Assembly: GCF_002514735.1 (NCBI RefSeq)
Contig: NZ_NBWU01000001.1
Coordinates: forward strand, 1,054,001 to 1,118,000
DNA: 64,000 bases
Reading direction: 5' to 3'
Source: Sediminicola luteus
GTDB taxonomy: Bacteria; Bacteroidota; Bacteroidia; Flavobacteriales; Flavobacteriaceae
The notes under the pieces are model-generated. The model saw nothing but the letters and a program-made list of their open reading frames with translations, ran no database searches and was not told where the DNA came from. Both the position numbers and the translations under genes were made by a program. This document shows, piece after piece, positions 1 to 64,000 of the stretch (within the stretch, counting starts at the first letter, position 1; each line of letters starts with the position of its first letter).

Positions 1-1
1 G

Positions 2-1090
2 GTGAGGGCAAGCATGCGATATAGAACCCAAATAGCAAGAAAGTTAAGGCAAGAACAAACCCAAGCTGAGCAACACCTTTGGGAATACCTACGCAACCGG
101 AATTTTAGAGGACTTAAATTCCGAAGACAACATCCTTTAAAACAATATATCGTAGATTTCTTTTGCCATTCCCATGGCATTATAATTGAATTGGATGGTG
201 GATATCATAAAAGGGGCGATGTGGCAAAACAAGATTATGCCCGCGACTTCCATTTAGAAGAATTAGGATATAAGGTTTTGCGATATAGGAACCATATGGT
301 GTATAACGAACCCCACCATATTCTAAACGATTTGAAAAGAGCGGTAAGGCAGCAAAAAAAATATGCGCAACATAAAAAGCAAACCACCCTCACCCCTAAC
401 CCCTCTCCCGGAGGTAGAGGGGAATCGGAGATCATTCTCTCAACCAAAACCCTTTCCCAATCGGATCGGGAACGGCTGCTTCAGGCTGGGGTACGTTTGG
501 TCAGCTATGATGCCATTAGCATTTCACCCCTTGATTTTCAGTCCGCCAAGGTAATACCCCATGCGATCGTGACCAGCAAGAATGCAGCCCGATTGGTGTT
601 AGAAAAAGGTATCCAAGTGGGAAACTGGTACTGTGTGGGTGATAAAACCCAATCCTTTTTAGCCAAAAAAGGGCAACAAGTGGTAGAAAAAGCCCAAAAT
701 GCATTCGATTTGGCCCAACGGATCATAAAGGGCTATCATCAAAATAAGTTGGTGTTCTTTTGCGGACAAAGTCGGCGTGATGAATTGCCAAACGAATTGA
801 AAAAGGCCCATATTCCGTTCGAGGAAATCGTAGTATATCGCACACAATTGATACCCAAAAAATTCAACCAAACGTTCTACGGCATATTGTTTTACAGTCC
901 ATCCGGAGTACGTTCTTTTACTACAAAAAACAAGCTGGAAAGCCCTACCTTTGCCTTTTGCATTGGCCAGACCACGGCCCAAGAGGCAAAAAAATATACC
1001 GATAAGATTATTGTAGCCAAACAGTCCACGGTATCCCATACCGTAGCCAGTACGGCCCAACATATTAGAAATACGAGTACATGGAACTAA
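2..1090 (+). CDS. hemD: DUF559 nuclease-like domain fused to uroporphyrinogen-III synthase (HemD)
   Basis: The C-terminal ~220 residues (from about 143, [11 protein letters not shown], to the end) are uroporphyrinogen-III synthase, which closes hydroxymethylbilane to uroporphyrinogen III in haem synthesis; the [11 protein letters not shown] stretch is typical of flavobacterial HemD. Residues ~5-120 form a DUF559/Vsr-like PD-(D/E)xK nuclease domain with RRQHP, IVDFF (D52) and IIELDGG (E63, D65) intact. [14 protein letters not shown] linker (~129-141) joins them and is encoded by a dispersed GC-rich repeat. The HemD part contains no Met and has no ATG, GTG or TTG near its expected start, so it appears to be made only as the fusion. 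I prefer ATG at 14; GTG at 2 or a start before the window is possible. The gene overlaps hemE by 10 bp, as in a hemC-hemD-hemE operon. The enzyme assignment is firm; whether the nuclease domain is active is unknown. Confidence 0.85.
386..423. repeat. GC-rich dispersed palindromic repeat read as the hemD linker
   Basis: The inverted arms CCCCTCT (400-406) and AGAGGGG (416-422) are preceded by CCCTCACCCC. A related sequence with the same CCCTCACCCC core and a closing GGAGAGGGGG lies between genes at 43574-43631. Read in frame here, the repeat gives the [11 protein letters not shown] linker between the nuclease-like and HemD parts. Confidence 0.6.
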
Positions 1091-2109
1091 AGAATGACCT
1101 TTTTTTACGTGCCCTAAAGGGTGAAACGGTAGAGCGACCACCGGTATGGATGATGCGCCAAGCCGGGCGTTACTTGCCCGAGTTTATGGAATTGAAACAT
1201 AAATACGACTTCTTTACCCGTTGCCAAACCCCAGAGCTGGCTTCCGAGATTACGGTACAGCCCATTCGTAGGTACGGCATGGATGCTGCTATTTTGTTCA
1301 GCGATATTTTGGTCATTCCGCAAGCCATGAACATAGAAGTTGAAATGAAACCCAATTTTGGACCCTATTTACCCAACCCCATCCGTTCCCAGGCCGATGT
1401 AGACCGTATTCAGGAAGTTGATATCGACGCCACTTTGGGCTATGTGATGGATGCCATAGACATGACCAAAGAAAAATTGGCAGGGGAAGTGCCTTTGATC
1501 GGCTTTGCCGGATCGCCATGGACTATCTTGTGCTACTGTGTACAAGGCCAAGGTTCCAAAAATTTCGATAAGGCCAAGGAGTTCTGTTTTACCCAACCAC
1601 TGGCCGCCCATGCCTTGCTGCAAAAAATTACCGATACCACCATTGCCTATCTAAAGCAAAAAGTGGCCCACGGGGTAAATGCCGTACAGGTTTTTGATAG
1701 TTGGGGCGGCATGTTATCGCCCACCGATTATACCGAATTTTCTTGGCAGTACATCAACCAGATCGTAGAGGCCTTGGCCGATGAGACCGAGGTTATCGTA
1801 TTCGGTAAAGGTTGCTGGTTCGCTTTGGGCGATATGGCCAAAAGTAGGGCGTCTGCCCTTGGGGTAGACTGGACCTGCTCCCCTAAAAACGCCCGTTATT
1901 TGACCGGTGGCAATATTACCCTTCAAGGTAATTTTGATCCTACCCGATTATTATCACCACCCGCTACCATTAAAAAAATGGTAAAAGAAATGATCGACGC
2001 TTTTGGCAAGGACAAGTATATCGTGAATTTAGGTCACGGTATCTTACCCCATGTACCTATCGAAAACGCGGGGGCCTTTATTGAGGCCGTAAAGGAATAC
2101 GGCCAATAA
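1081..2109 (+). CDS. hemE: Uroporphyrinogen decarboxylase
   Basis: HemE (342 aa, normal length) decarboxylates the four acetate side chains of uroporphyrinogen III to give coproporphyrinogen III in the cytoplasm. The signature [15 protein letters not shown] (residues 21-35) carries the substrate-binding Arg residues. The ILFSDIL segment carries the conserved Asp (D75), and LGHGILP (~317-323) is the C-terminal active-site motif. Its ATG lies inside the last codons of hemD, so the two are translationally coupled. The product is the substrate of HemF encoded 700 bp downstream, so the window holds three consecutive late steps of the pathway. Nothing in the protein looks unusual. Confidence 0.97.
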
Positions 2110-2122
2110 CACGGTTGCAATT

Positions 2123-2761
2123 TTGGCAAACCCTTTTGGCATCATAGAACGCTACGACCGCCAGTTCGAATACGCTGGCGTCTTGTTCCAATTGGTTATT
2201 GCCTACAAGTATTTTCAGTTGTGGTCGGCCCCACAACCCCATCAGGCCGAAATCATACTCTCCATGGCCCTGCTCATGATATTTGAGTTCGTTATGGTAC
2301 ATTCCGGGGTGTTTATGGCGGTAATGCCCAAAAAGTGGTGCCTGTTCGTCTTTATACCATTTTACGGGGTGTTCGCTTTGGTGTTTACCTTGGCGATTCC
2401 GAACAACTATATCATTTTGGTCGCCTATTTGTTGGTGGTCATCAATCGGATGCGTTTCGCATTTTCCGATGTGCCCCGTGCCCTTAGAATACGTACCATT
2501 ATCATGTCGGTTGCCGCTGCTCTAGTCTATTTTGTGCTTATTTTTGTGGTGCTGATGGCCTCGAACCTTATTCCGGAATTAGGGCTCACCCCATCGTTCT
2601 TAACATCATCAGGATATAACGATATGGAAAAAGGTTCGGGCGAATTTGTAGACTATCCGCATCTCACCCTGTGCTTTGGGGCCCTGTATTATACCCTTTC
2701 CGCCTTGGTGGAATTCAAATTGATGCGGACTGATTTTTCGAAAAAATTCAATACATTCTGA
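2123..2761 (+). CDS. Multi-pass membrane protein of unknown function
   Basis: This 212-residue protein has about five hydrophobic segments (roughly residues 36-65, 70-88, 93-107, 125-150 and 178-195) and no family I can name with confidence. A large soluble loop (~150-178) precedes the last segment. It lies 13 bp after hemE on the same strand, so it is probably co-transcribed with the haem genes. The start is uncertain: the only near candidate is TTG at 2123, which would give MANPFGIIERYD, and no Shine-Dalgarno sequence is visible. Its stop codon TGA (2759-2761) overlaps the first REP palindrome of the element inserted in front of hemF. That is consistent with the element having landed directly at the end of this gene. 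Confidence 0.7.
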   Translation: MANPFGIIERYDRQFEYAGVLFQLVIAYKYFQLWSAPQPHQAEIILSMALLMIFEFVMVHSGVFMAVMPKKWCLFVFIPFYGVFALVFTLAIPNNYIILVAYLLVVINRMRFAFSDVPRALRIRTIIMSVAAALVYFVLIFVVLMASNLIPELGLTPSFLTSSGYNDMEKGSGEFVDYPHLTLCFGALYYTLSALVEFKLMRTDFSKKFNTF

Positions 2762-2790
2762 CCTGACAGGTTTTCGAAACCTGTAAGGTC
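2760..2790. repeat. REP-like palindrome, left flank of the RAYT element
   Basis: This is an almost perfect 31-bp palindrome with arms GACCTGACAGGTTT and AAACCTGTAAGGTC. A near-identical copy sits at 3340-3370. The pair brackets the transposase-like part of the following gene, the arrangement known for REP-associated tyrosine transposases. Confidence 0.85.
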
Positions 2791-2799
2791 TCATGCCAA

Positions 2800-4284
2800 A
2801 TGATAAATGATGTTACCATGGATTTTTTGGAAAAAGGGTTTTGTTACCATATTTACAACCGAGGCATTAATGGTTGTAACATTTTCTCTGAACCAGAGAA
2901 CAAAACGTATTTTTTAAAATTGGCGAACAAACATTTGCAGGGTAAATGTAAATGGTTCGCCTACGCTTTACTTGATAACCACTTCCATTTTGCCATAGAA
3001 ATAGTTGGTGATGGTCGAATGGTTACCCAAGCCTTATCCAATCTATTCAATGCCTATGCCAAGGCGTATAACAAACGTTATCAAAGAACGGGTTCGTTGT
3101 TTGAAAGACCATTTAAGCGTAAACGTATTGAAACTGAAGAATACCTTAAAAACCTAATCCTATACATTCATTCGAACCCTGTAAACCACGGACTAGGTAT
3201 CGATGGCATGGCCATGGATACGTCCTACGGGCACTATTTAATCAATAAGACCGAATCAAATGTGCCAAAACTGGAAAAAGATACCGTTTTCGAGTACTTT
3301 GGCGGTCTTGAAAATTTCGTTATGTCGCACAATAATGTAGACCTGACAGGTTTTGAAAACCTTTCAGGTCAAACCCCATCCATAAAAGATCGTTTTTACG
3401 ATTATATCCAAAACCTTCAAGATCAAATCTGTGCCGGTTTGGAAACCTTGGATGGCCAAGCCCAATTTAAACAAGACCTTTGGGAGCGCCCTGGGGGCGG
3501 AGGTGGCCGTACCCGGGTTATCGAAAATGGTGCCGTTTTTGAAAAAGGTGGGGTCAATATTTCTGCCGTACATGGCGCCTTGCCCGAAAGTATGCAAAAG
3601 CACTTTGGGGTATCGGAGGCCGATTTTTTTGCCTGCGGACTCAGTTTGGTCATACATCCCAAAAACCCTATGGTGCCTACGGTACATGCCAACTGGCGCT
3701 ATTTTGAGATGTACGATGCCCAAGGCGATATAGTGGATAGTTGGTTCGGTGGCGGACAAGACCTTACCCCTTATTATCTATTTGAAGAAGATGCCCAACA
3801 TTTCCACAGCGTATGTAAAACAGCTTGCGATGCGCATAACCCTAGCTTTTACCCAAACTATAAAAAGCGATGCGATGAATACTTTCATAACACCCATAGA
3901 AATGAGGCCAGAGGTGTGGGCGGACTCTTTTTCGATTATCTAAAAGCCACGGAAAGCATGCAAATGACCAATTGGTATAATTTTGTAACCGAAGTCGGTG
4001 ATAGTTTTCTCGAAGCCTATGGCCCAATCGTAGCAAAACGTAAAACGCTCGAATATACGGCTGCCCAACGCGATTGGCAGGAAATTAGACGCGGTCGTTA
4101 TGTGGAGTTTAACCTCGTGCACGACAAGGGTACCTTGTTCGGTTTACGTACCAATGGCCGTATCGAAAGCATTCTTATGAGTTTACCACCCCATGTACAA
4201 TGGCACTACAACCATCAACCTGAGCCCGGAAGCCCAGAGGCCGAGTTGTTGTCCGTACTGCAACAACCACGGGAATGGGTATAG
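2800..4284 (+). CDS. hemF: REP-associated transposase domain fused to coproporphyrinogen III oxidase (HemF)
   Basis: Residues ~195-494 are aerobic coproporphyrinogen III oxidase, which converts coproporphyrinogen III to protoporphyrinogen IX using O2; VHANWRYFEMY and SWFGGGQDLTPYYL are family motifs. Residues ~7-180 are a TnpA_REP (RAYT, IS200-like Y1) transposase: FCYHIYNRG, an HUH-type NHFHFAI (H61, H63) and LYIHSNPVNHGL. The second REP palindrome is translated as VDLTGFENLSGQ between the domains. At the expected HemF start (family form M-K-D-K-F-Y) the codon is ATA (3382, I195), and the next Met is ~70 residues further in, so HemF must be read from the transposase start (ATG 2800 or, more like other RAYTs, ATG 2818). 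The reading frame is open throughout. Proteolytic separation of the two parts is possible but unproven. Confidence 0.9.
   Translation: MINDVTMDFLEKGFCYHIYNRGINGCNIFSEPENKTYFLKLANKHLQGKCKWFAYALLDNHFHFAIEIVGDGRMVTQALSNLFNAYAKAYNKRYQRTGSLFERPFKRKRIETEEYLKNLILYIHSNPVNHGLGIDGMAMDTSYGHYLINKTESNVPKLEKDTVFEYFGGLENFVMSHNNVDLTGFENLSGQTPSIKDRFYDYIQNLQDQICAGLETLDGQAQFKQDLWERPGGGGGRTRVIENGAVFEKGGVNISAVHGALPESMQKHFGVSEADFFACGLSLVIHPKNPMVPTVHANWRYFEMYDAQGDIVDSWFGGGQDLTPYYLFEEDAQHFHSVCKTACDAHNPSFYPNYKKRCDEYFHNTHRNEARGVGGLFFDYLKATESMQMTNWYNFVTEVGDSFLEAYGPIVAKRKTLEYTAAQRDWQEIRRGRYVEFNLVHDKGTLFGLRTNGRIESILMSLPPHVQWHYNHQPEPGSPEAELLSVLQQPREWV
3340..3370. repeat. REP-like palindrome, right flank, inside the fused gene
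   Basis: Arms GACCTGACAGGTTTT and AAAACCTTTCAGGTC are nearly identical to the copy at 2760-2790. Together they delimit an element of about 611 bp. The copy is in frame and carries no stop codon, so it joins the transposase to HemF. Confidence 0.85.
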
Positions 4285-4607
4285 TCGTTAAATTGACTAT
4301 CGATTACTGCCAATTGATTACTACTGCATTGTGAATACGTTTATACGTTGAATCGGAACTTTTATAGTCCTAATAATTTGGGTAGTTACAACATAGCTGT
4401 AAAAACCGACTAAGTAGCTGATAGGCTCTATAAATACATGGGTTACGATGAGGGTTTTGGCGGGCTTTTTTGATCTTATTTCAAAAAGCATGACAAAACC
4501 CTAGCCCAAACCTTGGCACGAAAGCCCGAATGTGCGAAGATGGATAAAAAAAGCCCTCTCGGGCCTGTCTGGATTCGATAAGTACCATCAAAAAGATAGC
4601 CCTGAGG
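4285..4607. other. Gene-free stretch with a long imperfect inverted repeat
   Basis: No credible gene is seen. AGGGTTTTG (4451-4459) pairs with CAAAACCCT (4494-4502), and inside it GCTTTTTTGA (4464-4473) pairs with TTTCAAAAAGC (4479-4489). A further GCCCGA/TCGGGC pair lies at 4524-4529 and 4559-4564. This may include the hemF terminator or be the relic of a mobile element. Confidence 0.4.
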
Positions 4608-4612
4608 CTATC
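4595..4612 (-). terminator. Rho-independent terminator of the small coiled-coil membrane protein gene
   Basis: A perfect 7-bp stem GATAGCC/GGCTATC with a 4-nt loop is followed, on the minus strand, by TTTTT. It overlaps the stop codon of the gene at 4608-4838. Confidence 0.75.
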
Positions 4613-4838
4613 CTTTGAGTCCAAGGAACAATGATACCACCGTAACGATTACCACCAGAAAGGATATCATACCCAAAAGCACATTATATTTAGCGTTCAT
4701 GGTTTCCTTTAAACCTCTGATCTCTGAAATTACTTCTCGCATTTCATTACTGATTTTTAAATCGATAATTTCCAATATAGCTGTTTTCTCTTTTTTCGGC
4801 AAGTTTTCGATACTTCTGGCAAACTCTGTTGTTTTCAT
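4608..4838 (-). CDS. Small coiled-coil membrane protein (DUF1640-like)
   Basis: The 76-residue protein starts MKTTEFARSIENLPKKE; an in-frame upstream extension to 4880 looks less natural. An amphipathic coiled-coil segment (~20-50, EMREVISEIRGLKETMNA) is followed by one C-terminal membrane helix (~52-74, GMISFLVVIVTVVSLFLG). This coiled-coil-plus-tail-anchor architecture resembles small bacterial DUF1640/CCDC90-type proteins, but I do not assign a function. The gene stands alone, has its own terminator overlapping the stop codon, and is preceded by two CGATCG-centred palindromes 20 bp apart that could be a regulatory site. Confidence 0.6.
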   Translation of the reverse strand: MKTTEFARSIENLPKKEKTAILEIIDLKISNEMREVISEIRGLKETMNAKYNVLLGMISFLVVIVTVVSLFLGLKG

Positions 4839-4855
4839 AATGAATGGGTTTAAAT

Positions 4856-4887
4856 TAAACGATCGTTTTGCGAGCTTCACGATCGTT
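4856..4887. promoter_or_regulatory. Paired CGATCG palindromes, candidate operator
   Basis: AAACGATCGTTT (around 4857-4868) and a second ACGATCGT core (4879-4886) lie exactly 20 bp apart, about two helical turns, just upstream of the minus-strand start at 4838. The spacing suggests a dimer-binding operator, but no regulator is identified. Confidence 0.35.
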
Positions 4888-5114
4888 CAAGATTTCATAT
4901 CAAAAGGAAACGGAATAAAAAAGAGGTCGCACCGCGGCCCTGGTTTATGCCGTAGTCTTTTGATGGGAATATCTTGTGGGCGTACATTGCAAGGACGATT
5001 GATTGATTTATAAAGTAGAGTGTACTTTGGCCCGGTGCGTGGGCAAGGCCCTCCGCTGCCCGCGGAGCGACGCCATACACAGTGTGCGAACTTCTGCGAT
5101 TTCTGACGTGTAGC

Positions 5115-6164
5115 TTACCCCAACAATTCTTGTATGCGGTCGACCACCCTTTTCGGGCTTATGGTTTCCATTACGCTTTCGTAGCCTTCCGGAAATTTGT
5201 TGCCGTATACCGAAGTTGGAATCAAAGGGTACTGTTCCCTATCGGCTGTAATACAATTGTCGGCAGGTTGCCCAAAAGGGGCAAAACCGGCATATGGGTG
5301 GGTCACCCCCCATAGGGTAAGGGTAGGCACCCCATATAAGGCCGCCAAATGTGCATTGCCACTATCCATGGCCAACATAAGATCAAGGTTCGAAATCAGA
5401 TCCAGTTCCGAAGCAAAGTCGAGTTGACCGGCCATACAGATACAATCTTCATGTACTTTGGCCATTTTGGTAAGTTGCGCCACCTCACTTTTACCACCAC
5501 CGAACAACATAACCTTATAGCCTTTATATTGCGTTAAATCGGACACGATTTCCTTCATTAATGCTAGCGGATACATTTTCCCAGAAAAGGCCGCAAAAGG
5601 CGCCACTCCCACCCATTTTTTAGGAGCGTTCCCGATACGCTGCGCCAATTGGGCATTTAGATCGGATTTTGTCAATACATCTGCTTTGCTTAGCTGTACC
5701 GGATATCCCAATTGGGCGAAAACGTCTGCATAGCGCTCATGGGTCGTTTTTAACGGGCTAAATATTTTAGACTTGGCACGGGTCAAGGCCTTTTTGGCCA
5801 CCCTCCCCTTATCGATTTGACGTACCCGAACCCCCGAAAACTTAAAAAACCGAATCAGAATATTAGAACGCAGTACATTATGCAAATCGGCTACGGCATT
5901 GATTTTCGCCCTCTGTAACTCCTTAAACAACCGGTACAAACCAGCCACTCCTTTGTGTTTATCCTTTACCTGGGCCACCACCACTTGGGTACGGGGCAAG
6001 CCCGAAAAGATAGGGGCCATAAAGGCCTTGGTAAGTACGGTTATACGTATATCTGGATAACGTTTTAAAACGGCTAATAACACCGGAACGGTCATAGCCA
6101 CATCGCCCATGGCCGACATACGAATGACCAGTATATGCTTTTCAGATGGGGCGCCTTGATCCAT
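5115..6164 (-). CDS. Glycosyltransferase family 9 (heptosyltransferase-like)
   Basis: The 349-residue GT-B protein resembles ADP-heptose:LPS heptosyltransferases, which add core sugars at the inner membrane. The N-terminal ILVIRMSAMGDVAMTVPVL (residues 11-29) is the GT9 signature, with the Asp of RMSAMGD. The C-terminal half has the nucleotide-sugar motif AMDSGNAHLAALYGVPTLTLWG (around 265-290). The gene follows DUF4254 with a 5-bp gap; this GT9-DUF4254 pairing recurs in flavobacteria and supports a shared role in lipopolysaccharide core assembly. The sugar substrate cannot be read from the sequence. It lies outside, but close to, the main polysaccharide cluster. Confidence 0.9.
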   Translation of the reverse strand: MDQGAPSEKHILVIRMSAMGDVAMTVPVLLAVLKRYPDIRITVLTKAFMAPIFSGLPRTQVVVAQVKDKHKGVAGLYRLFKELQRAKINAVADLHNVLRSNILIRFFKFSGVRVRQIDKGRVAKKALTRAKSKIFSPLKTTHERYADVFAQLGYPVQLSKADVLTKSDLNAQLAQRIGNAPKKWVGVAPFAAFSGKMYPLALMKEIVSDLTQYKGYKVMLFGGGKSEVAQLTKMAKVHEDCICMAGQLDFASELDLISNLDLMLAMDSGNAHLAALYGVPTLTLWGVTHPYAGFAPFGQPADNCITADREQYPLIPTSVYGNKFPEGYESVMETISPKRVVDRIQELLG

Positions 6165-6169
6165 TCGGA

Positions 6170-6772
6170 CTATTTACGCTCGCGGAGTACGGGGTTAAGC
6201 TCATCGTCGTTGTACATTTTCATCTGTTTGTAGACTTTCATGTACTTCTTCCCGCCTTCTATATCGGTAAGTAATTGATCAATGGCCGTAGAAAGATCTT
6301 GGCGTTGCTCTAAAAGCACATCCAATTTCTTTTGGCATTGGGCCGTATGATCAGCAGTGGCATCGGTACGATCTACCTCCTCTTGCATATGATAGATCTT
6401 TAAGGCCAAAATGGACAAACGATCGATGGCCCAGGCCGGACTTTCGGTATTAATCGATGCATCCGCAGCCACGGACACGTCTTTATATTTCTGCAAAAAG
6501 TAACTGTCGATATACTCTACCAAGTCGGTTCTGTCTTGGTTACTGGCATCGATCTTACGTTTTAAGCTAAGTGCGGCCACGGGATTTATTTCTGGATCAC
6601 GGATAATATCTTCATAATGCCACTGCACCGTATCTATCCAGTTCTTGCGGTACAATAAATGGGCGACCTCATCTTTGGGGTACGGATTCTCAAAAGCTTG
6701 ATCGACCGAATCGATTATATGATATTTGGCTATACTTTCCTCAAAAATCCCGAAGGCGAAATCACTGAACAT
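6170..6772 (-). CDS. DUF4254 family protein
   Basis: This 200-residue, largely helical cytoplasmic protein matches the DUF4254 pattern, including NPYPKDEVAHLLYRKNW near the N-terminus, a central AIDRLSILALKIYHM and a conserved C-terminal GGKKYMKVYKQMKMYND. It has no signal peptide or membrane segment. It sits immediately upstream of the GT9 gene (5-bp gap). This context, rather than biochemistry, links the family to lipopolysaccharide biosynthesis. No catalytic residues are recognised. A TATCTTTG -7-like element lies at 6789-6796, just upstream. Confidence 0.85.
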   Translation of the reverse strand: MFSDFAFGIFEESIAKYHIIDSVDQAFENPYPKDEVAHLLYRKNWIDTVQWHYEDIIRDPEINPVAALSLKRKIDASNQDRTDLVEYIDSYFLQKYKDVSVAADASINTESPAWAIDRLSILALKIYHMQEEVDRTDATADHTAQCQKKLDVLLEQRQDLSTAIDQLLTDIEGGKKYMKVYKQMKMYNDDELNPVLRERK

Positions 6773-6802
6773 AACTTAAAAATTTAGGCAAAGATACGCC
6801 TT

Positions 6803-7738
6803 TTAACCCATCAAGGTGACCACGGCGACCACAAGTGGAACCACAATAAGCGCCGAAAGTAATATCTCTTTTAAGCGTGGTTTTTGAACCCCATCTATAT
6901 AGTTCGCCATAAATACCGCAGCCGGGAAAAAAGTAACCATGACCGGGTGCGTCCCAGGGCCCGATTTAAGTACGGTCAATAGCACCCCGAGGATAAAAGA
7001 GGCCATTATCAATCGAATACTGACCAAACCGGCGGTACCCGGATCTTTATGGTTAAAGAAGCTGAGGGTAAGGGTGAGTACGGCCACCAAAACCAAAGCG
7101 CCAAACTGCACCGTATATAATTGGTCTTGCATAAAACTCCCCACACTGCGCCAGTTAAAACTATAGTGGTCTACATGCCATTGCCCCTCGCGGAACAATA
7201 ACACGTAGCAGTAGTAGAGCACTACCACGGTAACCAAGGCCGAAAGGGGAACCAACCAATTCCTAAGGTTTTTAGGTTCGTAAAAATAAACGGCCAAAAA
7301 TACCAATAGCAGGTACAAAACGGCCCAATCGTAGAAAAAGGAAGCTACCAAGATCCATAGGGTAGCATCATAGATCTTCATTCGGTTTTGGCGTAACGAT
7401 TTCAAGCTCAACAAGCGTCTTTGCGCCAACAATAAGAAAAGGTTGCACCAAACGGCCTTATCGTCCAATAAGGTTCTGGGAAAGACAAAAACCAAGGCGG
7501 TAAACCCTAAAATAACAAAGGCATTTGGGCCAGTGAGTTTATTGCGCTCGACAATAAAATTGATAAGCCAGATACTGAAGGCCAAAACCAAAAACAGGGC
7601 ACTGGTATACCCCCAAACCATCCAATCCGTGGTGGTGGGGCGCAGAAAAATATGGGCCAAAAGCATTAATACGGCCAAACAAGCGAACAGTATCAGGTAA
7701 TTGAACGGTTTGGTTTTGGCGAAAATGCTTGAAATCAT
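6803..7738 (-). CDS. DUF6427 family multi-pass membrane protein
   Basis: The 311-residue protein is almost entirely hydrophobic, with about nine or ten transmembrane helices. It begins MISSIFAKTKPFNYLILF, a start seen in flavobacterial DUF6427 proteins. The first cytoplasmic loops are basic (RLLSLKSLRQNRMKIYD). The family has no established function. Its genomic position next to DUF4254/GT9 on one side and DUF6341/purD on the other is a common flavobacterial arrangement. It is probably the first gene of a minus-strand unit with DUF4254 and GT9, although a weak promoter-like element before DUF4254 may allow separate expression. Confidence 0.8.
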   Translation of the reverse strand: MISSIFAKTKPFNYLILFACLAVLMLLAHIFLRPTTTDWMVWGYTSALFLVLAFSIWLINFIVERNKLTGPNAFVILGFTALVFVFPRTLLDDKAVWCNLFLLLAQRRLLSLKSLRQNRMKIYDATLWILVASFFYDWAVLYLLLVFLAVYFYEPKNLRNWLVPLSALVTVVVLYYCYVLLFREGQWHVDHYSFNWRSVGSFMQDQLYTVQFGALVLVAVLTLTLSFFNHKDPGTAGLVSIRLIMASFILGVLLTVLKSGPGTHPVMVTFFPAAVFMANYIDGVQKPRLKEILLSALIVVPLVVAVVTLMG

Positions 7739-8025
7739 AATTTCTAGACTATTAGATTATAGACCGATACGCTTTACGATTATTAAAATCGCTAATCGGA
7801 AGGCAACGAATTGATGTTCTTTTTCAAGCCATTCCATCTTTGATTAGGACACTTTTCCACTTAAACCAATAAGTTTTGGTTACCACTGGACTAATATCAC
7901 ATCTTTATCTTATTTTTGCCGTATAAAGATATGCAAGATGCAACATCTTGACCTAAATTTAGTTTATAAACTTGATTCAGGTTTTCGATTTTGTTTGAAT
8001 CGCATTACAGCACTAAAATATACTC

Positions 8026-8277
8026 ATGAAAGCATTTTTTGAAGCCATTGCCAGCTTATTTGTAGATTTTCTTTTCATTCCCATGGATTTGCTACGTAAT
8101 ATGGAAAATTGGTGGGGAGCCAATACCCTGAACTGGATTTTTATGATCATTGGCGCCGTAGCCATGGTGTATTGGTTGGGTGAGTTGAAAAAATATAATG
8201 ATAGTGGGGAAGAGGAACGCGATATTATCGCGCATCCGTACCTCGGTAGTGACAAGGATACTACCTTGAAGGTTTAA
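8026..8277 (+). CDS. DUF6341 family small membrane protein
   Basis: The 83-residue protein has a hydrophobic N-terminal region (FFEAIASLFVDFLFIPMDLL), the motif NWWGANTLNWIFMIIGAVAMVYW spanning a clear membrane helix (~28-52), and an acidic tail ending in HPYLGSDKD. This pattern matches DUF6341. Members are often mislabelled uracil phosphoribosyltransferase in databases, but nothing here resembles that enzyme: the protein is far too short and lacks a PRPP-binding motif. It is a stand-alone plus-strand gene that converges on purD across a shared bidirectional terminator. Function is unknown. Confidence 0.8.
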   Translation: MKAFFEAIASLFVDFLFIPMDLLRNMENWWGANTLNWIFMIIGAVAMVYWLGELKKYNDSGEEERDIIAHPYLGSDKDTTLKV

Positions 8278-8294
8278 TACCCGCCCACCCTATT

Positions 8295-8332
8295 AAAAAA
8301 GCCCTTTTTGGATGAACCAAAAGGGCTTTTTT
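8295..8332. terminator. Bidirectional terminator between DUF6341 and purD
   Basis: The stem AAGCCCTTTTTGG/CCAAAAGGGCTT is flanked by an A-run on one side and a T-run on the other, so it can end transcription from both converging genes. Confidence 0.85.
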
Positions 8333-8353
8333 AGTTTGGGATATTCAGTATGT

Positions 8354-9625
8354 CTATAAATCGAATCCGAGGTCTTTGCGATAGTACATGCCCTCGAAGC
8401 CAATTTTAGAAATCTCTGTATACGATTTAATCAAAGCCGATTTAAAGTCGTTTCCATAGGCGGTTACGGCCAAAACCCTGCCGCCATTGGTCAGCACTTT
8501 ATCTCCTTCAGACATGGTTCCGGCATGGAAAACGATGGCATCCTCAACCTCTTGGATTCCTTTTATTTCCTTCCCTTTTTCATAAGCTTCCGGATAACCA
8601 CCCGATACCGCCATTACCGTAGTTGCCGCCCGGGGATCGATCTGTAGGTCGATATCGGCCAAACGCTTTTCGGCCACGGCCTGTAATAGGTCAACAAAAT
8701 CGTTTTGTATGCGCGGGATTACCACTTCCGTCTCCGGATCTCCCATACGAACGTTATATTCGATTACCTTAGGTTCGCCATCTACATTGATCAGTCCGAT
8801 AAAGATAAAGCCACAGTAGGGCAAATTATCGCTTTTAAGGCCGTTTACGGTAGGTTTAACGATACGCTCTACCACTTTGTCCATAAACTCGCCTTGGGCG
8901 AAGGGAACGGGCGAAATGGCCCCCATACCGCCTGTATTGAGTCCGGTATCGCCTTCACCGATACGTTTGTAGTCTTTGGCCGTGGGTAATACTTTATACC
9001 CTTCACCATCGGTAAGGACGAAACAGCTGAGCTCAACCCCGCTCAAAAACTCTTCGATGACCACGGTCTGGCTGGCCGCTCCGAATTTGGCCTGGGTAAG
9101 CATGGCCTCGAGTTCAGCTTTGGCCGTACTAAGATCATCTAAGATCAATACCCCTTTTCCGGCGGCCAGTCCGTCTGCTTTTAACACATAGGGTGGCGCC
9201 AAGGTTTCCAAAAACTGTTTGCCCGCCTCCAAGGTTTCGGCTGTAAAGCTTTGGTAGGCTGCGGTAGGAATACTGTGGCGGGCCATAAACCTTTTGGAGA
9301 AGTCTTTACTACCTTCTAGGGTGGCCGCGGCTTTTTGCGGACCGATTACGGGAATATGTTTTAATTCATCATCTCCCAAAAAGAAATCGTGAACACCATT
9401 CACCAAAGGGTCTTCTGGCCCGACCAAGACCAAATCGATTTGGTTTTCCACTACGGCCGACTTAATCGCAACAAAGTCGTTTACACCCATGGGAAGGTTG
9501 GTCGCTATGGCAGCTGTACCGGCATTTCCGGGGGCCACGAAAAGAGAGTTGAGTTTGGGGCTTTGGGCAATTTTCCAAGCCAAGGTGTGTTCTCTACCCC
9601 CTGAACCTAGTATTAAGATGTTCAT
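8354..9625 (-). CDS. purD: Phosphoribosylamine-glycine ligase
   Basis: PurD (423 aa) ligates glycine to 5-phosphoribosylamine with ATP, the second step of purine synthesis, in the cytoplasm. The start MNILILGSGGREHTLAWKI (ATG 9625) is the family's conserved N-terminus; a longer frame to 9697 has no such support. The ATP-grasp domain is complete: YVLKADGLAAGKGV, GAASQTVVIEEFLSG, the GEGDTGLNTGGMGA substrate loop, and EYNVRMGDPETE, which binds metal. A perfect-consensus promoter lies at 9642-9671. The gene is monocistronic, bounded by the shared terminator downstream and the terminator of the polysaccharide cluster upstream. Confidence 0.97.
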   Translation of the reverse strand: MNILILGSGGREHTLAWKIAQSPKLNSLFVAPGNAGTAAIATNLPMGVNDFVAIKSAVVENQIDLVLVGPEDPLVNGVHDFFLGDDELKHIPVIGPQKAAATLEGSKDFSKRFMARHSIPTAAYQSFTAETLEAGKQFLETLAPPYVLKADGLAAGKGVLILDDLSTAKAELEAMLTQAKFGAASQTVVIEEFLSGVELSCFVLTDGEGYKVLPTAKDYKRIGEGDTGLNTGGMGAISPVPFAQGEFMDKVVERIVKPTVNGLKSDNLPYCGFIFIGLINVDGEPKVIEYNVRMGDPETEVVIPRIQNDFVDLLQAVAEKRLADIDLQIDPRAATTVMAVSGGYPEAYEKGKEIKGIQEVEDAIVFHAGTMSEGDKVLTNGGRVLAVTAYGNDFKSALIKSYTEISKIGFEGMYYRKDLGFDL

Positions 9626-9641
9626 CTGATATGGTTTTCGG

Positions 9642-9671
9642 CAAAAATAGGGGAGTTCGGTTGAATGGCAA
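9642..9671 (-). promoter_or_regulatory. purD promoter, Bacteroidota consensus
   Basis: On the minus strand, TTG (9669-9671) is followed by a 19-bp spacer and TATTTTTG (9642-9649). This fits the TTG-N19-TAnnTTTG consensus, about 17 bp before the purD ATG. Confidence 0.75.
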
Positions 9672-9704
9672 ATGGTAAACGAAAAATGAACCCTCAAAAG
9701 GCAT

Positions 9705-9736
9705 AAAAAACCCTGAGGTTTTTAAGCCCCAGGGTT
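9705..9736 (-). terminator. Terminator ending the polysaccharide cluster
   Basis: On the minus strand, AACCCTGGGGC folds back on the downstream CCTCAGGGTT and is followed by TTTTTT. It lies just past the UDP-xylose synthase gene. Confidence 0.75.
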
Positions 9737-9758
9737 CTATATCAGTGGTCAGGTATTC

Positions 9759-10745
9759 CTATTTTCTATTTCTATCGGCAAAATCGCGATGTGCCGTACG
9801 CTTAAGATCTTCTTGTGAAAGGGTTTTAAAATATTCAAAAGTCTTGCGCATACCTTCTTCCCTACCAACCTTGGGTTCCCATCCCAGTAACTCTTTGGCC
9901 TTACTAATATCGGGCTGTCGTTGCATTGGATCATCTTTAGGTAAGTCTTTATAGATTACTTTCTGGGTGGTTCCGGTTAGTTTTATAATCTCTTCTGCAA
10001 AATCCCTAATCGTAATTTCATGCGGATTACCGATGTTAACAGGTAAATCGTAATCACTCAGTAACAAGCGGTAAATTCCCTCTACTTGATCATCGACATA
10101 ACAAAACGAACGGGTTTGGGACCCGTCTCCGAAAACCGTCAAATCCTCGCCCCGTAAGGCCTGCCCCATAAAGGCCGGAATTACACGACCGTCGTTCAGG
10201 CGCATTCGCGGCCCATAGGTATTAAAAATACGTACTATACGCGTTTCAAGACTATGAAAACGGTTATAGGCCATGGTAATGGATTCTTGAAACCTCTTAG
10301 CTTCGTCATATACCCCGCGCGGACCTATGGTGTTTACGTTACCATAGTATTCTTCGGTCTGTGGATGTACCAAGGGATCACCATATACCTCAGAGGTTGA
10401 TGCAATCAATAATCTGGCTCCTTTTTCTTTGGCCAAACCCAACAAATTATGGGTACCCAAAGCCCCTACCTTTAAGGTCTGTATGGGAATTTTCAAGTAA
10501 TCGATCGGACTGGCAGGAGAAGCGAAATGAAGAATATAATCCAATTTACCCGGTACATGCACAAAAGTGGTAACATCGTGGTGATAATATTCGAATTGTT
10601 CTAATTTGAACAAATGTTCGATATTCTTAAGGTCGCCGGTAATCAGGTTATCCATACCGATAACATGATAACCTTCTTTTATAAATCGGTCGCAAAGGTG
10701 TGACCCCAGAAAGCCGGCCGCACCGGTGATTAGGATTTTTTTCAA
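9759..10745 (-). CDS. UDP-glucuronate decarboxylase (UDP-xylose synthase)-like epimerase
   Basis: The 328-residue short-chain dehydrogenase/reductase begins with a Rossmann motif GAAGFLGSH (residues 8-16). It carries [14 protein letters not shown] and [20 protein letters not shown], in which YDEAK is the catalytic YxxxK. These match UXS enzymes, which oxidise and decarboxylate UDP-glucuronate to UDP-xylose in the cytoplasm. It is the last gene of the cluster and probably supplies a pentose, or its keto intermediate, for the surface glycan. A related NAD-dependent nucleotide-sugar epimerase cannot be fully excluded, but the arginine-rich C-terminal motif [17 protein letters not shown] favours UXS. 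Confidence 0.85.
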
Positions 10746-10786
10746 AATATTCAGCTTTGACGAAGTAAAGTTAGGTTTTTCAATGT

Positions 10787-12136
10787 TTAATAGGCCTTTT
10801 CTTCGCCTTTAATGGCATTTAAAACGGTTTGAAGGATAATCTTCAAATCTAAAAAAAGAGACCAGTTTTCCACATAAAAAATATCGAATTTGACTCGGTT
10901 CATGATATCAGATTCCTTTTCTATTTCTCCGCGATACCCTCTAACCTGGGCCAGTCCGGTAATACCGGGCTTTACGAAATGGCGTAACATATACTTGTCT
11001 ACCCGGTTGGCGTATTCATTGGTATGTTTTACCATATGGGGCCTAGGACCAACAACCGACATGGACCCAAACAAAACATTATAAAACTGGGGAAGTTCAT
11101 CTATACTTGTTCTTCGAATAATGCGGCCCACCTTAGTTACCCTCATATCGCCTTTGGTGGCTTGGGCTTCGTCGGCATTATCATTCGGCGCCATGGAACG
11201 GAATTTGTAGCAATAAAACTCTGAATTGTCCAGACCATTCCTTTTTTGCCTAAAAAAAATGGGGCCTTTGGATTCTATACGAATGATTAAAGCTAAAAGA
11301 GGTGTTAACCAAGACAATAACCCAACAATGACCAATGCCGCGAATACTATATCAAAAAACCGCTTAATCCCATAATTAATAGTATCATGTAAGGGAATTT
11401 CCCTAAGGGATAAAACCGGAATGTAATCGTAATATTCAAACTTAAGTTTCTTGGCAAAGATGTTTTTATTATCCGGTATGAATTTTAGGGTTTTCAGATT
11501 GTTATCGGCAAAGTTGATGAGTTTCACTATTTGTTCATTAGACAATTCCGAAACGGAACAATATATCTCATCAATCTGTTTATCCATGACATAACGAAAT
11601 ACGTTATCGAGGCTAAAACCGTAATCATTTGGACAATATCGTTTTTGGTTTTTATAACCATACTCTACCCGTTCATTAAATACATGGATCAACTGGTCGG
11701 TTTTTTTGTTTTTTCCGATAACGACCACCTTAGTGGCATTATCGTGAAGCCTACTCCTGTATTTTTGCATGATAACATAGTGTAGGAACTTAAATGTGGA
11801 AATAGTTATTAATGAATAGGCTAAAAATTGGGCTAAAGCTAATCGGCTAATATTTGGCTGTTTAAAAAAACCTATAAAGGCATAAAGGAATAGAAAGAAA
11901 AAAATAAACTGAATAAACAGTTTCCGTAGTATTTTTGCCACTTTTGTATATGGCTTAACCATGTAATATTCATTTCTAAAAGAAATTACCATCCATGACA
12001 AAACAATATAGGGAAGAAATAAATAAGGATAATTGAACCCTATGGGCAAATAAAAAGCAAACACCCATAATATGGTAATATCTAATATTGGTAAAAACGG
12101 GATTTTTTTCAGACTAAAACTCTCTCTTAATAACAT
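10787..12136 (-). CDS. Initiating polyprenyl-phosphate sugar-1-phosphate transferase (WcaJ/WbaP type)
   Basis: The 449-residue inner-membrane protein has an N-terminal block of about four to five membrane helices and a middle Rossmann-like region ([10 protein letters not shown]). Its C-terminal bacterial sugar-transferase domain includes [17 protein letters not shown] (membrane re-entrant helix), [17 protein letters not shown] and SVVGPRPHM. It would transfer the first sugar-1-phosphate to undecaprenyl phosphate, starting repeat-unit synthesis that the Wzx and Wzy-like proteins of this cluster then export and polymerise. The first sugar cannot be predicted. It is separated from GT4 by a 122-bp gap and from the UXS gene by about 40 bp. 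The gap before it coincides with the start of the AT-rich block. Confidence 0.92.
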
Positions 12137-12258
12137 TTCATTTTGTCACAATCAAAGGCCAAGCCCAAAAATAAACAATAATAATATAAATATTGAACTT
12201 AAAAACCAAGCTTCCCAAAGTTGATTGTAATAGGATTTCGTTCTACCTCTTAAAGGCT

Positions 12259-13383
12259 TTACAATAAGTTTTTTTGTCTGTTAAATTCTTGAAACTTTTC
12301 AAAAACAAAGTTTCGAAATTCAAGTTCAAAACGTTCTTTTGAAAATCGTAGGGCATTGGTTCGGATTTTTTCGGAATCAAACTGAAGTTTTTCAAATCTT
12401 GATACCGCGTTTACTATTGCTTCCGTATTTTGTTCATCGAAAAACAACCCTGTTTCGTTATTAATCACAGTTTCTGTTAAACCTCCTTTCCCGTAACCAA
12501 TAACCGGGGTGCCACAGGCTTGAGCCTCAACTGGCATAATCCCGAAATCTTCCTCTGCAGCAAAAACAAATGCTTTAGCTTTTTGCATGTACTCCTTTAA
12601 GGTTTCATTCGACTGAAATCCAAGCATCAAAACATTGTTGTTGGCGATTTTTGATATTTTTTTAAACTCAGGGCCATTGCCTATTACTATAAGTTTTTTA
12701 TTAGGCATCTGATTAAACGACTGAACAATTAATTCGATTTTTTTATAAGGAACTAGCCTGGAAGCCGTTAAAAAATAGTCTTCCTTATTTTTAATCAACT
12801 CAAACCTATTGACATCAACAGGGGGATATATCACATGGGCATCCCTTCGGTAAACTTTCTTTATTCTTTTTGCTATATATTTTGAATTGGCAACGAAAAC
12901 ATCAACCCTATTACTTGAAACAACATCCCAAACTCGCATCTTATGAAGGACATATTTAGCATAAAACCCTTTAAGGCCCCTCTTAAGGTTAGAATCCTCA
13001 AGTGTTTGATGGTACAAATCCCAAGCATACCTTGCCGGGGAATGGCAATAACAAATATGTAGTTGATTTTGATTGGTTAGTACACCTTTGGCCACAGCAG
13101 ATGAAGAACTCAAAATTAAATCAAAATTCCTTAAATCTAAAGATTCTATTGCACTCGGAAAAAGCTGTAGAAACAATCTATGTCTTTTTTTAATCAACGG
13201 CCATTTTTGGAGATAGGTGGTTGTCACGGTTTTTCCGTTTAAAATAGATTGCCTATCGTGATCGTTAAGATTATCGATTAACGAAAAGTGCTCTATATCA
13301 TTCCATATATTATCAATACTTCTTATAACTTTCTCCGCCCCTCCATTGGTATAGTACCAATCATGTACCAATACTGTTTTCAT
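12259..13383 (-). CDS. Glycosyltransferase family 4
   Basis: The 374-residue GT-B retaining transferase starts MKTVLVHDWYYTNGGAEKVI at ATG 13383, which overlaps the Wzx stop codon (ATGA); the 14-residue upstream extension is less likely. The C-terminal half has the donor-binding motif EEDFGIMPVEAQACGTPVIG, with the E-x7-E pair, then YGKGGLTETV. It probably extends the lipid-linked repeat unit on the cytoplasmic face of the membrane. The sugar is unknown. It is the only ordinary GT4 in the cluster. With the capsule-type protein at 20339-21646 that gives few transferases for a repeat unit with several sugars, so further ones may lie elsewhere. Confidence 0.9.
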   Translation of the reverse strand: MKTVLVHDWYYTNGGAEKVIRSIDNIWNDIEHFSLIDNLNDHDRQSILNGKTVTTTYLQKWPLIKKRHRLFLQLFPSAIESLDLRNFDLILSSSSAVAKGVLTNQNQLHICYCHSPARYAWDLYHQTLEDSNLKRGLKGFYAKYVLHKMRVWDVVSSNRVDVFVANSKYIAKRIKKVYRRDAHVIYPPVDVNRFELIKNKEDYFLTASRLVPYKKIELIVQSFNQMPNKKLIVIGNGPEFKKISKIANNNVLMLGFQSNETLKEYMQKAKAFVFAAEEDFGIMPVEAQACGTPVIGYGKGGLTETVINNETGLFFDEQNTEAIVNAVSRFEKLQFDSEKIRTNALRFSKERFELEFRNFVFEKFQEFNRQKNLL

Positions 13384-14630
13384 ATTAATTCTAAAAAGAT
13401 TAGTAATGATGAAAATATAAAACAAGAGCTTAAAACGATCTTCGAACTCCTAAAAATTATACTATTTTGTTTTAGTGTATTTAGTTGTAAATATGCACTA
13501 ACAAAAATCAAGACAAAAATAACAAAACACAGCATGTTTAATGAAAGCTGTTGACCTCCAAATAATAAAACAAGGCCAAAGACAAAAACTGCCAAAAACA
13601 ATTTCCTATTATTCTTCTTGGCCAAATTTTCCCTGTCTATTACATTGGAATTCATAGCCGTGGCAATCCACATGACCATCTGACAAGATAGTATAAGGTA
13701 AAGGGTTTTATTCTGGTCTATATTTGTTCTAAAAAAACCTGAAAATTGGCCAATTAAGTCAGTACTTAAAAAATAAAAAAGCAACGATAATAAATATACT
13801 CCACCATAAAACCATGCTAACAGTTTATCTAGTTTAGCCAATTCAAATGAATAAATCTGTCTAAAAAATAAAATATTGACAACCTGGTGTATCATTATAA
13901 CAATGGCCGCCAGTCTATAAAAGAATCCGTAAACAGCAACTTTTTCGTAATCGAAAAAATATTCAACCATTATTCTACCGGTCGTTGTAATCGCAAAAAG
14001 GAGAATTGATCCTGCCAATAAATGAAAACTATATTTTAGAATTTTCTGATAATGACGAAATGCGTTTTTAAAACTACTTATGTTTACAATGGTAATACAC
14101 GCTTTGATAAAATATACCAGAGCGTAGAGATTTAAAGCATAATAAATGGAGTAAATATTGTTTGAGAGTACATTTAAGTTAATCAAAACATATACCATTA
14201 AAAGAGATATATACATGAAAGAATCAACAAAAACAGCCTCCATCGACCTAGAAATTGATTTAAGCTTGGTTGAATAAAATATTTGATTTGAAATAATATA
14301 TGCAACCGTAATAACCAAGGCATATTCTATACCTTCCCTATTGAATATAAAAAATAGGATATTGATGATAAATAATAGGGACAACCAAATTGGATGGATT
14401 TTAAAGCCGTTCAACAAATTTTTGTCTTTAACCTTTATTAGGAAATAGGGAATTGCACCTGGTACCCCAAGACTTATTATTCCATTTAAGAAGAAACCTA
14501 AACCTGCAAGTGAATACTCTAACAAGCCATAATCATTGAGTGTCAAAGTTTCCGCAAGTAAAAGCGGTGTAAAAAATACAATGCCTTTGCATACCCCAAA
14601 AACAAACAAAAAGAAAATTCCCTTTTTCAC
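13380..14630 (-). CDS. Wzx-type polysaccharide flippase
   Basis: The 416-residue protein has about twelve predicted membrane helices and begins MKKGIFFLFVFGVCKGIVFFTPLLLAE, a typical MVD/MOP-superfamily flippase start. NDYGLLEYSLAG and SLGVPGAIPYFLI follow in the first helices. It would move undecaprenyl-linked repeat units across the inner membrane. It overlaps both neighbours by 4 bp (ATGA), showing tight translational coupling with the upstream Wzy/ligase-like gene and the downstream GT4. The sequence is very AT-rich, as is usual for exchanged O-antigen genes. No substrate prediction is possible from family membership alone. Confidence 0.8.
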   Translation of the reverse strand: MKKGIFFLFVFGVCKGIVFFTPLLLAETLTLNDYGLLEYSLAGLGFFLNGIISLGVPGAIPYFLIKVKDKNLLNGFKIHPIWLSLLFIINILFFIFNREGIEYALVITVAYIISNQIFYSTKLKSISRSMEAVFVDSFMYISLLMVYVLINLNVLSNNIYSIYYALNLYALVYFIKACITIVNISSFKNAFRHYQKILKYSFHLLAGSILLFAITTTGRIMVEYFFDYEKVAVYGFFYRLAAIVIMIHQVVNILFFRQIYSFELAKLDKLLAWFYGGVYLLSLLFYFLSTDLIGQFSGFFRTNIDQNKTLYLILSCQMVMWIATAMNSNVIDRENLAKKNNRKLFLAVFVFGLVLLFGGQQLSLNMLCFVIFVLIFVSAYLQLNTLKQNSIIFRSSKIVLSSCFIFSSLLIFLELI

Positions 14631-15850
14631 TTCTTGACTGTGTTAAAAAAGAGTGGGATGATTACGCAAAAAATGTATATCCCATGCTGTCGATTTAAGA
14701 AAGATTCAAATAGGCAACCAATAATAAATACAAAAACAACCCCGGAATAAACTAACTTGTTTTTATAATCAACTCTACGCCCAAGAAAATACAATAAACA
14801 GAGAAAAACAAAGCCACCCAATACACCTGTTTTCATAAACTCCGTTAAGTATTGGTTGTGCGGATTAAATTGACTGGTCATCCCATATTTAAAATGAACC
14901 CTTTCATACTCCAAATTCAGTTCGTCTTGGTAATCTCCAGTCCCCAGGCCAATAGGAAAACTAGACTTAATCAGACCTAATGACAAGTAATTGATTAATA
15001 TTCTGTGCTCAAAGGTGTTCGCCGTGTAGGTTATACTGTTTTTAGTGATAATTACAGGAATACTTAAATCGGTTGTTTTTGAAATAGTTTTTAATTTTGT
15101 TTGAATTCCAGAGTACTTTTGAAGCGAAACCACACCAACTATCACCATAATTAATATTACGCCTATACCCTTTATTGAAACAGACTTTGGGCCCTCAATC
15201 TTATGCCAAAATAACTTGATTATTATTGGAATAGAGATTAACAGGGATGTTCTATTATTTAAAAGTACTATTCCAAAAAGAAAAAATGCAATGAAAATAA
15301 TTTGTTGCCAGTGAAACTTGTGGTGGATTAATTCGTCTAAAGCAAATAATACTGGAATATAAAACAAGAATGCCACATAGAATTGACTGATTCCCAGTTC
15401 GTCATTTACAATATAATTGACAAAGTTATTTATACTCCTATCATCGAATAAGATGTGTTTAATTATTAAAGCGGTTAGAATGGCGATTAAACTCCATGAA
15501 AATGTATTAATAGTTTTTCTTTCGATTACGATACTACGCCTTTCTGAAATAATTATCAATGGCATGAATACCATTGGCGCGAAGCGCATTAATTCTTTTA
15601 AACCATAATCTATGTTCGTTGTGTGAACTAAACCTATCAGATTTGATAAAAACAATAAGTAAAAAAGGAGAACAACGGGGTTGGTGATTTCTTTCAGTTT
15701 TGTCCTAATATTCTTTCGGCTATCACAGAAAAAAAAGAGCAGGAACATTACATAACTTAAAGAATTGATCGCATAAGATACCAAGAAACTGATTAAACCA
15801 ACGTATACTAAAAAGTAGAAAATGTGTACCCTTAATATCTTGTTTTTCAT
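14627..15850 (-). CDS. O-antigen ligase/polymerase family membrane protein
   Basis: The 407-residue multi-pass protein (about eleven to twelve helices) has a large periplasmic loop containing GLGTGDYQDEL and SQFNPHNQYLTEFMKTGVLGG. The PHNQYL motif with its His is the hallmark of the Wzy_C/WaaL family. It either polymerises repeat units or ligates the finished glycan to a lipid acceptor. A second, more divergent Wzy-like protein is encoded at 16901-18085, so the two probably divide the polymerase and ligase roles. Of the pair, this one is the more WaaL-like. It overlaps the beta-helix protein gene by one base (TAATG). Confidence 0.8.
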   Translation of the reverse strand: MKNKILRVHIFYFLVYVGLISFLVSYAINSLSYVMFLLFFFCDSRKNIRTKLKEITNPVVLLFYLLFLSNLIGLVHTTNIDYGLKELMRFAPMVFMPLIIISERRSIVIERKTINTFSWSLIAILTALIIKHILFDDRSINNFVNYIVNDELGISQFYVAFLFYIPVLFALDELIHHKFHWQQIIFIAFFLFGIVLLNNRTSLLISIPIIIKLFWHKIEGPKSVSIKGIGVILIMVIVGVVSLQKYSGIQTKLKTISKTTDLSIPVIITKNSITYTANTFEHRILINYLSLGLIKSSFPIGLGTGDYQDELNLEYERVHFKYGMTSQFNPHNQYLTEFMKTGVLGGFVFLCLLYFLGRRVDYKNKLVYSGVVFVFIIGCLFESFLNRQHGIYIFCVIIPLFFNTVKK

Positions 15851-16923
15851 TAAATACTATCTTTAACTCTCTTTATTAAAACATTTGTTGTTTTTTTGTC
15901 ATATATCAATGTATCCTCATAAATTCGGTTCATTTCTAAGTAATCGATTACTACTGGTTTATATACCGGACCTTCATCCAGTTTCATGAAAACTGGCCAT
16001 TCAAGCGAATCATCGGCAAGTATATTAACTCTTCTAAAATAGGTGTCTTCACACCGGTTAATCCAAATGCCGCAAAAGGTTAGATACTCATTACCCACAG
16101 TCTCTTGGATTTTGTTTAAGTGTTCTTTAGACCCTTTACCAAATGAGCTAATATTAACAATACCAAAACTATGATTGTTTCCGCTAACATACATTCCATT
16201 CCTATCAACATTTGATATAACTACCTCTTGGATGGAGATATTCTTAGGGTTGTCACCCATACCATCGATCATTAAGGCTGCATAAGTGTTCTCAAATAAT
16301 TTAGAACCAGAACCGACATCACTAATTTTGAGGTATTTTATTTTTACATTATTGGTCTTCTTATAGAATTTACAACCCCTATTTCTATAATTCAACAAAA
16401 CATTGGTAGTATCTGAATATACAATTATGGAATCCATTTCTACCCCATTAATATTATAAGCCCCTAACCGATCTACCAATTTTAAGGTCCCTTCAAGTTT
16501 AATTTGATTTAGAATTTCTTCATTTTCATTGGTTAAGTACAAGGTTTTAAACGTAGCATTTTCAAATATTAACCTTACATTTCTTCTTTTTATCAATGTT
16601 AGGTCAAAAGGATAATAACCCTCTGTAAATCTGATTTCAATCTTACCTCTCTCTGAAATGTCCAACAAGGTTTGAATTTTCGATTTACCTGAAAATGGGT
16701 GTGGAGACCCATCAGCTTGTTTGTCAGGAAAAACACCATACCTTCTTGAATCTCCTTTTTCATAAACAGAATATAAAACATAGTTTTTTTCGACAAAAGT
16801 ATCCAAAGACTTTTCACTACCAACAACATTCTGTTTTCCCGACCTATCCAAACAGGACTTGGTAACCAAACAAATGAATAGGGCAAAAAGTAAGGAAACG
16901 TTATTTTTTCGATTCAAAGGCAT
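15850..16923 (-). CDS. Exported right-handed beta-helix-like protein, unrecognised
   Basis: The 357-residue protein has an N-terminal signal (SLLFALFICLVTKSC) whose cysteine could be lipidated, although TKS is a poor lipobox. The rest is rich in short beta strands with repeated asparagines and isoleucines (KNISIQEVVISNVDRNGMYVSGNNHSFGIVNISSFG), as in parallel beta-helix proteins such as pectate-lyase-like enzymes. I cannot assign a family. It lies between the two Wzy/ligase-like genes, overlapping one by 23 bp and the other by 1 bp. A periplasmic or outer-membrane role in trimming, modifying or anchoring this particular glycan is therefore a reasonable inference. Confidence 0.6.
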   Translation of the reverse strand: MPLNRKNNVSLLFALFICLVTKSCLDRSGKQNVVGSEKSLDTFVEKNYVLYSVYEKGDSRRYGVFPDKQADGSPHPFSGKSKIQTLLDISERGKIEIRFTEGYYPFDLTLIKRRNVRLIFENATFKTLYLTNENEEILNQIKLEGTLKLVDRLGAYNINGVEMDSIIVYSDTTNVLLNYRNRGCKFYKKTNNVKIKYLKISDVGSGSKLFENTYAALMIDGMGDNPKNISIQEVVISNVDRNGMYVSGNNHSFGIVNISSFGKGSKEHLNKIQETVGNEYLTFCGIWINRCEDTYFRRVNILADDSLEWPVFMKLDEGPVYKPVVIDYLEMNRIYEDTLIYDKKTTNVLIKRVKDSI

Positions 16924-18085
16924 ATGGTCTATACAATGAATATATTATTAACCAATAGAAAAGATTAGCGGAAGCCCCCAAATGAAATGTTTGAACGAAC
17001 ATGCAAAACAGAAGAATAACAACAAATATAAAATCTGAGTTTAATCTCAGGAAATTCCTTGCAAACAACAAAAGGATAGGGAATAGGTAATATATAAAAC
17101 CAACAATACCATTATTTAGAAGCAAAGTTATCCATCCATTTTCGGCATTATTTTTATAAACTTGAAGAAAATAACCATTATTACCAAAAACGAGATGGTT
17201 TAAATCATAGTTGAAATAAGTGCTTATCCCGTTTATCCAATACTCTATACGGGCATTATTACCAGCGTTATGAGTATCAAATACTTCTTTAAACCTTTCT
17301 ATAGAGGCCGCATCTAGAAGTAATATCCCAGATATCATAAATCCTAGGACCGCAAAAGTTACTAAAATCATTACCCATGGCCTTTTTATTAAGGTAGCGA
17401 TATTGTATCGCTGATACAAATAGGCAAAAATAATAATACCGCAAACCAAAATACCTAATCGTCCGTTTGCGAATATTGCGGTCAAAAATATCGGAATCAA
17501 TATTTTAATATGTTTTCGATAGAACAAACTCGCCCCCATACAAAACTGGGATAGAGCCAATGGACCTTCAAAAAAGACCTTGGATCTGAAAATACCCGCA
17601 ACACCTCCAAACAGTTTTTCATCTAGTGCTTGGAACCCAAAAACTGTTTCTCTATATACTATAAAAATATATGACTTACTTATAAATTCGTATAAGGCCA
17701 AGGCGCAGGTCAACCAAATTAGAATAACAAATAATTTATTGAAAAACCTTCTGCCATCAATTACCATAATGGCTGTTAGTGGACTTAAATAAACATTAAT
17801 GTCAAAACGGTTTAACCAATGTACATTGGACAGTAGAAGTAAAACCAGGGAAAAACACAAATAGCTAAATATGAGCGTATTAATATTAATCTTTCTGGTC
17901 AAGAATATTTTTATTCCGAATAAAAAGTATGAAAAAAACAATAATGGAACCCTTACATTAGAAAAGGGCGTGAATTGCTCGATAATCAAATAAAAGTAAA
18001 AGGAGCATATTAAGAAAAACATACTTGCCCCCCTTAAGAAATCGCTAAATGAAATATGATTTTTTGACAACAAGACTTTGGTCAT
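16901..18085 (-). CDS. Wzy-like O-antigen polymerase candidate
   Basis: The 394-residue protein has roughly eleven to twelve membrane helices and a central periplasmic loop with asparagine-rich IEYWINGISTYFNYDLNHLVFGNNGYF, followed by NNAENGWITLLLNNGIVGF. The GNNG...ENGW...NNGIVG pattern is common in Wzy polymerases, which are too divergent to place more exactly. It is coupled to the acyltransferase gene by an ATGA overlap. It is the better polymerase candidate of the two Wzy/ligase-like proteins, but this rests on weak sequence features and on cluster logic. Strong AT bias is visible. Confidence 0.7.
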   Translation of the reverse strand: MTKVLLSKNHISFSDFLRGASMFFLICSFYFYLIIEQFTPFSNVRVPLLFFSYFLFGIKIFLTRKININTLIFSYLCFSLVLLLLSNVHWLNRFDINVYLSPLTAIMVIDGRRFFNKLFVILIWLTCALALYEFISKSYIFIVYRETVFGFQALDEKLFGGVAGIFRSKVFFEGPLALSQFCMGASLFYRKHIKILIPIFLTAIFANGRLGILVCGIIIFAYLYQRYNIATLIKRPWVMILVTFAVLGFMISGILLLDAASIERFKEVFDTHNAGNNARIEYWINGISTYFNYDLNHLVFGNNGYFLQVYKNNAENGWITLLLNNGIVGFIYYLFPILLLFARNFLRLNSDFIFVVILLFCMFVQTFHLGASANLFYWLIIYSLYRPYAFESKK

Positions 18086-18816
18086 TTACTATAGACTTCT
18101 TCAATTAGTCCTTCGCATTGAATTTTGTTTAGTTTTGCCCTAATTTTTTCTATTGAGTTATTTATAAAACGTAATGATTGACCGACATACATACCCGGCT
18201 CACTCAGGTTTTTCGAAATTGTAGATCCAGCTCCGATATGTATATTATCTGAAACGGAAACACCTGGATTGAAAATGCAAGAAGAACCAACATAGACATT
18301 GTCCCCTATACGCACAGGGCCATCAATTCTTATACGTCCTTTCCCTGTACTTTCATGATAATAGCCGTGGGTCCATATTTGAGTTCTAATTCCTGCGATT
18401 ATGGAATGACAACCAATCGTTACACTCCTGGTAAGGTCAATGAAATGGTTTGAAACTATAAAAGAATTAATCCCTAAAATTAAACTAGCTTTACCATAAG
18501 TGACTGGTGGGATTGCCCTCCTTATTTTATTCTGGGAAGAAATACCTGAGCAGGATTGTAAAATCAAATCAAATGGCCCTCTAATAAAATTAAGCTTTTT
18601 TATACTGGTATTCTTTTCCATGGATAATTTGTCTACCATTATCAAGTTAAATGACCCAATTGAAGAGTATTCCGCTAAATTCAATTCCCCAACAAATATA
18701 ATAGAGAGGCCTATTTTAGCCTTTTTGTGAACCTTACACCCTAACAACCTGAGAAGAAAAATTTTTATCGTGTTGATTGGTATTAGACAAATAATAAAAA
18801 CAAAAGAACGTTTCAT
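18082..18816 (-). CDS. Left-handed beta-helix acyltransferase (hexapeptide repeat)
   Basis: The 244-residue protein begins with a hydrophobic N-terminal stretch (FVFIICLIPINTIKIFLLRLLG) and continues with hexapeptide repeats. The C-terminal catalytic part is typical of the LbH acetyltransferase group: VTIGCHSIIAGIRTQIWTHGYYH, then IRIGDNVYVGSSCIFNPGVSVSDNIHIGAGS. Such enzymes O- or N-acetylate sugars. It is coupled by ATGA overlaps on both sides. The likely role is decoration of a sugar in the repeat unit. The membrane-proximal N-terminal segment suggests action at the inner membrane. The acceptor is unknown. Confidence 0.8.
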   Translation of the reverse strand: MKRSFVFIICLIPINTIKIFLLRLLGCKVHKKAKIGLSIIFVGELNLAEYSSIGSFNLIMVDKLSMEKNTSIKKLNFIRGPFDLILQSCSGISSQNKIRRAIPPVTYGKASLILGINSFIVSNHFIDLTRSVTIGCHSIIAGIRTQIWTHGYYHESTGKGRIRIDGPVRIGDNVYVGSSCIFNPGVSVSDNIHIGAGSTISKNLSEPGMYVGQSLRFINNSIEKIRAKLNKIQCEGLIEEVYSK

Positions 18817-20339
18817 AGTTTATATTTAAATACCTCCATGAAATAATCTGTAAAATACTGCTCCATTTTCTTAGCAAACACACCCTCCTTATCTATTTCT
18901 ATGTCATCATCCTTCTTATTAATTCTAAATTTTTCAGAAGGCATATCCCTGTTAATATTAATAGAATCTAGAATATCGTTAACGACATATTTGGGTTCCT
19001 TAATTTCATCGTTTTCATCCTTATTTTCAATTGTGGCATAAATTATTGCAGGAGTTGCAAATGGCATTATTGTATATACTTCGGCCTCTTTAGAGGCATT
19101 GATTACTACTTGATTATCTGAACCTTGTGAAAAAGAATTAATCTTAATAAACATTTCTTTTGAGTAATAGGAACTCAAGTTAAGAGTTATATCTTTAATT
19201 TGTTTCAATAAATAATCATAATAGTTTTTAGGCGGAAATAGTTCAAGAGCCCTTGAATATTTGTATTCATCAAAGAGTGCCAATAATCGACCTTCTTCGC
19301 TGTATGGCATTTTAAAAAACTTTCGTGCTTTCATTTGCAAAAGAAACAAGCCTAAGCTTGCAACAAAAGATTTTGGTTTGTAGAGCATCTGCCTTCTAAA
19401 ATAGCTCATCAAACTATCTTCTGATGGGCCAAAAGAAAAAATACTGTCTGAACTTTGACCATTAATGACTACTATGTTTTTTCCAAAACGTTTCCGTATT
19501 TCGGAATAGCCCAAGTAATGCAATAGTGAAAAATGTCGGTCAAAAAACTGTTTGCCTACAATTTGTTGTAATCGTTTATTCGGAATCGACTTTAGATCTA
19601 ATTGTATTTCCTCAACATCAATATTTAAAATTTCAGCTCCCTTTCTAACCTTGTCCAAATCTTGTAGCCCAAAGACAGAAATAGGATTTATTTTAAAGAA
19701 AACGGGCGTAAACTCAATTTCGAAATCGATTAAATACTTCACCAACAAAAAAGAATCCTTTCCTCCACTAAATAACACAACTACCGGGGTATTAGCTTTT
19801 TTAATGGAAGAAAAAGTACTTTGCAAATCTTGGCTTACTTTAAGTACATGAGAATTTCTATTTGGGATCCTTTCCAGATCCTTAAAATAAAAATTATGGA
19901 CTAGAACACTGTTTTTAACGGTTGTTATTGAAGCGGGAGGTAGTTTATTAAGATTTTTAAATAAGGTATTACATGAAGTTGTATAACCATGCTTTTTCCA
20001 GTACAAAGCTTCAAAAGTGTTTACCTCTACATGACTATGATTTTTTGTGAGAATTCTAAAATCATCCGAAATTTGAATATTGTTCCCGTCTTGAAGATAA
20101 TAGATACGGTAACCGCCCAAAACATCATTGATGATCGTCAAATCATTACCGGAAAAATCAAATATTGCCCAATATCCTTTTAAGTCATTTGCTTCGTTTT
20201 CAAAACAAGAATATTCTGCATTTTCCTCAAGATTGATGGGAAAACCAAAGTAATATTTGTCTCCAAAAACCTTAAATGGCTTTTCAGTTATGGTAATATT
20301 TACAATTACCTCTCCAATCTGTATTGTTTTTTCAAACAT
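18813..20339 (-). CDS. Asparagine-synthase-like amidotransferase
   Basis: The 508-residue protein (start MFEKTIQIGEV, ATG 20339) has an N-terminal domain resembling a class II glutamine amidotransferase fold and a C-terminal asparagine-synthase domain with the PP-loop VVLFSGGKDSFLL and INGQSSDSIF. The catalytic N-terminal Cys2 of true AsnB (MC...) is absent, so glutaminase activity is doubtful. The gene overlaps its neighbours by 1 and 4 bp inside the polysaccharide operon. AsnB-like proteins in glycan clusters have been linked to amidation of sugars such as uronic or nonulosonic acids. Here amidation of the pseudaminate carboxyl group or of a uronate is an inference only. Confidence 0.75.
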   Translation of the reverse strand: MFEKTIQIGEVIVNITITEKPFKVFGDKYYFGFPINLEENAEYSCFENEANDLKGYWAIFDFSGNDLTIINDVLGGYRIYYLQDGNNIQISDDFRILTKNHSHVEVNTFEALYWKKHGYTTSCNTLFKNLNKLPPASITTVKNSVLVHNFYFKDLERIPNRNSHVLKVSQDLQSTFSSIKKANTPVVVLFSGGKDSFLLVKYLIDFEIEFTPVFFKINPISVFGLQDLDKVRKGAEILNIDVEEIQLDLKSIPNKRLQQIVGKQFFDRHFSLLHYLGYSEIRKRFGKNIVVINGQSSDSIFSFGPSEDSLMSYFRRQMLYKPKSFVASLGLFLLQMKARKFFKMPYSEEGRLLALFDEYKYSRALELFPPKNYYDYLLKQIKDITLNLSSYYSKEMFIKINSFSQGSDNQVVINASKEAEVYTIMPFATPAIIYATIENKDENDEIKEPKYVVNDILDSININRDMPSEKFRINKKDDDIEIDKEGVFAKKMEQYFTDYFMEVFKYKL

Positions 20340-21646
20340 TATGAATACTCTATAACATGTAACCAAGCATTAACCAAATCCGTAATATTATTAGAATCAA
20401 CACAACGACGATCACTTAAAGGGTCTGAAATTATTCCTGGATAACTAGATTTGGTCATTAACGAAACAAAGGCGTGCATATCAATATTTTTATTAACAGG
20501 AAAAGTTCCTTGTGTAACATTCATAATTATATTAGGCAGTTCTTTTATTCTATCAAGAAATACACAATTTTTTGATTTGTTAAAAAGTGTTTCCACTAGG
20601 GTAACCACAGGCTTATTTGATAAAATACATTCTATTGCAATGGTTCCCGTTACCGTTACAACCAAATCAATGTGCTGAATAATCTCTTTCATTTCAACAC
20701 TGTGATCCATTAACACGATATTGTCGGATTTAGACGCAAAATCTATCAGTTCTTCATTTATCTCATATTTCGATTTGGGATTAGGTTTAATTATTAAGGT
20801 TTGCCCCTTACCCAGTTGTTTCGCAATTTGAATAATGGTATCGGTTTGATTTCTGTAAGCCCTTCCCCAAACATCAATATTGGCTTCTGGTTGCATTTGC
20901 ATTGGATAAAGAACCAAGAAACTATTTTCTGGTAGACGATCGCATGCTATATTGTCCCAACTCCTAATTAATTTACGTTTTCTACGTTCGATAAGTTTCT
21001 TAACGAAGGGGTTCGGTGTATTGTATGACTCTCCCTTAAAATAAGCACTTGTTAATATTATCTTGTTCTTTAGATTTATTTTCAAGGCGGCCGTAGTATT
21101 GTTCATATAGTCTGGAATAGTATTGCGACTAGATATACCTGAAATAATATTACTCAACTCTTCATTATCAAATACCTCATTACTGCCCTTATATGGTTCT
21201 AACGAATCATTTTTATAGAAAGAAAACCTGCCCTTTGGGTACCGACATGTTGAAGGATTAAGATATATCAAATTACTCCTTTTCGCTACCTCTATCGTAA
21301 GGAGTTCATGAAAAGCAGTAGATTCCCCAAATATGAAATCAGGCATAATATCTTCTAGATATTCCTTTATTTGATTATAATAGTAATGGAAGTATCCCTT
21401 GCCTTTCTTCTTGAAAAAGTTTTGTTGTCTATCGGATTGAATTATTAAGTTTAACGAGCAATCGGCCAAACTGGTTCTTGAAAGATCATTCTTACTTGGA
21501 TAAGGAATACAATAAATATTTTTCGTTTTTGGAACAAAACTGTGGTTTTGAACTAACCAGTATACTTCAATGCTAGAGGGTAATCTTCTGGCAATCGCTT
21601 CATATAGTTTAGTTTTATACCTGTTCTCAATAAATACTATCTTCAT
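20339..21646 (-). CDS. Capsule-synthesis-like glycosyltransferase candidate
   Basis: The 435-residue protein has a C-terminal half matching the Capsule_synth/KpsS-type pattern: LVLYPMQMQPEANIDVWG, IKPNPKS, NIVLMDHSVEMKEIIQ and VVTVTGTIAIECILSNKPVV. This is a GT-B arrangement with the conserved TGTxxxE donor-binding segment. Family members transfer Kdo or related acidic sugars. It directly follows pseI (1-bp gap) and overlaps the asparagine-synthase-like gene, so it may transfer the CMP-activated nonulosonate. An alternative, that it replaces the missing PseG hydrolase (also GT-B), cannot be excluded. The N-terminal half is unrecognised. Confidence 0.6.
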   Translation of the reverse strand: MKIVFIENRYKTKLYEAIARRLPSSIEVYWLVQNHSFVPKTKNIYCIPYPSKNDLSRTSLADCSLNLIIQSDRQQNFFKKKGKGYFHYYYNQIKEYLEDIMPDFIFGESTAFHELLTIEVAKRSNLIYLNPSTCRYPKGRFSFYKNDSLEPYKGSNEVFDNEELSNIISGISSRNTIPDYMNNTTAALKINLKNKIILTSAYFKGESYNTPNPFVKKLIERRKRKLIRSWDNIACDRLPENSFLVLYPMQMQPEANIDVWGRAYRNQTDTIIQIAKQLGKGQTLIIKPNPKSKYEINEELIDFASKSDNIVLMDHSVEMKEIIQHIDLVVTVTGTIAIECILSNKPVVTLVETLFNKSKNCVFLDRIKELPNIIMNVTQGTFPVNKNIDMHAFVSLMTKSSYPGIISDPLSDRRCVDSNNITDLVNAWLHVIEYS

Positions 21647-21647
21647 T

Positions 21648-22688
21648 TCAAGATATCCTTTCCATCGTTAAGGGCGTTCCTTTAGCATAATCTCCTTTAA
21701 ACCGTAACCCTATTATTTCTTTTAAATGTTTCGGATGCATACCATACCCGGGCCGTATGGATTTTACATTTTCCGTTGAGACCAAATCTCCAGAATTTAC
21801 ATCTTCTACAATAAACAGTGATCTTGCAAATTTTTTGTTTTTCTTTACTTTTTCCGACAATTCGTAGGACACTTGACCCAATAACTTCTCTGTATTCCTA
21901 ACATCATTAACCATTTTACCAAACTCAGCCGTATCCAAAGAAAAATCTGCATCCGGTCCACCAATAGCTTTGTCCAAAATAAAATGTTTTTCAAGTACTT
22001 TAGCTCCGAGTGTAACGGCAACAGTTGGAGCTAGGCTCCCATATGTATGGTCACTAAACCCTACCTGAACCTTATATTTTTCTTTTAAATCGGGAATAGT
22101 ATTCAAGTTCGCCAATTCTAATGGAGCCGGATAAGAAGACGTGCATTTTAACAAAACAATATCATTATTACCTACACTTCTGCATGCTTCTACAGCCAAT
22201 TGAATGTCATCTTCATTGGCAATACCCGTAGAAATAATAATTGGCTTTCCTTTGGAAGCTGTATACTCTATCAATGGAATATCACGAATCTCAAACGAAG
22301 CTATTTTGTAGGCCGGTACTTCTAGCTCTTCTAGAAAGTCCACGGCAGTTTTATCAAAAGGGGAAGAAAAGCATATTAGACCCTCTTTTTTTGCAAGGTC
22401 AAAAAGCTCTTTGTGCCACTCCCAGGGTGTATATGCCTCACCATAAAGTTCATATAAGGTTTTGCCATCCCATAAAGTACCGTGATCTATTCTAAAATAC
22501 TCATTATCACAGTCAATGGTTATAGTATCGGGAGTATATGTCTGAAGTTTTATTGCATTTGCTCCAGCATTTTTAGCCGCTATGATAGTATCTTTAGCCA
22601 CTTTAATATCCCCGTTGTGGTTGGCAGATAACTCTGCGATTATAAAACAGGGCGAAAACTCGTTTATCTCAAAACCGTCTATATTCAT
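21648..22688 (-). CDS. pseI: Pseudaminic acid synthase (NeuB family)
   Basis: The 346-residue enzyme condenses phosphoenolpyruvate with a 2,4-diamino-trideoxy-altrose to form the nine-carbon pseudaminic acid. FIIAELSANHNGD (residues 15-27), KLQTYTPDTITID, LYGEAYTPWEWHKELF and CFSSPFDKTAVDFLE are PseI-type rather than sialate-synthase (NeuB) signatures. The C-terminal antifreeze-like (SAF) domain (~290-346) includes RSLFIVEDVNSGDL and IRPGYGMHP. It is cytoplasmic and follows the formyltransferase by 10 bp. Together with PseB, PseC, PseF and PseH encoded upstream it defines the pathway. Legionaminate-type synthases are a less likely alternative. Confidence 0.92.
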   Translation of the reverse strand: MNIDGFEINEFSPCFIIAELSANHNGDIKVAKDTIIAAKNAGANAIKLQTYTPDTITIDCDNEYFRIDHGTLWDGKTLYELYGEAYTPWEWHKELFDLAKKEGLICFSSPFDKTAVDFLEELEVPAYKIASFEIRDIPLIEYTASKGKPIIISTGIANEDDIQLAVEACRSVGNNDIVLLKCTSSYPAPLELANLNTIPDLKEKYKVQVGFSDHTYGSLAPTVAVTLGAKVLEKHFILDKAIGGPDADFSLDTAEFGKMVNDVRNTEKLLGQVSYELSEKVKKNKKFARSLFIVEDVNSGDLVSTENVKSIRPGYGMHPKHLKEIIGLRFKGDYAKGTPLTMERIS

Positions 22689-22698
22689 TTCTTATTTT

Positions 22699-23565
22699 TT
22701 AATTCCCCAAAACCAATGCTGGTGTTAATAATTTTAAATCTTCTTTGTTTGCCAATTCTAGTTCTAGTGCTCCATTATTCGTTTTAACGGTCAACGGATC
22801 CAATGCCAAAACAGTTCCATTCCTTAAATCATAATTAAATCCTAGATTACTGAATTTACTGGAGACAAAAGTGATTTTGCTTTTGCCCAAAAATGTAAAC
22901 GACCCTGGATACGGTGGTGCCTGTGCCCGAATCCAATTATATATACGTTCTTTGCACCAATCCCAATTAATTAAACCATCCTCAGGAGTCCTTTTTCCAT
23001 AATATGTGGCAAGGGTATTGTCCTGTGTAATGGGTGAGATGGTTCCTTTTTCTATTTGGGTTAGTACATCGGTTACCAATTCTGGGTAGGCAAATGCAAA
23101 CTTTTCCAAGATATTTGCGCCCGTATCATCATTTTCTATTGGAATATTTACCTGTTTAAGAATTTTTCCCGTATCACAACCCTCATCAATTAAATGGGCG
23201 GTTATTCCTGTGTTTTCTTCTCCGTTAATAATTGCCCAGACATGGGGGGTACGACCTCTGTATTTTGGTAAAAGGGATCCATGGATATTGAAGGCATATT
23301 TTTTGGGCAATTCGATTACATCCTGTTCTATTAGAAATAGGTAATTTACGGAAACCAAAACATCTATTTCCTTTCCAGTAATGAAGGAAGCGCATTTACC
23401 CATCCTAGGGTTTCCAATAAAACACTCAATATTGTTGCTTTTGCAAAAGTCTATGATAGAACGAGAGTTTATATCGGTGAATACAAAAATCAAATGACAT
23501 TCATTCTTCAATTTCTCGAGAAGAATCAGGCCTAAACCTCCACTAACCAATAATCCAATCCTCAT
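22699..23565 (-). CDS. Sugar N-formyltransferase-like protein
   Basis: The 288-residue protein has a formyl_trans_N domain with the catalytic core AFNIHGSLLPKYRGRTPHVWA and the distal IDEGCDTGKIL Asp, followed by a Fmt-like C-terminal domain (TYYGKRTPEDGLINWDW, APPYPGSFTFLG). It probably moves a formyl group from N10-formyltetrahydrofolate to a sugar amine. It is smaller than Fmt and lies inside the pse operon between PseH and PseI (ATGA overlap with pseH), where pseG is often found. This suggests a formamido nonulosonic acid, as known for 7-formamido pseudaminate in some O-antigens. The exact amine is an inference. Confidence 0.85.
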   Translation of the reverse strand: MRIGLLVSGGLGLILLEKLKNECHLIFVFTDINSRSIIDFCKSNNIECFIGNPRMGKCASFITGKEIDVLVSVNYLFLIEQDVIELPKKYAFNIHGSLLPKYRGRTPHVWAIINGEENTGITAHLIDEGCDTGKILKQVNIPIENDDTGANILEKFAFAYPELVTDVLTQIEKGTISPITQDNTLATYYGKRTPEDGLINWDWCKERIYNWIRAQAPPYPGSFTFLGKSKITFVSSKFSNLGFNYDLRNGTVLALDPLTVKTNNGALELELANKEDLKLLTPALVLGN

Positions 23566-24128
23566 GACAAAGCAATTTTAGAATGTATCACAACATCTTT
23601 AAAGGAACCATCAAATAAACAGTGATCTTTTAATCGTGCGTCTTCAAAGTAGGAATAGTCTTTTAAAATATCATATAAATGTGGTCTCAGATCAAAGGCA
23701 TAAACATAAATCTTATGTAATTTAAGGTTCTCAAATGCCACTTTTTCTATTAATCCTAAGTACGTATGCCAATGCTGTCGGAAGTAATCTTTCTCTAATT
23801 CTGTTTCCATGATAAAAGATATCTCAGCATTTTTATCGATCCAATTAATATGTACCAACCCTCCATAACCTATACAATTGTTATCTTCCAAAAAAGAAAA
23901 TAATATCTGCTTAGGATATGGTTCATCGAATTCGTGGGCAACAACATTATTGAAATAATTTATCTGATCCTCGATGGTCAAAGGAGCATTTTGTCTTAAA
24001 TGATAAATTTGTTCATTCCTCCATTTCATTATGTTAATACGATCCTGGAATCTTATTGGAACAATAGAGAAATTCCCTTTATTCAACTTTTGGACATCAA
24101 GAACTTTATACTTCGTTGGAAATTCCAT
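23562..24128 (-). CDS. pseH: GNAT N-acetyltransferase, PseH-like
   Basis: The 188-residue GNAT protein carries FSIVPIRFQDRINIMKWRNEQIYHLRQ, typical of PseH/WecD-like enzymes, and ends with HKIYVYAFDLRPHLYDILKDYSYFEDARL. PseH acetylates the 4-amino group of the UDP-2-acetamido-4-amino-trideoxyhexose formed by PseC. It is coupled to the formyltransferase (ATGA) and overlaps pseF by 23 bp. The coexistence of an acetyl- and a formyltransferase implies either two differently acylated amines or two alternative products. The family assignment is solid; the precise PseH call rests on context and on the RWRNE-type N-terminal motif. Confidence 0.82.
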   Translation of the reverse strand: MEFPTKYKVLDVQKLNKGNFSIVPIRFQDRINIMKWRNEQIYHLRQNAPLTIEDQINYFNNVVAHEFDEPYPKQILFSFLEDNNCIGYGGLVHINWIDKNAEISFIMETELEKDYFRQHWHTYLGLIEKVAFENLKLHKIYVYAFDLRPHLYDILKDYSYFEDARLKDHCLFDGSFKDVVIHSKIALS

Positions 24129-24813
24129 TCGTCTTTAATTTATATTTGATTTCCGCAAGTACCCAATCTGATGGATTATCTATATCCTGAACCTCCATTT
24201 CATCCAATAAAGTATAAGTCGTGTTTTTTGGAACCAAAGTTTGTTCCTTTAAGATCGCTTCAGGTTTAAAGAAATAAAACTGCCCGGCGTCGTGATATGA
24301 CCTTTCTAAATCTTGACTCCTTGTCTTCTCATGAATAGGCTCAAAGTAACGCAACAGACCTTTTTCAATTTTAAAAGCCCTTTGAATAGGGAAAGAAAAA
24401 GGAACAATTGGAACTACGGCATCTATATGGGAATCTAAGGCATTACATGCTTTTATTAAGCTTTTCTCCTCCAGTAAAGGACTACATGGGTATAAACAAC
24501 AAACTTTATCAAAGAATGTGTTGTCCATTTTAAACTGGCTTAATACTTCCTCTACAACATCCAAGGTGGTTGCAAAATCATTAGAATTATCCCTACTGCG
24601 GATAAATGGAACATCAGCGCCATACTTTTTCGAGACTTGTATAATCTCCTTGTCATCAGTAGAGACAATAACCTTGTCAAAAAGACCAGACTTTAATGCT
24701 TTTTCAATTGAATAAGCAATTATTGGTTTACCTAAAAAAAATTTAATATTCTTTTTGGGAATTCTCTTACTTCCTCCCCTAGCAGGTATAATACATAAAT
24801 TAGCCATTGACAT
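24106..24813 (-). CDS. pseF: Pseudaminic acid cytidylyltransferase
   Basis: The 235-residue enzyme activates the nonulosonic acid with CTP to the CMP-sugar used by the transferase. The N-terminal CIIPARGGSKRIPKKNIKFFLGKPII is the CMP-nonulosonate synthetase signature with the CTP-binding loop; DVPFIRS and YPCSPLL follow. The start is either ATG 24813 (MSMANLC) or ATG 24807 (MANLC), both overlapping the end of pseC. It is embedded in the pse operon, which separates it from KdsB and NeuA homologues. PseF identity follows from context and from similarity to this subgroup. Confidence 0.9.
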   Translation of the reverse strand: MSMANLCIIPARGGSKRIPKKNIKFFLGKPIIAYSIEKALKSGLFDKVIVSTDDKEIIQVSKKYGADVPFIRSRDNSNDFATTLDVVEEVLSQFKMDNTFFDKVCCLYPCSPLLEEKSLIKACNALDSHIDAVVPIVPFSFPIQRAFKIEKGLLRYFEPIHEKTRSQDLERSYHDAGQFYFFKPEAILKEQTLVPKNTTYTLLDEMEVQDIDNPSDWVLAEIKYKLKTNGISNEV

Positions 24814-25951
24814 AGGCTTTAACTTCGTGAATCACAAAATCTTGTTCTTCCGCAGATAGTGTAGGATACATGGGCAAACTTATACAACGGCCATAATACG
24901 CTTCCGCCATACTCAAATCAGCATTACCATAACCAATTTTTCTATAGTATGGTAATGTATGCACCGGGATGTAGTGAATTTGGGCAAAAATCCCCTTGCT
25001 TCTCAAATGTTCATATAGCCCGGCCCTATCCTTAACCTCAACAATAAAAAGATGATGGGCGTTATGGCAGTTTACAGGTAAAGTTTGGTACTTTAATAAG
25101 CCATTAAACGCACTTTTATATCTATCTGCAATTTCATTACGTCTTAAAACACCCGCATCATTCTTTTTCAATTGGGTAATACCTAGGGCGGATTGAATGT
25201 CCGTTAGACGGTAATTAAACCCTAATTCCTGCATTTCGTAATACCAACCCCCATGATTTTCAACCATGTTTTCTTTGGTAATGCCGTGTGTTCGTAGGGA
25301 CAATAATTTTTTGTAAAGTTTTTCGTTGTTGGTTGTAATTATTCCTCCTTCGCCACAGGCAATATGTTTGACAGGGTGGAACGAAAAAACCGCTAAATCG
25401 GCATAAGCCCCATTCCCACATTTCTGGTCAACATTATTGCTGTCCACGAAATATCCTCCCGGAGCATGACAAGCATCTTCAATAATCCAAAGATTATGTT
25501 CATCCGCTAGATTTCTAAACGCTTCTAAATTTACAGGTAAACCACCAAAATCTACAGGGATTATCCCTTTAAAAAAACCTTTGGGCTTGCTTTTTATAAG
25601 CTTTTCGGTTGCCTCTAATGACAGTAAATAAGTGTCTGGATCAATATCGGCAAACCAAACTTCTCCACCAGCATAACGTATACAATTAGCGGTGGCGGCA
25701 AAGGTTATAGGGGTTGTAATTACCCGTTCGCCCGGCTGCAAACCATTAGCCAAAACAGATAAATGTAACCCTGCTGTGGCATTGGATACAGCTACAGCAT
25801 ATTTGGCTCCGGTATAATCTGCAAAAGCATCTTCAAACTGCTTTACCTTAGGCCCTTGGGTGAGGAAATCGGCTGTTAAGGTTTCGATTACGGCAGAAAT
25901 ATCTTCTTTATCGATATGTTGTCTGCCATATGGAATATTATGTTTTGCCAT
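24800..25951 (-). CDS. pseC: UDP-4-keto-6-deoxy-N-acetyl-altrosamine aminotransferase
   Basis: The 383-residue DegT/DnrJ/EryC1-family PLP enzyme has the internal-aldimine Lys in FSFHPVKHIACGEGGI and the N-terminal IPYGRQHIDKEDISAVIETL. PseC transfers an amino group to C4 of the sugar made by PseB. It lies 1 bp after pseB and overlaps pseF. The length is normal and the active-site Lys and the preceding His are intact. Related aminotransferases act in other glycan pathways, but the adjacent pseB, pseF and pseI support the PseC assignment. Confidence 0.92.
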   Translation of the reverse strand: MAKHNIPYGRQHIDKEDISAVIETLTADFLTQGPKVKQFEDAFADYTGAKYAVAVSNATAGLHLSVLANGLQPGERVITTPITFAATANCIRYAGGEVWFADIDPDTYLLSLEATEKLIKSKPKGFFKGIIPVDFGGLPVNLEAFRNLADEHNLWIIEDACHAPGGYFVDSNNVDQKCGNGAYADLAVFSFHPVKHIACGEGGIITTNNEKLYKKLLSLRTHGITKENMVENHGGWYYEMQELGFNYRLTDIQSALGITQLKKNDAGVLRRNEIADRYKSAFNGLLKYQTLPVNCHNAHHLFIVEVKDRAGLYEHLRSKGIFAQIHYIPVHTLPYYRKIGYGNADLSMAEAYYGRCISLPMYPTLSAEEQDFVIHEVKAYVNG

Positions 25952-25952
25952 T

Positions 25953-26969
25953 TTAAACTTTGAATGTTGTGTCTACGTGATCCACAATTAATCGCCTCAG
26001 GCTTTCAACAGTCTCCCATTCTTCATTTTCCCCAGAATTGTAACTAAAACCTTCTGAAACCTTAGTTGCGCCAAACTCCGAAATAAACTCATCTAATGAC
26101 CATCGATGTGTTGCAGGTAAAATGGCATAGTATTTACCTAAATCATAAGTATAAAAGGAATCCGAAGGTGTAATCATTTCCTCATGAAGTTTTTCTCCTG
26201 GCCTTATCCCAACTACCCTTTTTTCACACTCTGGACCAATAGCTTCTGCAACATCCATAATTTTGTAGGAAGGAATCTTCGGAACGAACAATTCACCACC
26301 CCAAGCCTGATGCAAAGCATGCATAACCATCTCTACACCGCCGGTCAAAGAAATATTGAATCTTGTCATATTCTTATCGGTAATGGGCAAAACCCCTTCT
26401 CTTTTCCGATTTATGAAAAACGGTATCACCGATCCATTTGAACCCATAACATTCCCATATCGCACAACGGAAAACCTAATTGGATTATCCCCCTTAATGT
26501 TGTTCGCGGCAATAAAAAGTTTATCTGAAGTTAATTTAGTCGCCCCGTACAAATTAATCGGGGCACAAGCTTTGTCAGTGGACAATGCAACTACACGCTG
26601 AACCCCTGTTTGTAAACAGGCATCAACCACATTCTGAGCGCCACCAATATTGGTTTTAATACATTCTTCAGGGTTGTATTCTGCTAAATGTACATGTTTC
26701 ATTGCTGCAGCATGGATAACATAGTCAACACCCTTAAACGCTCGAATCAGTCTTTCTTTATCCCTTACATCTCCAATAAAAAACCTGATTTGGGGAAACT
26801 TTTCCACTGGATACTCTTGCGCCATTTGAAATTGCTTCTGTTCATCCCTCGATAATATGATCAATCTTCTAATTTCGGGATAAGTTGCAAATATATGTTT
26901 CGTTAACGCTTTACCTAAGGAGCCTGTTCCTCCGGTAATTAAAATTGACTTTCCAGATAAATCCAGCAT
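25953..26969 (-). CDS. pseB: UDP-N-acetylglucosamine 4,6-dehydratase (inverting)
   Basis: The 338-residue extended SDR enzyme starts the pseudaminic acid pathway by dehydrating and C5-epimerising UDP-GlcNAc. The Rossmann motif ITGGTGSLGKALTKHI is at residues 10-25, then AAMKHVHLAEYNP and the catalytic YGATKLTSDKLF (YxxxK). The VVRYGNVMGSNGSVIPFF segment is shared by PseB/FlaA1 proteins. The sequence upstream (26970-27088) is a 119-bp gap separating it from rmlD. It is the first gene of the pse block and may carry its own promoter, but none of the consensus form is visible. Confidence 0.94.
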   Translation of the reverse strand: MLDLSGKSILITGGTGSLGKALTKHIFATYPEIRRLIILSRDEQKQFQMAQEYPVEKFPQIRFFIGDVRDKERLIRAFKGVDYVIHAAAMKHVHLAEYNPEECIKTNIGGAQNVVDACLQTGVQRVVALSTDKACAPINLYGATKLTSDKLFIAANNIKGDNPIRFSVVRYGNVMGSNGSVIPFFINRKREGVLPITDKNMTRFNISLTGGVEMVMHALHQAWGGELFVPKIPSYKIMDVAEAIGPECEKRVVGIRPGEKLHEEMITPSDSFYTYDLGKYYAILPATHRWSLDEFISEFGATKVSEGFSYNSGENEEWETVESLRRLIVDHVDTTFKV

Positions 26970-27088
26970 TATTGTTACAGTTTTTAATGTTATTTAATAG
27001 TTAGGTTAAAAATCACTTAGAGTTTTTTAGTATTCTATGTTAACCAGAAAATTAAAGTATGTCCTTGTAAATTCCATGAATTTTGTTC

Positions 27089-27865
27089 TTACTTCAGATT
27101 CACAAAAATTGGTCGTTTAGCTAAAGTACGATATTCCTTAACCCTTTGAAGGGATTCATCTCTTTTTAAACCATTTTCTTTCAAAATCATTTCGGCAAAC
27201 TCATACCAACTCATCACATCACCATCCGAAAAATGGTATAAACCAAATGGTTTTTTATTAAAAATAATGTCGCTTAGTATATGTTCGGCCAGTTCAAAGG
27301 TATCCGTAGGGCGGCCGAATTGATTGTCTACCACTTTTAATTGTTCACCATTCCCGGCTTTTTCGGCAATGGTTCGGTAAAAATTCTTACCGTATACCCG
27401 GCAGTACAACCATGAGGTGCGCACAATATAATGGTCACCCCAAATTTCTTGGATATACTGTTCCCCTTTTAGTTTGGATTTTCCGTATTCATTTATCGGA
27501 TTTGTTTTATCGTCTACCGTATAACCTTCTTCCTTTTCACCATCAAATACGTAGTCGGTCGAAACATGGATCAGTATGGTTTGGTTTCGTTTACAGGCTT
27601 CGGCCAAATTTCTCACCCCTTCGGCATTAATGGCAAAGGCCTTTTTAGGGTCTTTTTCTGCCCCCTCCACATCGGTATAGGCCGCACAATTGATACAGTA
27701 TGTATAATGACCATTGTCCAAGACATAATCGACCTTTTCCGGCTGTGTGATATCTAAGGCTTTGGTGTCTTTTAAAACAAAGTCGAAGTCGGTATAAAAC
27801 TCGGATATCTGGCCTATGGTCCATCCCAATTGCCCTTTGGCCCCTGTTACCAATATCCTATCCAT
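27089..27865 (-). CDS. rmlD: dTDP-4-dehydrorhamnose reductase, C-terminus apparently truncated
   Basis: The 258-residue SDR (ATG 27865, MDRILVTGAKGQLG) reduces dTDP-4-keto-L-rhamnose to dTDP-L-rhamnose. The Rossmann motif, CAAYTDVEGAEKD, HVSTDYVFDG and catalytic YGKSKLKGE are intact. Members are usually about 280-295 residues; this one stops after KRPIFVNLK, inside the conserved C-terminal KRP-x-S-x-L region. One base out of frame, the sequence continues SKNKIHGIYKDIL to a stop at 27052, which resembles the missing tail, so a one- or two-base indel near 27095 is likely. The gene sits at the edge of the rml block, next to the junction with the AT-rich pse cassette. The core enzyme may still work. 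Confidence 0.85.
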   Translation of the reverse strand: MDRILVTGAKGQLGWTIGQISEFYTDFDFVLKDTKALDITQPEKVDYVLDNGHYTYCINCAAYTDVEGAEKDPKKAFAINAEGVRNLAEACKRNQTILIHVSTDYVFDGEKEEGYTVDDKTNPINEYGKSKLKGEQYIQEIWGDHYIVRTSWLYCRVYGKNFYRTIAEKAGNGEQLKVVDNQFGRPTDTFELAEHILSDIIFNKKPFGLYHFSDGDVMSWYEFAEMILKENGLKRDESLQRVKEYRTLAKRPIFVNLK

Positions 27866-28406
27866 GGGCAAGCTGTTTTAAAAAAGGTAGCTGGGCGTCG
27901 CGACCAGATACAATGGGGGTTACGTGACCCAGTTTCCAGTCAATATTTAAATCAGGGTCGTTATACCGAATCCCTGCCTCTGCATTTGGATTGTAATAAT
28001 GGTCACATTTATACAGGCATATGGCCTCTTCACTTATAACTGAAAAACCATGGGCAAACCCTCTAGGAATAAAAAGTTGTTTGCCGTTTTCGGCCGACAA
28101 CTCTACACTGAAATGTTCTCCATAAGTTTTAGAGCGGAGTCGGAGATCAACGGCTACATCCAATACGGTCCCTTTTATTATACGAACCAGTTTGGCCTGA
28201 GCAAATTCACCTTCTTGATAATGTAGCGCCCTAATGACCCCCTTTTTAGAATAGGACTGATTGTCTTGTACAAAACGTACATCAACACCGGTTTCTATTT
28301 GAAACCGCTCTTCATGGAACGACTCAATGAAATAGCCACGTTCATCTTTATAAACCTTGGGCTCAATGACAAAGCAACCTTTTAAAGGGGTTTCCGTTAC
28401 CTTCAT
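27858..28406 (-). CDS. rmlC: dTDP-4-dehydrorhamnose 3,5-epimerase
   Basis: The 182-residue cupin enzyme epimerises C3 and C5 of the keto sugar from RmlB. DERGYFIESFHEERF, VRFVQDNQSYSKKGVIRALHYQ, with the catalytic His, and FIPRGFAHGFSVISE are diagnostic. It overlaps rmlD by 8 bp and is 1 bp from rmlA. Its length is normal. It is the third step in the dTDP-L-rhamnose block encoded at 27-30 kb. Confidence 0.97.
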   Translation of the reverse strand: MKVTETPLKGCFVIEPKVYKDERGYFIESFHEERFQIETGVDVRFVQDNQSYSKKGVIRALHYQEGEFAQAKLVRIIKGTVLDVAVDLRLRSKTYGEHFSVELSAENGKQLFIPRGFAHGFSVISEEAICLYKCDHYYNPNAEAGIRYNDPDLNIDWKLGHVTPIVSGRDAQLPFLKQLAHG

Positions 28407-28407
28407 A

Positions 28408-29268
28408 CTACTCTATTAAACCCAATAGTTTTTTACCATAACCGCTTTTCTCCAAGGGCTTGGCCAATTTTCTCAATTGTACGGCATCTATATATCCCAT
28501 TTCATAAGCCACGCCTTCTATTGCCCCGATTTTAAGTCCTTGACGCTCCTCGATTACCTCTACAAATTGGGCTGCCTGCATGAGCGATTGAAAAGTCCCC
28601 GTATCTAACCAAGCCGTGCCCCGATCTAGAATACTAACTTGCAATTTTCCGGCTTGTAGGTAGGCTTTGTTCACGTCGGTAATCTCCAATTCGCCCCGAC
28701 TACTAGGGGTAGTTTCATTGGCAATTTCAACCACCTGGTTATCGTAAAAATATATACCGGGTACCGCAAAGTTCGACTTAGGCTCTTTTGGTTTTTCTTC
28801 TATGGATATGGCCTTACCATTATGATCGAACTCAACGACCCCGTAACGTTCGGGGTCATGCACATGATAGGCAAAAATGACACCTCCTTCCGGATCGTTG
28901 TTGGCTTGCAACAAATCGGACAAACCAGTTCCATAAAAAATATTATCACCCAAAATCAGGGCCACTTTATCTTGTCCTATAAAATCGGCTCCTATGATAA
29001 AGGCCTCAGCCAATCCGTTGGGATTTTCCTGTACAGCATATTCAAAACGACAACCCAGAGCCGAGCCATCTCCCAATAAATCCCTAAAAAGCGGAAGGTC
29101 TTTTGGGGTAGATATGATTAAAATTTCCCTGATTCCGGCCCACATCAAGGTAGAAAGGGGGTAGTAGATCATGGGCTTGTCATATATGGGCATTAATTGC
29201 TTACTTACACTAAGGGTAAGTGGGTGCAAACGTGTACCGGATCCGCCGGCAAGTATTATGCCCTTCAT
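28408..29268 (-). CDS. rmlA: Glucose-1-phosphate thymidylyltransferase
   Basis: The 286-residue enzyme makes dTDP-glucose from dTTP and glucose-1-phosphate. The N-terminal [19 protein letters not shown] is the nucleotidyltransferase signature, with [20 protein letters not shown] and [12 protein letters not shown] following. Length and motifs match RmlA. It is encoded 7 bp after rmlB in the order rmlB-rmlA-rmlC-rmlD. Feedback inhibition by dTDP-rhamnose is known for the family. Confidence 0.97.
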
Positions 29269-29275
29269 ATATAAA

Positions 29276-30331
29276 CTAAGACTTGTATTGCTTTTCGTAA
29301 TATGCTAAATAATCACCGGAGGTCACATTCTTCAACCATTCGGTATTTTTGAGATACCAATCCATGGTTTCCGATAGGCCTTGTTCAAAAGTTACCGAAG
29401 GTTCCCATTTTAGTTCTTCCATAATTTTACTGGCATCTATGGCATATCGTAAATCGTGTCCGGGTCGATCTTTTACAAAGGTTATTAGTTTTTGGGAACT
29501 TTTGGCAGGTCTCACTAACTTATTGTCCATCAATTCACAAAGCAAACGAACCAAATCGATGTTTTTCCACTCATTATCTCCCCCAACATTATAGGTTTCC
29601 CCATTTTTACCATGATGGAAAATCGTATCTATGGCTTGGGCATGGTCCTTTACATAGAGCCAGTCGCGCGTATAATTTCCATCTCCGTATACGGGCAAAG
29701 TTTTGTTCTGGATAATATTATTGATAAAAAGGGGGATCAACTTTTCAGGAAATTGGTTGGGTCCGTAATTATTGGAACAATTGGAAATCACATAGGGTAA
29801 CCCATAAGTTTCACCATATGCCCTTACAAAATGATCGGAACCCGCCTTGGAGGCCGAATAAGGGGAATTAGGGTCGTAGGCTGTTTTTTCGGTAAAAAGG
29901 CCCGTATCACCCAAGGAACCATATACCTCATCGGTACTAATACTATAAAATCGTTTTCCAGAGGTATCTTTCCAATACTTTTTGGCGCTATTCAAAAGAT
30001 TTACGGTACCGATAATATTGGTTTGTACAAAGGCTAACGGATTGGCTATGGAACGATCTACGTGCGATTCCGCTGCCAAGTGGATAACCCCATCAAACTG
30101 GTATTGGGCAAATAGTTTATCCAGTAAATTAGTATCGGATATATCGCCTTTAACAAAAGTATAATTTAAAGACCCTTCAACATCGGTAAGGTTTTCGAGA
30201 TTACCCGCATAGGTTAAGGCGTCGAGGTTTACGATATGGTAATGCGGGTATTTCCTGACCAAATACCTAACCACATGGGAACCGATAAAACCGGCCCCTC
30301 CCGTAATCAATATGTTTTTAGACGTACCCAT
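29276..30331 (-). CDS. rmlB: dTDP-glucose 4,6-dehydratase
   Basis: The 351-residue SDR enzyme converts dTDP-glucose to dTDP-4-keto-6-deoxyglucose. It has [13 protein letters not shown] at the N-terminus, [10 protein letters not shown], the catalytic [10 protein letters not shown], and [14 protein letters not shown]. It opens the rhamnose block and lies 10 bp after the Wzz-like gene. The 4-keto product could also feed other deoxysugars, but RmlC and RmlD in the same operon point to rhamnose. Confidence 0.97.
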
Positions 30332-30341
30332 ATCGTACGTG

Positions 30342-31346
30342 CTATAGTTTCTCTTTCACCTGCTTATTTAAAAAGGCCAATAAGGACCAAAAGAAATAGG
30401 CGCCAATCAACAAGGTAGGCAACAACACCAAACTATGTCCAAAAAAAGATTTTTCCACCTCTTGGGGCTGACCAAAATTAAAGACTTTAATGGTCTCTTG
30501 TAGTTCTCTTATGGCCACCTTACTGGAAGCATTGTTTTGTATTAAGTCGTTTTTTTGACTTAAGAGTGAAGGAATGTTCAATCCTTGCTCCCCACCCAAC
30601 ATTACCGTACCATCGCCTCCTTCTTTTGACTTATTGCCTAGGGCTTTGGTATAGTTATCTATAAGACCATCGATTTGTTTAATGACAATATCATTCTCTT
30701 TAATGCGTTGTTCGGTATTGGCTATATAAATTTCGCGCAACTCCTTAAAATGCGGATTCGCATTGATATAGTCCATTATCTTATGGGCCGCTTCCTGGCC
30801 CATTTTAGAATCTTTGAAATACACGGTAATCTTATGATTAACATAACTTGTGGAGAGTACTTCATTCTTAATTACTTGCTTTATGGAACTATCATTCTTG
30901 AGGTCCCCTAAATACTCCAAATATTTTAGTTGTTCTTCTAAATTAGCCTCGACCCCTTCTTGCTTCATAGGAGCAATTGCGATTTTTAATCCACCTATCG
31001 AATCCAAATCTATCCCAATTCCATTAAAAAAGTCAACGTCTTTACCTTTAATCTTACCTTCCAATTCCTGTACTACCCCATACAGGTAATCTTTACTCTC
31101 AAAATTGGGTTTGACGATGATTTCGGTCTTTTTAGTCTTGGTACTTATTTTGCTCAATCCATACCCAGCGGCCAAACCAATAATACCCAGTATGGCTAGT
31201 ATTACAAAGTTGGATTTGAAATATTGGAATACCTTAAGAATACCGATAAAGACCTTATCCAGGCCATTGCGGATCATTTGGAACAATTGGCCCAAATCGA
31301 TTTCATCGGATTGGGGGTTCGGGTTGGTAGGCAGTTGTTCTCCCAT
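30342..31346 (-). CDS. Wzz-like polysaccharide chain-length regulator
   Basis: The 334-residue protein (ATG 31346, MGEQLPTNPNPQSDEIDLGQLF; a start 12 bp upstream is possible) has a cytoplasmic N-terminal segment. A first membrane helix follows (~46-65, NFVILAILGIIGLAAGYGL), then a periplasmic alpha/beta and coiled-coil domain (~70-295) and a second helix near the C-terminus (SLVLLPTLLIGAYFFWSLLAFL). This is the Wzz/Chain_length_det layout without a cytoplasmic tyrosine kinase. It would set the modal chain length of the glycan made by the downstream Wzy-like protein. Its position is at the head of the nucleotide-sugar genes. Confidence 0.85.
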   Translation of the reverse strand: MGEQLPTNPNPQSDEIDLGQLFQMIRNGLDKVFIGILKVFQYFKSNFVILAILGIIGLAAGYGLSKISTKTKKTEIIVKPNFESKDYLYGVVQELEGKIKGKDVDFFNGIGIDLDSIGGLKIAIAPMKQEGVEANLEEQLKYLEYLGDLKNDSSIKQVIKNEVLSTSYVNHKITVYFKDSKMGQEAAHKIMDYINANPHFKELREIYIANTEQRIKENDIVIKQIDGLIDNYTKALGNKSKEGGDGTVMLGGEQGLNIPSLLSQKNDLIQNNASSKVAIRELQETIKVFNFGQPQEVEKSFFGHSLVLLPTLLIGAYFFWSLLAFLNKQVKEKL

Positions 31347-31347
31347 G

Positions 31348-33030
31348 TTAAGCTTCAAATATTTGTTTTAGTATCTTATCTGTTATCAAGTAGGTGGGTT
31401 TTACCCCAGTGGTTCCCAATCCGCCAGATGCCAAGGTGCTTCCGGTTTCCAACGGATTATCAGAGGCGTAGTAGGCATATCGTACCTTAACGTCTTCCCG
31501 TATACTCTTGCGTATCTTGGAAGCCGATTGTATGGCTTTTTGGTAATGTACCCCTTCCATTTCGAGTCCGATGACGTTCCAGGTGGATTCGTGAAAGAAT
31601 TTCAAGATGTCCTTATTCTGTAGGGAGGTACCCAAAACAGTGACCATACTGCCCTCCAACACCAAAAGATCGTGTCCTTTAAAATCTTCGGCACATAACT
31701 CATTTTTAAACGGATAATTGTCCCCGGATCCTTCAAAAATATGGGCCGATGGTATCATCAGGTCGCCCTTGCCCCCTTCCAAGATACCGGCCTTACCCAT
31801 AATGGAGATAGAGGCCACATCTAAATACATCGGGGTTTGTCCTTCCTTTTTATAGGGCTTTAAAAACTCGTCTATAGTCTCATAGGCCTGTTCGCCAAAG
31901 GCATAGTCCATAACGAATAGTACGGGCATTTTATCCTTGGGCGTATCTTTTGGTAAAGCAAAACAACAAGCCTCCTGACCTAATTTTGCCGAATCGAATA
32001 TTTGGATGTCTATATTGGTGCCTGAAGTATCCTTTTGGTAGATCATACCATTTTTCTTGGCAATCGTCTCCACCTTTTTTCTCAAATTGCCATTGCCAGG
32101 CGCACTTAAAGCCTCAAAAACTTCCAATGAATCGGCCTTTGGGAATTCCTTGGCCAGGGCCTTTTTCGCAAAAATGGAATTCATGACCGAATGCATATTG
32201 GCCGAAATAATGTGTATGGGCCGCTCCATCAATCCCTGCTTCATTAAGGTGTCCTTAATCGCATTCGCCCATTTTTCGCCATGTATATGATGGCCCAAAC
32301 GCTCGCGGAGAATGGGGCTGAAGGTAATCGCCCTTTTCTGGTAGTTCCGCTCTTCATCAATGGCCAATTTGCCCAACCAGTATACGATCTCCAAAAAGCG
32401 ATCGGGTTTCGACTTTGAAGCCAACTGGGTATGCATATCCATGGTTTCTTCAAAAGAACGACCTAGGATATTTGAGGTATGCACCAAGGCCACCTCCCTT
32501 TCGGTTTGGGTAAGTTTAGTTCCCTTGAGCGCGTTTTCGAGTTTTTCCCAATCGCGAATGGTCTTGCCCGAACTTTTGATCAATACCCGCTTACAGATCT
32601 TTTGCGATTCGATAAACAAAAAGGTCAAATGGGTAAGTATATCGTAAATGTCGGAACGCCCACGGGTAATCTCGATATTCATTTGCTCGTCATCGATACG
32701 ATAACAATTTCGACGGCGTTTCGGGGGCACTATGGGGGTAAAATGGGTACTGCCATAACCTTCTTCGGAGGTCAGATTGATAAAGCGGCATTGTTCAATT
32801 CCCTCTGGCAAACGTTCGAGTACGTAAACCAATCCGTTAAGCTCTACCTTCTCTTCGGCAATGGAACCATAAATCTCGGGGCGTAATTGTAACAAGGCAT
32901 TGCGTAAAGCCTCGCCAGATATACCCATAGGCTTATAAAAACCACGGTTAAACAAGTGTAACATGGTTATATAAAGCCGTTCTATGGCATTGGTAGATTC
33001 TTGGGCGCGGGTGGTGTTCTTCACGTTCAA
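31348..33030 (-). CDS. DUF6909-like protein, nucleosidase-like C-terminal part
   Basis: The 560-residue soluble protein is rich in conserved segments seen in flavobacteria: NAIERLYITMLHLFNRGFYKPMG, PPKRRRNCYRIDDEQMNIEITRGRSDIYDILTHLTFLF and LLVLEGSMVTVLGTSLQNKD. The last ~250 residues (VLFVMDYAFGEQAYETIDEFL, IGLEMEGVHYQKAIQ) resemble the nucleoside phosphorylase/MTA-SAH nucleosidase fold; E-M-E-G is the ribose-binding motif there. I believe this is DUF6909, which has no established function. It lies between the GH3 gene and Wzz on the same strand. A nucleosidase-type role is an inference from the C-terminal motif only. Confidence 0.7.
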   Translation of the reverse strand: MNVKNTTRAQESTNAIERLYITMLHLFNRGFYKPMGISGEALRNALLQLRPEIYGSIAEEKVELNGLVYVLERLPEGIEQCRFINLTSEEGYGSTHFTPIVPPKRRRNCYRIDDEQMNIEITRGRSDIYDILTHLTFLFIESQKICKRVLIKSSGKTIRDWEKLENALKGTKLTQTEREVALVHTSNILGRSFEETMDMHTQLASKSKPDRFLEIVYWLGKLAIDEERNYQKRAITFSPILRERLGHHIHGEKWANAIKDTLMKQGLMERPIHIISANMHSVMNSIFAKKALAKEFPKADSLEVFEALSAPGNGNLRKKVETIAKKNGMIYQKDTSGTNIDIQIFDSAKLGQEACCFALPKDTPKDKMPVLFVMDYAFGEQAYETIDEFLKPYKKEGQTPMYLDVASISIMGKAGILEGGKGDLMIPSAHIFEGSGDNYPFKNELCAEDFKGHDLLVLEGSMVTVLGTSLQNKDILKFFHESTWNVIGLEMEGVHYQKAIQSASKIRKSIREDVKVRYAYYASDNPLETGSTLASGGLGTTGVKPTYLITDKILKQIFEA

Positions 33031-33142
33031 TTCTCGTATTCTGTTATGCTAAATTACGGTTTATATTGTGTATTTCGGAATTGCCAAAAATGAAATCAGA
33101 AAAAACAACATACAATTAACCCAATTGCTTACCGCTTTTTTG

Positions 33143-34645
33143 TCATTCCAAAGCTCTAAATACAGACAAAGCATTGGCCACCTTGCGGTCATTACCCAGG
33201 CGTTGTACCTTGTTCTGTCCGCCCAAACGACCTACCGATTTCATATAGTCGATAAAGGCACCCCGCTTTAATGGGCTTACCTTTAAAGCTTGAAGCACTT
33301 TTCCATCTATCAAATCGAAATAATAGGAATTCTGTTCTTGTAGGGTCTGATCCAAAACAGCAATAAAAGTTTCCATGTCGGAAGGTTGTTTCTCGAACTC
33401 GATCAACCACTCGTGGTAGGGGAGCCCCCCCTCGGGCGGATTCGTCTGTGGGGCCACGGTAAATTCGTGTACCATGGCATCGGTGGCCGCTATGGCCTTC
33501 CGCATACTTTCTTCTACCTCTTTACCGATGACATGCTCGCCAAAAGCGGATATAAAGTGTTTAATCCGACCCGAAACAATTACCCGGTAAGGCGCTAAAG
33601 AAACAAATTGTACGGTATCGCCAATGTTGTAACCCCATAAACCTGCGTTGGTCGAGATAATCAAAACATAATTGACGCCCAGTTCCACTTCGCCTAAAGT
33701 ATACCGCTTGGCATTTTCTTCAAAAAATTCATCTGCCTTGATAAACTCATAGAAAATTCCTGAATCTACACACAAAAGGAGTCCGGGTTCGGTTTGGGTG
33801 TCTTGGTAAGCAAAAAAACCTTCACTGGCCGGAAAAATCTCAATACTATCTACCTTTCGACCCATCAGGTTCTCAAAGGTGGCCCGATAAGGTTCGTAAT
33901 TAACCCCACCATAGATAAAGAGATCGAAATTCGGAAAGACCTCTGCAATCTTCTTCCCGGTTCGTTGGGTAATACGTTCGAAATACATCTGCACCCATGA
34001 GGGTATACCGGCAATAACCCCCATATCTTCGGGTAAGGTCTCGTCAATGATCTTTTCTACTTTGGTCTCCCAATCTTCAATACAATTGGTTTCCCAACTT
34101 GGTAAACGGTTCCGTTGCAAATACCCTGGTACATAATGAGCCGAGATTCCGGATAGGCGGCCCAATTTAACCCCGTTTTTTTCATCCAATTCGGGACTAC
34201 CTTGTAAAAAAATCATCTTCCGCGTTACAAAATCGGCATTACCGGTTTCTTTTATGTAGGCCAGAATAGCATCGCGCGACGCCCTTACTTGTTCTTTTAT
34301 GGATACTTTGGTAATGGGTATGTATTTTGAACCTGAGGTAGTACCCGAAGTTTTCGCAAAATATGCAGGCTTGCCTGGCCATAATACATCGTTGGCGCCA
34401 TTTACGACCAAATCCACATAGTTTTTTAACCCTTCGTAGTCGCGTACTGGTACCCGTTCTTGAAAATCAGAAAAAGACTGAATGGTACCAAAGTTGTGGT
34501 CTTTACCAAATTTGGTGTTGGCCCCATTTGTAATCAAGTCCTTAAAAACCTTTTCTTGGGCAGCAATGGGATTTTGTATCCATTTAGCATTCTTACGGCC
34601 TACGTTCTTAGCGAACAACTTTGCCGCCAGTACTTTTAATTTCAT
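33143..34645 (-). CDS. GH3 auxin-responsive-promoter family protein
   Basis: The 500-residue protein belongs to the GH3 (PF03321) branch of acyl-adenylating enzymes. It has NAKWIQNPIAAQEKVFKDLI at the N-terminus, the ATP-binding AKTSGTTSGSKYIPIT, and IFPASEGFFAYQD with the conserved motif near the middle. The C-terminal part carries GRIKHFISAFGEHVIG. Plant members join amino acids to hormones. The bacterial members are common in Bacteroidota, and their substrate is not established. It lies 10 bp downstream of the M23 peptidase and 112 bp upstream of the DUF6909-like gene. An acyl-amide or acyl-ester ligase role in envelope metabolism is speculative. Confidence 0.88.
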   Translation of the reverse strand: MKLKVLAAKLFAKNVGRKNAKWIQNPIAAQEKVFKDLITNGANTKFGKDHNFGTIQSFSDFQERVPVRDYEGLKNYVDLVVNGANDVLWPGKPAYFAKTSGTTSGSKYIPITKVSIKEQVRASRDAILAYIKETGNADFVTRKMIFLQGSPELDEKNGVKLGRLSGISAHYVPGYLQRNRLPSWETNCIEDWETKVEKIIDETLPEDMGVIAGIPSWVQMYFERITQRTGKKIAEVFPNFDLFIYGGVNYEPYRATFENLMGRKVDSIEIFPASEGFFAYQDTQTEPGLLLCVDSGIFYEFIKADEFFEENAKRYTLGEVELGVNYVLIISTNAGLWGYNIGDTVQFVSLAPYRVIVSGRIKHFISAFGEHVIGKEVEESMRKAIAATDAMVHEFTVAPQTNPPEGGLPYHEWLIEFEKQPSDMETFIAVLDQTLQEQNSYYFDLIDGKVLQALKVSPLKRGAFIDYMKSVGRLGGQNKVQRLGNDRKVANALSVFRALE

Positions 34646-34655
34646 GCGAACGATA

Positions 34656-35525
34656 TCAATTAAAATCGAGGTAATCGGACGGATTCATAGGGTTACCATG
34701 ACTCCATAATTCAAAATGTAAATGGGGTCCGGTGGTCAGTTCCCCAGTGTTGCCTACCGAGGCGATTACTTCTCCGGCCTGAACGATTTCCCCTTGCGAT
34801 TTAAGCAGTTTTCCATTGTGCTTATAAATAGACAACAAACCATCTCCGTGTTCTAAGATAATAACATAACCTGTTTCGGCCGTCCATTCCGAAAGAATTA
34901 CGGTACCATTGGCCACCGCTTTTACCGGACTATCGACTGCCGCGGTAATATCTACGGCAAAATGTTTTTCCTGGGCGTTAAAGCCATTGGATAACATGCC
35001 GTTTACCGGAGGAAAAAAATTCAAAGTCCGATCGCGTACCTCGGTCTCGAACAGATTGTATTTATCTTCCAAGGCCACTTGGGCCCTAAGGATGGAATCT
35101 TCTTTTATTGGAGTTAAGTCCACCGTATTTGGGTCGAGTTTAAATTGTTCGAACAACGAATCGCGATTCACCTCATTATTGGCCACATCGCCACTTAAAA
35201 CTTTACGTACATTTTCTAAATACTGATTGGTATAATTAAGAACGGTAACCAAAGAATCCGTTTTATAGGTAAGCTCGGTGGCCTTGCGTTTCAAGGCGGT
35301 GGAAGAGTAACCCGGAATATATTCACGTAAAGGAGTAAAGGCGATTAATAAAGTCGTAAGTCCTATCAAAAAGATCATGGCAATAGTACCCGAAACAAAA
35401 ACATTTAACCTGCTTAGCTTAAAGGAAATCTTTTCTTCGAAAGTACTTTCGTTAAGGATGACCAACCGGTACTTATGCAGTAATTTCTTCTTGATTTCTT
35501 TAGTCTTGCGCTTCTTTTTGGCCAT
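34656..35525 (-). CDS. M23 family (LytM) membrane-anchored metallopeptidase
   Basis: The 289-residue protein starts MAKKKRKTKEIKKKLLHK (ATG 35525), has one N-terminal membrane helix (~43-64, VFVSGTIAMIFLIGLTTLLIAF) and a coiled-coil region. The C-terminal LytM domain has zinc ligands in KHFAVDITA (HxxxD) and GPHLHFELWSH (HxH), with all four metal-binding positions present. Such proteins cut peptide cross-links of peptidoglycan or act as regulators of amidases. It is divergent from tatA and is the first gene of the long minus-strand run. It lies just upstream of the GH3 gene. Confidence 0.92.
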   Translation of the reverse strand: MAKKKRKTKEIKKKLLHKYRLVILNESTFEEKISFKLSRLNVFVSGTIAMIFLIGLTTLLIAFTPLREYIPGYSSTALKRKATELTYKTDSLVTVLNYTNQYLENVRKVLSGDVANNEVNRDSLFEQFKLDPNTVDLTPIKEDSILRAQVALEDKYNLFETEVRDRTLNFFPPVNGMLSNGFNAQEKHFAVDITAAVDSPVKAVANGTVILSEWTAETGYVIILEHGDGLLSIYKHNGKLLKSQGEIVQAGEVIASVGNTGELTTGPHLHFELWSHGNPMNPSDYLDFN

Positions 35526-35675
35526 AAGTCTTTGTACTATGGTGAATACCAGAACCGACCCTATAGAATCGACTTCAGGTAATCGCTTCGCCAAATTTAT
35601 ACTTTTTAGCCTAGTCAATGGCCATATTTAGCAGTTAGGCCCTATCTTTTTAACGATTCCATGCTATCTTTTTAC

Positions 35676-35683
35676 TACATTTG
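35676..35683 (+). promoter_or_regulatory. -7 element of a tatA promoter
   Basis: TACATTTG fits TAnnTTTG and lies 18 bp before the tatA ATG. No clear TTG is seen at the right distance upstream, so only the -7 part is supported. Confidence 0.45.
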
Positions 35684-35701
35684 TTGCCTAAATCCTCTAT
35701 C

Positions 35702-35884
35702 ATGATAAGTTTGTTACCTTTTTTAGCCATCGGAGCCCCCCAGATCATCTTGATTGTGGTAGTAGTGCTTTTACTTTTCGGTGGTAAAAAAATCCCAGAG
35801 CTTATGCGCGGACTGGGAAGCGGAATAAAAGAATTTAAAGACGCCTCTAAAGACGATGAAAAGTTGGAAGAGAAGAACGATTAA
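35702..35884 (+). CDS. tatA: Sec-independent translocase component TatA/E
   Basis: The 60-residue protein has one N-terminal membrane helix ([34 protein letters not shown]), the hinge FGGKKIPEL and an amphipathic helix, followed by an acidic tail ([11 protein letters not shown]). It forms the protein-conducting part of the twin-arginine translocase at the inner membrane. The ATG at 35702 is preferred over an in-frame ATG at 35681 because the helix then begins at the usual position. It is monocistronic, bounded by a promoter element and a strong terminator. It is divergent from the M23 peptidase gene; tatC is not in the window. Confidence 0.93.
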
Positions 35885-35905
35885 TAATATACCCCCAATA
35901 CATAC

Positions 35906-35936
35906 AAAAAACCCCTGCTTTTTACAGGGGTTTTTT
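35906..35936. terminator. Terminator after tatA
   Basis: The 12-bp stem AAAAAACCCCTG/CAGGGGTTTTTT with a 7-nt loop ends in a T-run on the plus strand; the A-run on the other side would let it work in both directions. Confidence 0.9.
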
Positions 35937-35937
35937 A

Positions 35938-36292
35938 TTTGCCTTCACCAAATTTTGTTTTCCTACAAACATTTCAATCCAACTTCAATTTTAACGGGTT
36001 TGCTTATTCGATTTAGAGGTGTTCCAATTATCGATTAAGCGTTATATAATATAGCCTAATAGATAAACTGCACCATACAAATCTTTGTGTTTTTGTAGGA
36101 AATCGACTTCTTAAATAGTATAAAAACCAGCCTATACCTACTAAAAGGAGTGGGTTCACAACAATTTATTTCTCATCGGGGCTAACACAATTACTTTTAC
36201 GATTGTTGTTTGGTATACCTTACCCATACGGTAAAATCTGATTTTCATACACTAACCTTTACCATTCAACCGGAATTATAAGTAGGAGAATT
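35938..36292. other. Gene-free leader of the OmpA-like gene
   Basis: No gene is seen. TTTCCTACAAA (35958-35968) and its exact inverse TTTGTAGGAAA (36092-36102) are an 11-bp inverted pair 123 bp apart. No TTG-N19-TAnnTTTG promoter is recognised, although the OmpA-like gene must be transcribed from this region. Confidence 0.4.
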
Positions 36293-38365
36293 ATGAAACA
36301 ATTAATCCTTGTTTGGTCCCTTTTTGTATGTGCTGTATTGCAAGCACAAGACCAAGGACAACAAACGATAAACCAAGACCCCATATCCTTGGAGGAAGTA
36401 AGCTATTCGATGCTGACCCCCATCGATGAAGATGTTAAGGTAGATCCCGTTAAAAAAACATCTAAATCTAGAATGGTGGCCAAGGCCGATAGTTACTTCG
36501 ATAAAATGTGGTATGCAGAAGCTTCCGCATTATATGAGAAGGCCTTGCGTGATCAAGAAAACCATTCGTTCGATGTACTTCGTAAAGCTGCAGACGCTTA
36601 TTATTTCAACACCAATATGGAGCGGGCCTATTACTGGTACGATAAGCTTTATAAAAATTATAAAGATGAAATGCCGCCTGAACTTATTTTTAAATACGCC
36701 CATAGTCTAAAAGGGAACGGAAAGTATGGCCGTGCCAAAAGATTGATGCGTTTGTATAACAAGAAAATAAATGACCCGGAATATGTCGCCCCTGATCAAA
36801 ACGAAGAGATTTTGAAGGAAAATGAACAGAAACTAGATCTGATCATGGCCAAGGTGGCTAAGAATATTGAACTTAAGAATGCCGCCATTAACACCGAATA
36901 TTCTGATTTTGGTGTACAGTATTTCGGAGATGATGGTATTATGTACGCCTCTGCCAAAGATTCATCTTTCTTTAAGTCGCGTACCTATAAATGGAACGAA
37001 CAACCTTATCTGGACATTTATACAGCCAAACTGAACAAAGAGGACCAAGAAGTTCGCGATGCCGTAAAACTTTCTAAGAATATCAATACCAAATACCACG
37101 AAGCTTCGGTCTCCTTTACACCCGATAACGAGACCATGTTCTTTACCCGTAATAATTACGAAAAGAAACTCCTTAGAGACAAAAACGGTATAAACCATTT
37201 AAAAATATTCGTTAGTAAAAAGGTAGATGGCGAATGGCAAGAAGCCACCTCTTTACCCTTTAATAGCGACGATTATTCTTGCGGCCACCCTACGGTAAGT
37301 CCGGATGGAAAACAGCTTTACTTTATTTCTGACATGCCCGGTAGTATTGGGAACACCGATATTTTCGTGGTAGATATACTTGAAGATGGATCTTATTCCA
37401 ACCCAAAAAATCTAGGACCGGAGATCAATACCGAAAACCGTGAAATGTTCCCCTTCTTTGATGGAAAGAAGTTGTTCTTCGCATCTGACGGACATGTAGG
37501 TCTTGGGGGGCTTGATGTATTCGAAGTGGCTCTAGATGAAGAAGAAGGGTTTGGCGAAGTAAAGAATATGGGCCAACCCATTAATAGTAATAAAGATGAC
37601 TTTGCCTATATCGTTAACAAAGATTACGACAAAGGCTTCCTTTCCTCTAACCGAAGTGGTGGACGTGGCGATGACGATATCTATTCGTTCGTTAAGCTCA
37701 TGCCAGATGAACTAGATCCCGTGGCCATTTCAGGGGTGGTTTTAACCGCTGAAACCGGCGATGTAATTCCGAATGCCCTTATCGAGCTACTTGATGAAAA
37801 CAACAAAAAAATCAAAGAGATCGAAAGTGATGCCGATGGCTCTTTTGTATTTGAAGACTTAAAAGCAGATACCAAGTATACCCTGCGCACCCAAGCAGAG
37901 ACTTTTGAAACGCTCGAAACGGATATAGCCATGAAAACCGATGATGCCGACGTAACCGTTGCATTGGATAAAGTAAAAGCCATGATCGCAGTTGAAGACG
38001 GAATTAAAAAGATCAAATTGAACAACATACACTTTAATTTCGATCAACACAACATAAGACCCGATGCCGCCATGGAATTGGATAAGGCCGTAGCCCTTAT
38101 GCAACAAAACCCAAGTATGAAGATCCGAATCGAGTCGCATACCGATAGTTGGGGCGATAACGATTACAACCTTTACCTATCGGACAAAAGGGCCAAGTCT
38201 ACCAAAGCCTATATGGTCGCCCAGGGTATTGATCCCGAGCGTATTGTTGAAGCCAAAGGTTTTGGGGAAGAACAATTGTTGAACGATTGCTTCGATGGTT
38301 CTAGCTGTTCTAGGGAAATGCACCGTTTAAACCGTAGATCGGAATTCATTATAGTAGATATGTAA
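36293..38365 (+). CDS. PorE-like OmpA family outer-membrane protein
   Basis: The 690-residue protein has a signal peptide (MKQLILVWSLFVCAVLQAQ) and TPR-like repeats (~65-150, ADSYFDKMWYAEASALYEKAL). A PD40/beta-propeller region (~190-465) repeats S-x-D-G-K/F-F-x-S motifs such as PTVSPDGKQLYFISDMPG. A carboxypeptidase-regulatory-like domain (~485-560, ISGVVLTAETGDVIPNALIELLDE) follows. The C-terminal OmpA peptidoglycan-binding domain (~575-690) carries FNFDQHNIRPDAAMELDKA and HTDSWGDNDYNLYLSDKRA. This order is that of PorE of the type IX secretion system, which bridges the outer membrane and peptidoglycan. No PorP/SprF partner is adjacent, so the T9SS link is an inference. It has its own terminator. 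Confidence 0.88.
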   Translation: MKQLILVWSLFVCAVLQAQDQGQQTINQDPISLEEVSYSMLTPIDEDVKVDPVKKTSKSRMVAKADSYFDKMWYAEASALYEKALRDQENHSFDVLRKAADAYYFNTNMERAYYWYDKLYKNYKDEMPPELIFKYAHSLKGNGKYGRAKRLMRLYNKKINDPEYVAPDQNEEILKENEQKLDLIMAKVAKNIELKNAAINTEYSDFGVQYFGDDGIMYASAKDSSFFKSRTYKWNEQPYLDIYTAKLNKEDQEVRDAVKLSKNINTKYHEASVSFTPDNETMFFTRNNYEKKLLRDKNGINHLKIFVSKKVDGEWQEATSLPFNSDDYSCGHPTVSPDGKQLYFISDMPGSIGNTDIFVVDILEDGSYSNPKNLGPEINTENREMFPFFDGKKLFFASDGHVGLGGLDVFEVALDEEEGFGEVKNMGQPINSNKDDFAYIVNKDYDKGFLSSNRSGGRGDDDIYSFVKLMPDELDPVAISGVVLTAETGDVIPNALIELLDENNKKIKEIESDADGSFVFEDLKADTKYTLRTQAETFETLETDIAMKTDDADVTVALDKVKAMIAVEDGIKKIKLNNIHFNFDQHNIRPDAAMELDKAVALMQQNPSMKIRIESHTDSWGDNDYNLYLSDKRAKSTKAYMVAQGIDPERIVEAKGFGEEQLLNDCFDGSSCSREMHRLNRRSEFIIVDM

Positions 38366-38391
38366 AAACCCATCATAAACCCTTATAAAGT

Positions 38392-38423
38392 ACCGCTAAT
38401 CATAGGTTAGCGGTATTTTTTTT
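38392..38423 (+). terminator. Terminator after the OmpA-like gene
   Basis: The stem ACCGCTAA (38392-38399)/TTAGCGGT (38407-38414) with a 7-nt loop is followed by a run of T. Confidence 0.85.
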
Positions 38424-38459
38424 GTATTTTATCTAACGTACAACACAAAAACGTGCTTT

Positions 38460-38538
38460 CCCTACATTTTGTAGGGTTTTCACTACAAATTTAAATTTAT
38501 CCTTGGCTGGTATTACATTATCACATATATTTGTAGTG
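38460..38538. promoter_or_regulatory. TTTGTAG-type palindromes around a Bacteroidota promoter
   Basis: CCTACATTTTGTAGG (38460-38474) is a palindrome, and CACTACAAAT (38481-38490) is the exact inverse of ATTTGTAGTG (38529-38538). TTG (38503-38505), a 20-bp spacer and TATATTTG (38526-38533) form a consensus promoter pointing right, between the two inverted arms. The second arm overlaps the -7 element. This looks like a regulated promoter for the candidate RNA that follows. Confidence 0.6.
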
Positions 38539-38684
38539 TTGAGTTAAGGGGTTAACCTTTAACTATTAAGAATAAAAACAAGCCTATTCTGCTTGCCTTT
38601 GTAATCAATATTTAACTGGTTGTGCGTTTCATTGATGCAAAGGCCAATAGCATAGGACCGGCGCCCCTTAGGGGCGCTTTTTTT
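38539..38684 (+). ncRNA. Candidate structured small RNA with its own promoter and terminator
   Basis: No credible coding frame lies here, yet a consensus promoter ends at 38533 and a strong terminator (GCGCCCC, TTA, GGGGCGC, then seven T; 38661-38684) closes a transcript of about 145 nt. Its middle folds into a long rod: CCTAT (38583-38587) with ATAGG (38652-38656), GCCTTTG (38595-38601) with CAAAGGC (38638-38644), and ATCAAT (38604-38609) with ATTGAT (38631-38636), separated by internal loops. The rod-with-bulge shape recalls 6S RNA but no family is identified. It could be a regulatory RNA expressed independently of its neighbours. Confidence 0.6.
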
Positions 38685-38824
38685 GTAGGATAAATTCAAG
38701 GCATCCTAGTAAAATAGCCCCATAAAGCTATCGTAGCAAAGAACATTACTCTCCTGATACTAAGCCAAGAATAGTAACAAAACCCTGCAATACAATAGGA
38801 AACTATCTTAAAAAGACAAAGGAT

Positions 38825-39826
38825 TTATTCCTTAACGGGTGTTTCTAAAAACCTTACCGATTTCATAATCGCTTCCAATTGGAACATATAGTCCCTTTTC
38901 TCGGTAGATGGGGCAAAAGTAAAGCCCTCTAATACCACCTTACGATCATTTTCCGGGTCGTTTATGATATAGGTAATAAACGGACCAGCCATGGGATAAT
39001 TCTTAACCTCCCAAATTCCCCTCACCTCTGCTGCTTTGTGTCCATCTAATTCTGCTGGGAAAACATAGGGTGCAAAGGCTTTTTCAGTTACCATATAGGT
39101 TACTTTATCAGGGCTATCGGGCCCAGGTATATAAAGTTCGCCAATAGAGTCGCGCATGCGAATAATATCCTTCACAAAGGTAGAGTCGGTTCCAAAGCTT
39201 TCACCGGGCATAGTATAGGCAATAATATTCATGTGCCCTTTTCGAATTTGCCTATCGATCCAAACAAAATTATCGGCTTCGCGCCCTACCCTATAGGCCG
39301 AAGGTATGTTCAGACTAATACCAAACTTCTTTTGCAGGGCAGATTCTTTGTTCAACGACTTTCTAAAGCGGTTTTGGGCCGCTAAAATCTCTTGATCTTT
39401 AAACGCTTTGACCAAACGGGGCGCCACGGAATCTATATGGGCAATCAACCCATCGGCAGTGGTCGATTTTATGACCCCTATCTTTTGTGGTGCGGCGTAG
39501 AGGTCGGTTTTGATATGGGCCCGTTCAATACTATCTTTTTTAACGAAGAGAACGGCTCGGGTATTTTTAGTTGCGCCACTAAATACTTGCTCGGGCATTT
39601 GGGTGAGGGTAAACTTGGCCTCGTCCCAGGGCAATCCTTCCATAGGGGCGGCAAAATGTTCGCGGATCTTATCGCCTACACGACCTTCCCATAGGTCGGT
39701 ATCCATAATAACGGAAACCGAGTTTATGGCCCCGATAGATTCTGGCTTGTACTCTCTTTTTGGGGCCTCTTTACAGGCCGAAAGGCTAATGGCACCTACA
39801 AGTACCCAAAACACCGATTTTTTCAT
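38825..39826 (-). CDS. DUF4837 family lipoprotein
   Basis: The 333-residue protein has a lipoprotein signal MKKSVFWVLVGAISLSAC (Cys18 as acylation site). Conserved DUF4837 blocks include SVSVIMDTDLWEGRVGDKIREHF, LPWDEAKFTLTQMP, FVWIDRQIRKGHMNIIAYTMP and EVRGIWEVKNYPMAGPFITYI. It probably sits in the periplasmic leaflet of the outer or inner membrane. Function is unknown. It is encoded 40 bp downstream of the lytic transglycosylase gene on the same strand, so the two are probably co-transcribed and act in cell-envelope maintenance. Confidence 0.88.
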   Translation of the reverse strand: MKKSVFWVLVGAISLSACKEAPKREYKPESIGAINSVSVIMDTDLWEGRVGDKIREHFAAPMEGLPWDEAKFTLTQMPEQVFSGATKNTRAVLFVKKDSIERAHIKTDLYAAPQKIGVIKSTTADGLIAHIDSVAPRLVKAFKDQEILAAQNRFRKSLNKESALQKKFGISLNIPSAYRVGREADNFVWIDRQIRKGHMNIIAYTMPGESFGTDSTFVKDIIRMRDSIGELYIPGPDSPDKVTYMVTEKAFAPYVFPAELDGHKAAEVRGIWEVKNYPMAGPFITYIINDPENDRKVVLEGFTFAPSTEKRDYMFQLEAIMKSVRFLETPVKE

Positions 39827-39866
39827 TTTCAGTCGTTATTATGGACAATATTAGGGAATGTAATCA

Positions 39867-41480
39867 CTAACAACCCCCACAAAGTTTTAATTTTTGCCCT
39901 GGTTTTAGGTTTCTACCACTAATACCGTTCCATTCTTGCAAATTGTCGACGGTAATTCCAGGATATTTTTTAGAAATAGTCCAAAGCGAGTCCCCATCTT
40001 TTACCGTATAGAGTTTGTTTGGGGGTACATTGGCCAAACTTACCGGTTTTTTCGTTGGTTGTTTTTTGGCTGGAGCCTGGGCCACCGCACCTGGGTTCCT
40101 CGGGTATATTGTTAAACGCTGCCCTACCCTTAGGTTGTTGGATCGTAAACCGTTCCAACGCTTAATATCACTTACCCGTACTCGATAGCGGTTGGCTATC
40201 TTACCCAAATAATCGCCGGATCTCACCCGATAGCGGATCCTATCGCTGCCTTTGGTGAATTTAGGTAAGGGTTTCTCGCGTTTTTTTAGTTCTTCGGATA
40301 CATGGGCATAAATGGCCTTTTCATTGTTCACAAAAGCCCCGATTTTTGACACCGGTAAACGCAAGGCATAATCTTTTCCTTCCACATAAGGTATAATATC
40401 CAATTTATAGGCCGGATTCAACACCTTTAACTCTTCTTTACTGATATTGACCAATTCAGCTACCTGATCAAAGGTTATCAAATGTTTTACATGTATGGTA
40501 TCGGTCTCAAAATAGGCGCGATCCGCCTTAGCGCCTACGATGCCATGTTCCTCGGCATATTCGAATAAATACATGGTGGCCAAAAATGCCGGTACATAAC
40601 CTGCCGTTTCCCGTGGTAGATTCCGGCGGATATTCCAATAATTTTCATAGCCTCCCGAACGGCGAATGGCCTTGTTCACATTACCAGGACCCGAATTATA
40701 CGCGGCCAATACCAAATCCCAATCCTCGAATATACCGTACAGTTTTTGCATATAGGCACAGGCGGCCTTGGTAGCCCGTATAGGGTCGGAACGTTCGTCT
40801 ACATACGAATTCACCTCCAATTTATACATCATACCGGTGGTGTACATAAACTGCCAAAGACCGGTGGCCCCTACCCGAGATCGGGCCCTGGGGTTCAACG
40901 CCGATTCTACTATGGCCAAGTACTTTAGTTCCATGGGAATGTTGTAGGCATCCAATTCTTGTTCGAACAAGGGAAAATAAAACTGGCTGGCCGTTAACAT
41001 GCGCTCTATAAAAGGTCCCCTTCGCTTTAAAAAGGATTTAATCACATTTTCTAGAGAGGGGTTATATCCGATATTAAAAGGTGATTTGGCATCTAACTTG
41101 GCCAAGCGGGCCTTTAGGGTGTCCGTTGGCAGATCAACGACATAGGTTTTTTCTACATCGAGATTGGCAATATCGGTCTGAATGGTATCGTACAAAGGAA
41201 ATGCGTTGTACAGTTCTACCAGCCACAGACTGTCTTGACGGGCCAGTTCTTCTTGATCCTTAAGGTCGTATTGTCGCGGTAGATCACTACCTATACCCTC
41301 CCCTTCCGGACCTTTGGCCAAGGTAAGTTGGGGTACCACCTCAAGGGTATCTGCCATTTGAACCGTCTTGGGCTGGGTCAGGGTATCTTGTACTGCTTCT
41401 TCATCTTGTTGGGCGTGGGTCAATGGGGTGCATAAAAGCAATCCGACGACACCAAGCTTTTTGGGGTTCCAAATCTCCAT
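39867..41480 (-). CDS. Membrane-bound lytic transglycosylase with two LysM domains (MltD-like)
   Basis: The 537-residue protein has an N-terminal signal (KKLGVVGLLLCTPLTHAQ). A lytic transglycosylase SLT domain (~165-290) has catalytic Glu in LKYLAIVESALNPRARS and the GATGLWQFM and AYNSGPGNV motifs. Two C-terminal LysM modules follow (~415-460, YRVRSGDYLGKIANRY; ~490-535, YTVKDGDSLWTISKKYP). It cleaves peptidoglycan glycan strands to 1,6-anhydro products in the periplasm. The domain order is that of MltD. It is likely the first gene of a unit with DUF4837. Confidence 0.94.
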   Translation of the reverse strand: MEIWNPKKLGVVGLLLCTPLTHAQQDEEAVQDTLTQPKTVQMADTLEVVPQLTLAKGPEGEGIGSDLPRQYDLKDQEELARQDSLWLVELYNAFPLYDTIQTDIANLDVEKTYVVDLPTDTLKARLAKLDAKSPFNIGYNPSLENVIKSFLKRRGPFIERMLTASQFYFPLFEQELDAYNIPMELKYLAIVESALNPRARSRVGATGLWQFMYTTGMMYKLEVNSYVDERSDPIRATKAACAYMQKLYGIFEDWDLVLAAYNSGPGNVNKAIRRSGGYENYWNIRRNLPRETAGYVPAFLATMYLFEYAEEHGIVGAKADRAYFETDTIHVKHLITFDQVAELVNISKEELKVLNPAYKLDIIPYVEGKDYALRLPVSKIGAFVNNEKAIYAHVSEELKKREKPLPKFTKGSDRIRYRVRSGDYLGKIANRYRVRVSDIKRWNGLRSNNLRVGQRLTIYPRNPGAVAQAPAKKQPTKKPVSLANVPPNKLYTVKDGDSLWTISKKYPGITVDNLQEWNGISGRNLKPGQKLKLCGGC

Positions 41481-41800
41481 AGTACGTTTGGGTTAATGCT
41501 GTAACTAAGTACTGATCATCCGTTGTTGAATTCCTTCGAATCCACTTACCTACGGACCTATTTAGCACTGTTCACGAAAGTCGTGCTTTTTTACAGATAT
41601 TCAAAGAGGTAAATAAACCGCACCAACATTTTTGGCTAAATCCCGCCTGCCGGACGGGCAGGATTGTTCTTTTGCGCCCTTCCTTCGCGCATTTTTTCTT
41701 AGGTAGCTGTGCTACCCTTCAAAAAAATGGCACTTCGCCAGAACCCAAAATCCCTAATTCTCGCTTCAAAACCGTTGATACTGTTTATTTACAAAAAAGA
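41481..41800. other. Gene-free region with a dispersed-repeat-like tract
   Basis: No gene is supported. CCTGCC (41646-41651) and GGGCAGG (41656-41662) form a short GC-rich palindrome in AT-rich surroundings, followed by about 80 bp of unusual composition (41660-41740). This resembles the flanks of repeats scattered in flavobacterial genomes. Confidence 0.35.
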
Positions 41801-41801
41801 A

Positions 41802-41821
41802 GGGCCACTTTGCAGTGGCCC
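41802..41821 (-). terminator. pgk terminator
   Basis: The stem GGGCCACT/AGTGGCCC with a 4-nt loop is followed on the minus strand by TTCTTTTTT, 22 bp after the pgk stop codon. Confidence 0.85.
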
Positions 41822-41842
41822 CGTTTATCGATAACGCTAGTA

Positions 41843-43033
41843 TTAATCCAATATTGCGGCTATACCCGGTAAGGTGCGTCCTTCCAAGCTTTCGAGCATG
41901 GCGCCACCACCGGTTGATACGTAACTTACCTTGTTCTGGAAACCGAATTGCTTAACGGCTGCCACAGAATCGCCCCCACCCACAAGTGAAAAGGCGCCAT
42001 TTTGGGTAGCTTCGGCAACGGCATCGCCCATGGCAATGGTACCGTTGGCAAACTTTTCTATTTCAAAAACCCCTACCGGACCGTTCCATAAAATGGTCTT
42101 GGAGTTTAAGATAACCTCTTTAAAGTTGGCTACAGTGGCCGGACCAGCGTCCAAGCCCATCCAGTTATCCGGAATATCGTTCGAAGGAACCACTTGGGTA
42201 TTGGCCGATGGCCCGAACTCGTCGGCCGCCAACACATCAGAGGGTAAAAATACCTGTACCCCTTTGGCCTTGGCTTTTTCCAAAATCTCTAAAGCCAGTT
42301 CTTGTTTATCATCCTCAACGATAGAAGTCCCTATTTTACCGCCTTGGGCCTTAACGAAGGTGTAGGTCATACCTCCTCCGATAATCAGGTTATCTACTTT
42401 GTCGAGTATGTTTTCGATAATGGTAATCTTAGAGGAAACCTTGGCACCACCCAAAATAGCGGTTACCGGCTTTTCACCCGTTTCCATGACTTGTTTGATC
42501 GATGCGATCTCTTTGGCCATTAAATAACCAAAGCATTTGTTCTCACCAAAATATTGAGCAATTACGGCCGTAGAGGCATGGGCCCTATGGGCCGTACCAA
42601 AAGCATCGTTTACGTATATGTCGCCCAATTTCGATAGTTGCTCTGCAAAAGCGGCATCGCCACTGGTCTCCTCGGCATGAAAGCGTAGGTTTTCCAACAA
42701 CAACACCTGGCCACTTTTTAGGTTGGCCACGGCAGCCTCGGCCTCTTCACCAACGGTAGCCGCTACGAAATTGGTCTGTACCCCGATAACTTCCTCGATC
42801 TCGTCGCAAATCTGCTTTAGGCCCAACTCTGGTTTTACCTCGCCTTTGGGTCGGCCCAAGTGGGTCATCAATACAGCACTGCCCCCGTCTTCCAATATTT
42901 TTATTATGGTAGGTTTGGCCGCTTCAATTCGGGTATAGTCGGTTACTTGTCCGGTTTCGTCTACCGGTACGTTAAAATCTACCCTTACCAAGGCTTTTTT
43001 GCCCTTGAAATCGAAATCGTCTATCGTTTTCAT
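41843..43033 (-). CDS. pgk: Phosphoglycerate kinase
   Basis: The 396-residue enzyme transfers phosphate from 1,3-bisphosphoglycerate to ADP in glycolysis. The start [23 protein letters not shown] (ATG 43033) is the natural one; a longer reading to 43078 lacks homology. [35 protein letters not shown] and [13 protein letters not shown] are the substrate-, hinge- and nucleotide-binding motifs. A perfect-consensus promoter at 43057-43086 and a strong terminator make it a monocistronic, probably highly expressed gene. Confidence 0.98.
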
Positions 43034-43056
43034 CTCCGTTACGTTTTTGGTTGACC

Positions 43057-43086
43057 CAAAGGTAACCAAATCCGGCAAGGCCCCAA
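43057..43086 (-). promoter_or_regulatory. pgk promoter, Bacteroidota consensus
   Basis: On the minus strand, TTG (43084-43086), a 19-bp spacer and TACCTTTG (43057-43064) match the TTG-N19-TAnnTTTG consensus, about 24 bp before the ATG. This supports 43033 rather than 43078 as the pgk start. Confidence 0.8.
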
Positions 43087-43169
43087 GTACTTTAGCCTTG
43101 GGTTGTTTACATATATCGTTGTAGTTGAAGGAAAAATGGTTATACGTAAAAAAACCTAGTGCTTTCTCG

Positions 43170-43514
43170 TCAACCTTTGGGGTTTTTCCGAAAGGCCTTG
43201 AGTTTGATTTCCGTTACCCAAACGGATAATCCTAGGGCGATCACCCACAAAAAGGCGGTTAGAAGTAGTACATGAATGGCCTCTAAAAATAGTATTGATC
43301 CAAATTGAATCACCAAGACAGCAAGACTAAACTTTAAAAGTACCCTAGGCCAAATAAACTGAGCTTTGTCCCAAAGATATTGATTGGCCAATGCGGTTTT
43401 GGAGCGATAACCAATTAACGAGTTAGGTTTCTCTGGCGGATTTTGGATAAAATATAGAGGCAATCCCATGATTAAAATACTCAGCAATATTAATAATACC
43501 ATGGAAATTGACAT
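43170..43514 (-). CDS. SdpI-like small membrane protein
   Basis: The 114-residue protein has three hydrophobic helices (~4-24, 55-78, 80-98) and the SdpI-family block [22 protein letters not shown] (residues 31-52) between helix 1 and 2. SdpI is the immunity protein against the SdpC toxin in Bacillus, but short relatives occur widely with unknown roles. It stands alone between pgk and holB; no toxin-like gene is adjacent. The basic C-terminus ([11 protein letters not shown]) is probably cytoplasmic. Confidence 0.7.
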
Positions 43515-43573
43515 TGATGGTTAGGTTGTTTAAAAGTAAATCAATCTAACAAAAATATCTGTAGTGAAAGAAA

Positions 43574-43631
43574 CCCCCTCACCCCAAGCCTCACCTCCCG
43601 CCATTCTGCGGGACAGGCAATGGAGAGGGGG
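43574..43631. repeat. Intergenic copy of the CCCTCACCCC repeat family
   Basis: The CCCCCTCACCCC start and GGAGAGGGGG end enclose a GCGGGACAGGC segment. The core matches the repeat that became the hemD linker at 386-423. It lies between SdpI-like and holB genes. Confidence 0.55.
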
Positions 43632-43732
43632 CAAAAATCAAATATGCTCTTTAAATTTCTTAGATAGATTTAGTATTTAAACACTTTTGTTAGGTACCCT
43701 TGTTTCTTAGGAAAGGGATAAAAAAAATTGGG

Positions 43733-43740
43733 TACTTTTG
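43733..43740 (+). promoter_or_regulatory. -7 element of a holB promoter
   Basis: TACTTTTG matches TAnnTTTG and ends 4 bp before the holB ATG, implying a very short or leaderless transcript if it is used. No TTG at consensus distance is seen. Confidence 0.35.
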
Positions 43741-43744
43741 ACCC

Positions 43745-44893
43745 ATGGCGTTTGAAGGTATACTGGGACAGCAACACATTAAAAACCATTTGGTATTTAG
43801 TGCCGATGCCGGGCGTATTGCCCATGCACAGCTGTTCGTGGGGCCCGAAGGTTGTGGCTTATTACCAATGGCCTTGGCTTATGCCGAGTACCTACTATGT
43901 AAAAAAGCGCCCCAAGATGCGGCTTCGCAAGAGGCTTGTCGCCAAAAATGCCGTACCCTTAGCCATCCCGACCTGCATTTCGCATATCCGGTAGCGAACG
44001 GACCCAAGGTAAAATCGCATGCCGTAAGTGACGACTATCTTTCCGATTGGCGCGATTTTGTGCAGGCCACGCCTTATGCCAACCTTTTCGATTGGTACCA
44101 AGCCATTGGTATCGAAAAAAAGCAGGGACAGATTGGGGTAGACGAGGCCCAGGCCATTGTAAAAAAATTGGCTTTGAAATCGTATGAAGGGGGGTATAAA
44201 ATCCTAATCATATGGATGGCCGAAAAAATGAATACCGCCGCGGCCAATAAGCTGCTTAAACTTATAGAAGAGCCTCCCAAGGATACTATTTTGCTGTTGT
44301 TGGCCCAAAACGAGGAGCAGATCATTCAAACCATCTTGTCACGTTGCCAAACCTTACATGTACCACCCATTGGAGAAGATGCGGTAGTCGCCGCCCTTTT
44401 ACAAAAAGGTCTCGATAACGATAAGGCCACAGCCATTGCCCACGAGGCCCAAGGGAATTTCAATAAGGCTCTGGATTTGATGAACCAAGACTCGGAAGAA
44501 TTGGTCTTCGAAAAATGGTTCGTGCATTGGGTACGTTCGGCTTTTAAGGCCAAAGGCAACAAAACCGCCATTCACGATATCGTAAAATGGGCCGAAGAGG
44601 TGGCCAAAACCGGAAGGGAGGTTCAAAAAAACTACCTAAACTACTGCCTAGCTATCTTTAGACAGGCCCTCTTGATCAATTACAATTTACAAGAACTGGC
44701 TTTTATGCGTATTCATGTCGATGGCTTTGATTTGGCCAAATTCGCGCCCTTTGTGCATGAAAATAATATTGAGGATATCGTAAAGGAATTGGAAGACGCC
44801 CGTTACCATATAGAACGTAACGGCAACGCCAAAATCGTATTTACCGATCTATCTATTAAACTTACCCGACTACTACATCGTAGAGCGGCTTAA
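43745..44893 (+). CDS. holB: DNA polymerase III delta-prime subunit
   Basis: The 382-residue clamp-loader subunit begins FEGILGQQHIKNHLVFSADAG, the delta-prime signature, and includes SHPDLHFAYPV, GGYKILIIWMAEKMNTAAANKLLKLIEEPP and LSRCQTLHVPP. The P-loop position (GPEGCGLLPMAL) lacks the usual GK[ST], as expected for delta-prime, which does not hydrolyse ATP. It acts with DnaX and delta to load the sliding clamp at the replication fork. It is followed by a DoxX-like gene after 11 bp. Confidence 0.92.
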   Translation: MAFEGILGQQHIKNHLVFSADAGRIAHAQLFVGPEGCGLLPMALAYAEYLLCKKAPQDAASQEACRQKCRTLSHPDLHFAYPVANGPKVKSHAVSDDYLSDWRDFVQATPYANLFDWYQAIGIEKKQGQIGVDEAQAIVKKLALKSYEGGYKILIIWMAEKMNTAAANKLLKLIEEPPKDTILLLLAQNEEQIIQTILSRCQTLHVPPIGEDAVVAALLQKGLDNDKATAIAHEAQGNFNKALDLMNQDSEELVFEKWFVHWVRSAFKAKGNKTAIHDIVKWAEEVAKTGREVQKNYLNYCLAIFRQALLINYNLQELAFMRIHVDGFDLAKFAPFVHENNIEDIVKELEDARYHIERNGNAKIVFTDLSIKLTRLLHRRAA

Positions 44894-44904
44894 AACTACT
44901 GACC

Positions 44905-45303
44905 ATGATGCATTTTACCCATTTCATTACGGAAATCTTTCTGCTTTTGTTCTTGTTGATAACCTATCTGCAAAGCGGCATGGATAAAATTCTGGATTGG
45001 AAAGGGAATGTGGGTTGGCTAAAGGAGCACTTCGCCAAAACACCCTTTAAAAATAGTGTCCCCCTACTCTTATCCATTATTTTGATCACTGAAATGATAG
45101 CCGGAGCCCTATGTGCCATCGGCATTTTCCAAATGGGCTTTTCGGGCAGTACGACCATTGCTTTTTATGCGGCCGTTTTAAGTTGTATCATTCTCTTAAT
45201 GTTGCTTTTCGGACAACGTATGGCCAAAGATTATGAAGGCGCCAAAACCATTGCGGTTTATTTTATTCCATCGGTTTTTTTGTTGTATTTATTGAATACA
45301 TAA
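44905..45303 (+). CDS. DoxX-like membrane protein
   Basis: The 132-residue protein has four hydrophobic helices (~6-24, 50-75, 84-104, 112-130) with the DoxX-type IFLLLFLLITYLQSGMDKILDW at the start and ALCAIGIF in helix 2. DoxX relatives are quinone-linked or redox-associated inner-membrane proteins, mostly uncharacterised. The start could be the second ATG (44908). It is 11 bp after holB on the same strand and probably co-transcribed with it, although a functional link is not obvious. Confidence 0.75.
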   Translation: MMHFTHFITEIFLLLFLLITYLQSGMDKILDWKGNVGWLKEHFAKTPFKNSVPLLLSIILITEMIAGALCAIGIFQMGFSGSTTIAFYAAVLSCIILLMLLFGQRMAKDYEGAKTIAVYFIPSVFLLYLLNT

Positions 45304-45526
45304 ATATTAGCAATCCAGCATATCGAACAGGACTAGGCACAAATTAAGTACGATTTGGGCGTGGAATATCATTAAACAAATCGTAACCCATTCGGTTGCC
45401 AATTCAAAAGGGTACCTTTAGAATTATCTGATTCCAGGTGTCGTCTTGAAAGATTATACACATTTCAAATGGTTTAACAGCGACCTTCAAAATTTGGCTC
45501 CATAATTCGGTTCACCTGCAGAACAA
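45304..45526. other. Intergenic stretch without a recognised feature
   Basis: About 220 bp between the DoxX-like gene and the hairpin at 45527. I see no gene, repeat or promoter of the consensus form. Confidence 0.5.
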
Positions 45527-45554
45527 GATGAGACCGGGTGCATCCGGTCTCATC
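45527..45554 (-). terminator. Strong hairpin ending the BlaI/BlaR1 unit
   Basis: An 11-bp perfect stem GATGAGACCGG/CCGGTCTCATC with a 6-nt loop lies 36 bp after the last gene of the unit. The following run on the minus strand (TTGTTC) is only partly T-rich. Confidence 0.65.
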
Positions 45555-45589
45555 AGAACTAAAAATAGATAAGGATTATATGTTTTCTC

Positions 45590-46030
45590 TTATCCCCCAT
45601 TTCCTGCACTGCCAAATTCCGGATGCATATTATATTTTACAAACTGAACATTTGTGGGTAATTGTAAACTAATATTACGTGTTGTACTAGGCGCCATATC
45701 TACGGACGGTGAGGGTCCGTATTCCGTACTCTTGTTGTTGGCATCGAAAACATGGACTTCGAAACGAGTTGCCGGCATGGTCGTTGTATTGGTATTGGTC
45801 AGTGTTCCGGTAAATGAACTACTTGCTGCATCCCAACGAATTTGTAATCGTAATCCGTTAAGGGTTTCATCAGCATCTTGATCAATATTCCAAAGCACAC
45901 CGGTTTCGCTTCCTTCTTCCCCTCCGTTTCCTTCCATTCCTTCAGGGCCCTCACCGGAATCCTTACTGCATCCGATCAGACCCAAGGTCATAAAAAGTAA
46001 AAGCATAGGTTTTGACATAAAATTTCTCAT
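45590..46030 (-). CDS. Small secreted lipoprotein, paralogue of the following protein
   Basis: The 146-residue protein has the lipobox LGLIGC (Cys21) and a glycine/glutamate-rich linker (GEGPEGMEGNGGEEGSE). Its folded part reads LRLQIRWDAASSSFTGTLTNTNTTTMPATRFEVHVFD, then EYGPSPSVDMAPSTTRNISLQLP. The pattern F-x-G-x-L-x-N ... R-x-E-V-H-V ... GP-S/T-P ... L/M-x-P recurs in the His-rich protein at 46192-46680, so the two are paralogues. The fold looks like a small beta-sandwich. Start ATG 46030 or 46018. It is the last gene of the BlaI/BlaR1 unit. Function is unknown. Confidence 0.65.
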   Translation of the reverse strand: MRNFMSKPMLLLFMTLGLIGCSKDSGEGPEGMEGNGGEEGSETGVLWNIDQDADETLNGLRLQIRWDAASSSFTGTLTNTNTTTMPATRFEVHVFDANNKSTEYGPSPSVDMAPSTTRNISLQLPTNVQFVKYNMHPEFGSAGNGG

Positions 46031-46191
46031 AACAATAGATTAAAAATTAACAATACGTTCTAGCCGGTCGGCATCAAGTTTTGGGTGGTGTCATTAATTG
46101 TTAAATCGATACTTGCTTTTGATACAAGGCCCCATAGGGAACATACATCGAAAACCGAGGAAGAGCGACTCGGTTGGATTATCAATGCGGT

Positions 46192-46680
46192 TTACCCATG
46201 TGTATGTGCATGCTCATTGGACCCTTGCTCGGCATGGGCGCTCCAAAGTTTAAATGGTTTTCGGCTTGCCTTAAGGTTAACAGGTAGTTTTTGTTTGGGC
46301 GATAGATTATGGCTTGGTGTGGGCCCTAACTCGATACCATTATCCAAATGAACCTCTACCCTAGCCTTTTTGATGGCCTTTGTACCCATATTTTCCAGAT
46401 ACCCCTCAAAGGCATTGGTGGTGACATTGTATGCCAAATACAGTCTTAAACCTTTTTTGGTTACATCGTAGACTGCTGTTTTGGACAGTTCGGCTTTTTC
46501 CTCTTCGCCTTCACGGGCTTCGCCCTTATCACGACGATGTTCGTTGTTCCCTGATGCCCCATGTTCGTGTGAACCACTATGTTCTTGGGCCTGTATTGGG
46601 CCGAAGCTTAAAACAATGCCCATTAAAAAAGGCAAAAACAGTCCCTTTCCAAGAAGGGATTTCCTTGGTAAAAATCTCAT
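46192..46680 (-). CDS. His-rich secreted protein, paralogue of the lipoprotein downstream
   Basis: The 162-residue protein has a signal peptide (LLGKGLFLPFLMGIVLSFGPIQAQ). A charged His-rich segment (EHSGSHEHGASGNNEH and the following basic/acidic stretch, ~34-65) precedes a beta-rich domain (LRLYLAYNVTTNAFEGYLENMG, KARVEVHLDN, ELGPTPSHNLSP). It ends with a second His cluster (NEHAHTHG). The His clusters suggest binding of Cu, Zn or Ni. It is encoded 34 bp downstream of the M56 protease, whose own C-terminus is His-rich. Regulation by BlaI is therefore plausible. Confidence 0.65.
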   Translation of the reverse strand: MRFLPRKSLLGKGLFLPFLMGIVLSFGPIQAQEHSGSHEHGASGNNEHRRDKGEAREGEEEKAELSKTAVYDVTKKGLRLYLAYNVTTNAFEGYLENMGTKAIKKARVEVHLDNGIELGPTPSHNLSPKQKLPVNLKASRKPFKLWSAHAEQGSNEHAHTHG

Positions 46681-46714
46681 AATAAATGAATTAAATTAAA
46701 CTATAGGTGATTTA

Positions 46715-47593
46715 TTATTTTGAATGCAAATGGTGTTCACGACCATGCTCCCCATTGCTATGTTCTGATGAAGAATTGGGGTTAGAAAACAAGAATAAGA
46801 GTAATACAAAAAGTGGAACCAAAGTTAATTTTACCAAATTCTGCAGTGGTTTTCGGGGTTGTTTTCCCATCATAATAAAACGGGTACGTGTTCGGGAGAA
46901 AGTACTTGAACTTACCAAGGCCAACCTTGGTTTCGGGTCTACTAGATGAAGGAGTAGCCTTTGATACTGATCGATTTTTCCATGGTTTTCAATAACTACG
47001 GCATCCGCCAGATACTCATGGTTCAAACGTAATTGGTTATACCAGGCGAACACGACCGGGTTAAACCAAAATAATATCTTGACCCATTGGGCAAAGATGA
47101 CATCCAAACTGTGGTATTGGTTCACGTGCGCCTTTTCGTGGGTAAATAGAATAGGATCAATATTATTGTTTTTATAGTCGGGAGCATATACAAAAATCCA
47201 ACGGAAAAAGGTATGCGGTACCACGGGTTCGTTCAATAATACGATTGTGGTTTTAGCACTTTTTATTTTTTCATTTTGTCTGAGTTGCCTGATCAATATA
47301 AATAACTGATGTACAAATCGGCCGATAAACAAGGAGGTTACTATTATATAAATAATGAGAAGTATTGTACGGATACCTATTGGTTCTAAACCTATTAGAT
47401 TATGTAATTCCAAGTCAATTTTTACTTGATCGAATCCAACGAGTGGGATAAAGGGAATAGACAGGGATAAAATGGGAATGCACAACAAAAAATAGCGATT
47501 GAAAGCTGGCATTTTCAAACGGGACAGCACGAGTAAATATAGCCCGAACAACAGCGCAAAAAGAAGTACTGATTTAAAGACAATTACCATCAT
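46715..47593 (-). CDS. BlaR1/MecR1-like M56 membrane metallopeptidase
   Basis: The 292-residue protein has about four N-terminal membrane helices and a zinc-protease site FTHEKAHVNQYHSLDVIFAQWV (HExxH form HEKAH), followed by NPVVFAWYNQLRLNHEYLADA, with the conserved E. A fifth hydrophobic segment (~250-272) precedes a short His-rich tail (SNGEHGREHHLHSK). In this family a signal activates the protease, which cleaves the BlaI-type repressor. Here there is no penicillin-binding sensor domain, so the signal is unknown. It overlaps blaI-like by 4 bp (ATGA). Confidence 0.88.
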   Translation of the reverse strand: MMVIVFKSVLLFALLFGLYLLVLSRLKMPAFNRYFLLCIPILSLSIPFIPLVGFDQVKIDLELHNLIGLEPIGIRTILLIIYIIVTSLFIGRFVHQLFILIRQLRQNEKIKSAKTTIVLLNEPVVPHTFFRWIFVYAPDYKNNNIDPILFTHEKAHVNQYHSLDVIFAQWVKILFWFNPVVFAWYNQLRLNHEYLADAVVIENHGKIDQYQRLLLHLVDPKPRLALVSSSTFSRTRTRFIMMGKQPRKPLQNLVKLTLVPLFVLLLFLFSNPNSSSEHSNGEHGREHHLHSK

Positions 47594-47964
47594 GATTCCT
47601 TCCTTTTCAGTTGGATGTCAATGATTTCTTTGAGCTGTTCCAACTCGTCTGTAGAAAGTTGATCTTGTGCCGTACAGTAGGAGGCCAATTGGGCCATGGA
47701 GCCATTAAAAAACCTACTTACCAAATTACTTACCGAACTTTTGGAGTAATCAGATTTACTTACCAATGGGTAATACGAACGAGCACTACCTTGGGTCGTA
47801 TAGGCAACGGCATTCTTATCTATTAGGCGTTTTAAAAGTGTAGCCAATGTGGTCTTGGCAGGCTTGGGCTCAGGAAAATCGGCCATTAAGTCTTTTAATA
47901 AGGCCTTTTTACGATGCCATAAAAGTTGCATTAGTTTTTCTTCTGAGGGCGTCAAGGGTATCAT
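47590..47964 (-). CDS. BlaI/MecI-type transcriptional repressor
   Basis: The 124-residue winged-helix protein starts MIPLTPSEEKLMQLLWHRKKALLKDLM (ATG 47964; an earlier TTG is less likely) and has the wing PAKTTLATLLKRLIDKNAVAYTTQGSARSYYPLVS. The C-terminal half (~75-124) is the dimerisation region cleaved in family members. It overlaps the M56 protease gene by 4 bp and has two palindromic sites directly upstream (47976-48024), a canonical autoregulatory arrangement. It likely represses this unit until the M56 protease is activated. Confidence 0.92.
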   Translation of the reverse strand: MIPLTPSEEKLMQLLWHRKKALLKDLMADFPEPKPAKTTLATLLKRLIDKNAVAYTTQGSARSYYPLVSKSDYSKSSVSNLVSRFFNGSMAQLASYCTAQDQLSTDELEQLKEIIDIQLKRKES

Positions 47965-47975
47965 ACCAATCAATT

Positions 47976-48024
47976 TTGTTCTACAAATCTAGAACAAAAA
48001 ATTTGTTCTACAAGAATAGAACAC
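47976..48024. promoter_or_regulatory. Two palindromic operator sites for the BlaI-type repressor
   Basis: Two inverted repeats lie 11 bp before the repressor ATG. Site 1 (47976-47997) is TTGTTCTA-N6-TAGAACAA; site 2 (48003-48024) is TTGTTCTA-N6-TAGAACAC. Centres are 27 bp apart. Both contain CTACAA, similar to the TACA half-site of known BlaI/CopY operators. Confidence 0.8.
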
Positions 48025-48157
48025 GTTTTAACATGATTTTGACGTTGTTCGGAAATGGGGCTTTCGTAGGTTTAAGTGTTTTAAAATCGACAGCATTAAC
48101 TATAACCTAGTTGTCTACATACTGCCCGTATCTATGTTATCTAATATAACTGGCCAA

Positions 48158-48466
48158 TTAATGATTTGTATGTTTTAAATCCTGTAAAATCAATTCAACG
48201 TTATCGGGTTCATCAAAATCGACTTCCAAACCGTTCCAGGCCAACATATGCCAATAGAGCATGACGATAGTGGTGCTAAGGAAACCCAATATTCCCACTA
48301 GAACAGGCACGCCCAATACGACCACAAGGACCGTAGTAGAAGCCAAGGCGATTATCTTTAATAAAATGACCGTACAATCGTTCAGAGGTTTAGAGGTTTT
48401 ACCCAAAAAATCGATTTCGGAAGAAGTAGGGTTGGTCGAGGTTGGTAATTGCAGCGAATTTTCCAT
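48158..48466 (-). CDS. Hypothetical membrane protein with two helices
   Basis: The 102-residue protein has a polar N-terminal part (~1-28), two closely spaced hydrophobic helices (~33-53, LLKIIALASTTVLVVVLGV; 55-76, LVGILGFLSTTIVMLYWHM) and an acidic C-terminus (VDFDEPDNVELILQDLKH). I do not recognise a family. The gene stands alone between the divergent BlaI operator and the GH97 gene. The helix pair resembles small inner-membrane proteins of unknown role. Confidence 0.6.
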   Translation of the reverse strand: MENSLQLPTSTNPTSSEIDFLGKTSKPLNDCTVILLKIIALASTTVLVVVLGVPVLVGILGFLSTTIVMLYWHMLAWNGLEVDFDEPDNVELILQDLKHTNH

Positions 48467-48693
48467 GTCGTTTGTTTAGTTGAAAGCGCAAAGTTCTGTT
48501 TTTTAAAACTCGACACAACAGCCAAAACACTACATACCAGTTTCTTAGGATTTACTTAATCTAAAATTTACAATTAGCGCTATCTAACTATTGTTGTTAC
48601 CACAGAAAACACATGACATAGGTTTAGCTGCCCTAGCCTATACCTCTAATTAGTGATCTTTAGGCATGGCGTTCCCTACCGGTAGGCTGTGCT

Positions 48694-50571
48694 TCAATTT
48701 TTTATCAATCGAATCGCATTGCCGCCATCAGTTGCCAAATAAATCGAAAGGGTATCGTCTTTTTTAACCGGGACTTTCCGGATACGGTAGGCTTCAGGGT
48801 CGGTGTCAGTGGCTTGGGTATCTTCATACAACCAAGCCTCGTACGTAGCTCCGGGTTCCAAGAAATCGAGATTTAGTTCCCATTGGCGTGCTTTACCCGC
48901 CGATACGGTTCCAACATACCAATCGGTACCATGCCTCCTAGCGGTGGTAATCTGTTTTCCGATTTCGGCCTCCAGAATGTGGCTTTCGTCCCATTGGCCT
49001 ACCGGCATTGACTTTATAAATTTGAACAGATCGGCTTTGGCGGCATAGGCCTCTGGGGCATCGGGTATACAGACCAAACCACTGTGAATGATTAGTGTTC
49101 GCGCAGTTTCAGATACTACGGTGGAACGGTAACTGTTCTTTTTCTTAGGTCCTTTTTTACGGATACCGGCATTGATGCCACCCAAGTCAAAATTCCCATT
49201 GTTCATATCCAAAGGACCGGTAATGGCATTGATCAATGCCATTTTTATAAAGCTCTCTGGCGTAAAGGCCCTACGACTGTCTTGTTGGGCATGGCAATAT
49301 TCGCGGGTAATGGCATTGGGCAAAGTACGTTCTACCCCGGTAATGGGTAACGGACCATCGTGAAAATCGATAAGAAGGCCTTCTTCGGCCGTTTTACGAA
49401 TGGCCGATTTGGTAAAGGCTACATCGGTGCTCATAAAACCATATTTAATGCCTTTGACCCCTAAGCTATCGGCATAATAGGTGAAAAGTTTATCGTCTCC
49501 GTAATCGCCCTTGTGACGGTCGTAATACAGTATGATCTCTACCCCTTTTTCTTGGGCATAGGCCAAGGTTTTGGCAAGATCCAGGTTCGGATTTACCTCA
49601 AAACGGCCGGGGTGGGTTTTGGTAAACCAGTTCGCATCGATCATAAAATAAGGCAGTTCGTGCTGTGCCGCAAAATCGATAAATCGCTCGTAACTGCTAT
49701 TATCAATGCCATATTCATGCCCGTCTTCAGTCGTATACCCATGTACCCGCCAATCCCAAAGGGTTAGGCCTGGCTTAACCCATGCAAAGTCTTCATTTTC
49801 GGGCGGACTCGCCACGTTCAAGGCCACTGTATTGGTAGGTAAATCGGCCAGGTCATCACCAACCAAGATCAACCGCCATGGGGTTACCAAAGTATCGTTT
49901 TGGGGTACTATCCGATTTTCCCCGACAAAAGTTGCCCCATTTGTAGGGCGGATCGCCAAAGCTTGGGTAGCGGTAGCGGAATACAAATCCGATTCTAAAA
50001 ATGCCAGGGCTCCCTTTTTAGGATTCGTGGCTACCAAAGGTACTTTTATACCCTTCGACTTGGCACGGGCCTCTTGTTGCATTTCGGCTAGCGACAAAGG
50101 CCCTAAGGGTTCACGCTCGCCATTCGGGGCATAAAGCTCCCAGGCCTGATCTATAGCATAAGTGGTTTTGAACAAAAGCGTGTCGCCTGCACTACCCTCG
50201 TAACGCATGGCCACACCTTGGTCGTATGCCCGGATCCATAAATAGCCATTAAAACGAGACGAACGAATGGGCCAACCGATTTCATTATAATAATCCCGAA
50301 TTCGCGAAGCTTGGCCCCATACGGGTTCCCAAACCGTGTCTTTTGACCTTGTAATGGGTTTACCTACTACTTCCATAGTACCTTGACCCAAATCGATATA
50401 AGCCGTATCTAATAGCAATTGACCGTCCTTTAGAATTCGGTATTGAAAACGGTCGGCCTGCGGCTGGATTTCGATTTGTAATCGGCCATCCGGGGCTTTA
50501 AGATCTACCACAGAATCTGAACAAGAAAAACTGATGCAAGCAAGAAATACTAAGGCAATGGTGTTACGCAT
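48694..50571 (-). CDS. Glycoside hydrolase family 97 lipoprotein
   Basis: The 625-residue protein has a lipobox (LACISFSC, Cys17) and the three GH97 parts: an N-terminal beta-sandwich (LKAPDGRLQIEIQPQADRF), a (beta/alpha)8 barrel (YFMIDANWFTKTHPGRFEVNPNLDL, IDFHDGPLPITGVERTLPN, INAITGPLDMNNGNF) and a C-terminal beta domain. GH97 enzymes hydrolyse alpha-glucosides or alpha-galactosides at the cell surface or in the periplasm. The IDFHDG Asp matches the nucleophile position of retaining members, so alpha-galactosidase-type activity is a guess. No SusC/SusD pair is adjacent. Confidence 0.93.
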   Translation of the reverse strand: MRNTIALVFLACISFSCSDSVVDLKAPDGRLQIEIQPQADRFQYRILKDGQLLLDTAYIDLGQGTMEVVGKPITRSKDTVWEPVWGQASRIRDYYNEIGWPIRSSRFNGYLWIRAYDQGVAMRYEGSAGDTLLFKTTYAIDQAWELYAPNGEREPLGPLSLAEMQQEARAKSKGIKVPLVATNPKKGALAFLESDLYSATATQALAIRPTNGATFVGENRIVPQNDTLVTPWRLILVGDDLADLPTNTVALNVASPPENEDFAWVKPGLTLWDWRVHGYTTEDGHEYGIDNSSYERFIDFAAQHELPYFMIDANWFTKTHPGRFEVNPNLDLAKTLAYAQEKGVEIILYYDRHKGDYGDDKLFTYYADSLGVKGIKYGFMSTDVAFTKSAIRKTAEEGLLIDFHDGPLPITGVERTLPNAITREYCHAQQDSRRAFTPESFIKMALINAITGPLDMNNGNFDLGGINAGIRKKGPKKKNSYRSTVVSETARTLIIHSGLVCIPDAPEAYAAKADLFKFIKSMPVGQWDESHILEAEIGKQITTARRHGTDWYVGTVSAGKARQWELNLDFLEPGATYEAWLYEDTQATDTDPEAYRIRKVPVKKDDTLSIYLATDGGNAIRLIKN

Positions 50572-50715
50572 GGGTTATTATTTAAGCAAGGCAAGTTAAT
50601 TTAAAGGTAGCTAAAGCCCATGTGTGGTAGGTAAGCAAATTACTGACATTAGCGCATCATTCTGTTAAGAAAGCAACAGCCCTAGTTGGGCAATGAAAAG
50701 GCTCAAAAATGAGAA

Positions 50716-50738
50716 AAGGCCACCGAATGGGTGGCCTT
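50716..50738 (-). terminator. Terminator after the OmpH-like gene
   Basis: The 9-bp stem AAGGCCACC/GGTGGCCTT with a 5-nt loop is followed on the minus strand by TTCTCATTTTT. Confidence 0.8.
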
Positions 50739-50763
50739 TGGCATAGTTGTCATTTAGGGACTA

Positions 50764-51270
50764 CTATTGCTTGTACTTGTCGTTCAAAACTTTAACAAGG
50801 GCATCGGTTAGGTTTTTGGTTTCGTCACCGTATAAAACGGATCCGCCTTCGCCACCACCTAAAATATACGTATAGCCGTTGGCCTTACCATATTCCGAAA
50901 TCTCTCCTTTTACTTTTTTGATCAAGCTATCCATGGCCGCCTGACCTTCCATTTGGGCAGCTTGTTCCTCTTGTTGTAATTGCTGGCCAACAGTCTGACC
51001 ACGTTGCTGTAACAACTGGTATTCTTCTTGGGCCTTTTTCTGCGACATATTCTGCACCTTGGTCTGCAACATCTGCAATTCTAATTGAAAAGCCTGTGAG
51101 AGACTGTCGCCCTTCTTTCTGATCTTATCCAATTTGGCTTGGTACTTCGCCTCTACATCGATTTTTTCCTGATAGGCCTCCATCATCTTTACATTGTCTA
51201 CATAACCTATTTTATCTTGGTTGCAGGCAACGATGGCCAATAGGGCTAAGATTCCGAATACTTTTTTCAT
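50764..51270 (-). CDS. OmpH/Skp-like lipoprotein
   Basis: The 168-residue protein has a lipobox (LLAIVAC, Cys16) and the Skp/OmpH start IGYVDNVKMMEAYQEK, then a long coiled coil (~40-115, KRKKGDSLSQAF to QEEQAAQMEGQAAM). It ends with the conserved KVKGEISEYGKANGYTYILGGGEGGSVLYGDETKNLTDA. Skp-type chaperones escort outer-membrane proteins in the periplasm; a lipid anchor would tie this one to a membrane. It is monocistronic with its own terminator. Confidence 0.88.
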   Translation of the reverse strand: MKKVFGILALLAIVACNQDKIGYVDNVKMMEAYQEKIDVEAKYQAKLDKIRKKGDSLSQAFQLELQMLQTKVQNMSQKKAQEEYQLLQQRGQTVGQQLQQEEQAAQMEGQAAMDSLIKKVKGEISEYGKANGYTYILGGGEGGSVLYGDETKNLTDALVKVLNDKYKQ

Positions 51271-51661
51271 CTGAAGTTTTTTAAATCACACTACCTTATA
51301 AGCAAGTGGATACATTATTAGTTTGTGTACTGATCGTGGCAAAAATAGAAAAGTTTTTATTGGAAGGATATTTTGGCACTTATACTTGATAAGGACACCG
51401 GCCTTGCCAATGCCGAACCATCCCTATTCCCAAAAATTTGAGCCTGGACAAATAATTAGCCCCTTAAGGCCATTATGAATCAGAAACCACAAGAAAGTAA
51501 ATGATTTTTCAATCATAGAAAAAACCAATTGGTTTTACGAATTAACATAAGTAAAACACATTGAAAACGGCATGTTTTAAGCGCATTTAACGGCGTTTCA
51601 TAAAAACAGAAGGCAATATACCACCTAAATCAAAACACGCTTAGAGCGGCAAGCTAAACGA
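51271..51661. other. Gene-free region upstream of the OmpH-like gene
   Basis: About 390 bp without a credible gene. One TATTTTTG -7-like element (minus strand, near 51334-51342) could drive the OmpH-like gene, but no TTG at consensus distance accompanies it. Nothing else is seen. Confidence 0.4.
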
Positions 51662-52492
51662 TTATTTTGCTTTTTGGAGGATGTAGATCAAAGAAGAATA
51701 CTCACCGGATCGTTTGGCTTTGGCATTGGAGGTCCAACCCGAACGAAAAGCGGCCCACCAACGCTGTTTGCCGGTTTTATATTTTTCGGATAAAAGCGAC
51801 ACATAATAGGCATCGAAAGGCATAGGTTTGGTTTCCAAAAGCCGGAAACCTTGGGATTCAAAAATCCGTTTTATGGCTGCTTGGGAAAAATGCCACAGGT
51901 GTCGAGGTACATCATAGGCCGCCCAATACGCTCCATATTTCTCCGCATCGTAGGCTTTATAGTTGGGGACGGCCACCACTAATACCCCATCAGTTTCGAG
52001 TAGGTCATGTATACGGACAATATCCTTATACAAATCGGGCAGATGTTCTAAGACATGCCATAAAGTAATCGCATGGAATTTTTCGGTGGAAACCGTTGCT
52101 AGATCTTCGTGTAAGGCGATACCTTTCTTTTGAGCCAAAGCACGGGCCGAGTCATTGGGCTCTACCCCACTTACCTGCCAAGATTGTTTTTTGCAATGCA
52201 GTAAAAAGTCGCCCGTTCCGGCACCAATATCGAGTAACTTTTTATCTCCGCTTAGTACACGGCTTAATAAACGTTCTTTGCGTTTTAGGTTATACGATTT
52301 CACCCATTGGTACACCCAATCGAACGCGGAACTTTTCGCATCGGTATGGGAAATATAATCGGTACTCTCGTAGTATTTGGCCAAATTATCAGGAACCGGA
52401 TGGGTAACCAACATATCGCCTTCGGCCGCCTGATGCAGTTCGAATACTTCTTGGGTAAGGGTATGGTCTTTACATTTTAAAAAGGGCGTCAT
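51662..52492 (-). CDS. Class I SAM-dependent methyltransferase
   Basis: The 276-residue protein (start MTPFLKCKDHT, ATG 52492) has a Methyltransf_11/23-like Rossmann domain with the SAM motif LLDIGAGTGDFLLHCKK, GVEPN and WHVLEHLPDLYKDI. It overlaps the lipoprotein gene upstream by 23 bp. The substrate is unknown. The N-terminal EVFELHQAAEGDMLVTHPVPDNLAKYYES segment is shared with sugar- and lipid-linked methyltransferases of Bacteroidota. Confidence 0.85.
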   Translation of the reverse strand: MTPFLKCKDHTLTQEVFELHQAAEGDMLVTHPVPDNLAKYYESTDYISHTDAKSSAFDWVYQWVKSYNLKRKERLLSRVLSGDKKLLDIGAGTGDFLLHCKKQSWQVSGVEPNDSARALAQKKGIALHEDLATVSTEKFHAITLWHVLEHLPDLYKDIVRIHDLLETDGVLVVAVPNYKAYDAEKYGAYWAAYDVPRHLWHFSQAAIKRIFESQGFRLLETKPMPFDAYYVSLLSEKYKTGKQRWWAAFRSGWTSNAKAKRSGEYSSLIYILQKAK

Positions 52493-53009
52493 GGTATTGC
52501 TGTGCACTGATGTATTCCTGTTTTAGGTCACGAAGATACGCCAATACAATTTCCCTATAAGGCGAGGTGGTCGATAAACAATCGCCATAACGGTCGTGAT
52601 CTACACCAATGGCAATATACCAATGTCCTTTTCGGCTCGAATATTGATCTTCAAAAATAGGTCCTATATCGGTACTCGACAGGGCAAGATCTACGAATAT
52701 GGTCCCTACGTTTACAAATTTCGTCGGGATTTCTACTTCGTAAAAAGTGAGGTAAAAGTGTTCATTATTCAGATCAAAACCAATATCGGTATCCAACATT
52801 TCCCCCTTTCCATCAAACTTACGGTCCACGAATTTGTAAAAGGCCTCCGCCTCTTTCGGGTCGCTAAAAATGAACAATTGGTCCTTCGGCAAATGATTTT
52901 TAAACTTTTTACCGGTAACCACCTTATGGTCATCTATAGTTGGAGCAATACGAAGCGGAATACAAGAACTACAGAAACATAGGAGCACAAAGTACAGCAG
53001 TGGTTTCAT
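52470..53009 (-). CDS. Hypothetical lipoprotein
   Basis: The 179-residue protein has a lipobox-like signal (FVLLCFCSSC, Cys16) and a compact alpha/beta body with no family I recognise. It ends KQEYISAQQYHDALFKM. The gene overlaps the methyltransferase gene by 23 bp and is probably co-transcribed with it. The pattern of alternating charged and aromatic residues (YLTFYEVEIPTKFVNVGTIFVDLAL) suggests a beta-sheet core. Confidence 0.6.
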   Translation of the reverse strand: MKPLLYFVLLCFCSSCIPLRIAPTIDDHKVVTGKKFKNHLPKDQLFIFSDPKEAEAFYKFVDRKFDGKGEMLDTDIGFDLNNEHFYLTFYEVEIPTKFVNVGTIFVDLALSSTDIGPIFEDQYSSRKGHWYIAIGVDHDRYGDCLSTTSPYREIVLAYLRDLKQEYISAQQYHDALFKM

Positions 53010-53140
53010 TTCAGGAATGGTTTAGAAACTAGAATCAAGAACCAAGCCACAATACTCTATTAAGATGGAAAGGCTACCAACAACCATGGTCAATACCTTC
53101 TCCTACTGGACAAGAAACGCACTATTCAAACATGAAGAAA

Positions 53141-53162
53141 TAATATACCAAAGATCCCATTT
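53141..53162 (+). repeat. 22-bp motif, copy 1
   Basis: This copy has AAAGATCCC where the other two have AATGATCCC, a single mismatch in 22 bp. Confidence 0.7.
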
Positions 53163-53443
53163 TTGAGTAATAGACATTCATTAAAGTCATCGACCTTAAT
53201 ATAAATTGTCTGTTAGAACATCTTGTCTTCCGAAAGGTAAGCGGTTAAAGCCCAATTAAGAATAGCGTCATTAAATGCCCTTAGACGGCGCTCAAGGTGA
53301 CAATGCTTTTATACCATTAACTTAATTCAGTAAACAATTAAATCAAATAAGGCTACAAACTAGATTGCACGGGTTACATTCAAACCATGTAGAGCCAAGA
53401 ATTATAAGTTTACACTTTGTTAGCACTTTTACTTTAGTAGGAT

Positions 53444-53465
53444 TAATATACCAATGATCCCATTT
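53444..53465 (+). repeat. 22-bp motif, copy 2
   Basis: Identical to copy 3 over all 22 bp and in the same orientation, starting 303 bp after the start of copy 1. Confidence 0.75.
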
Positions 53466-53835
53466 ACAGGTACAAAATATAGAAGAGAATCATTCGTATG
53501 CTTTAAGCTATGCCGATAGAGTTACCCCCTAATTAAACAATTCCGTTCTGACCTATAATACGGCCATACCAAAATGCAAAACATACAAGCTTATTACGGC
53601 TAAATAAGTGGTATTTAAGTTTGGGTAATCTATATAGAAGAATCCAGAACTGACAGCAACATGGTTATCCATAATCTACCTAGATATGGAAGCTCGTTGA
53701 AAAGAAATCAAATACAAGCTTGCACATTGGTAACTGGGTCCTGCTAAAAATAACATCTTAAGCTTTCAACCTAAATATTTACAATAAGAAAGTAACGGTT
53801 AACCGTATTATACGGGTAAGTAGACACACCCACAA

Positions 53836-53857
53836 TAATATACCAATGATCCCATTT
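53836..53857 (+). repeat. 22-bp motif, copy 3
   Basis: Identical to copy 2 over 22 bp, starting 392 bp after it. It lies about 100 bp before the mnmG terminator. Confidence 0.75.
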
Positions 53858-53950
53858 CAGATTAATAATATATGCCAGGCCCATAACACACTATTAGGTT
53901 GTTGTCAAATCATGGTTAGTATCATTTGTTTTACTACTGAATTAAAACCA

Positions 53951-53985
53951 CAAAAAAACCCTTACGGAATAGTACCATAAGGGGA
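53951..53985 (-). terminator. mnmG terminator
   Basis: On the minus strand CCTTATGG pairs with CCGTAAGG (one G-U pair) around a 7-nt loop, followed by seven T. Confidence 0.8.
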
Positions 53986-53996
53986 CTTTATATTAA

Positions 53997-54012
53997 TGTT
54001 CCACGTGGAACA
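53997..54012. promoter_or_regulatory. parS-like ParB-binding palindrome, downstream of mnmG
   Basis: TGTTCCACGTGGAACA is a perfect 16-bp palindrome of the parS type (TGTTNCACGTGNAACA). It lies between the mnmG stop and its terminator. A second identical copy is at 55919-55934. Confidence 0.8.
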
Positions 54013-54041
54013 TTTTTATGTACAATTGAAAATTTAAGTAA

Positions 54042-55910
54042 CTATCTACCTAAATGAACCAGTAAAACAGATATATCCGATGGAGAAACACCACTAATTC
54101 TAGAAGCTTGACTAATGGTTGTTGGTTTTATTTCTTTCAATTTTTCCCGTGCTTCAAAAGAAAGAGATTTTAATTTGTCATAATCAAAGTAATCAGGAAT
54201 ACGAACACCCTCTAAACGATGCAATTTATCTGCGTTGGCTTTTTCCTTTTCTATATAACCTGCGTATTTAACTTGAATTTCGGTTTGTTCGAGAATTTCT
54301 TCATCCAAATTGTTCAAACTGATATATGCTTCAACCGAATCAATTTCACGCATTAAGTCCATAGATACTTTAGGACGTGAAAATGGTTTGAACATTTTAT
54401 CGCTTTGTTTAACCAAAGTACTACCAACTTTTTCCAAAACTGGATTTAATTCTTCTGGAGAAACGGAAGTTTTTTTGAAAAAAGTTACAAAATGATTCGA
54501 TTTTTGTTCCTTTTCGTTCATTCGGTCCAACCTTTCATCAGACGCCAAGCCAATTTCATGCCCTTTTGGTGTTAAACGTAAATCGGCATTGTCTTGTCGT
54601 AATAAAGTACGGTACTCTGCACGAGAAGTAAACATACGATAGGGTTCCTCTGTACCTTTTGTGATTAAATCGTCAATCAAAACACCAATATAGGCTTCAT
54701 CTCGAGTTAAAATTAATGCATTTTGTTCGTTTAATTTCAAATGGGCATTAATTCCGGCCAATAACCCTTGTGAAGCGGCTTCCTCATAACCAGTCGTACC
54801 ATTTATTTGTCCGGCAAAATATAAATTGCCTATGGTTTTGGTTTCTAAGGTATGTTTTAACTGTGTTGGCGGAAAATAATCGTATTCTATGGCATAACCA
54901 GGTCTAAAGAATTTTACGTTCTCAAAACCTGCAACCGAACGAAGGGCATTCGCCTGTACATCTTCAGGTAAAGAAGTACTAAAACCATTAACATAAATTT
55001 CAACGGTATCCCAGCCTTCAGGTTCAACAAAAATTTGATGTCTGTCCTTATCGGAAAAACGATTTATTTTATCTTCAATTGATGGACAATAACGCGGACC
55101 TATACTTTGAATACGCCCGTTGAACATCGGTGATCTATCAAATCCTTCTCGTAACAAATCATGTACTTCGGGTGAAGTATAGGTCATATGGCAATCACGT
55201 TGCGTATTTAATTTTGGGGTATTGGTATAGGAGAATTTCTGGGGAATAGCATCACCTGGTTGGGGAATCATCTTAGAAAAATCCAACGAGCGGGCATCTA
55301 CCCTTGGTGGAGTGCCAGTTTTCATACGCCCACTGCTAAACCCTAAATCTACCAACTGCTCGGTAATGCCCGTGGCCGCCTTCTCCCCTGCTCTACCCCC
55401 ACCGAATTGCTTTTCACCAATATGGATAAGACCATTTAAAAAGGTGCCATTGGTAAGAATTACAGCCCTAGACTTTACCTCTATTCCAAGAGAAGTTCGA
55501 ACGCCACAAACGGTTTCACCCTGCATTAATAATCCAGAAACCATGCCTTGATAAAAATCGAGATTCGGTATCGATTCTAAAGCCTTACGCCACTCCTCAG
55601 CAAACCGCATACGGTCGTTCTGGGCTCTCGGACTCCACATAGCCGGGCCTTTGGATTTATTGAGCATCTTAAACTGTATGGCTGACAAATCGGCAATAAT
55701 ACCAGATTGACCCCCCAAGGCATCTATTTCACGAACAATTTGTCCCTTAGCTATTCCACCCATAGCAGGATTGCAGGACATTTGTCCAATAGTTTGTAGG
55801 TTCATGGTAACCAATAAGGTTTTGGAACCCATATTGGCAGCTGCAGCTGCAGCTTCAGCACCTGCATGACCACCACCTACTACCACTACATCGTATATAT
55901 CTTTAAACAT
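54042..55910 (-). CDS. mnmG: tRNA uridine-5-carboxymethylaminomethyl modification enzyme MnmG (GidA)
   Basis: The 622-residue FAD protein, with MnmE, modifies the wobble uridine of several tRNAs (cmnm5U34). The N-terminal [20 protein letters not shown] is the dinucleotide-binding motif. [46 protein letters not shown] and [13 protein letters not shown] are GidA signatures. The length is full. It follows ybeY by 4 bp and is flanked by two parS-like sites. gidA is often origin-linked in bacteria. Confidence 0.97.
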
Positions 55911-55914
55911 AAAA

Positions 55915-56334
55915 TCAGTGTTCCACGTGGAACATTTTGATGTACAAATCCTCTTTATGACGCATGATTAATTGATCATCTTCATGCTTATCACCATAGC
56001 CTATTAGGTGCAATACCCCATGTACCATGACTCGCTTTAATTCCTCTAAAAATTCAGAGTGGTATTTTTTGGCGTTGTCCGCTACCCTATCAACAGAAAT
56101 AAATAAGTCGCCAGAAACCAAATCGCCATCACAATAATCAAACGTAATTATATCAGTAAAATAATCGTGGTTCAAGTATTCCTTATTCATTTGAAGTAAG
56201 GCCTCATCTGATAAAAAAATGAAATTCAATTCCCCTAATACTTTTCCTTCTTTTTGTATTACGGCTTGTAACCAATTAGAGTATAAACCCTGATCTGATA
56301 GTAGAAACTCAGTTTGATGGTGATAATGTATCAT
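55915..56334 (-). CDS. ybeY: Endoribonuclease YbeY (rRNA maturation factor)
   Basis: The 139-residue metalloenzyme matures 16S rRNA 3' ends and is involved in ribosome quality control. The zinc-binding motif [20 protein letters not shown] (H-x3-H-x5-H form) is intact. The last codons, MFHVEH, are written by the parS-like palindrome at 55919-55934. It overlaps the end of the DUF4175 gene by 26 bp and lies 4 bp before mnmG. Confidence 0.93.
55919..55934. promoter_or_regulatory. parS-like ParB-binding palindrome overlapping the ybeY 3' end
   Basis: A second perfect TGTTCCACGTGGAACA palindrome lies 8 bp before the mnmG ATG and encodes the C-terminal MFHVE of YbeY. Together with the copy at 53997 it brackets mnmG. 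Confidence 0.8.
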
Positions 56335-59300
56335 CCTTTAAATACGCCTTTACTTTACCTTTATAAAATCGCTGCAAAGGTAATACCTTCTTGTTTAAGG
56401 TTTCGATACGCTCTGTTTCCTGCAAAGATTTAGGTTTGGTAGTAATCGGGTTACTATAGTCTTTAGTATTGGTAGTACCCTTGCGCTCTTTCTTTTTATC
56501 TTGTTCTAAAGCCGCATCTTTAAAACGTAACATTTGATTCTTTATCCGGCTTACCTTTGTGGTGCTATTTCTACTAATACCTTCATTCAATAACTGTTCT
56601 TCCGTCTGTTCCATCTGCCGGATAAGCGCCTTGGCTGCATTCTTATCTGAGATACGAATCATATTCTCTAACTGATCTTCCAAATGCTTACGAATACGGC
56701 CTTGTTCCTTATAGATCTCATAGAGTTCTTCTAAACTTTCCTCGGAATCACCGTACCCCAAAGGGGCCTTCGTATCACCTTGTTTTAAAGTTTCTCCCGA
56801 ATGTAAACCATCTCCTTTATTACCAAGCTGGCCTTTTCCATTTTGATATCCATGCCCTTTTCCTTTGCCTTGTTGTCTCTGCTGACCATGCTGACCCTGC
56901 CGACCATGCTGACCCTGCCGACCATGCTGACCCTGTTGACCCTGTTGACCCTGTTGACCTTGTTGACCTTGCTGACCTTGCTGGCCTTGCTGACTCTGTT
57001 GACCCTGTTGCCCTTGTTGCCCTTGTTGTCCTTCCTGACCTTGTTGTCCTTCCTGACCTTGTTGTCCTTCCTGACCTTGTTGACCCTGTTCGCCTTCTTG
57101 ACCCTCTTGACCCTCTTTACTTTCCTGACCCTTGGATTGACTTTGTTGACCTTCCTTACCGGATTGATCCTGTTGTTGCATTAACTGCTCCATCTTCTTT
57201 TGCAGTTCCTCTTGGCTACTGATAATATCGGGTAATTGGAAACCCTTAGGAGAACCTTCCCCCTCGCCACTCTTACTCATACTTTCCTGCATATTATCGA
57301 GACTGTTGGCCAAAAAATCCGCCATTGTGTTCAACGAGGTCAACGCCCTTTGTTGGGAGGCTCCAGCCTGATATAATTGATTATCGGCAAAGTATTGTAG
57401 GCTCTTATCAAAATTATAGTTCACTTCTGATATCTCATTATTGATAACCTCGGAAATCATCGGCTGCCGTAATGACAAGACGAAAAGACTATCGTCTACA
57501 TGCCTGAACAATCCTTGCAATTCTTTTTGGTTTCTAATTGTACTAGAAAGTTCGAACCCATTTTCATTGTACTCACTATACAAATCAATCAGTCCTTCTT
57601 GCCTGTCAGAGATTATAATCAGATTTTCCAACACACGTCGTAACATTTCAGCATCTTCGGCCGGGCCTCCACCCCCACTACCCTTTTGTTGATCGGAAGT
57701 CATTTGCTGGGCCAATTTCTTCATCTTTTGAGCAGCTTGCTTTTGCTGCTGACTAGCTTTATTAGTTTCGGTCCCTTTATTTATTTCTTTAGTTGCCGCT
57801 TCCTGATGTTGTTCTATGGCTTTTTGAAGGTTTTTCCCAGTGTCTAAAGGCATTGGCTTTCGCATTCCTTGATTCATCCTGTCCAATTCCTTTAAATCGC
57901 GCTGAACGTCCTTAAAATCCTCATTCAACTTTTCTTGACTATCAATCCTTCCAAAATTTGAGTTAGCCAAAGAATCTTGCTTATGGGACAACTCTTCCAA
58001 ATCACGAATTATCAGATTGGCCTTTTCCACTACATAAAACTTTTTGGTAAGCTCCAACAACTGTTCTAACCCCCTACTTCTTTTTTGCTGTTCCTTACCC
58101 AATTGTTCTAACTCCCTGCCCAACTCTTCCTTACTCATCTTTTGGGTCAGGGAATCTAACTGCTTTAACAGTTCCTGGTTCTTTTTAGCCTCTGCCTCCT
58201 GACGGCTTAATCGCTCTTTAAGCAATTCATCGGTAACTTCTTTTTGTTCGACTTCATTAAGTAATTCCCTTAACTGATAGCTCAATTTCTCCAATAACTT
58301 TTCTTTACTATGCAACTGATCTAATGCCTGATTGACCGCCTCCCTTTTCTTATAATCCAACTCCGTTTCTTGCCGCTGTTCGTCCAATAACTGATCCAAC
58401 AATTGATTCTTATCTTGCCACTGTTCTTGTAACTGATCCCATTGTTCCAGTAATTGTCCTTGTTTATCTATGTTATTGTTTATCAACTCTTTATCTGTCC
58501 TTACTCCATATACGAAAACATTACTTTTTGATGATTTACCCCCTCTAATACCATCATTATCAATTACTTCGAAATAATACTCATACTTTTTGCCAGTTTC
58601 AAAAGCTATTCCAGATGGGAAGGTGTAATAAAAAGTACCCACCGTACCCAACCCCGTAACCAAATCTAACTTAGAAAATGGCTGACCCGACTGAAACTCA
58701 CGGTAACGTATAAGCACTTTTTTGATACCATAATCATCGGTAACCTGACCTTCATAATACGCCTCGTTCATGGTTATGGAATCTAACAATTGATTGACCT
58801 GAATGGTCGGGTACCCATCTTTGATTACCTCTACTGCATACACTAGTTTCTCATATTGTTTTACGTGTGCATTGGAAGACTCTATTGTATAGTCATAGCT
58901 ATTAAAAACAGTATCAGATCTAAAAAAGGCCTTGTTTTTAAAAGTAAAAGGCAGCCGTAAACTATCTTGTAAAAAATGTAGGGAATCTGAGGCCATACCA
59001 TTAACCGACCATGAAATAGTACTCCCTTCGGGAACTCTTAAATTACCCGTATTATAAAAATGCTCCTTTAATTTATTTAAATATTCCGGGTAAGATATGT
59101 CTACCTGTAACCTACCTATAGTCGGGGTATGCAACACCTCCAAATTATATTCTTTGGAGCGAAAACCGTTAGCCTCGAAATAAAATGTTCCTGAATGTAA
59201 CGGTAACCGTAAGGTATACTGAAAAACACCATTTTTGGCATCCATTAAATTTAGGTTCCCATCCCAATTCAGAAATACATCTTCAGGCTGAGAAGTACCA

Positions 59301-59956
59301 TTCAATTGTAACTGAAGCACCACTTCGGTATCATCCAAAACCTGAAGATTTTCATTTAATAACTCAAAATCGAAGGGAGCTGGTGGAGCATAGGCCAGGT
59401 CGTAATTTGCAATCCTAGTAGAACCATCGAACAAGGGTCGTAATATGCCAATTACTCCCAATACAAGTAAGACAGCAAACAAGATCCATGCATAACGTAA
59501 TCGCCCTAAATAAGATTTTGTACTTATGGCTTTGGTAAATCTAAAAGGTGCTAAATGTTCTGAACGCTGCTTTATACTGGCAGCCAATAATTCACTTTTA
59601 TGCGGCGCATTTACAAACTGCACAAAGTTTAAAAGTCCATCGGAAATTTCAGGAAAATGTTGGCCAACGATACGGGCGGCCTCTTCCAAATCTATACCCT
59701 TTCGCCATTTGAATAGGTACAAGACGGGAAAGATGATGAACCGCACAAACAAGAAGATTCCCCCAATGACAAAAGCAGACAAGAACACCAACCGCACGGT
59801 ACTACTTGCCCATAACCAACTTTCTAGCAACGACAAAATAAGCCACAACAACAAAAAGAGTAATCCGAACCAGATAACACCCTTTAATAGCCGTACACGA
59901 TAATACTTCGTTACAAATCCATGCAATTTATCAAGTATACCCTTATAGGCCTCCAT
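56309..59956 (-). CDS. DUF4175 family large membrane protein with Gly-Gln repeat
   Basis: The 1215-residue protein has three N-terminal membrane helices (~24-46, 50-76, 150-172), then a large periplasmic region with beta-sandwich-like strands (~180-490) and a long coiled coil (~500-800, rich in Q, E, K, L). A low-complexity Gly-Gln tract (~930-1030, repeats GQEGQQ, GQQGQQ, GQHGRQ) and a charged C-terminal part follow. The early segment RYAWILFAVLLVLGVIGIL and the overall length match DUF4175 of Bacteroidota. It begins a minus-strand unit with ybeY and mnmG. Function is unknown; the architecture suggests an envelope scaffold. Confidence 0.8.
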   Translation of the reverse strand: MEAYKGILDKLHGFVTKYYRVRLLKGVIWFGLLFLLLWLILSLLESWLWASSTVRLVFLSAFVIGGIFLFVRFIIFPVLYLFKWRKGIDLEEAARIVGQHFPEISDGLLNFVQFVNAPHKSELLAASIKQRSEHLAPFRFTKAISTKSYLGRLRYAWILFAVLLVLGVIGILRPLFDGSTRIANYDLAYAPPAPFDFELLNENLQVLDDTEVVLQLQLNGTSQPEDVFLNWDGNLNLMDAKNGVFQYTLRLPLHSGTFYFEANGFRSKEYNLEVLHTPTIGRLQVDISYPEYLNKLKEHFYNTGNLRVPEGSTISWSVNGMASDSLHFLQDSLRLPFTFKNKAFFRSDTVFNSYDYTIESSNAHVKQYEKLVYAVEVIKDGYPTIQVNQLLDSITMNEAYYEGQVTDDYGIKKVLIRYREFQSGQPFSKLDLVTGLGTVGTFYYTFPSGIAFETGKKYEYYFEVIDNDGIRGGKSSKSNVFVYGVRTDKELINNNIDKQGQLLEQWDQLQEQWQDKNQLLDQLLDEQRQETELDYKKREAVNQALDQLHSKEKLLEKLSYQLRELLNEVEQKEVTDELLKERLSRQEAEAKKNQELLKQLDSLTQKMSKEELGRELEQLGKEQQKRSRGLEQLLELTKKFYVVEKANLIIRDLEELSHKQDSLANSNFGRIDSQEKLNEDFKDVQRDLKELDRMNQGMRKPMPLDTGKNLQKAIEQHQEAATKEINKGTETNKASQQQKQAAQKMKKLAQQMTSDQQKGSGGGGPAEDAEMLRRVLENLIIISDRQEGLIDLYSEYNENGFELSSTIRNQKELQGLFRHVDDSLFVLSLRQPMISEVINNEISEVNYNFDKSLQYFADNQLYQAGASQQRALTSLNTMADFLANSLDNMQESMSKSGEGEGSPKGFQLPDIISSQEELQKKMEQLMQQQDQSGKEGQQSQSKGQESKEGQEGQEGEQGQQGQEGQQGQEGQQGQEGQQGQQGQQGQQSQQGQQGQQGQQGQQGQQGQQGQHGRQGQHGRQGQHGQQRQQGKGKGHGYQNGKGQLGNKGDGLHSGETLKQGDTKAPLGYGDSEESLEELYEIYKEQGRIRKHLEDQLENMIRISDKNAAKALIRQMEQTEEQLLNEGISRNSTTKVSRIKNQMLRFKDAALEQDKKKERKGTTNTKDYSNPITTKPKSLQETERIETLNKKVLPLQRFYKGKVKAYLKDDTLSPSN
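56860..57165. repeat. Tandem coding repeat for Gly-Gln tract
   Basis: Imperfect tandem units of about 9-18 bp on the plus strand read as CTG/TTG-ACC-CTG-type triplets. On the minus strand they encode the GQQ, GQE and GQHGRQ repeats in the DUF4175 protein. Length variation by slippage is likely. Confidence 0.8.
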
Positions 59957-60104
59957 AACACACTTTTAACCCAAGATAGTACGAAATGTAAGACAGTAGA
60001 TCTAAAATCTGTTAAACTAGGATGAAAACGATCAAAAAGGCGAAGTAATTACCACTTAAATTAAATATGACAAGACATATCCCATGACATTTTCAACTAC
60101 CGCG

Positions 60105-60112
60105 TATCTTTG
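60105..60112 (+). promoter_or_regulatory. -7 element of the gltX promoter
   Basis: TATCTTTG matches TAnnTTTG and lies 17 bp before the gltX ATG. A TG (not TTG) is found 18 bp upstream. Confidence 0.5.
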
Positions 60113-60129
60113 CCAAAAAAAGAAACCTT

Positions 60130-61641
60130 ATGGCCCAAAATGTTCGGGTAAGATTCGCCCCAAGTCCAACTGGTCCACTCCACATCGGAGGCGTGCGTAC
60201 CGCATTGTTCAACTATTTATTTGCGAAAAATAAAGGCGGTACGTTCGTATTACGTATAGAAGACACCGATCAAAAACGTTTTGTTGAAGGTGCTGAATCT
60301 TATATAACCGAATCATTGGACTGGCTTAATATTCCGTTTGATGAAGGCCCAGGAAAAGACGGTGGTTTTGGCCCTTATAGACAAAGCGAACGCAAACATC
60401 TTTACAAAGACTATGCTTTACAATTGGTAGCCCAAGGTAAAGCCTATTATGCCTTTGATACGGCCGAAGCCTTGGATGCCCACCGTAAAAATCATGAGGC
60501 AAAAGGAAAAACCTTTATCTATAACCACCACAATAGGGAAAAATTGGATAATTCCCTGACTCAAGATATGGCCCAGATAGAGGCGCGTATCGCCGCTGGG
60601 GAAGATTATGTAATCCGATTTAAGCATACGCCCTTTGTTGAAATCAAACTTCAAGATCTTATTCGCGGGACCGTAACCGTACCTTCGGAAACCTTGGATG
60701 ATAAGGTGCTTTACAAATCAGACGGTATGCCAACGTACCATTTGGCCAATATTGTAGATGATCATCTTATGGAAATTTCCCATGTAATCCGTGGGGAAGA
60801 ATGGCTACCCTCCTTGGCCCTGCATGTAAAATTGTATGAAGCTTTCGGATGGGATTCCCCTCAGTTTGCCCACCTACCATTGATTATGAAACCAGTTGGT
60901 AAAGGTAAATTGAGCAAAAGGGATGGTGAAAAACTAGGTTTTCCAGTTTTCCCCTTGGCTTGGAAAGAATCGGCGGGCTATCGTGAAGATGGATATTTTC
61001 CGGAAGCGGTGATCAACTTTTTGGCCCTTTTAGGTTGGAATCCCGGTACCGAACAAGAATTATTCAGTCTGGAAGAACTTTGTTCCCACTTCGATTTGGC
61101 CCGGGTAAACAAATCCGGAGCGCGTTTCGATCCCGAAAAAAATAAATGGTTCAACCATAATTATCTACAGCAAAAACCCACTGCCGATTTGGTCGATTCT
61201 TTTAAACCCATTGTAAAAGCTAACGGATTTGAAAGCGATACCACTACCCTAGCCTGTATTATTGACATGATCAAGGAGCGAGCCAATTTTGTGACCGACC
61301 TTTGGTCTTTATCGGATTACTTCTTCCAAGCTCCCACTACATTTGCTGCGAAACCTGCTAAAAAACAATGGAAGGAACAAACCCCAACTATAATGAACCA
61401 ATTACTAGTTCATTTTGAAAATGCGGACAATTTTGACTCGGAACCCTTGGAGGTCTACACCAAGGCTTGGATCTCGGATAATGAATATGGTTTCGGACAA
61501 GTAATGCCACCTTTGCGACTTTTAATGGTGGGCGATATGAAAGGCCCACACATTTTCGATATTATGTCGGTTCTTGGAAAACAGGAGGTATTAAACCGAT
61601 TGCAATACGGTATAACTACTTTAAGCGAGAATCCATCCTAA
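60130..61641 (+). CDS. gltX: Glutamate-tRNA ligase
   Basis: The 503-residue class I enzyme charges tRNA(Glu). RFAPSPTGPLHIGGVRTALFNYLF carries the HIGH-type motif (HIGG), and GKGKLSKRDGEKLGF carries the KMSKS-type motif (KLSKR). VLRIEDTDQKRF and YFPEAVINFLALLGWNPG are also typical. Length is normal. It is divergent from DUF4175 and followed by the SPFH gene after about 90 bp. No fused domains are seen. Confidence 0.97.
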   Translation: MAQNVRVRFAPSPTGPLHIGGVRTALFNYLFAKNKGGTFVLRIEDTDQKRFVEGAESYITESLDWLNIPFDEGPGKDGGFGPYRQSERKHLYKDYALQLVAQGKAYYAFDTAEALDAHRKNHEAKGKTFIYNHHNREKLDNSLTQDMAQIEARIAAGEDYVIRFKHTPFVEIKLQDLIRGTVTVPSETLDDKVLYKSDGMPTYHLANIVDDHLMEISHVIRGEEWLPSLALHVKLYEAFGWDSPQFAHLPLIMKPVGKGKLSKRDGEKLGFPVFPLAWKESAGYREDGYFPEAVINFLALLGWNPGTEQELFSLEELCSHFDLARVNKSGARFDPEKNKWFNHNYLQQKPTADLVDSFKPIVKANGFESDTTTLACIIDMIKERANFVTDLWSLSDYFFQAPTTFAAKPAKKQWKEQTPTIMNQLLVHFENADNFDSEPLEVYTKAWISDNEYGFGQVMPPLRLLMVGDMKGPHIFDIMSVLGKQEVLNRLQYGITTLSENPS

Positions 61642-61728
61642 CCCCAGGATTGTAACGAAACCTAAAAATTAACTACCAATAACTCAGTACCACGATAACC
61701 GAAACTTAGTTTCATAAAACCAACGATT

Positions 61729-62661
61729 ATGGACAACCTTTTTACTTTAATCCCAATTGGCATTATTGGGTTCTTTATTTTACTTTCTTCATTCTTTATC
61801 GTGAAGCAGCAAACCGCATTCGTAATAGAACGCTTCGGTAAATTCCAAAGCGTTCGTAATTCCGGACTCCAAATGAAAATTCCGATTGTAGATCGTATTT
61901 CAGGAAGACTGAGCCTAAAAATCCAACAGCTCGATGTTATCGTCGAAACCAAAACCTTGGACGATGTTTTCGTTAAACTAAAGGTATCCGTACAATATGT
62001 TGTCATCCGTGATAAAGTATATGAGGCTTTTTATAAGTTGGAATATCCGCATGATCAAATTACATCTTATGTTTTTGATGTGGTTCGTGCCGAGGTTCCA
62101 AAAATGAAATTAGACGACGTGTTTGTTAAAAAAGATGATATTGCCATTGCTGTAAAAAGTGAACTACAGGAAGCCATGTTGGCCTACGGTTACGATATTA
62201 TCAAAACCTTGGTAACCGATATTGATCCCGATTCCCAGGTAAAAGAAGCCATGAACCGAATCAATGCTTCGGAGCGTGAAAAAATCGCCGCACAATTCGA
62301 AGGGGATGCCCAACGTATTCTTATCGTAGAAAAGGCCAAGGCCGAAGCCGAAAGTAAACGCTTACAAGGTCAGGGTATCGCCGACCAACGTAGGGAAATC
62401 GCACGCGGACTAGAAGAATCGGTAGAGGTGTTGAACCGGGTAGGCATTAATTCGCAAGAGGCTTCTGCCTTGATCGTAGTTACCCAACATTACGATACCC
62501 TGCAATCTATAGGTGAAGAAACCAATACCAATTTGATATTATTACCAAACAGTCCGCAAGCAGGTAGCGATATGCTGAATAATATGGTAGCCTCTTTTAC
62601 GGCCAGTAACCAAATTGGTGAGGCCATGAAAAATTCTAAAAAAGAAAAAGGGGATAAATAA
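61729..62661 (+). CDS. SPFH-domain (stomatin/QmcA-type) membrane protein
   Basis: The 310-residue protein has one N-terminal membrane helix (LIPIGIIGFFILLSSFFIV) and a PHB/SPFH domain (~30-190, KQQTAFVIERFGKFQSVRNSGL; DVIVETKTLDDVFVKLKVSVQY). A coiled coil (EREKIAAQFEGDAQRILIVEKAKAEAESKRL) and a short basic tail follow. Such proteins form large membrane-bound cages or microdomains and often associate with a NfeD-like partner or FtsH; no NfeD gene is adjacent. It has a strong terminator. Confidence 0.9.
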   Translation: MDNLFTLIPIGIIGFFILLSSFFIVKQQTAFVIERFGKFQSVRNSGLQMKIPIVDRISGRLSLKIQQLDVIVETKTLDDVFVKLKVSVQYVVIRDKVYEAFYKLEYPHDQITSYVFDVVRAEVPKMKLDDVFVKKDDIAIAVKSELQEAMLAYGYDIIKTLVTDIDPDSQVKEAMNRINASEREKIAAQFEGDAQRILIVEKAKAEAESKRLQGQGIADQRREIARGLEESVEVLNRVGINSQEASALIVVTQHYDTLQSIGEETNTNLILLPNSPQAGSDMLNNMVASFTASNQIGEAMKNSKKEKGDK

Positions 62662-62683
62662 AATTACCTCCCTCCTATTTTCA

Positions 62684-62716
62684 AAAATGTCCAGTATTCC
62701 GCTGGACATTTTTTTG
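62684..62716 (+). terminator. Terminator after the SPFH gene
   Basis: The stem AATGTCCAG/CTGGACATT with a loop of about 7 nt runs straight into a run of T. Confidence 0.88.
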
Positions 62717-62847
62717 TTTACTGATGAAATTCTGTGGTCTTCATGAAAAGCACGGTGGAACTTCCTTCCTTAACAAAATACTCCATTTAAGCCTCTTTCA
62801 GTCCATTTGAGACCAATACATATACCATACGGTTTAAAAAACGTAAA

Positions 62848-62875
62848 AGCCCCGCAAAACGTTTCTTTCGAGGCT
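62848..62875 (-). terminator. Candidate glnS terminator
   Basis: On the minus strand AGCCTCG pairs with CGGGGCT (7 bp, one G-U pair) around a 14-nt loop and is followed by TTTT. It lies 57 bp past the glnS stop. Confidence 0.55.
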
Positions 62876-62932
62876 ATATTGTATATTAAAAATTGATACT
62901 TATTATTGGTTCGATTATTAAAATCTATTATC

Positions 62933-64000
62933 CTAGTTTTTAAGTTTTGCCCAAGTATCTCGAAGTCCTACCGTCTTATTAAAAACCAATTGGTCTTTTT
63001 TAGAATCGGTATCCAGAACAAAATAACCCATTCGTTGAAACTGGACTTGTTTGCCGATTTCGAGATCCAGAAGGGCAGGTTCGCAATATCCGGTTACGGT
63101 TTCCAAAGAATCCGGGTTAACGTAATCCATAAAATCAACCTCCTTATCACCATCTGGGTTTTCATGACTGAACAATCGGTCATAAATACGAACCTCGGCT
63201 TTTACGGCATGATCCGTGCTCACCCAATGTAAGGTTCCTTTTACTTTACGCAAACTCTCTGGTGTTCCACTACCACTCTTGCTTAAGGGGTCGTAGGTAC
63301 AATTTACTTGGGTTATATTACCTTCGGCATCCTTTTCACAGCTTTCGGCTTTAATAATATAGCCATTCTTTAAGCGTACCTCTCCCCCTAACTTTAAACG
63401 AAAGAACTTTCTATTGGCCTCCTCCCTAAAATCGGCCTTTTCAATAAATATTTCACGACTTAAAGGCAGCTTTCGGCTTCCAGCATCGGTATCTTCCGGA
63501 TTATTCTCGGCTTCCAACCATTCTGTTTCGCCTTCCGGATAATTGGTTATGACCACCTTTAAAGGATCTAAAACCGCCATATACCTATCGGCTACTTTGT
63601 TCAGGTGATCCCTTACATGAAATTCCAGCAAAGAAACATCTACTACATTCTCGCGCTTGGCAATTCCAATAGTATCGGCAAAATTACGGATGGCTTCTGG
63701 CGGATAGCCCCTTCTGCGCATACCACTAATGGTGGGCATACGCGGATCGTCCCATCCGGTGACCACACCGTCTTCGACCAAACGGGCCAACTTACGTTTG
63801 CTAACTACGGTATGGCTTAAATTCCTACGGGCAAACTCACGTTGTTTAGGTCGTAATTTATCAGAAGATACCAATTGGTTCAAAAACCAATCATACAACT
63901 CCCTATGCGGTAAAAATTCCAGGGTACATAAACTATGCGAAATCTGTTCTAGGTAATCACTTTCGCCATGAGTCCAATCGTACATGGGGTAAATACACCA
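62933..64000 (-). CDS. glnS: Glutamine-tRNA ligase, C-terminal part (cut by the window end)
   Basis: About 355 residues of the class I enzyme are present and the frame is open to the window edge, so the N-terminal HIGH motif lies outside. YPMYDWTHGESDYLEQISHSLCTLEF, the KMSKS-type VVSKRKLARLVEDG and RRRGYPPEAIRNFADTIG are GlnRS signatures. The C-terminal anticodon-binding beta-barrel domains (~120-350 of the visible part) follow, with GTLHWVSTDHAVKAEVRIYDRLF. It is one of a convergent pair with the SPFH gene. Confidence 0.96.
   Translation of the reverse strand, partial: WCIYPMYDWTHGESDYLEQISHSLCTLEFLPHRELYDWFLNQLVSSDKLRPKQREFARRNLSHTVVSKRKLARLVEDGVVTGWDDPRMPTISGMRRRGYPPEAIRNFADTIGIAKRENVVDVSLLEFHVRDHLNKVADRYMAVLDPLKVVITNYPEGETEWLEAENNPEDTDAGSRKLPLSREIFIEKADFREEANRKFFRLKLGGEVRLKNGYIIKAESCEKDAEGNITQVNCTYDPLSKSGSGTPESLRKVKGTLHWVSTDHAVKAEVRIYDRLFSHENPDGDKEVDFMDYVNPDSLETVTGYCEPALLDLEIGKQVQFQRMGYFVLDTDSKKDQLVFNKTVGLRDTWAKLKN

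Follow-up and report, generated by a model that had tools for sequence, protein, structure and literature searches.

A RAYT frame continuous with hemF through a translated REP-like palindrome recurs in Flavobacteriaceae

We analysed a 64,000-nucleotide stretch of the Sediminicola luteus genome (hereafter the window) in which one open frame of 494 codons encodes a REP-associated tyrosine transposase (RAYT) followed by HemF, the oxygen-dependent coproporphyrinogen oxidase (Table 1). This agrees with the initial annotation, which had described a REP-flanked RAYT with an HUH motif that continues into HemF as a single 494-residue protein through a right-hand REP that is open in frame. The C-terminal half (amino acids 199-493) belongs to the HemF family, matching PF01218 with 451 bits against a cut-off of 31.8 and PRK05330 with 423 against 297. 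The N-terminal half (residues 12-132) matched the NCBIfam family REP_Tyr_transpos (NF047646) at E 9e-11, with bit scores of 41.8 for the fused protein and 44.2 for the RAYT part that both lie under the curated cut-off of 80; all 23 members of alignment A2 matched the same family at E <= 0.001. Pfam Y1_Tnp reached the window protein only at E 0.018, under its cut-off, which the relative at locus L077 clears (27.5 versus 23). The profile built from A2 found no match among PDB sequences at E 0.01, and a PHROGs search returned no useful match.

Table 1. Positions in the window of the fused frame, its parts and the palindromes that flank the RAYT
Feature	Position	Strand	Remarks
Left REP-like palindrome	2760..2790	.	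5' end shares bases with the stop codon (2759-2761) of the preceding ORF
Whole fused RAYT-HemF ORF	2800..4284	+	ATG at 2800 to stop at 4284, 494 aa
RAYT part (Y1/HUH transposase) of the fused frame	2800..3339	+	H61-F62-H63 and Y122 retained
In-frame ATG, candidate separate HemF start	3322..3324	+	21 codons 5' of HemF Lys2
Right REP-like palindrome	3340..3370	.	in frame; its translation, DLTGFENLSG, forms the linker between the domains
Codon at the HemF start position	3382..3384	+	ATA
HemF (oxygen-dependent coproporphyrinogen oxidase) half	3385..4284	+	codon 2 to stop

Both the HUH and the tyrosine motifs of a RAYT are present in the window protein, in the form NHFH and YIHSNP. In an alignment of 16 fused proteins, H63 and Y122 were found in all 16 and H61 in 15, the exception being locus L121, which has a Gln at this position. 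A structure predicted for the fused protein from 16 sequences (mean pLDDT 66.8) was compared with known structures by Foldseek; it points to a TnpA-REP fold through a match over 154 columns to PDB 4er8 (E 3.7e-5), the structure of a RAYT in complex with a REP hairpin. Nineteen coproporphyrinogen oxidase chains ranked above this entry, and the 4er8 match would fall on the N-terminal half of the fused protein. The two halves have a GC content of 0.374 (RAYT) and 0.473 (HemF) against a window mean of 0.402. The genome has a single hemF match, and its RAYT has no second match at E 1. HemF had initially been called essential, which is unsupported because HemN is encoded in the same genome as well (427 bits, cut-off 325).

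The two REP-like 31-mers that flank the RAYT are 87% identical, and with at most three mismatches we counted 19 such sites genome-wide and none for a reversed-pattern control. The repeats are therefore both flanking and genome-recurrent, as is found for RAYT/TnpA-REP elements. REP pairs have been described in inverted orientation (PMC2817692); the orientation of the window pair is undefined because both repeats are near-perfect palindromes. A GTAG that fits the GT(A/G)G foot lies at 3337-3340 before the right palindrome and, by eye, is absent before the left one; among 15 testable fused loci the foot occurred in one, which is the window itself. In four fused proteins (L101, L118, L120 and L121), a loop of HemF has extra residues at one and the same place (columns 362-388 of alignment A1), and these may be translated repeats.

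The architecture is not confined to S. luteus. In a sample of 397 genomes of the family, which we judged from named relatives to be Flavobacteriaceae, a RAYT match at E 1e-5 was present in 61 genomes and the RAYT-HemF fusion in 16. In genus g20, six of 12 genomes are fused. The best 80 RAYT loci of a collection of named genomes comprised 16 that were fused to HemF and 12 that were unfused with HemF on the same stretch; carriers include Winogradskyella species, Hanstruepera flava, Gelidibacter gilvus, Aestuariivivens insulae and two Aequorivita species. After removal of three duplicates from 37 (three of the 16 fused loci from the named collection were repeats), the database search for RAYT-HemF proteins that had been proposed with the initial annotation thus yielded 34 distinct fused loci. 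A sequencing or assembly artefact in the window genome is extremely improbable, and we rejected it since the same architecture is found in these 34 loci, which come from separate assemblies and include named strains. The open fused frame is likewise more than a chance continuity, given these loci and the low dN/dS of the RAYT half in g20 (see below). Outside Flavobacteriaceae, no full-length match was found among the matches listed for 395 genomes of the class, where a fusion is expected to rank at the top. Viral contigs gave 26 matches to patterns taken from HemF, none of which was confirmed, and 10 plasmid records hold RAYTs at 27-34% identity. Two further loci were seen in passing. In Maribacter aquimaris (L188), the frame of a hem-operon RAYT with long repeated linkers runs to the end of the contig, and HemF might lie beyond. 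At L155 (6605-9499), one of the 397 family genomes has another long frame, in which a distant RAYT is joined to a PIF1-like helicase that carries an HRDC domain and which exits the fetched stretch.

The hem operon is the common setting of these RAYTs. Of 85 RAYT entries, the 25 most like that of the window (itself included) all lie in the hem operon. They group as a single clade (100/98) to the exclusion of 32 other fetched RAYTs, none of which has hemD, hemE or hemF beside it on the fetched stretch. Among the 25, nine are not fused to HemF: the RAYT stops from -4 to 216 nt ahead of the hemF start in five, lies between hemE and hemF at a greater distance upstream in two, and lies between hemD and hemE in the last two. 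At L116 the RAYT stop and the hemF start overlap as ATGA and at L117 they are 5 nt apart, so that these two loci appear from their sequences to be states adjacent to fusion.

Empty sites, which the initial annotation had suggested seeking in sister strains, were recovered in three genus pairs in which a site with the element and a site without it could be aligned over both flanks. The inserts measured ~629-725 bp, and in two of the three pairs the insert lies immediately against the start codon and changes the final codons of the gene upstream. HemF at the empty site starts with ATG in two pairs and with TTG in one. An ATG in sisters together with a stop codon after the transposase had been named beforehand as a sign of a sequencing artefact; the sisters do have a start codon, and the transposase with its stop is absent from them. 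Duplicated hemF 5' ends were sought as a general mark of arrival, with one clear case (L164) in 60 loci and short matches in L079 and L095. The L164 sequence is a degraded duplicate of the hemF 5' end (74% over ~95 nt), ~626-723 nt upstream of HemF; it is preceded by a REP, lies upstream of the present RAYT and may be what an earlier arrival left behind.

Comparison of the two halves within genus g20 revealed that their divergence is uncoupled in both directions. For the three pairs formed by L077, L161 and L162, RAYT had a lower synonymous divergence (pS) than HemF (p 1e-4 to 2.5e-3). Of all 15 pairs, RAYT exceeded HemF in six (p < 0.05), with L165 a member of five of these, and six gave no difference; the tests are uncorrected and share sequences between pairs. 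In the three low pairs the divergence steps at HemF codon 1, and what arrived would therefore be the element with its linker rather than part of hemF. Recombination within hemF as the means of transferring the fusion, which we also considered, is unsupported in these pairs by the same jump. In the two L077 pairs HemE sided with HemF, with dS values of 0.72-0.88 versus 0.37-0.38 for RAYT.

Together with this uncoupling, phylogenetic analysis led us to reject a single fusion inherited with its hemF. On the HemF tree, which is weakly resolved (nine of 46 inner branches starred, bootstrap unsettled), the fused label requires 16 changes, at least seven of which are forced by starred branches, and a single clade of the 16 fused HemFs is rejected (AU p 4e-10). 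The initial annotation had treated the fusion as a single event; given its frequency in the family, in g20 and in the named collection, we consider it recurrent instead. Nine genera in the HemF tree have both states. In four of them fused and unfused HemFs group together with starred support, and in the other five HemF does not group by genus, with the grouping unrejected (AU p 0.15-0.37).

We then compared the codon at the HemF start position. The ATA reported there for the window was confirmed, at a position where most unfused relatives have ATG. The 34 fused loci have ATG (12), ATC (10), ATA (4), ACC (2), GTC (2) and TTT, CTC, TTG and GTG (one each), and the 39 unfused loci ATG (34), TTG (2) and other codons in three (L098, L110 and L174), each of which has an ATG at most nine codons upstream. 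A position without ATG, GTG or TTG is therefore found in 20 of 34 fused versus 3 of 39 unfused loci, a contrast that is not a clean test because the loci are related and partly hand-picked (the unfused set is a non-random one of genus sisters, odd frames, best matches and RAYT neighbours). The ATA at L110 was considered as a scar left after fusion and dropped, as no REP was seen and another ATG lies upstream. A change from ATG to ATA by point mutation, as initially proposed, is unproven: L161 and L162 have a linker in common that ends in the same ATC, with HemF halves that are more diverged, and the Ile codon may for this reason be the last codon of the element itself.

These codons bear on how HemF is made. 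From the reading frames, we infer that HemF is made as a fused RAYT-HemF protein. In L075 the stretch between codons -70 and +15 around HemF Lys2 is free of ATG, GTG and TTG, and in L076 there is just a TTG at -68; in these two loci the RAYT frame must therefore supply the HemF domain, save for initiation at a rarer codon. Hanstruepera flava NBU2984 (L177), whose protein is identical to that of L076, has ATC at the start position. The ATG in 12 and the GTG or TTG in two of the 34 fused loci mean that a separate HemF start may occur there. For S. luteus, the ATG at 3322, which the initial annotation does not mention, makes separate HemF initiation possible, and because of it the initial statement that RAYT translation drives HemF is best put conditionally for this genome.

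A parallel case lies at the edge of the same window. HemD (2-1090) has an N-terminal DUF559 domain fused in frame, and the DUF559 part is bounded by 37-nt inverted repeats of 84% complementarity, the right one at 387-423 and the left one crossing the first base of the window. The right repeat is translated as part of the linker. DUF559 and HemD matches occurred together in nine of the 397 family genomes, in one frame in all nine, and by eye a palindrome of this kind is present in eight of the nine linkers. Two unrelated palindrome-bounded genes have hence been read into two nearby heme genes.

Taken together, these data make it probable that one lineage of RAYTs has inserted in front of hemF on repeated occasions, with a frame that runs on through the right REP and displaces the HemF start by its own. 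According to this model, one REP-RAYT lineage would be specialised for the hem operon of Flavobacteriaceae and would spread between species, landing directly before the hemF start codon. The RAYT frame would then read through the translated right REP into hemF, with HemF as the C-terminal half of a chimera and its own start replaced or lost in most cases. Movement of the RAYT would presumably proceed by single-strand HUH chemistry. A host that dropped the RAYT frame would lose HemF translation, and this lock-in may be what keeps the fusion, an idea that is weakened because HemN is present. More tentatively, we raise the possibility of a gene-start-specific element: the RAYT lineage would find the 5' ends of hem genes, swap the start codon for its own translated end and so become hard to lose, and the unrelated palindrome-bounded DUF559 gene would do likewise before hemD.

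The same observations can be read in other ways. The RAYT could be an ancestral, family-wide resident of the hem operon that fused early, with many precise losses producing the present scatter. One RAYT clade at one operon and fused loci across many genera fit such a history, as does the fact that a sister relation of the two g157 RAYTs (L081 and L092) is unrejected (AU p 0.33). It fits poorly with the uncoupled divergence of RAYT and HemF in both directions inside g20, and the HemF grouping of L121, L106 and L122 is rejected for RAYT (AU p 0.018, for a group picked after viewing the trees). Moreover, a hand-made REP half-site pattern searched in the 300 nt upstream of hemF found sites in 16 of 21 fused loci and four of nine unfused RAYT neighbours and in none of 30 RAYT-less loci, with the reservation that it also misses five of the 21 fused loci. 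We therefore regard early fusion followed by loss as unlikely. A similarly low likelihood applies to the view that the frames are continuous only incidentally and that HemF is mainly translated separately, from an internal start or by coupling. The ATG retained in 12 of 34 fused loci, the ATGA overlap in L116 with the 5-nt spacing in L117, and the window ATG at 3322 are in line with it; L075 and L076, which have no near start codon, speak against it. So does the frame itself, since 16 of the 21 RAYTs whose ends lie inside hemF or at most 216 nt from it are fused where one third is expected for a random frame (p 7e-5, a test that ignores relatedness and the fact that the search began from a fusion).

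A role of the chimera in the host is somewhat less improbable than these two, and still doubtful. The RAYT half would have been domesticated, for REP handling or for the regulation or placing of HemF, and be kept by selection. In g20 the RAYT with its linker has a dN/dS of 0.11-0.31 in 14 of 15 pairs (dS is saturated in the remaining one) compared with 0.046-0.082 for HemF in the 15 pairs, and the RAYT half is hence under purifying selection; the invariance of H63 and Y122 in the 16 fused proteins is likewise what a useful chimera would show. On the other hand, purifying selection is predicted equally for a selfish element, L121 lacks one of the HUH histidines, and the fusion is patchy, being absent from sister species of the same genus. 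Because of this patchiness, we favour selfish lock-in over host use. To our knowledge, the persistence of low-copy RAYTs is an open question. If the proposed repeated insertion is correct, a metabolic enzyme whose translation begins at the start of a RAYT would offer a concrete and testable answer to it, and the pairs with and without the element within genera make target choice, movement and cost measurable at the hemF locus.

Related proteins and arrangements have been described. A survey of TnpA-Y1 proteins set long proteins aside as 'gene fusions or annotation errors' and characterised its subclass 2.6 (RAYT group 5) from Bacteroidetes by NH[LIV]H and YIH[QN]NP, to which NHFH and YIHSNP of the window are near and not identical (PMC6006769). 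In the open-access literature searched, we found no report of a RAYT-HemF fusion and no paper that joins a RAYT with coproporphyrinogen or DUF559 with uroporphyrinogen-III synthase; in PMC2817692 the terms 'fused' and 'fusion' are absent. Fusions within the heme pathway are represented by HemC-HemD, which we presume to account for several HemD matches in frames of ~530 codons; the partners there are both metabolic enzymes and not mobile-DNA enzymes. Palindromic repeats translated within proteins are known from in-frame REPs and the Rickettsia palindromic elements (RPE) (PMC3733652), and REPs inside tnpA-REP genes from subclass 2.4 (PMC6006769). The right REP of the window resembles them in being a translated palindrome, but in those cases the repeat alone was inserted, whereas here it links a whole transposase to a gene. 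The element also resembles the REPtrons of RAYT/TnpA-REP, with which it shares the HUH and Tyr motifs, the flanking palindromes that recur in the genome, a single RAYT match in the genome and the predicted 4er8 fold. It differs from them in that its ORF extends across the right REP into the gene of a metabolic enzyme and in that the RAYT clade is tied to one operon.
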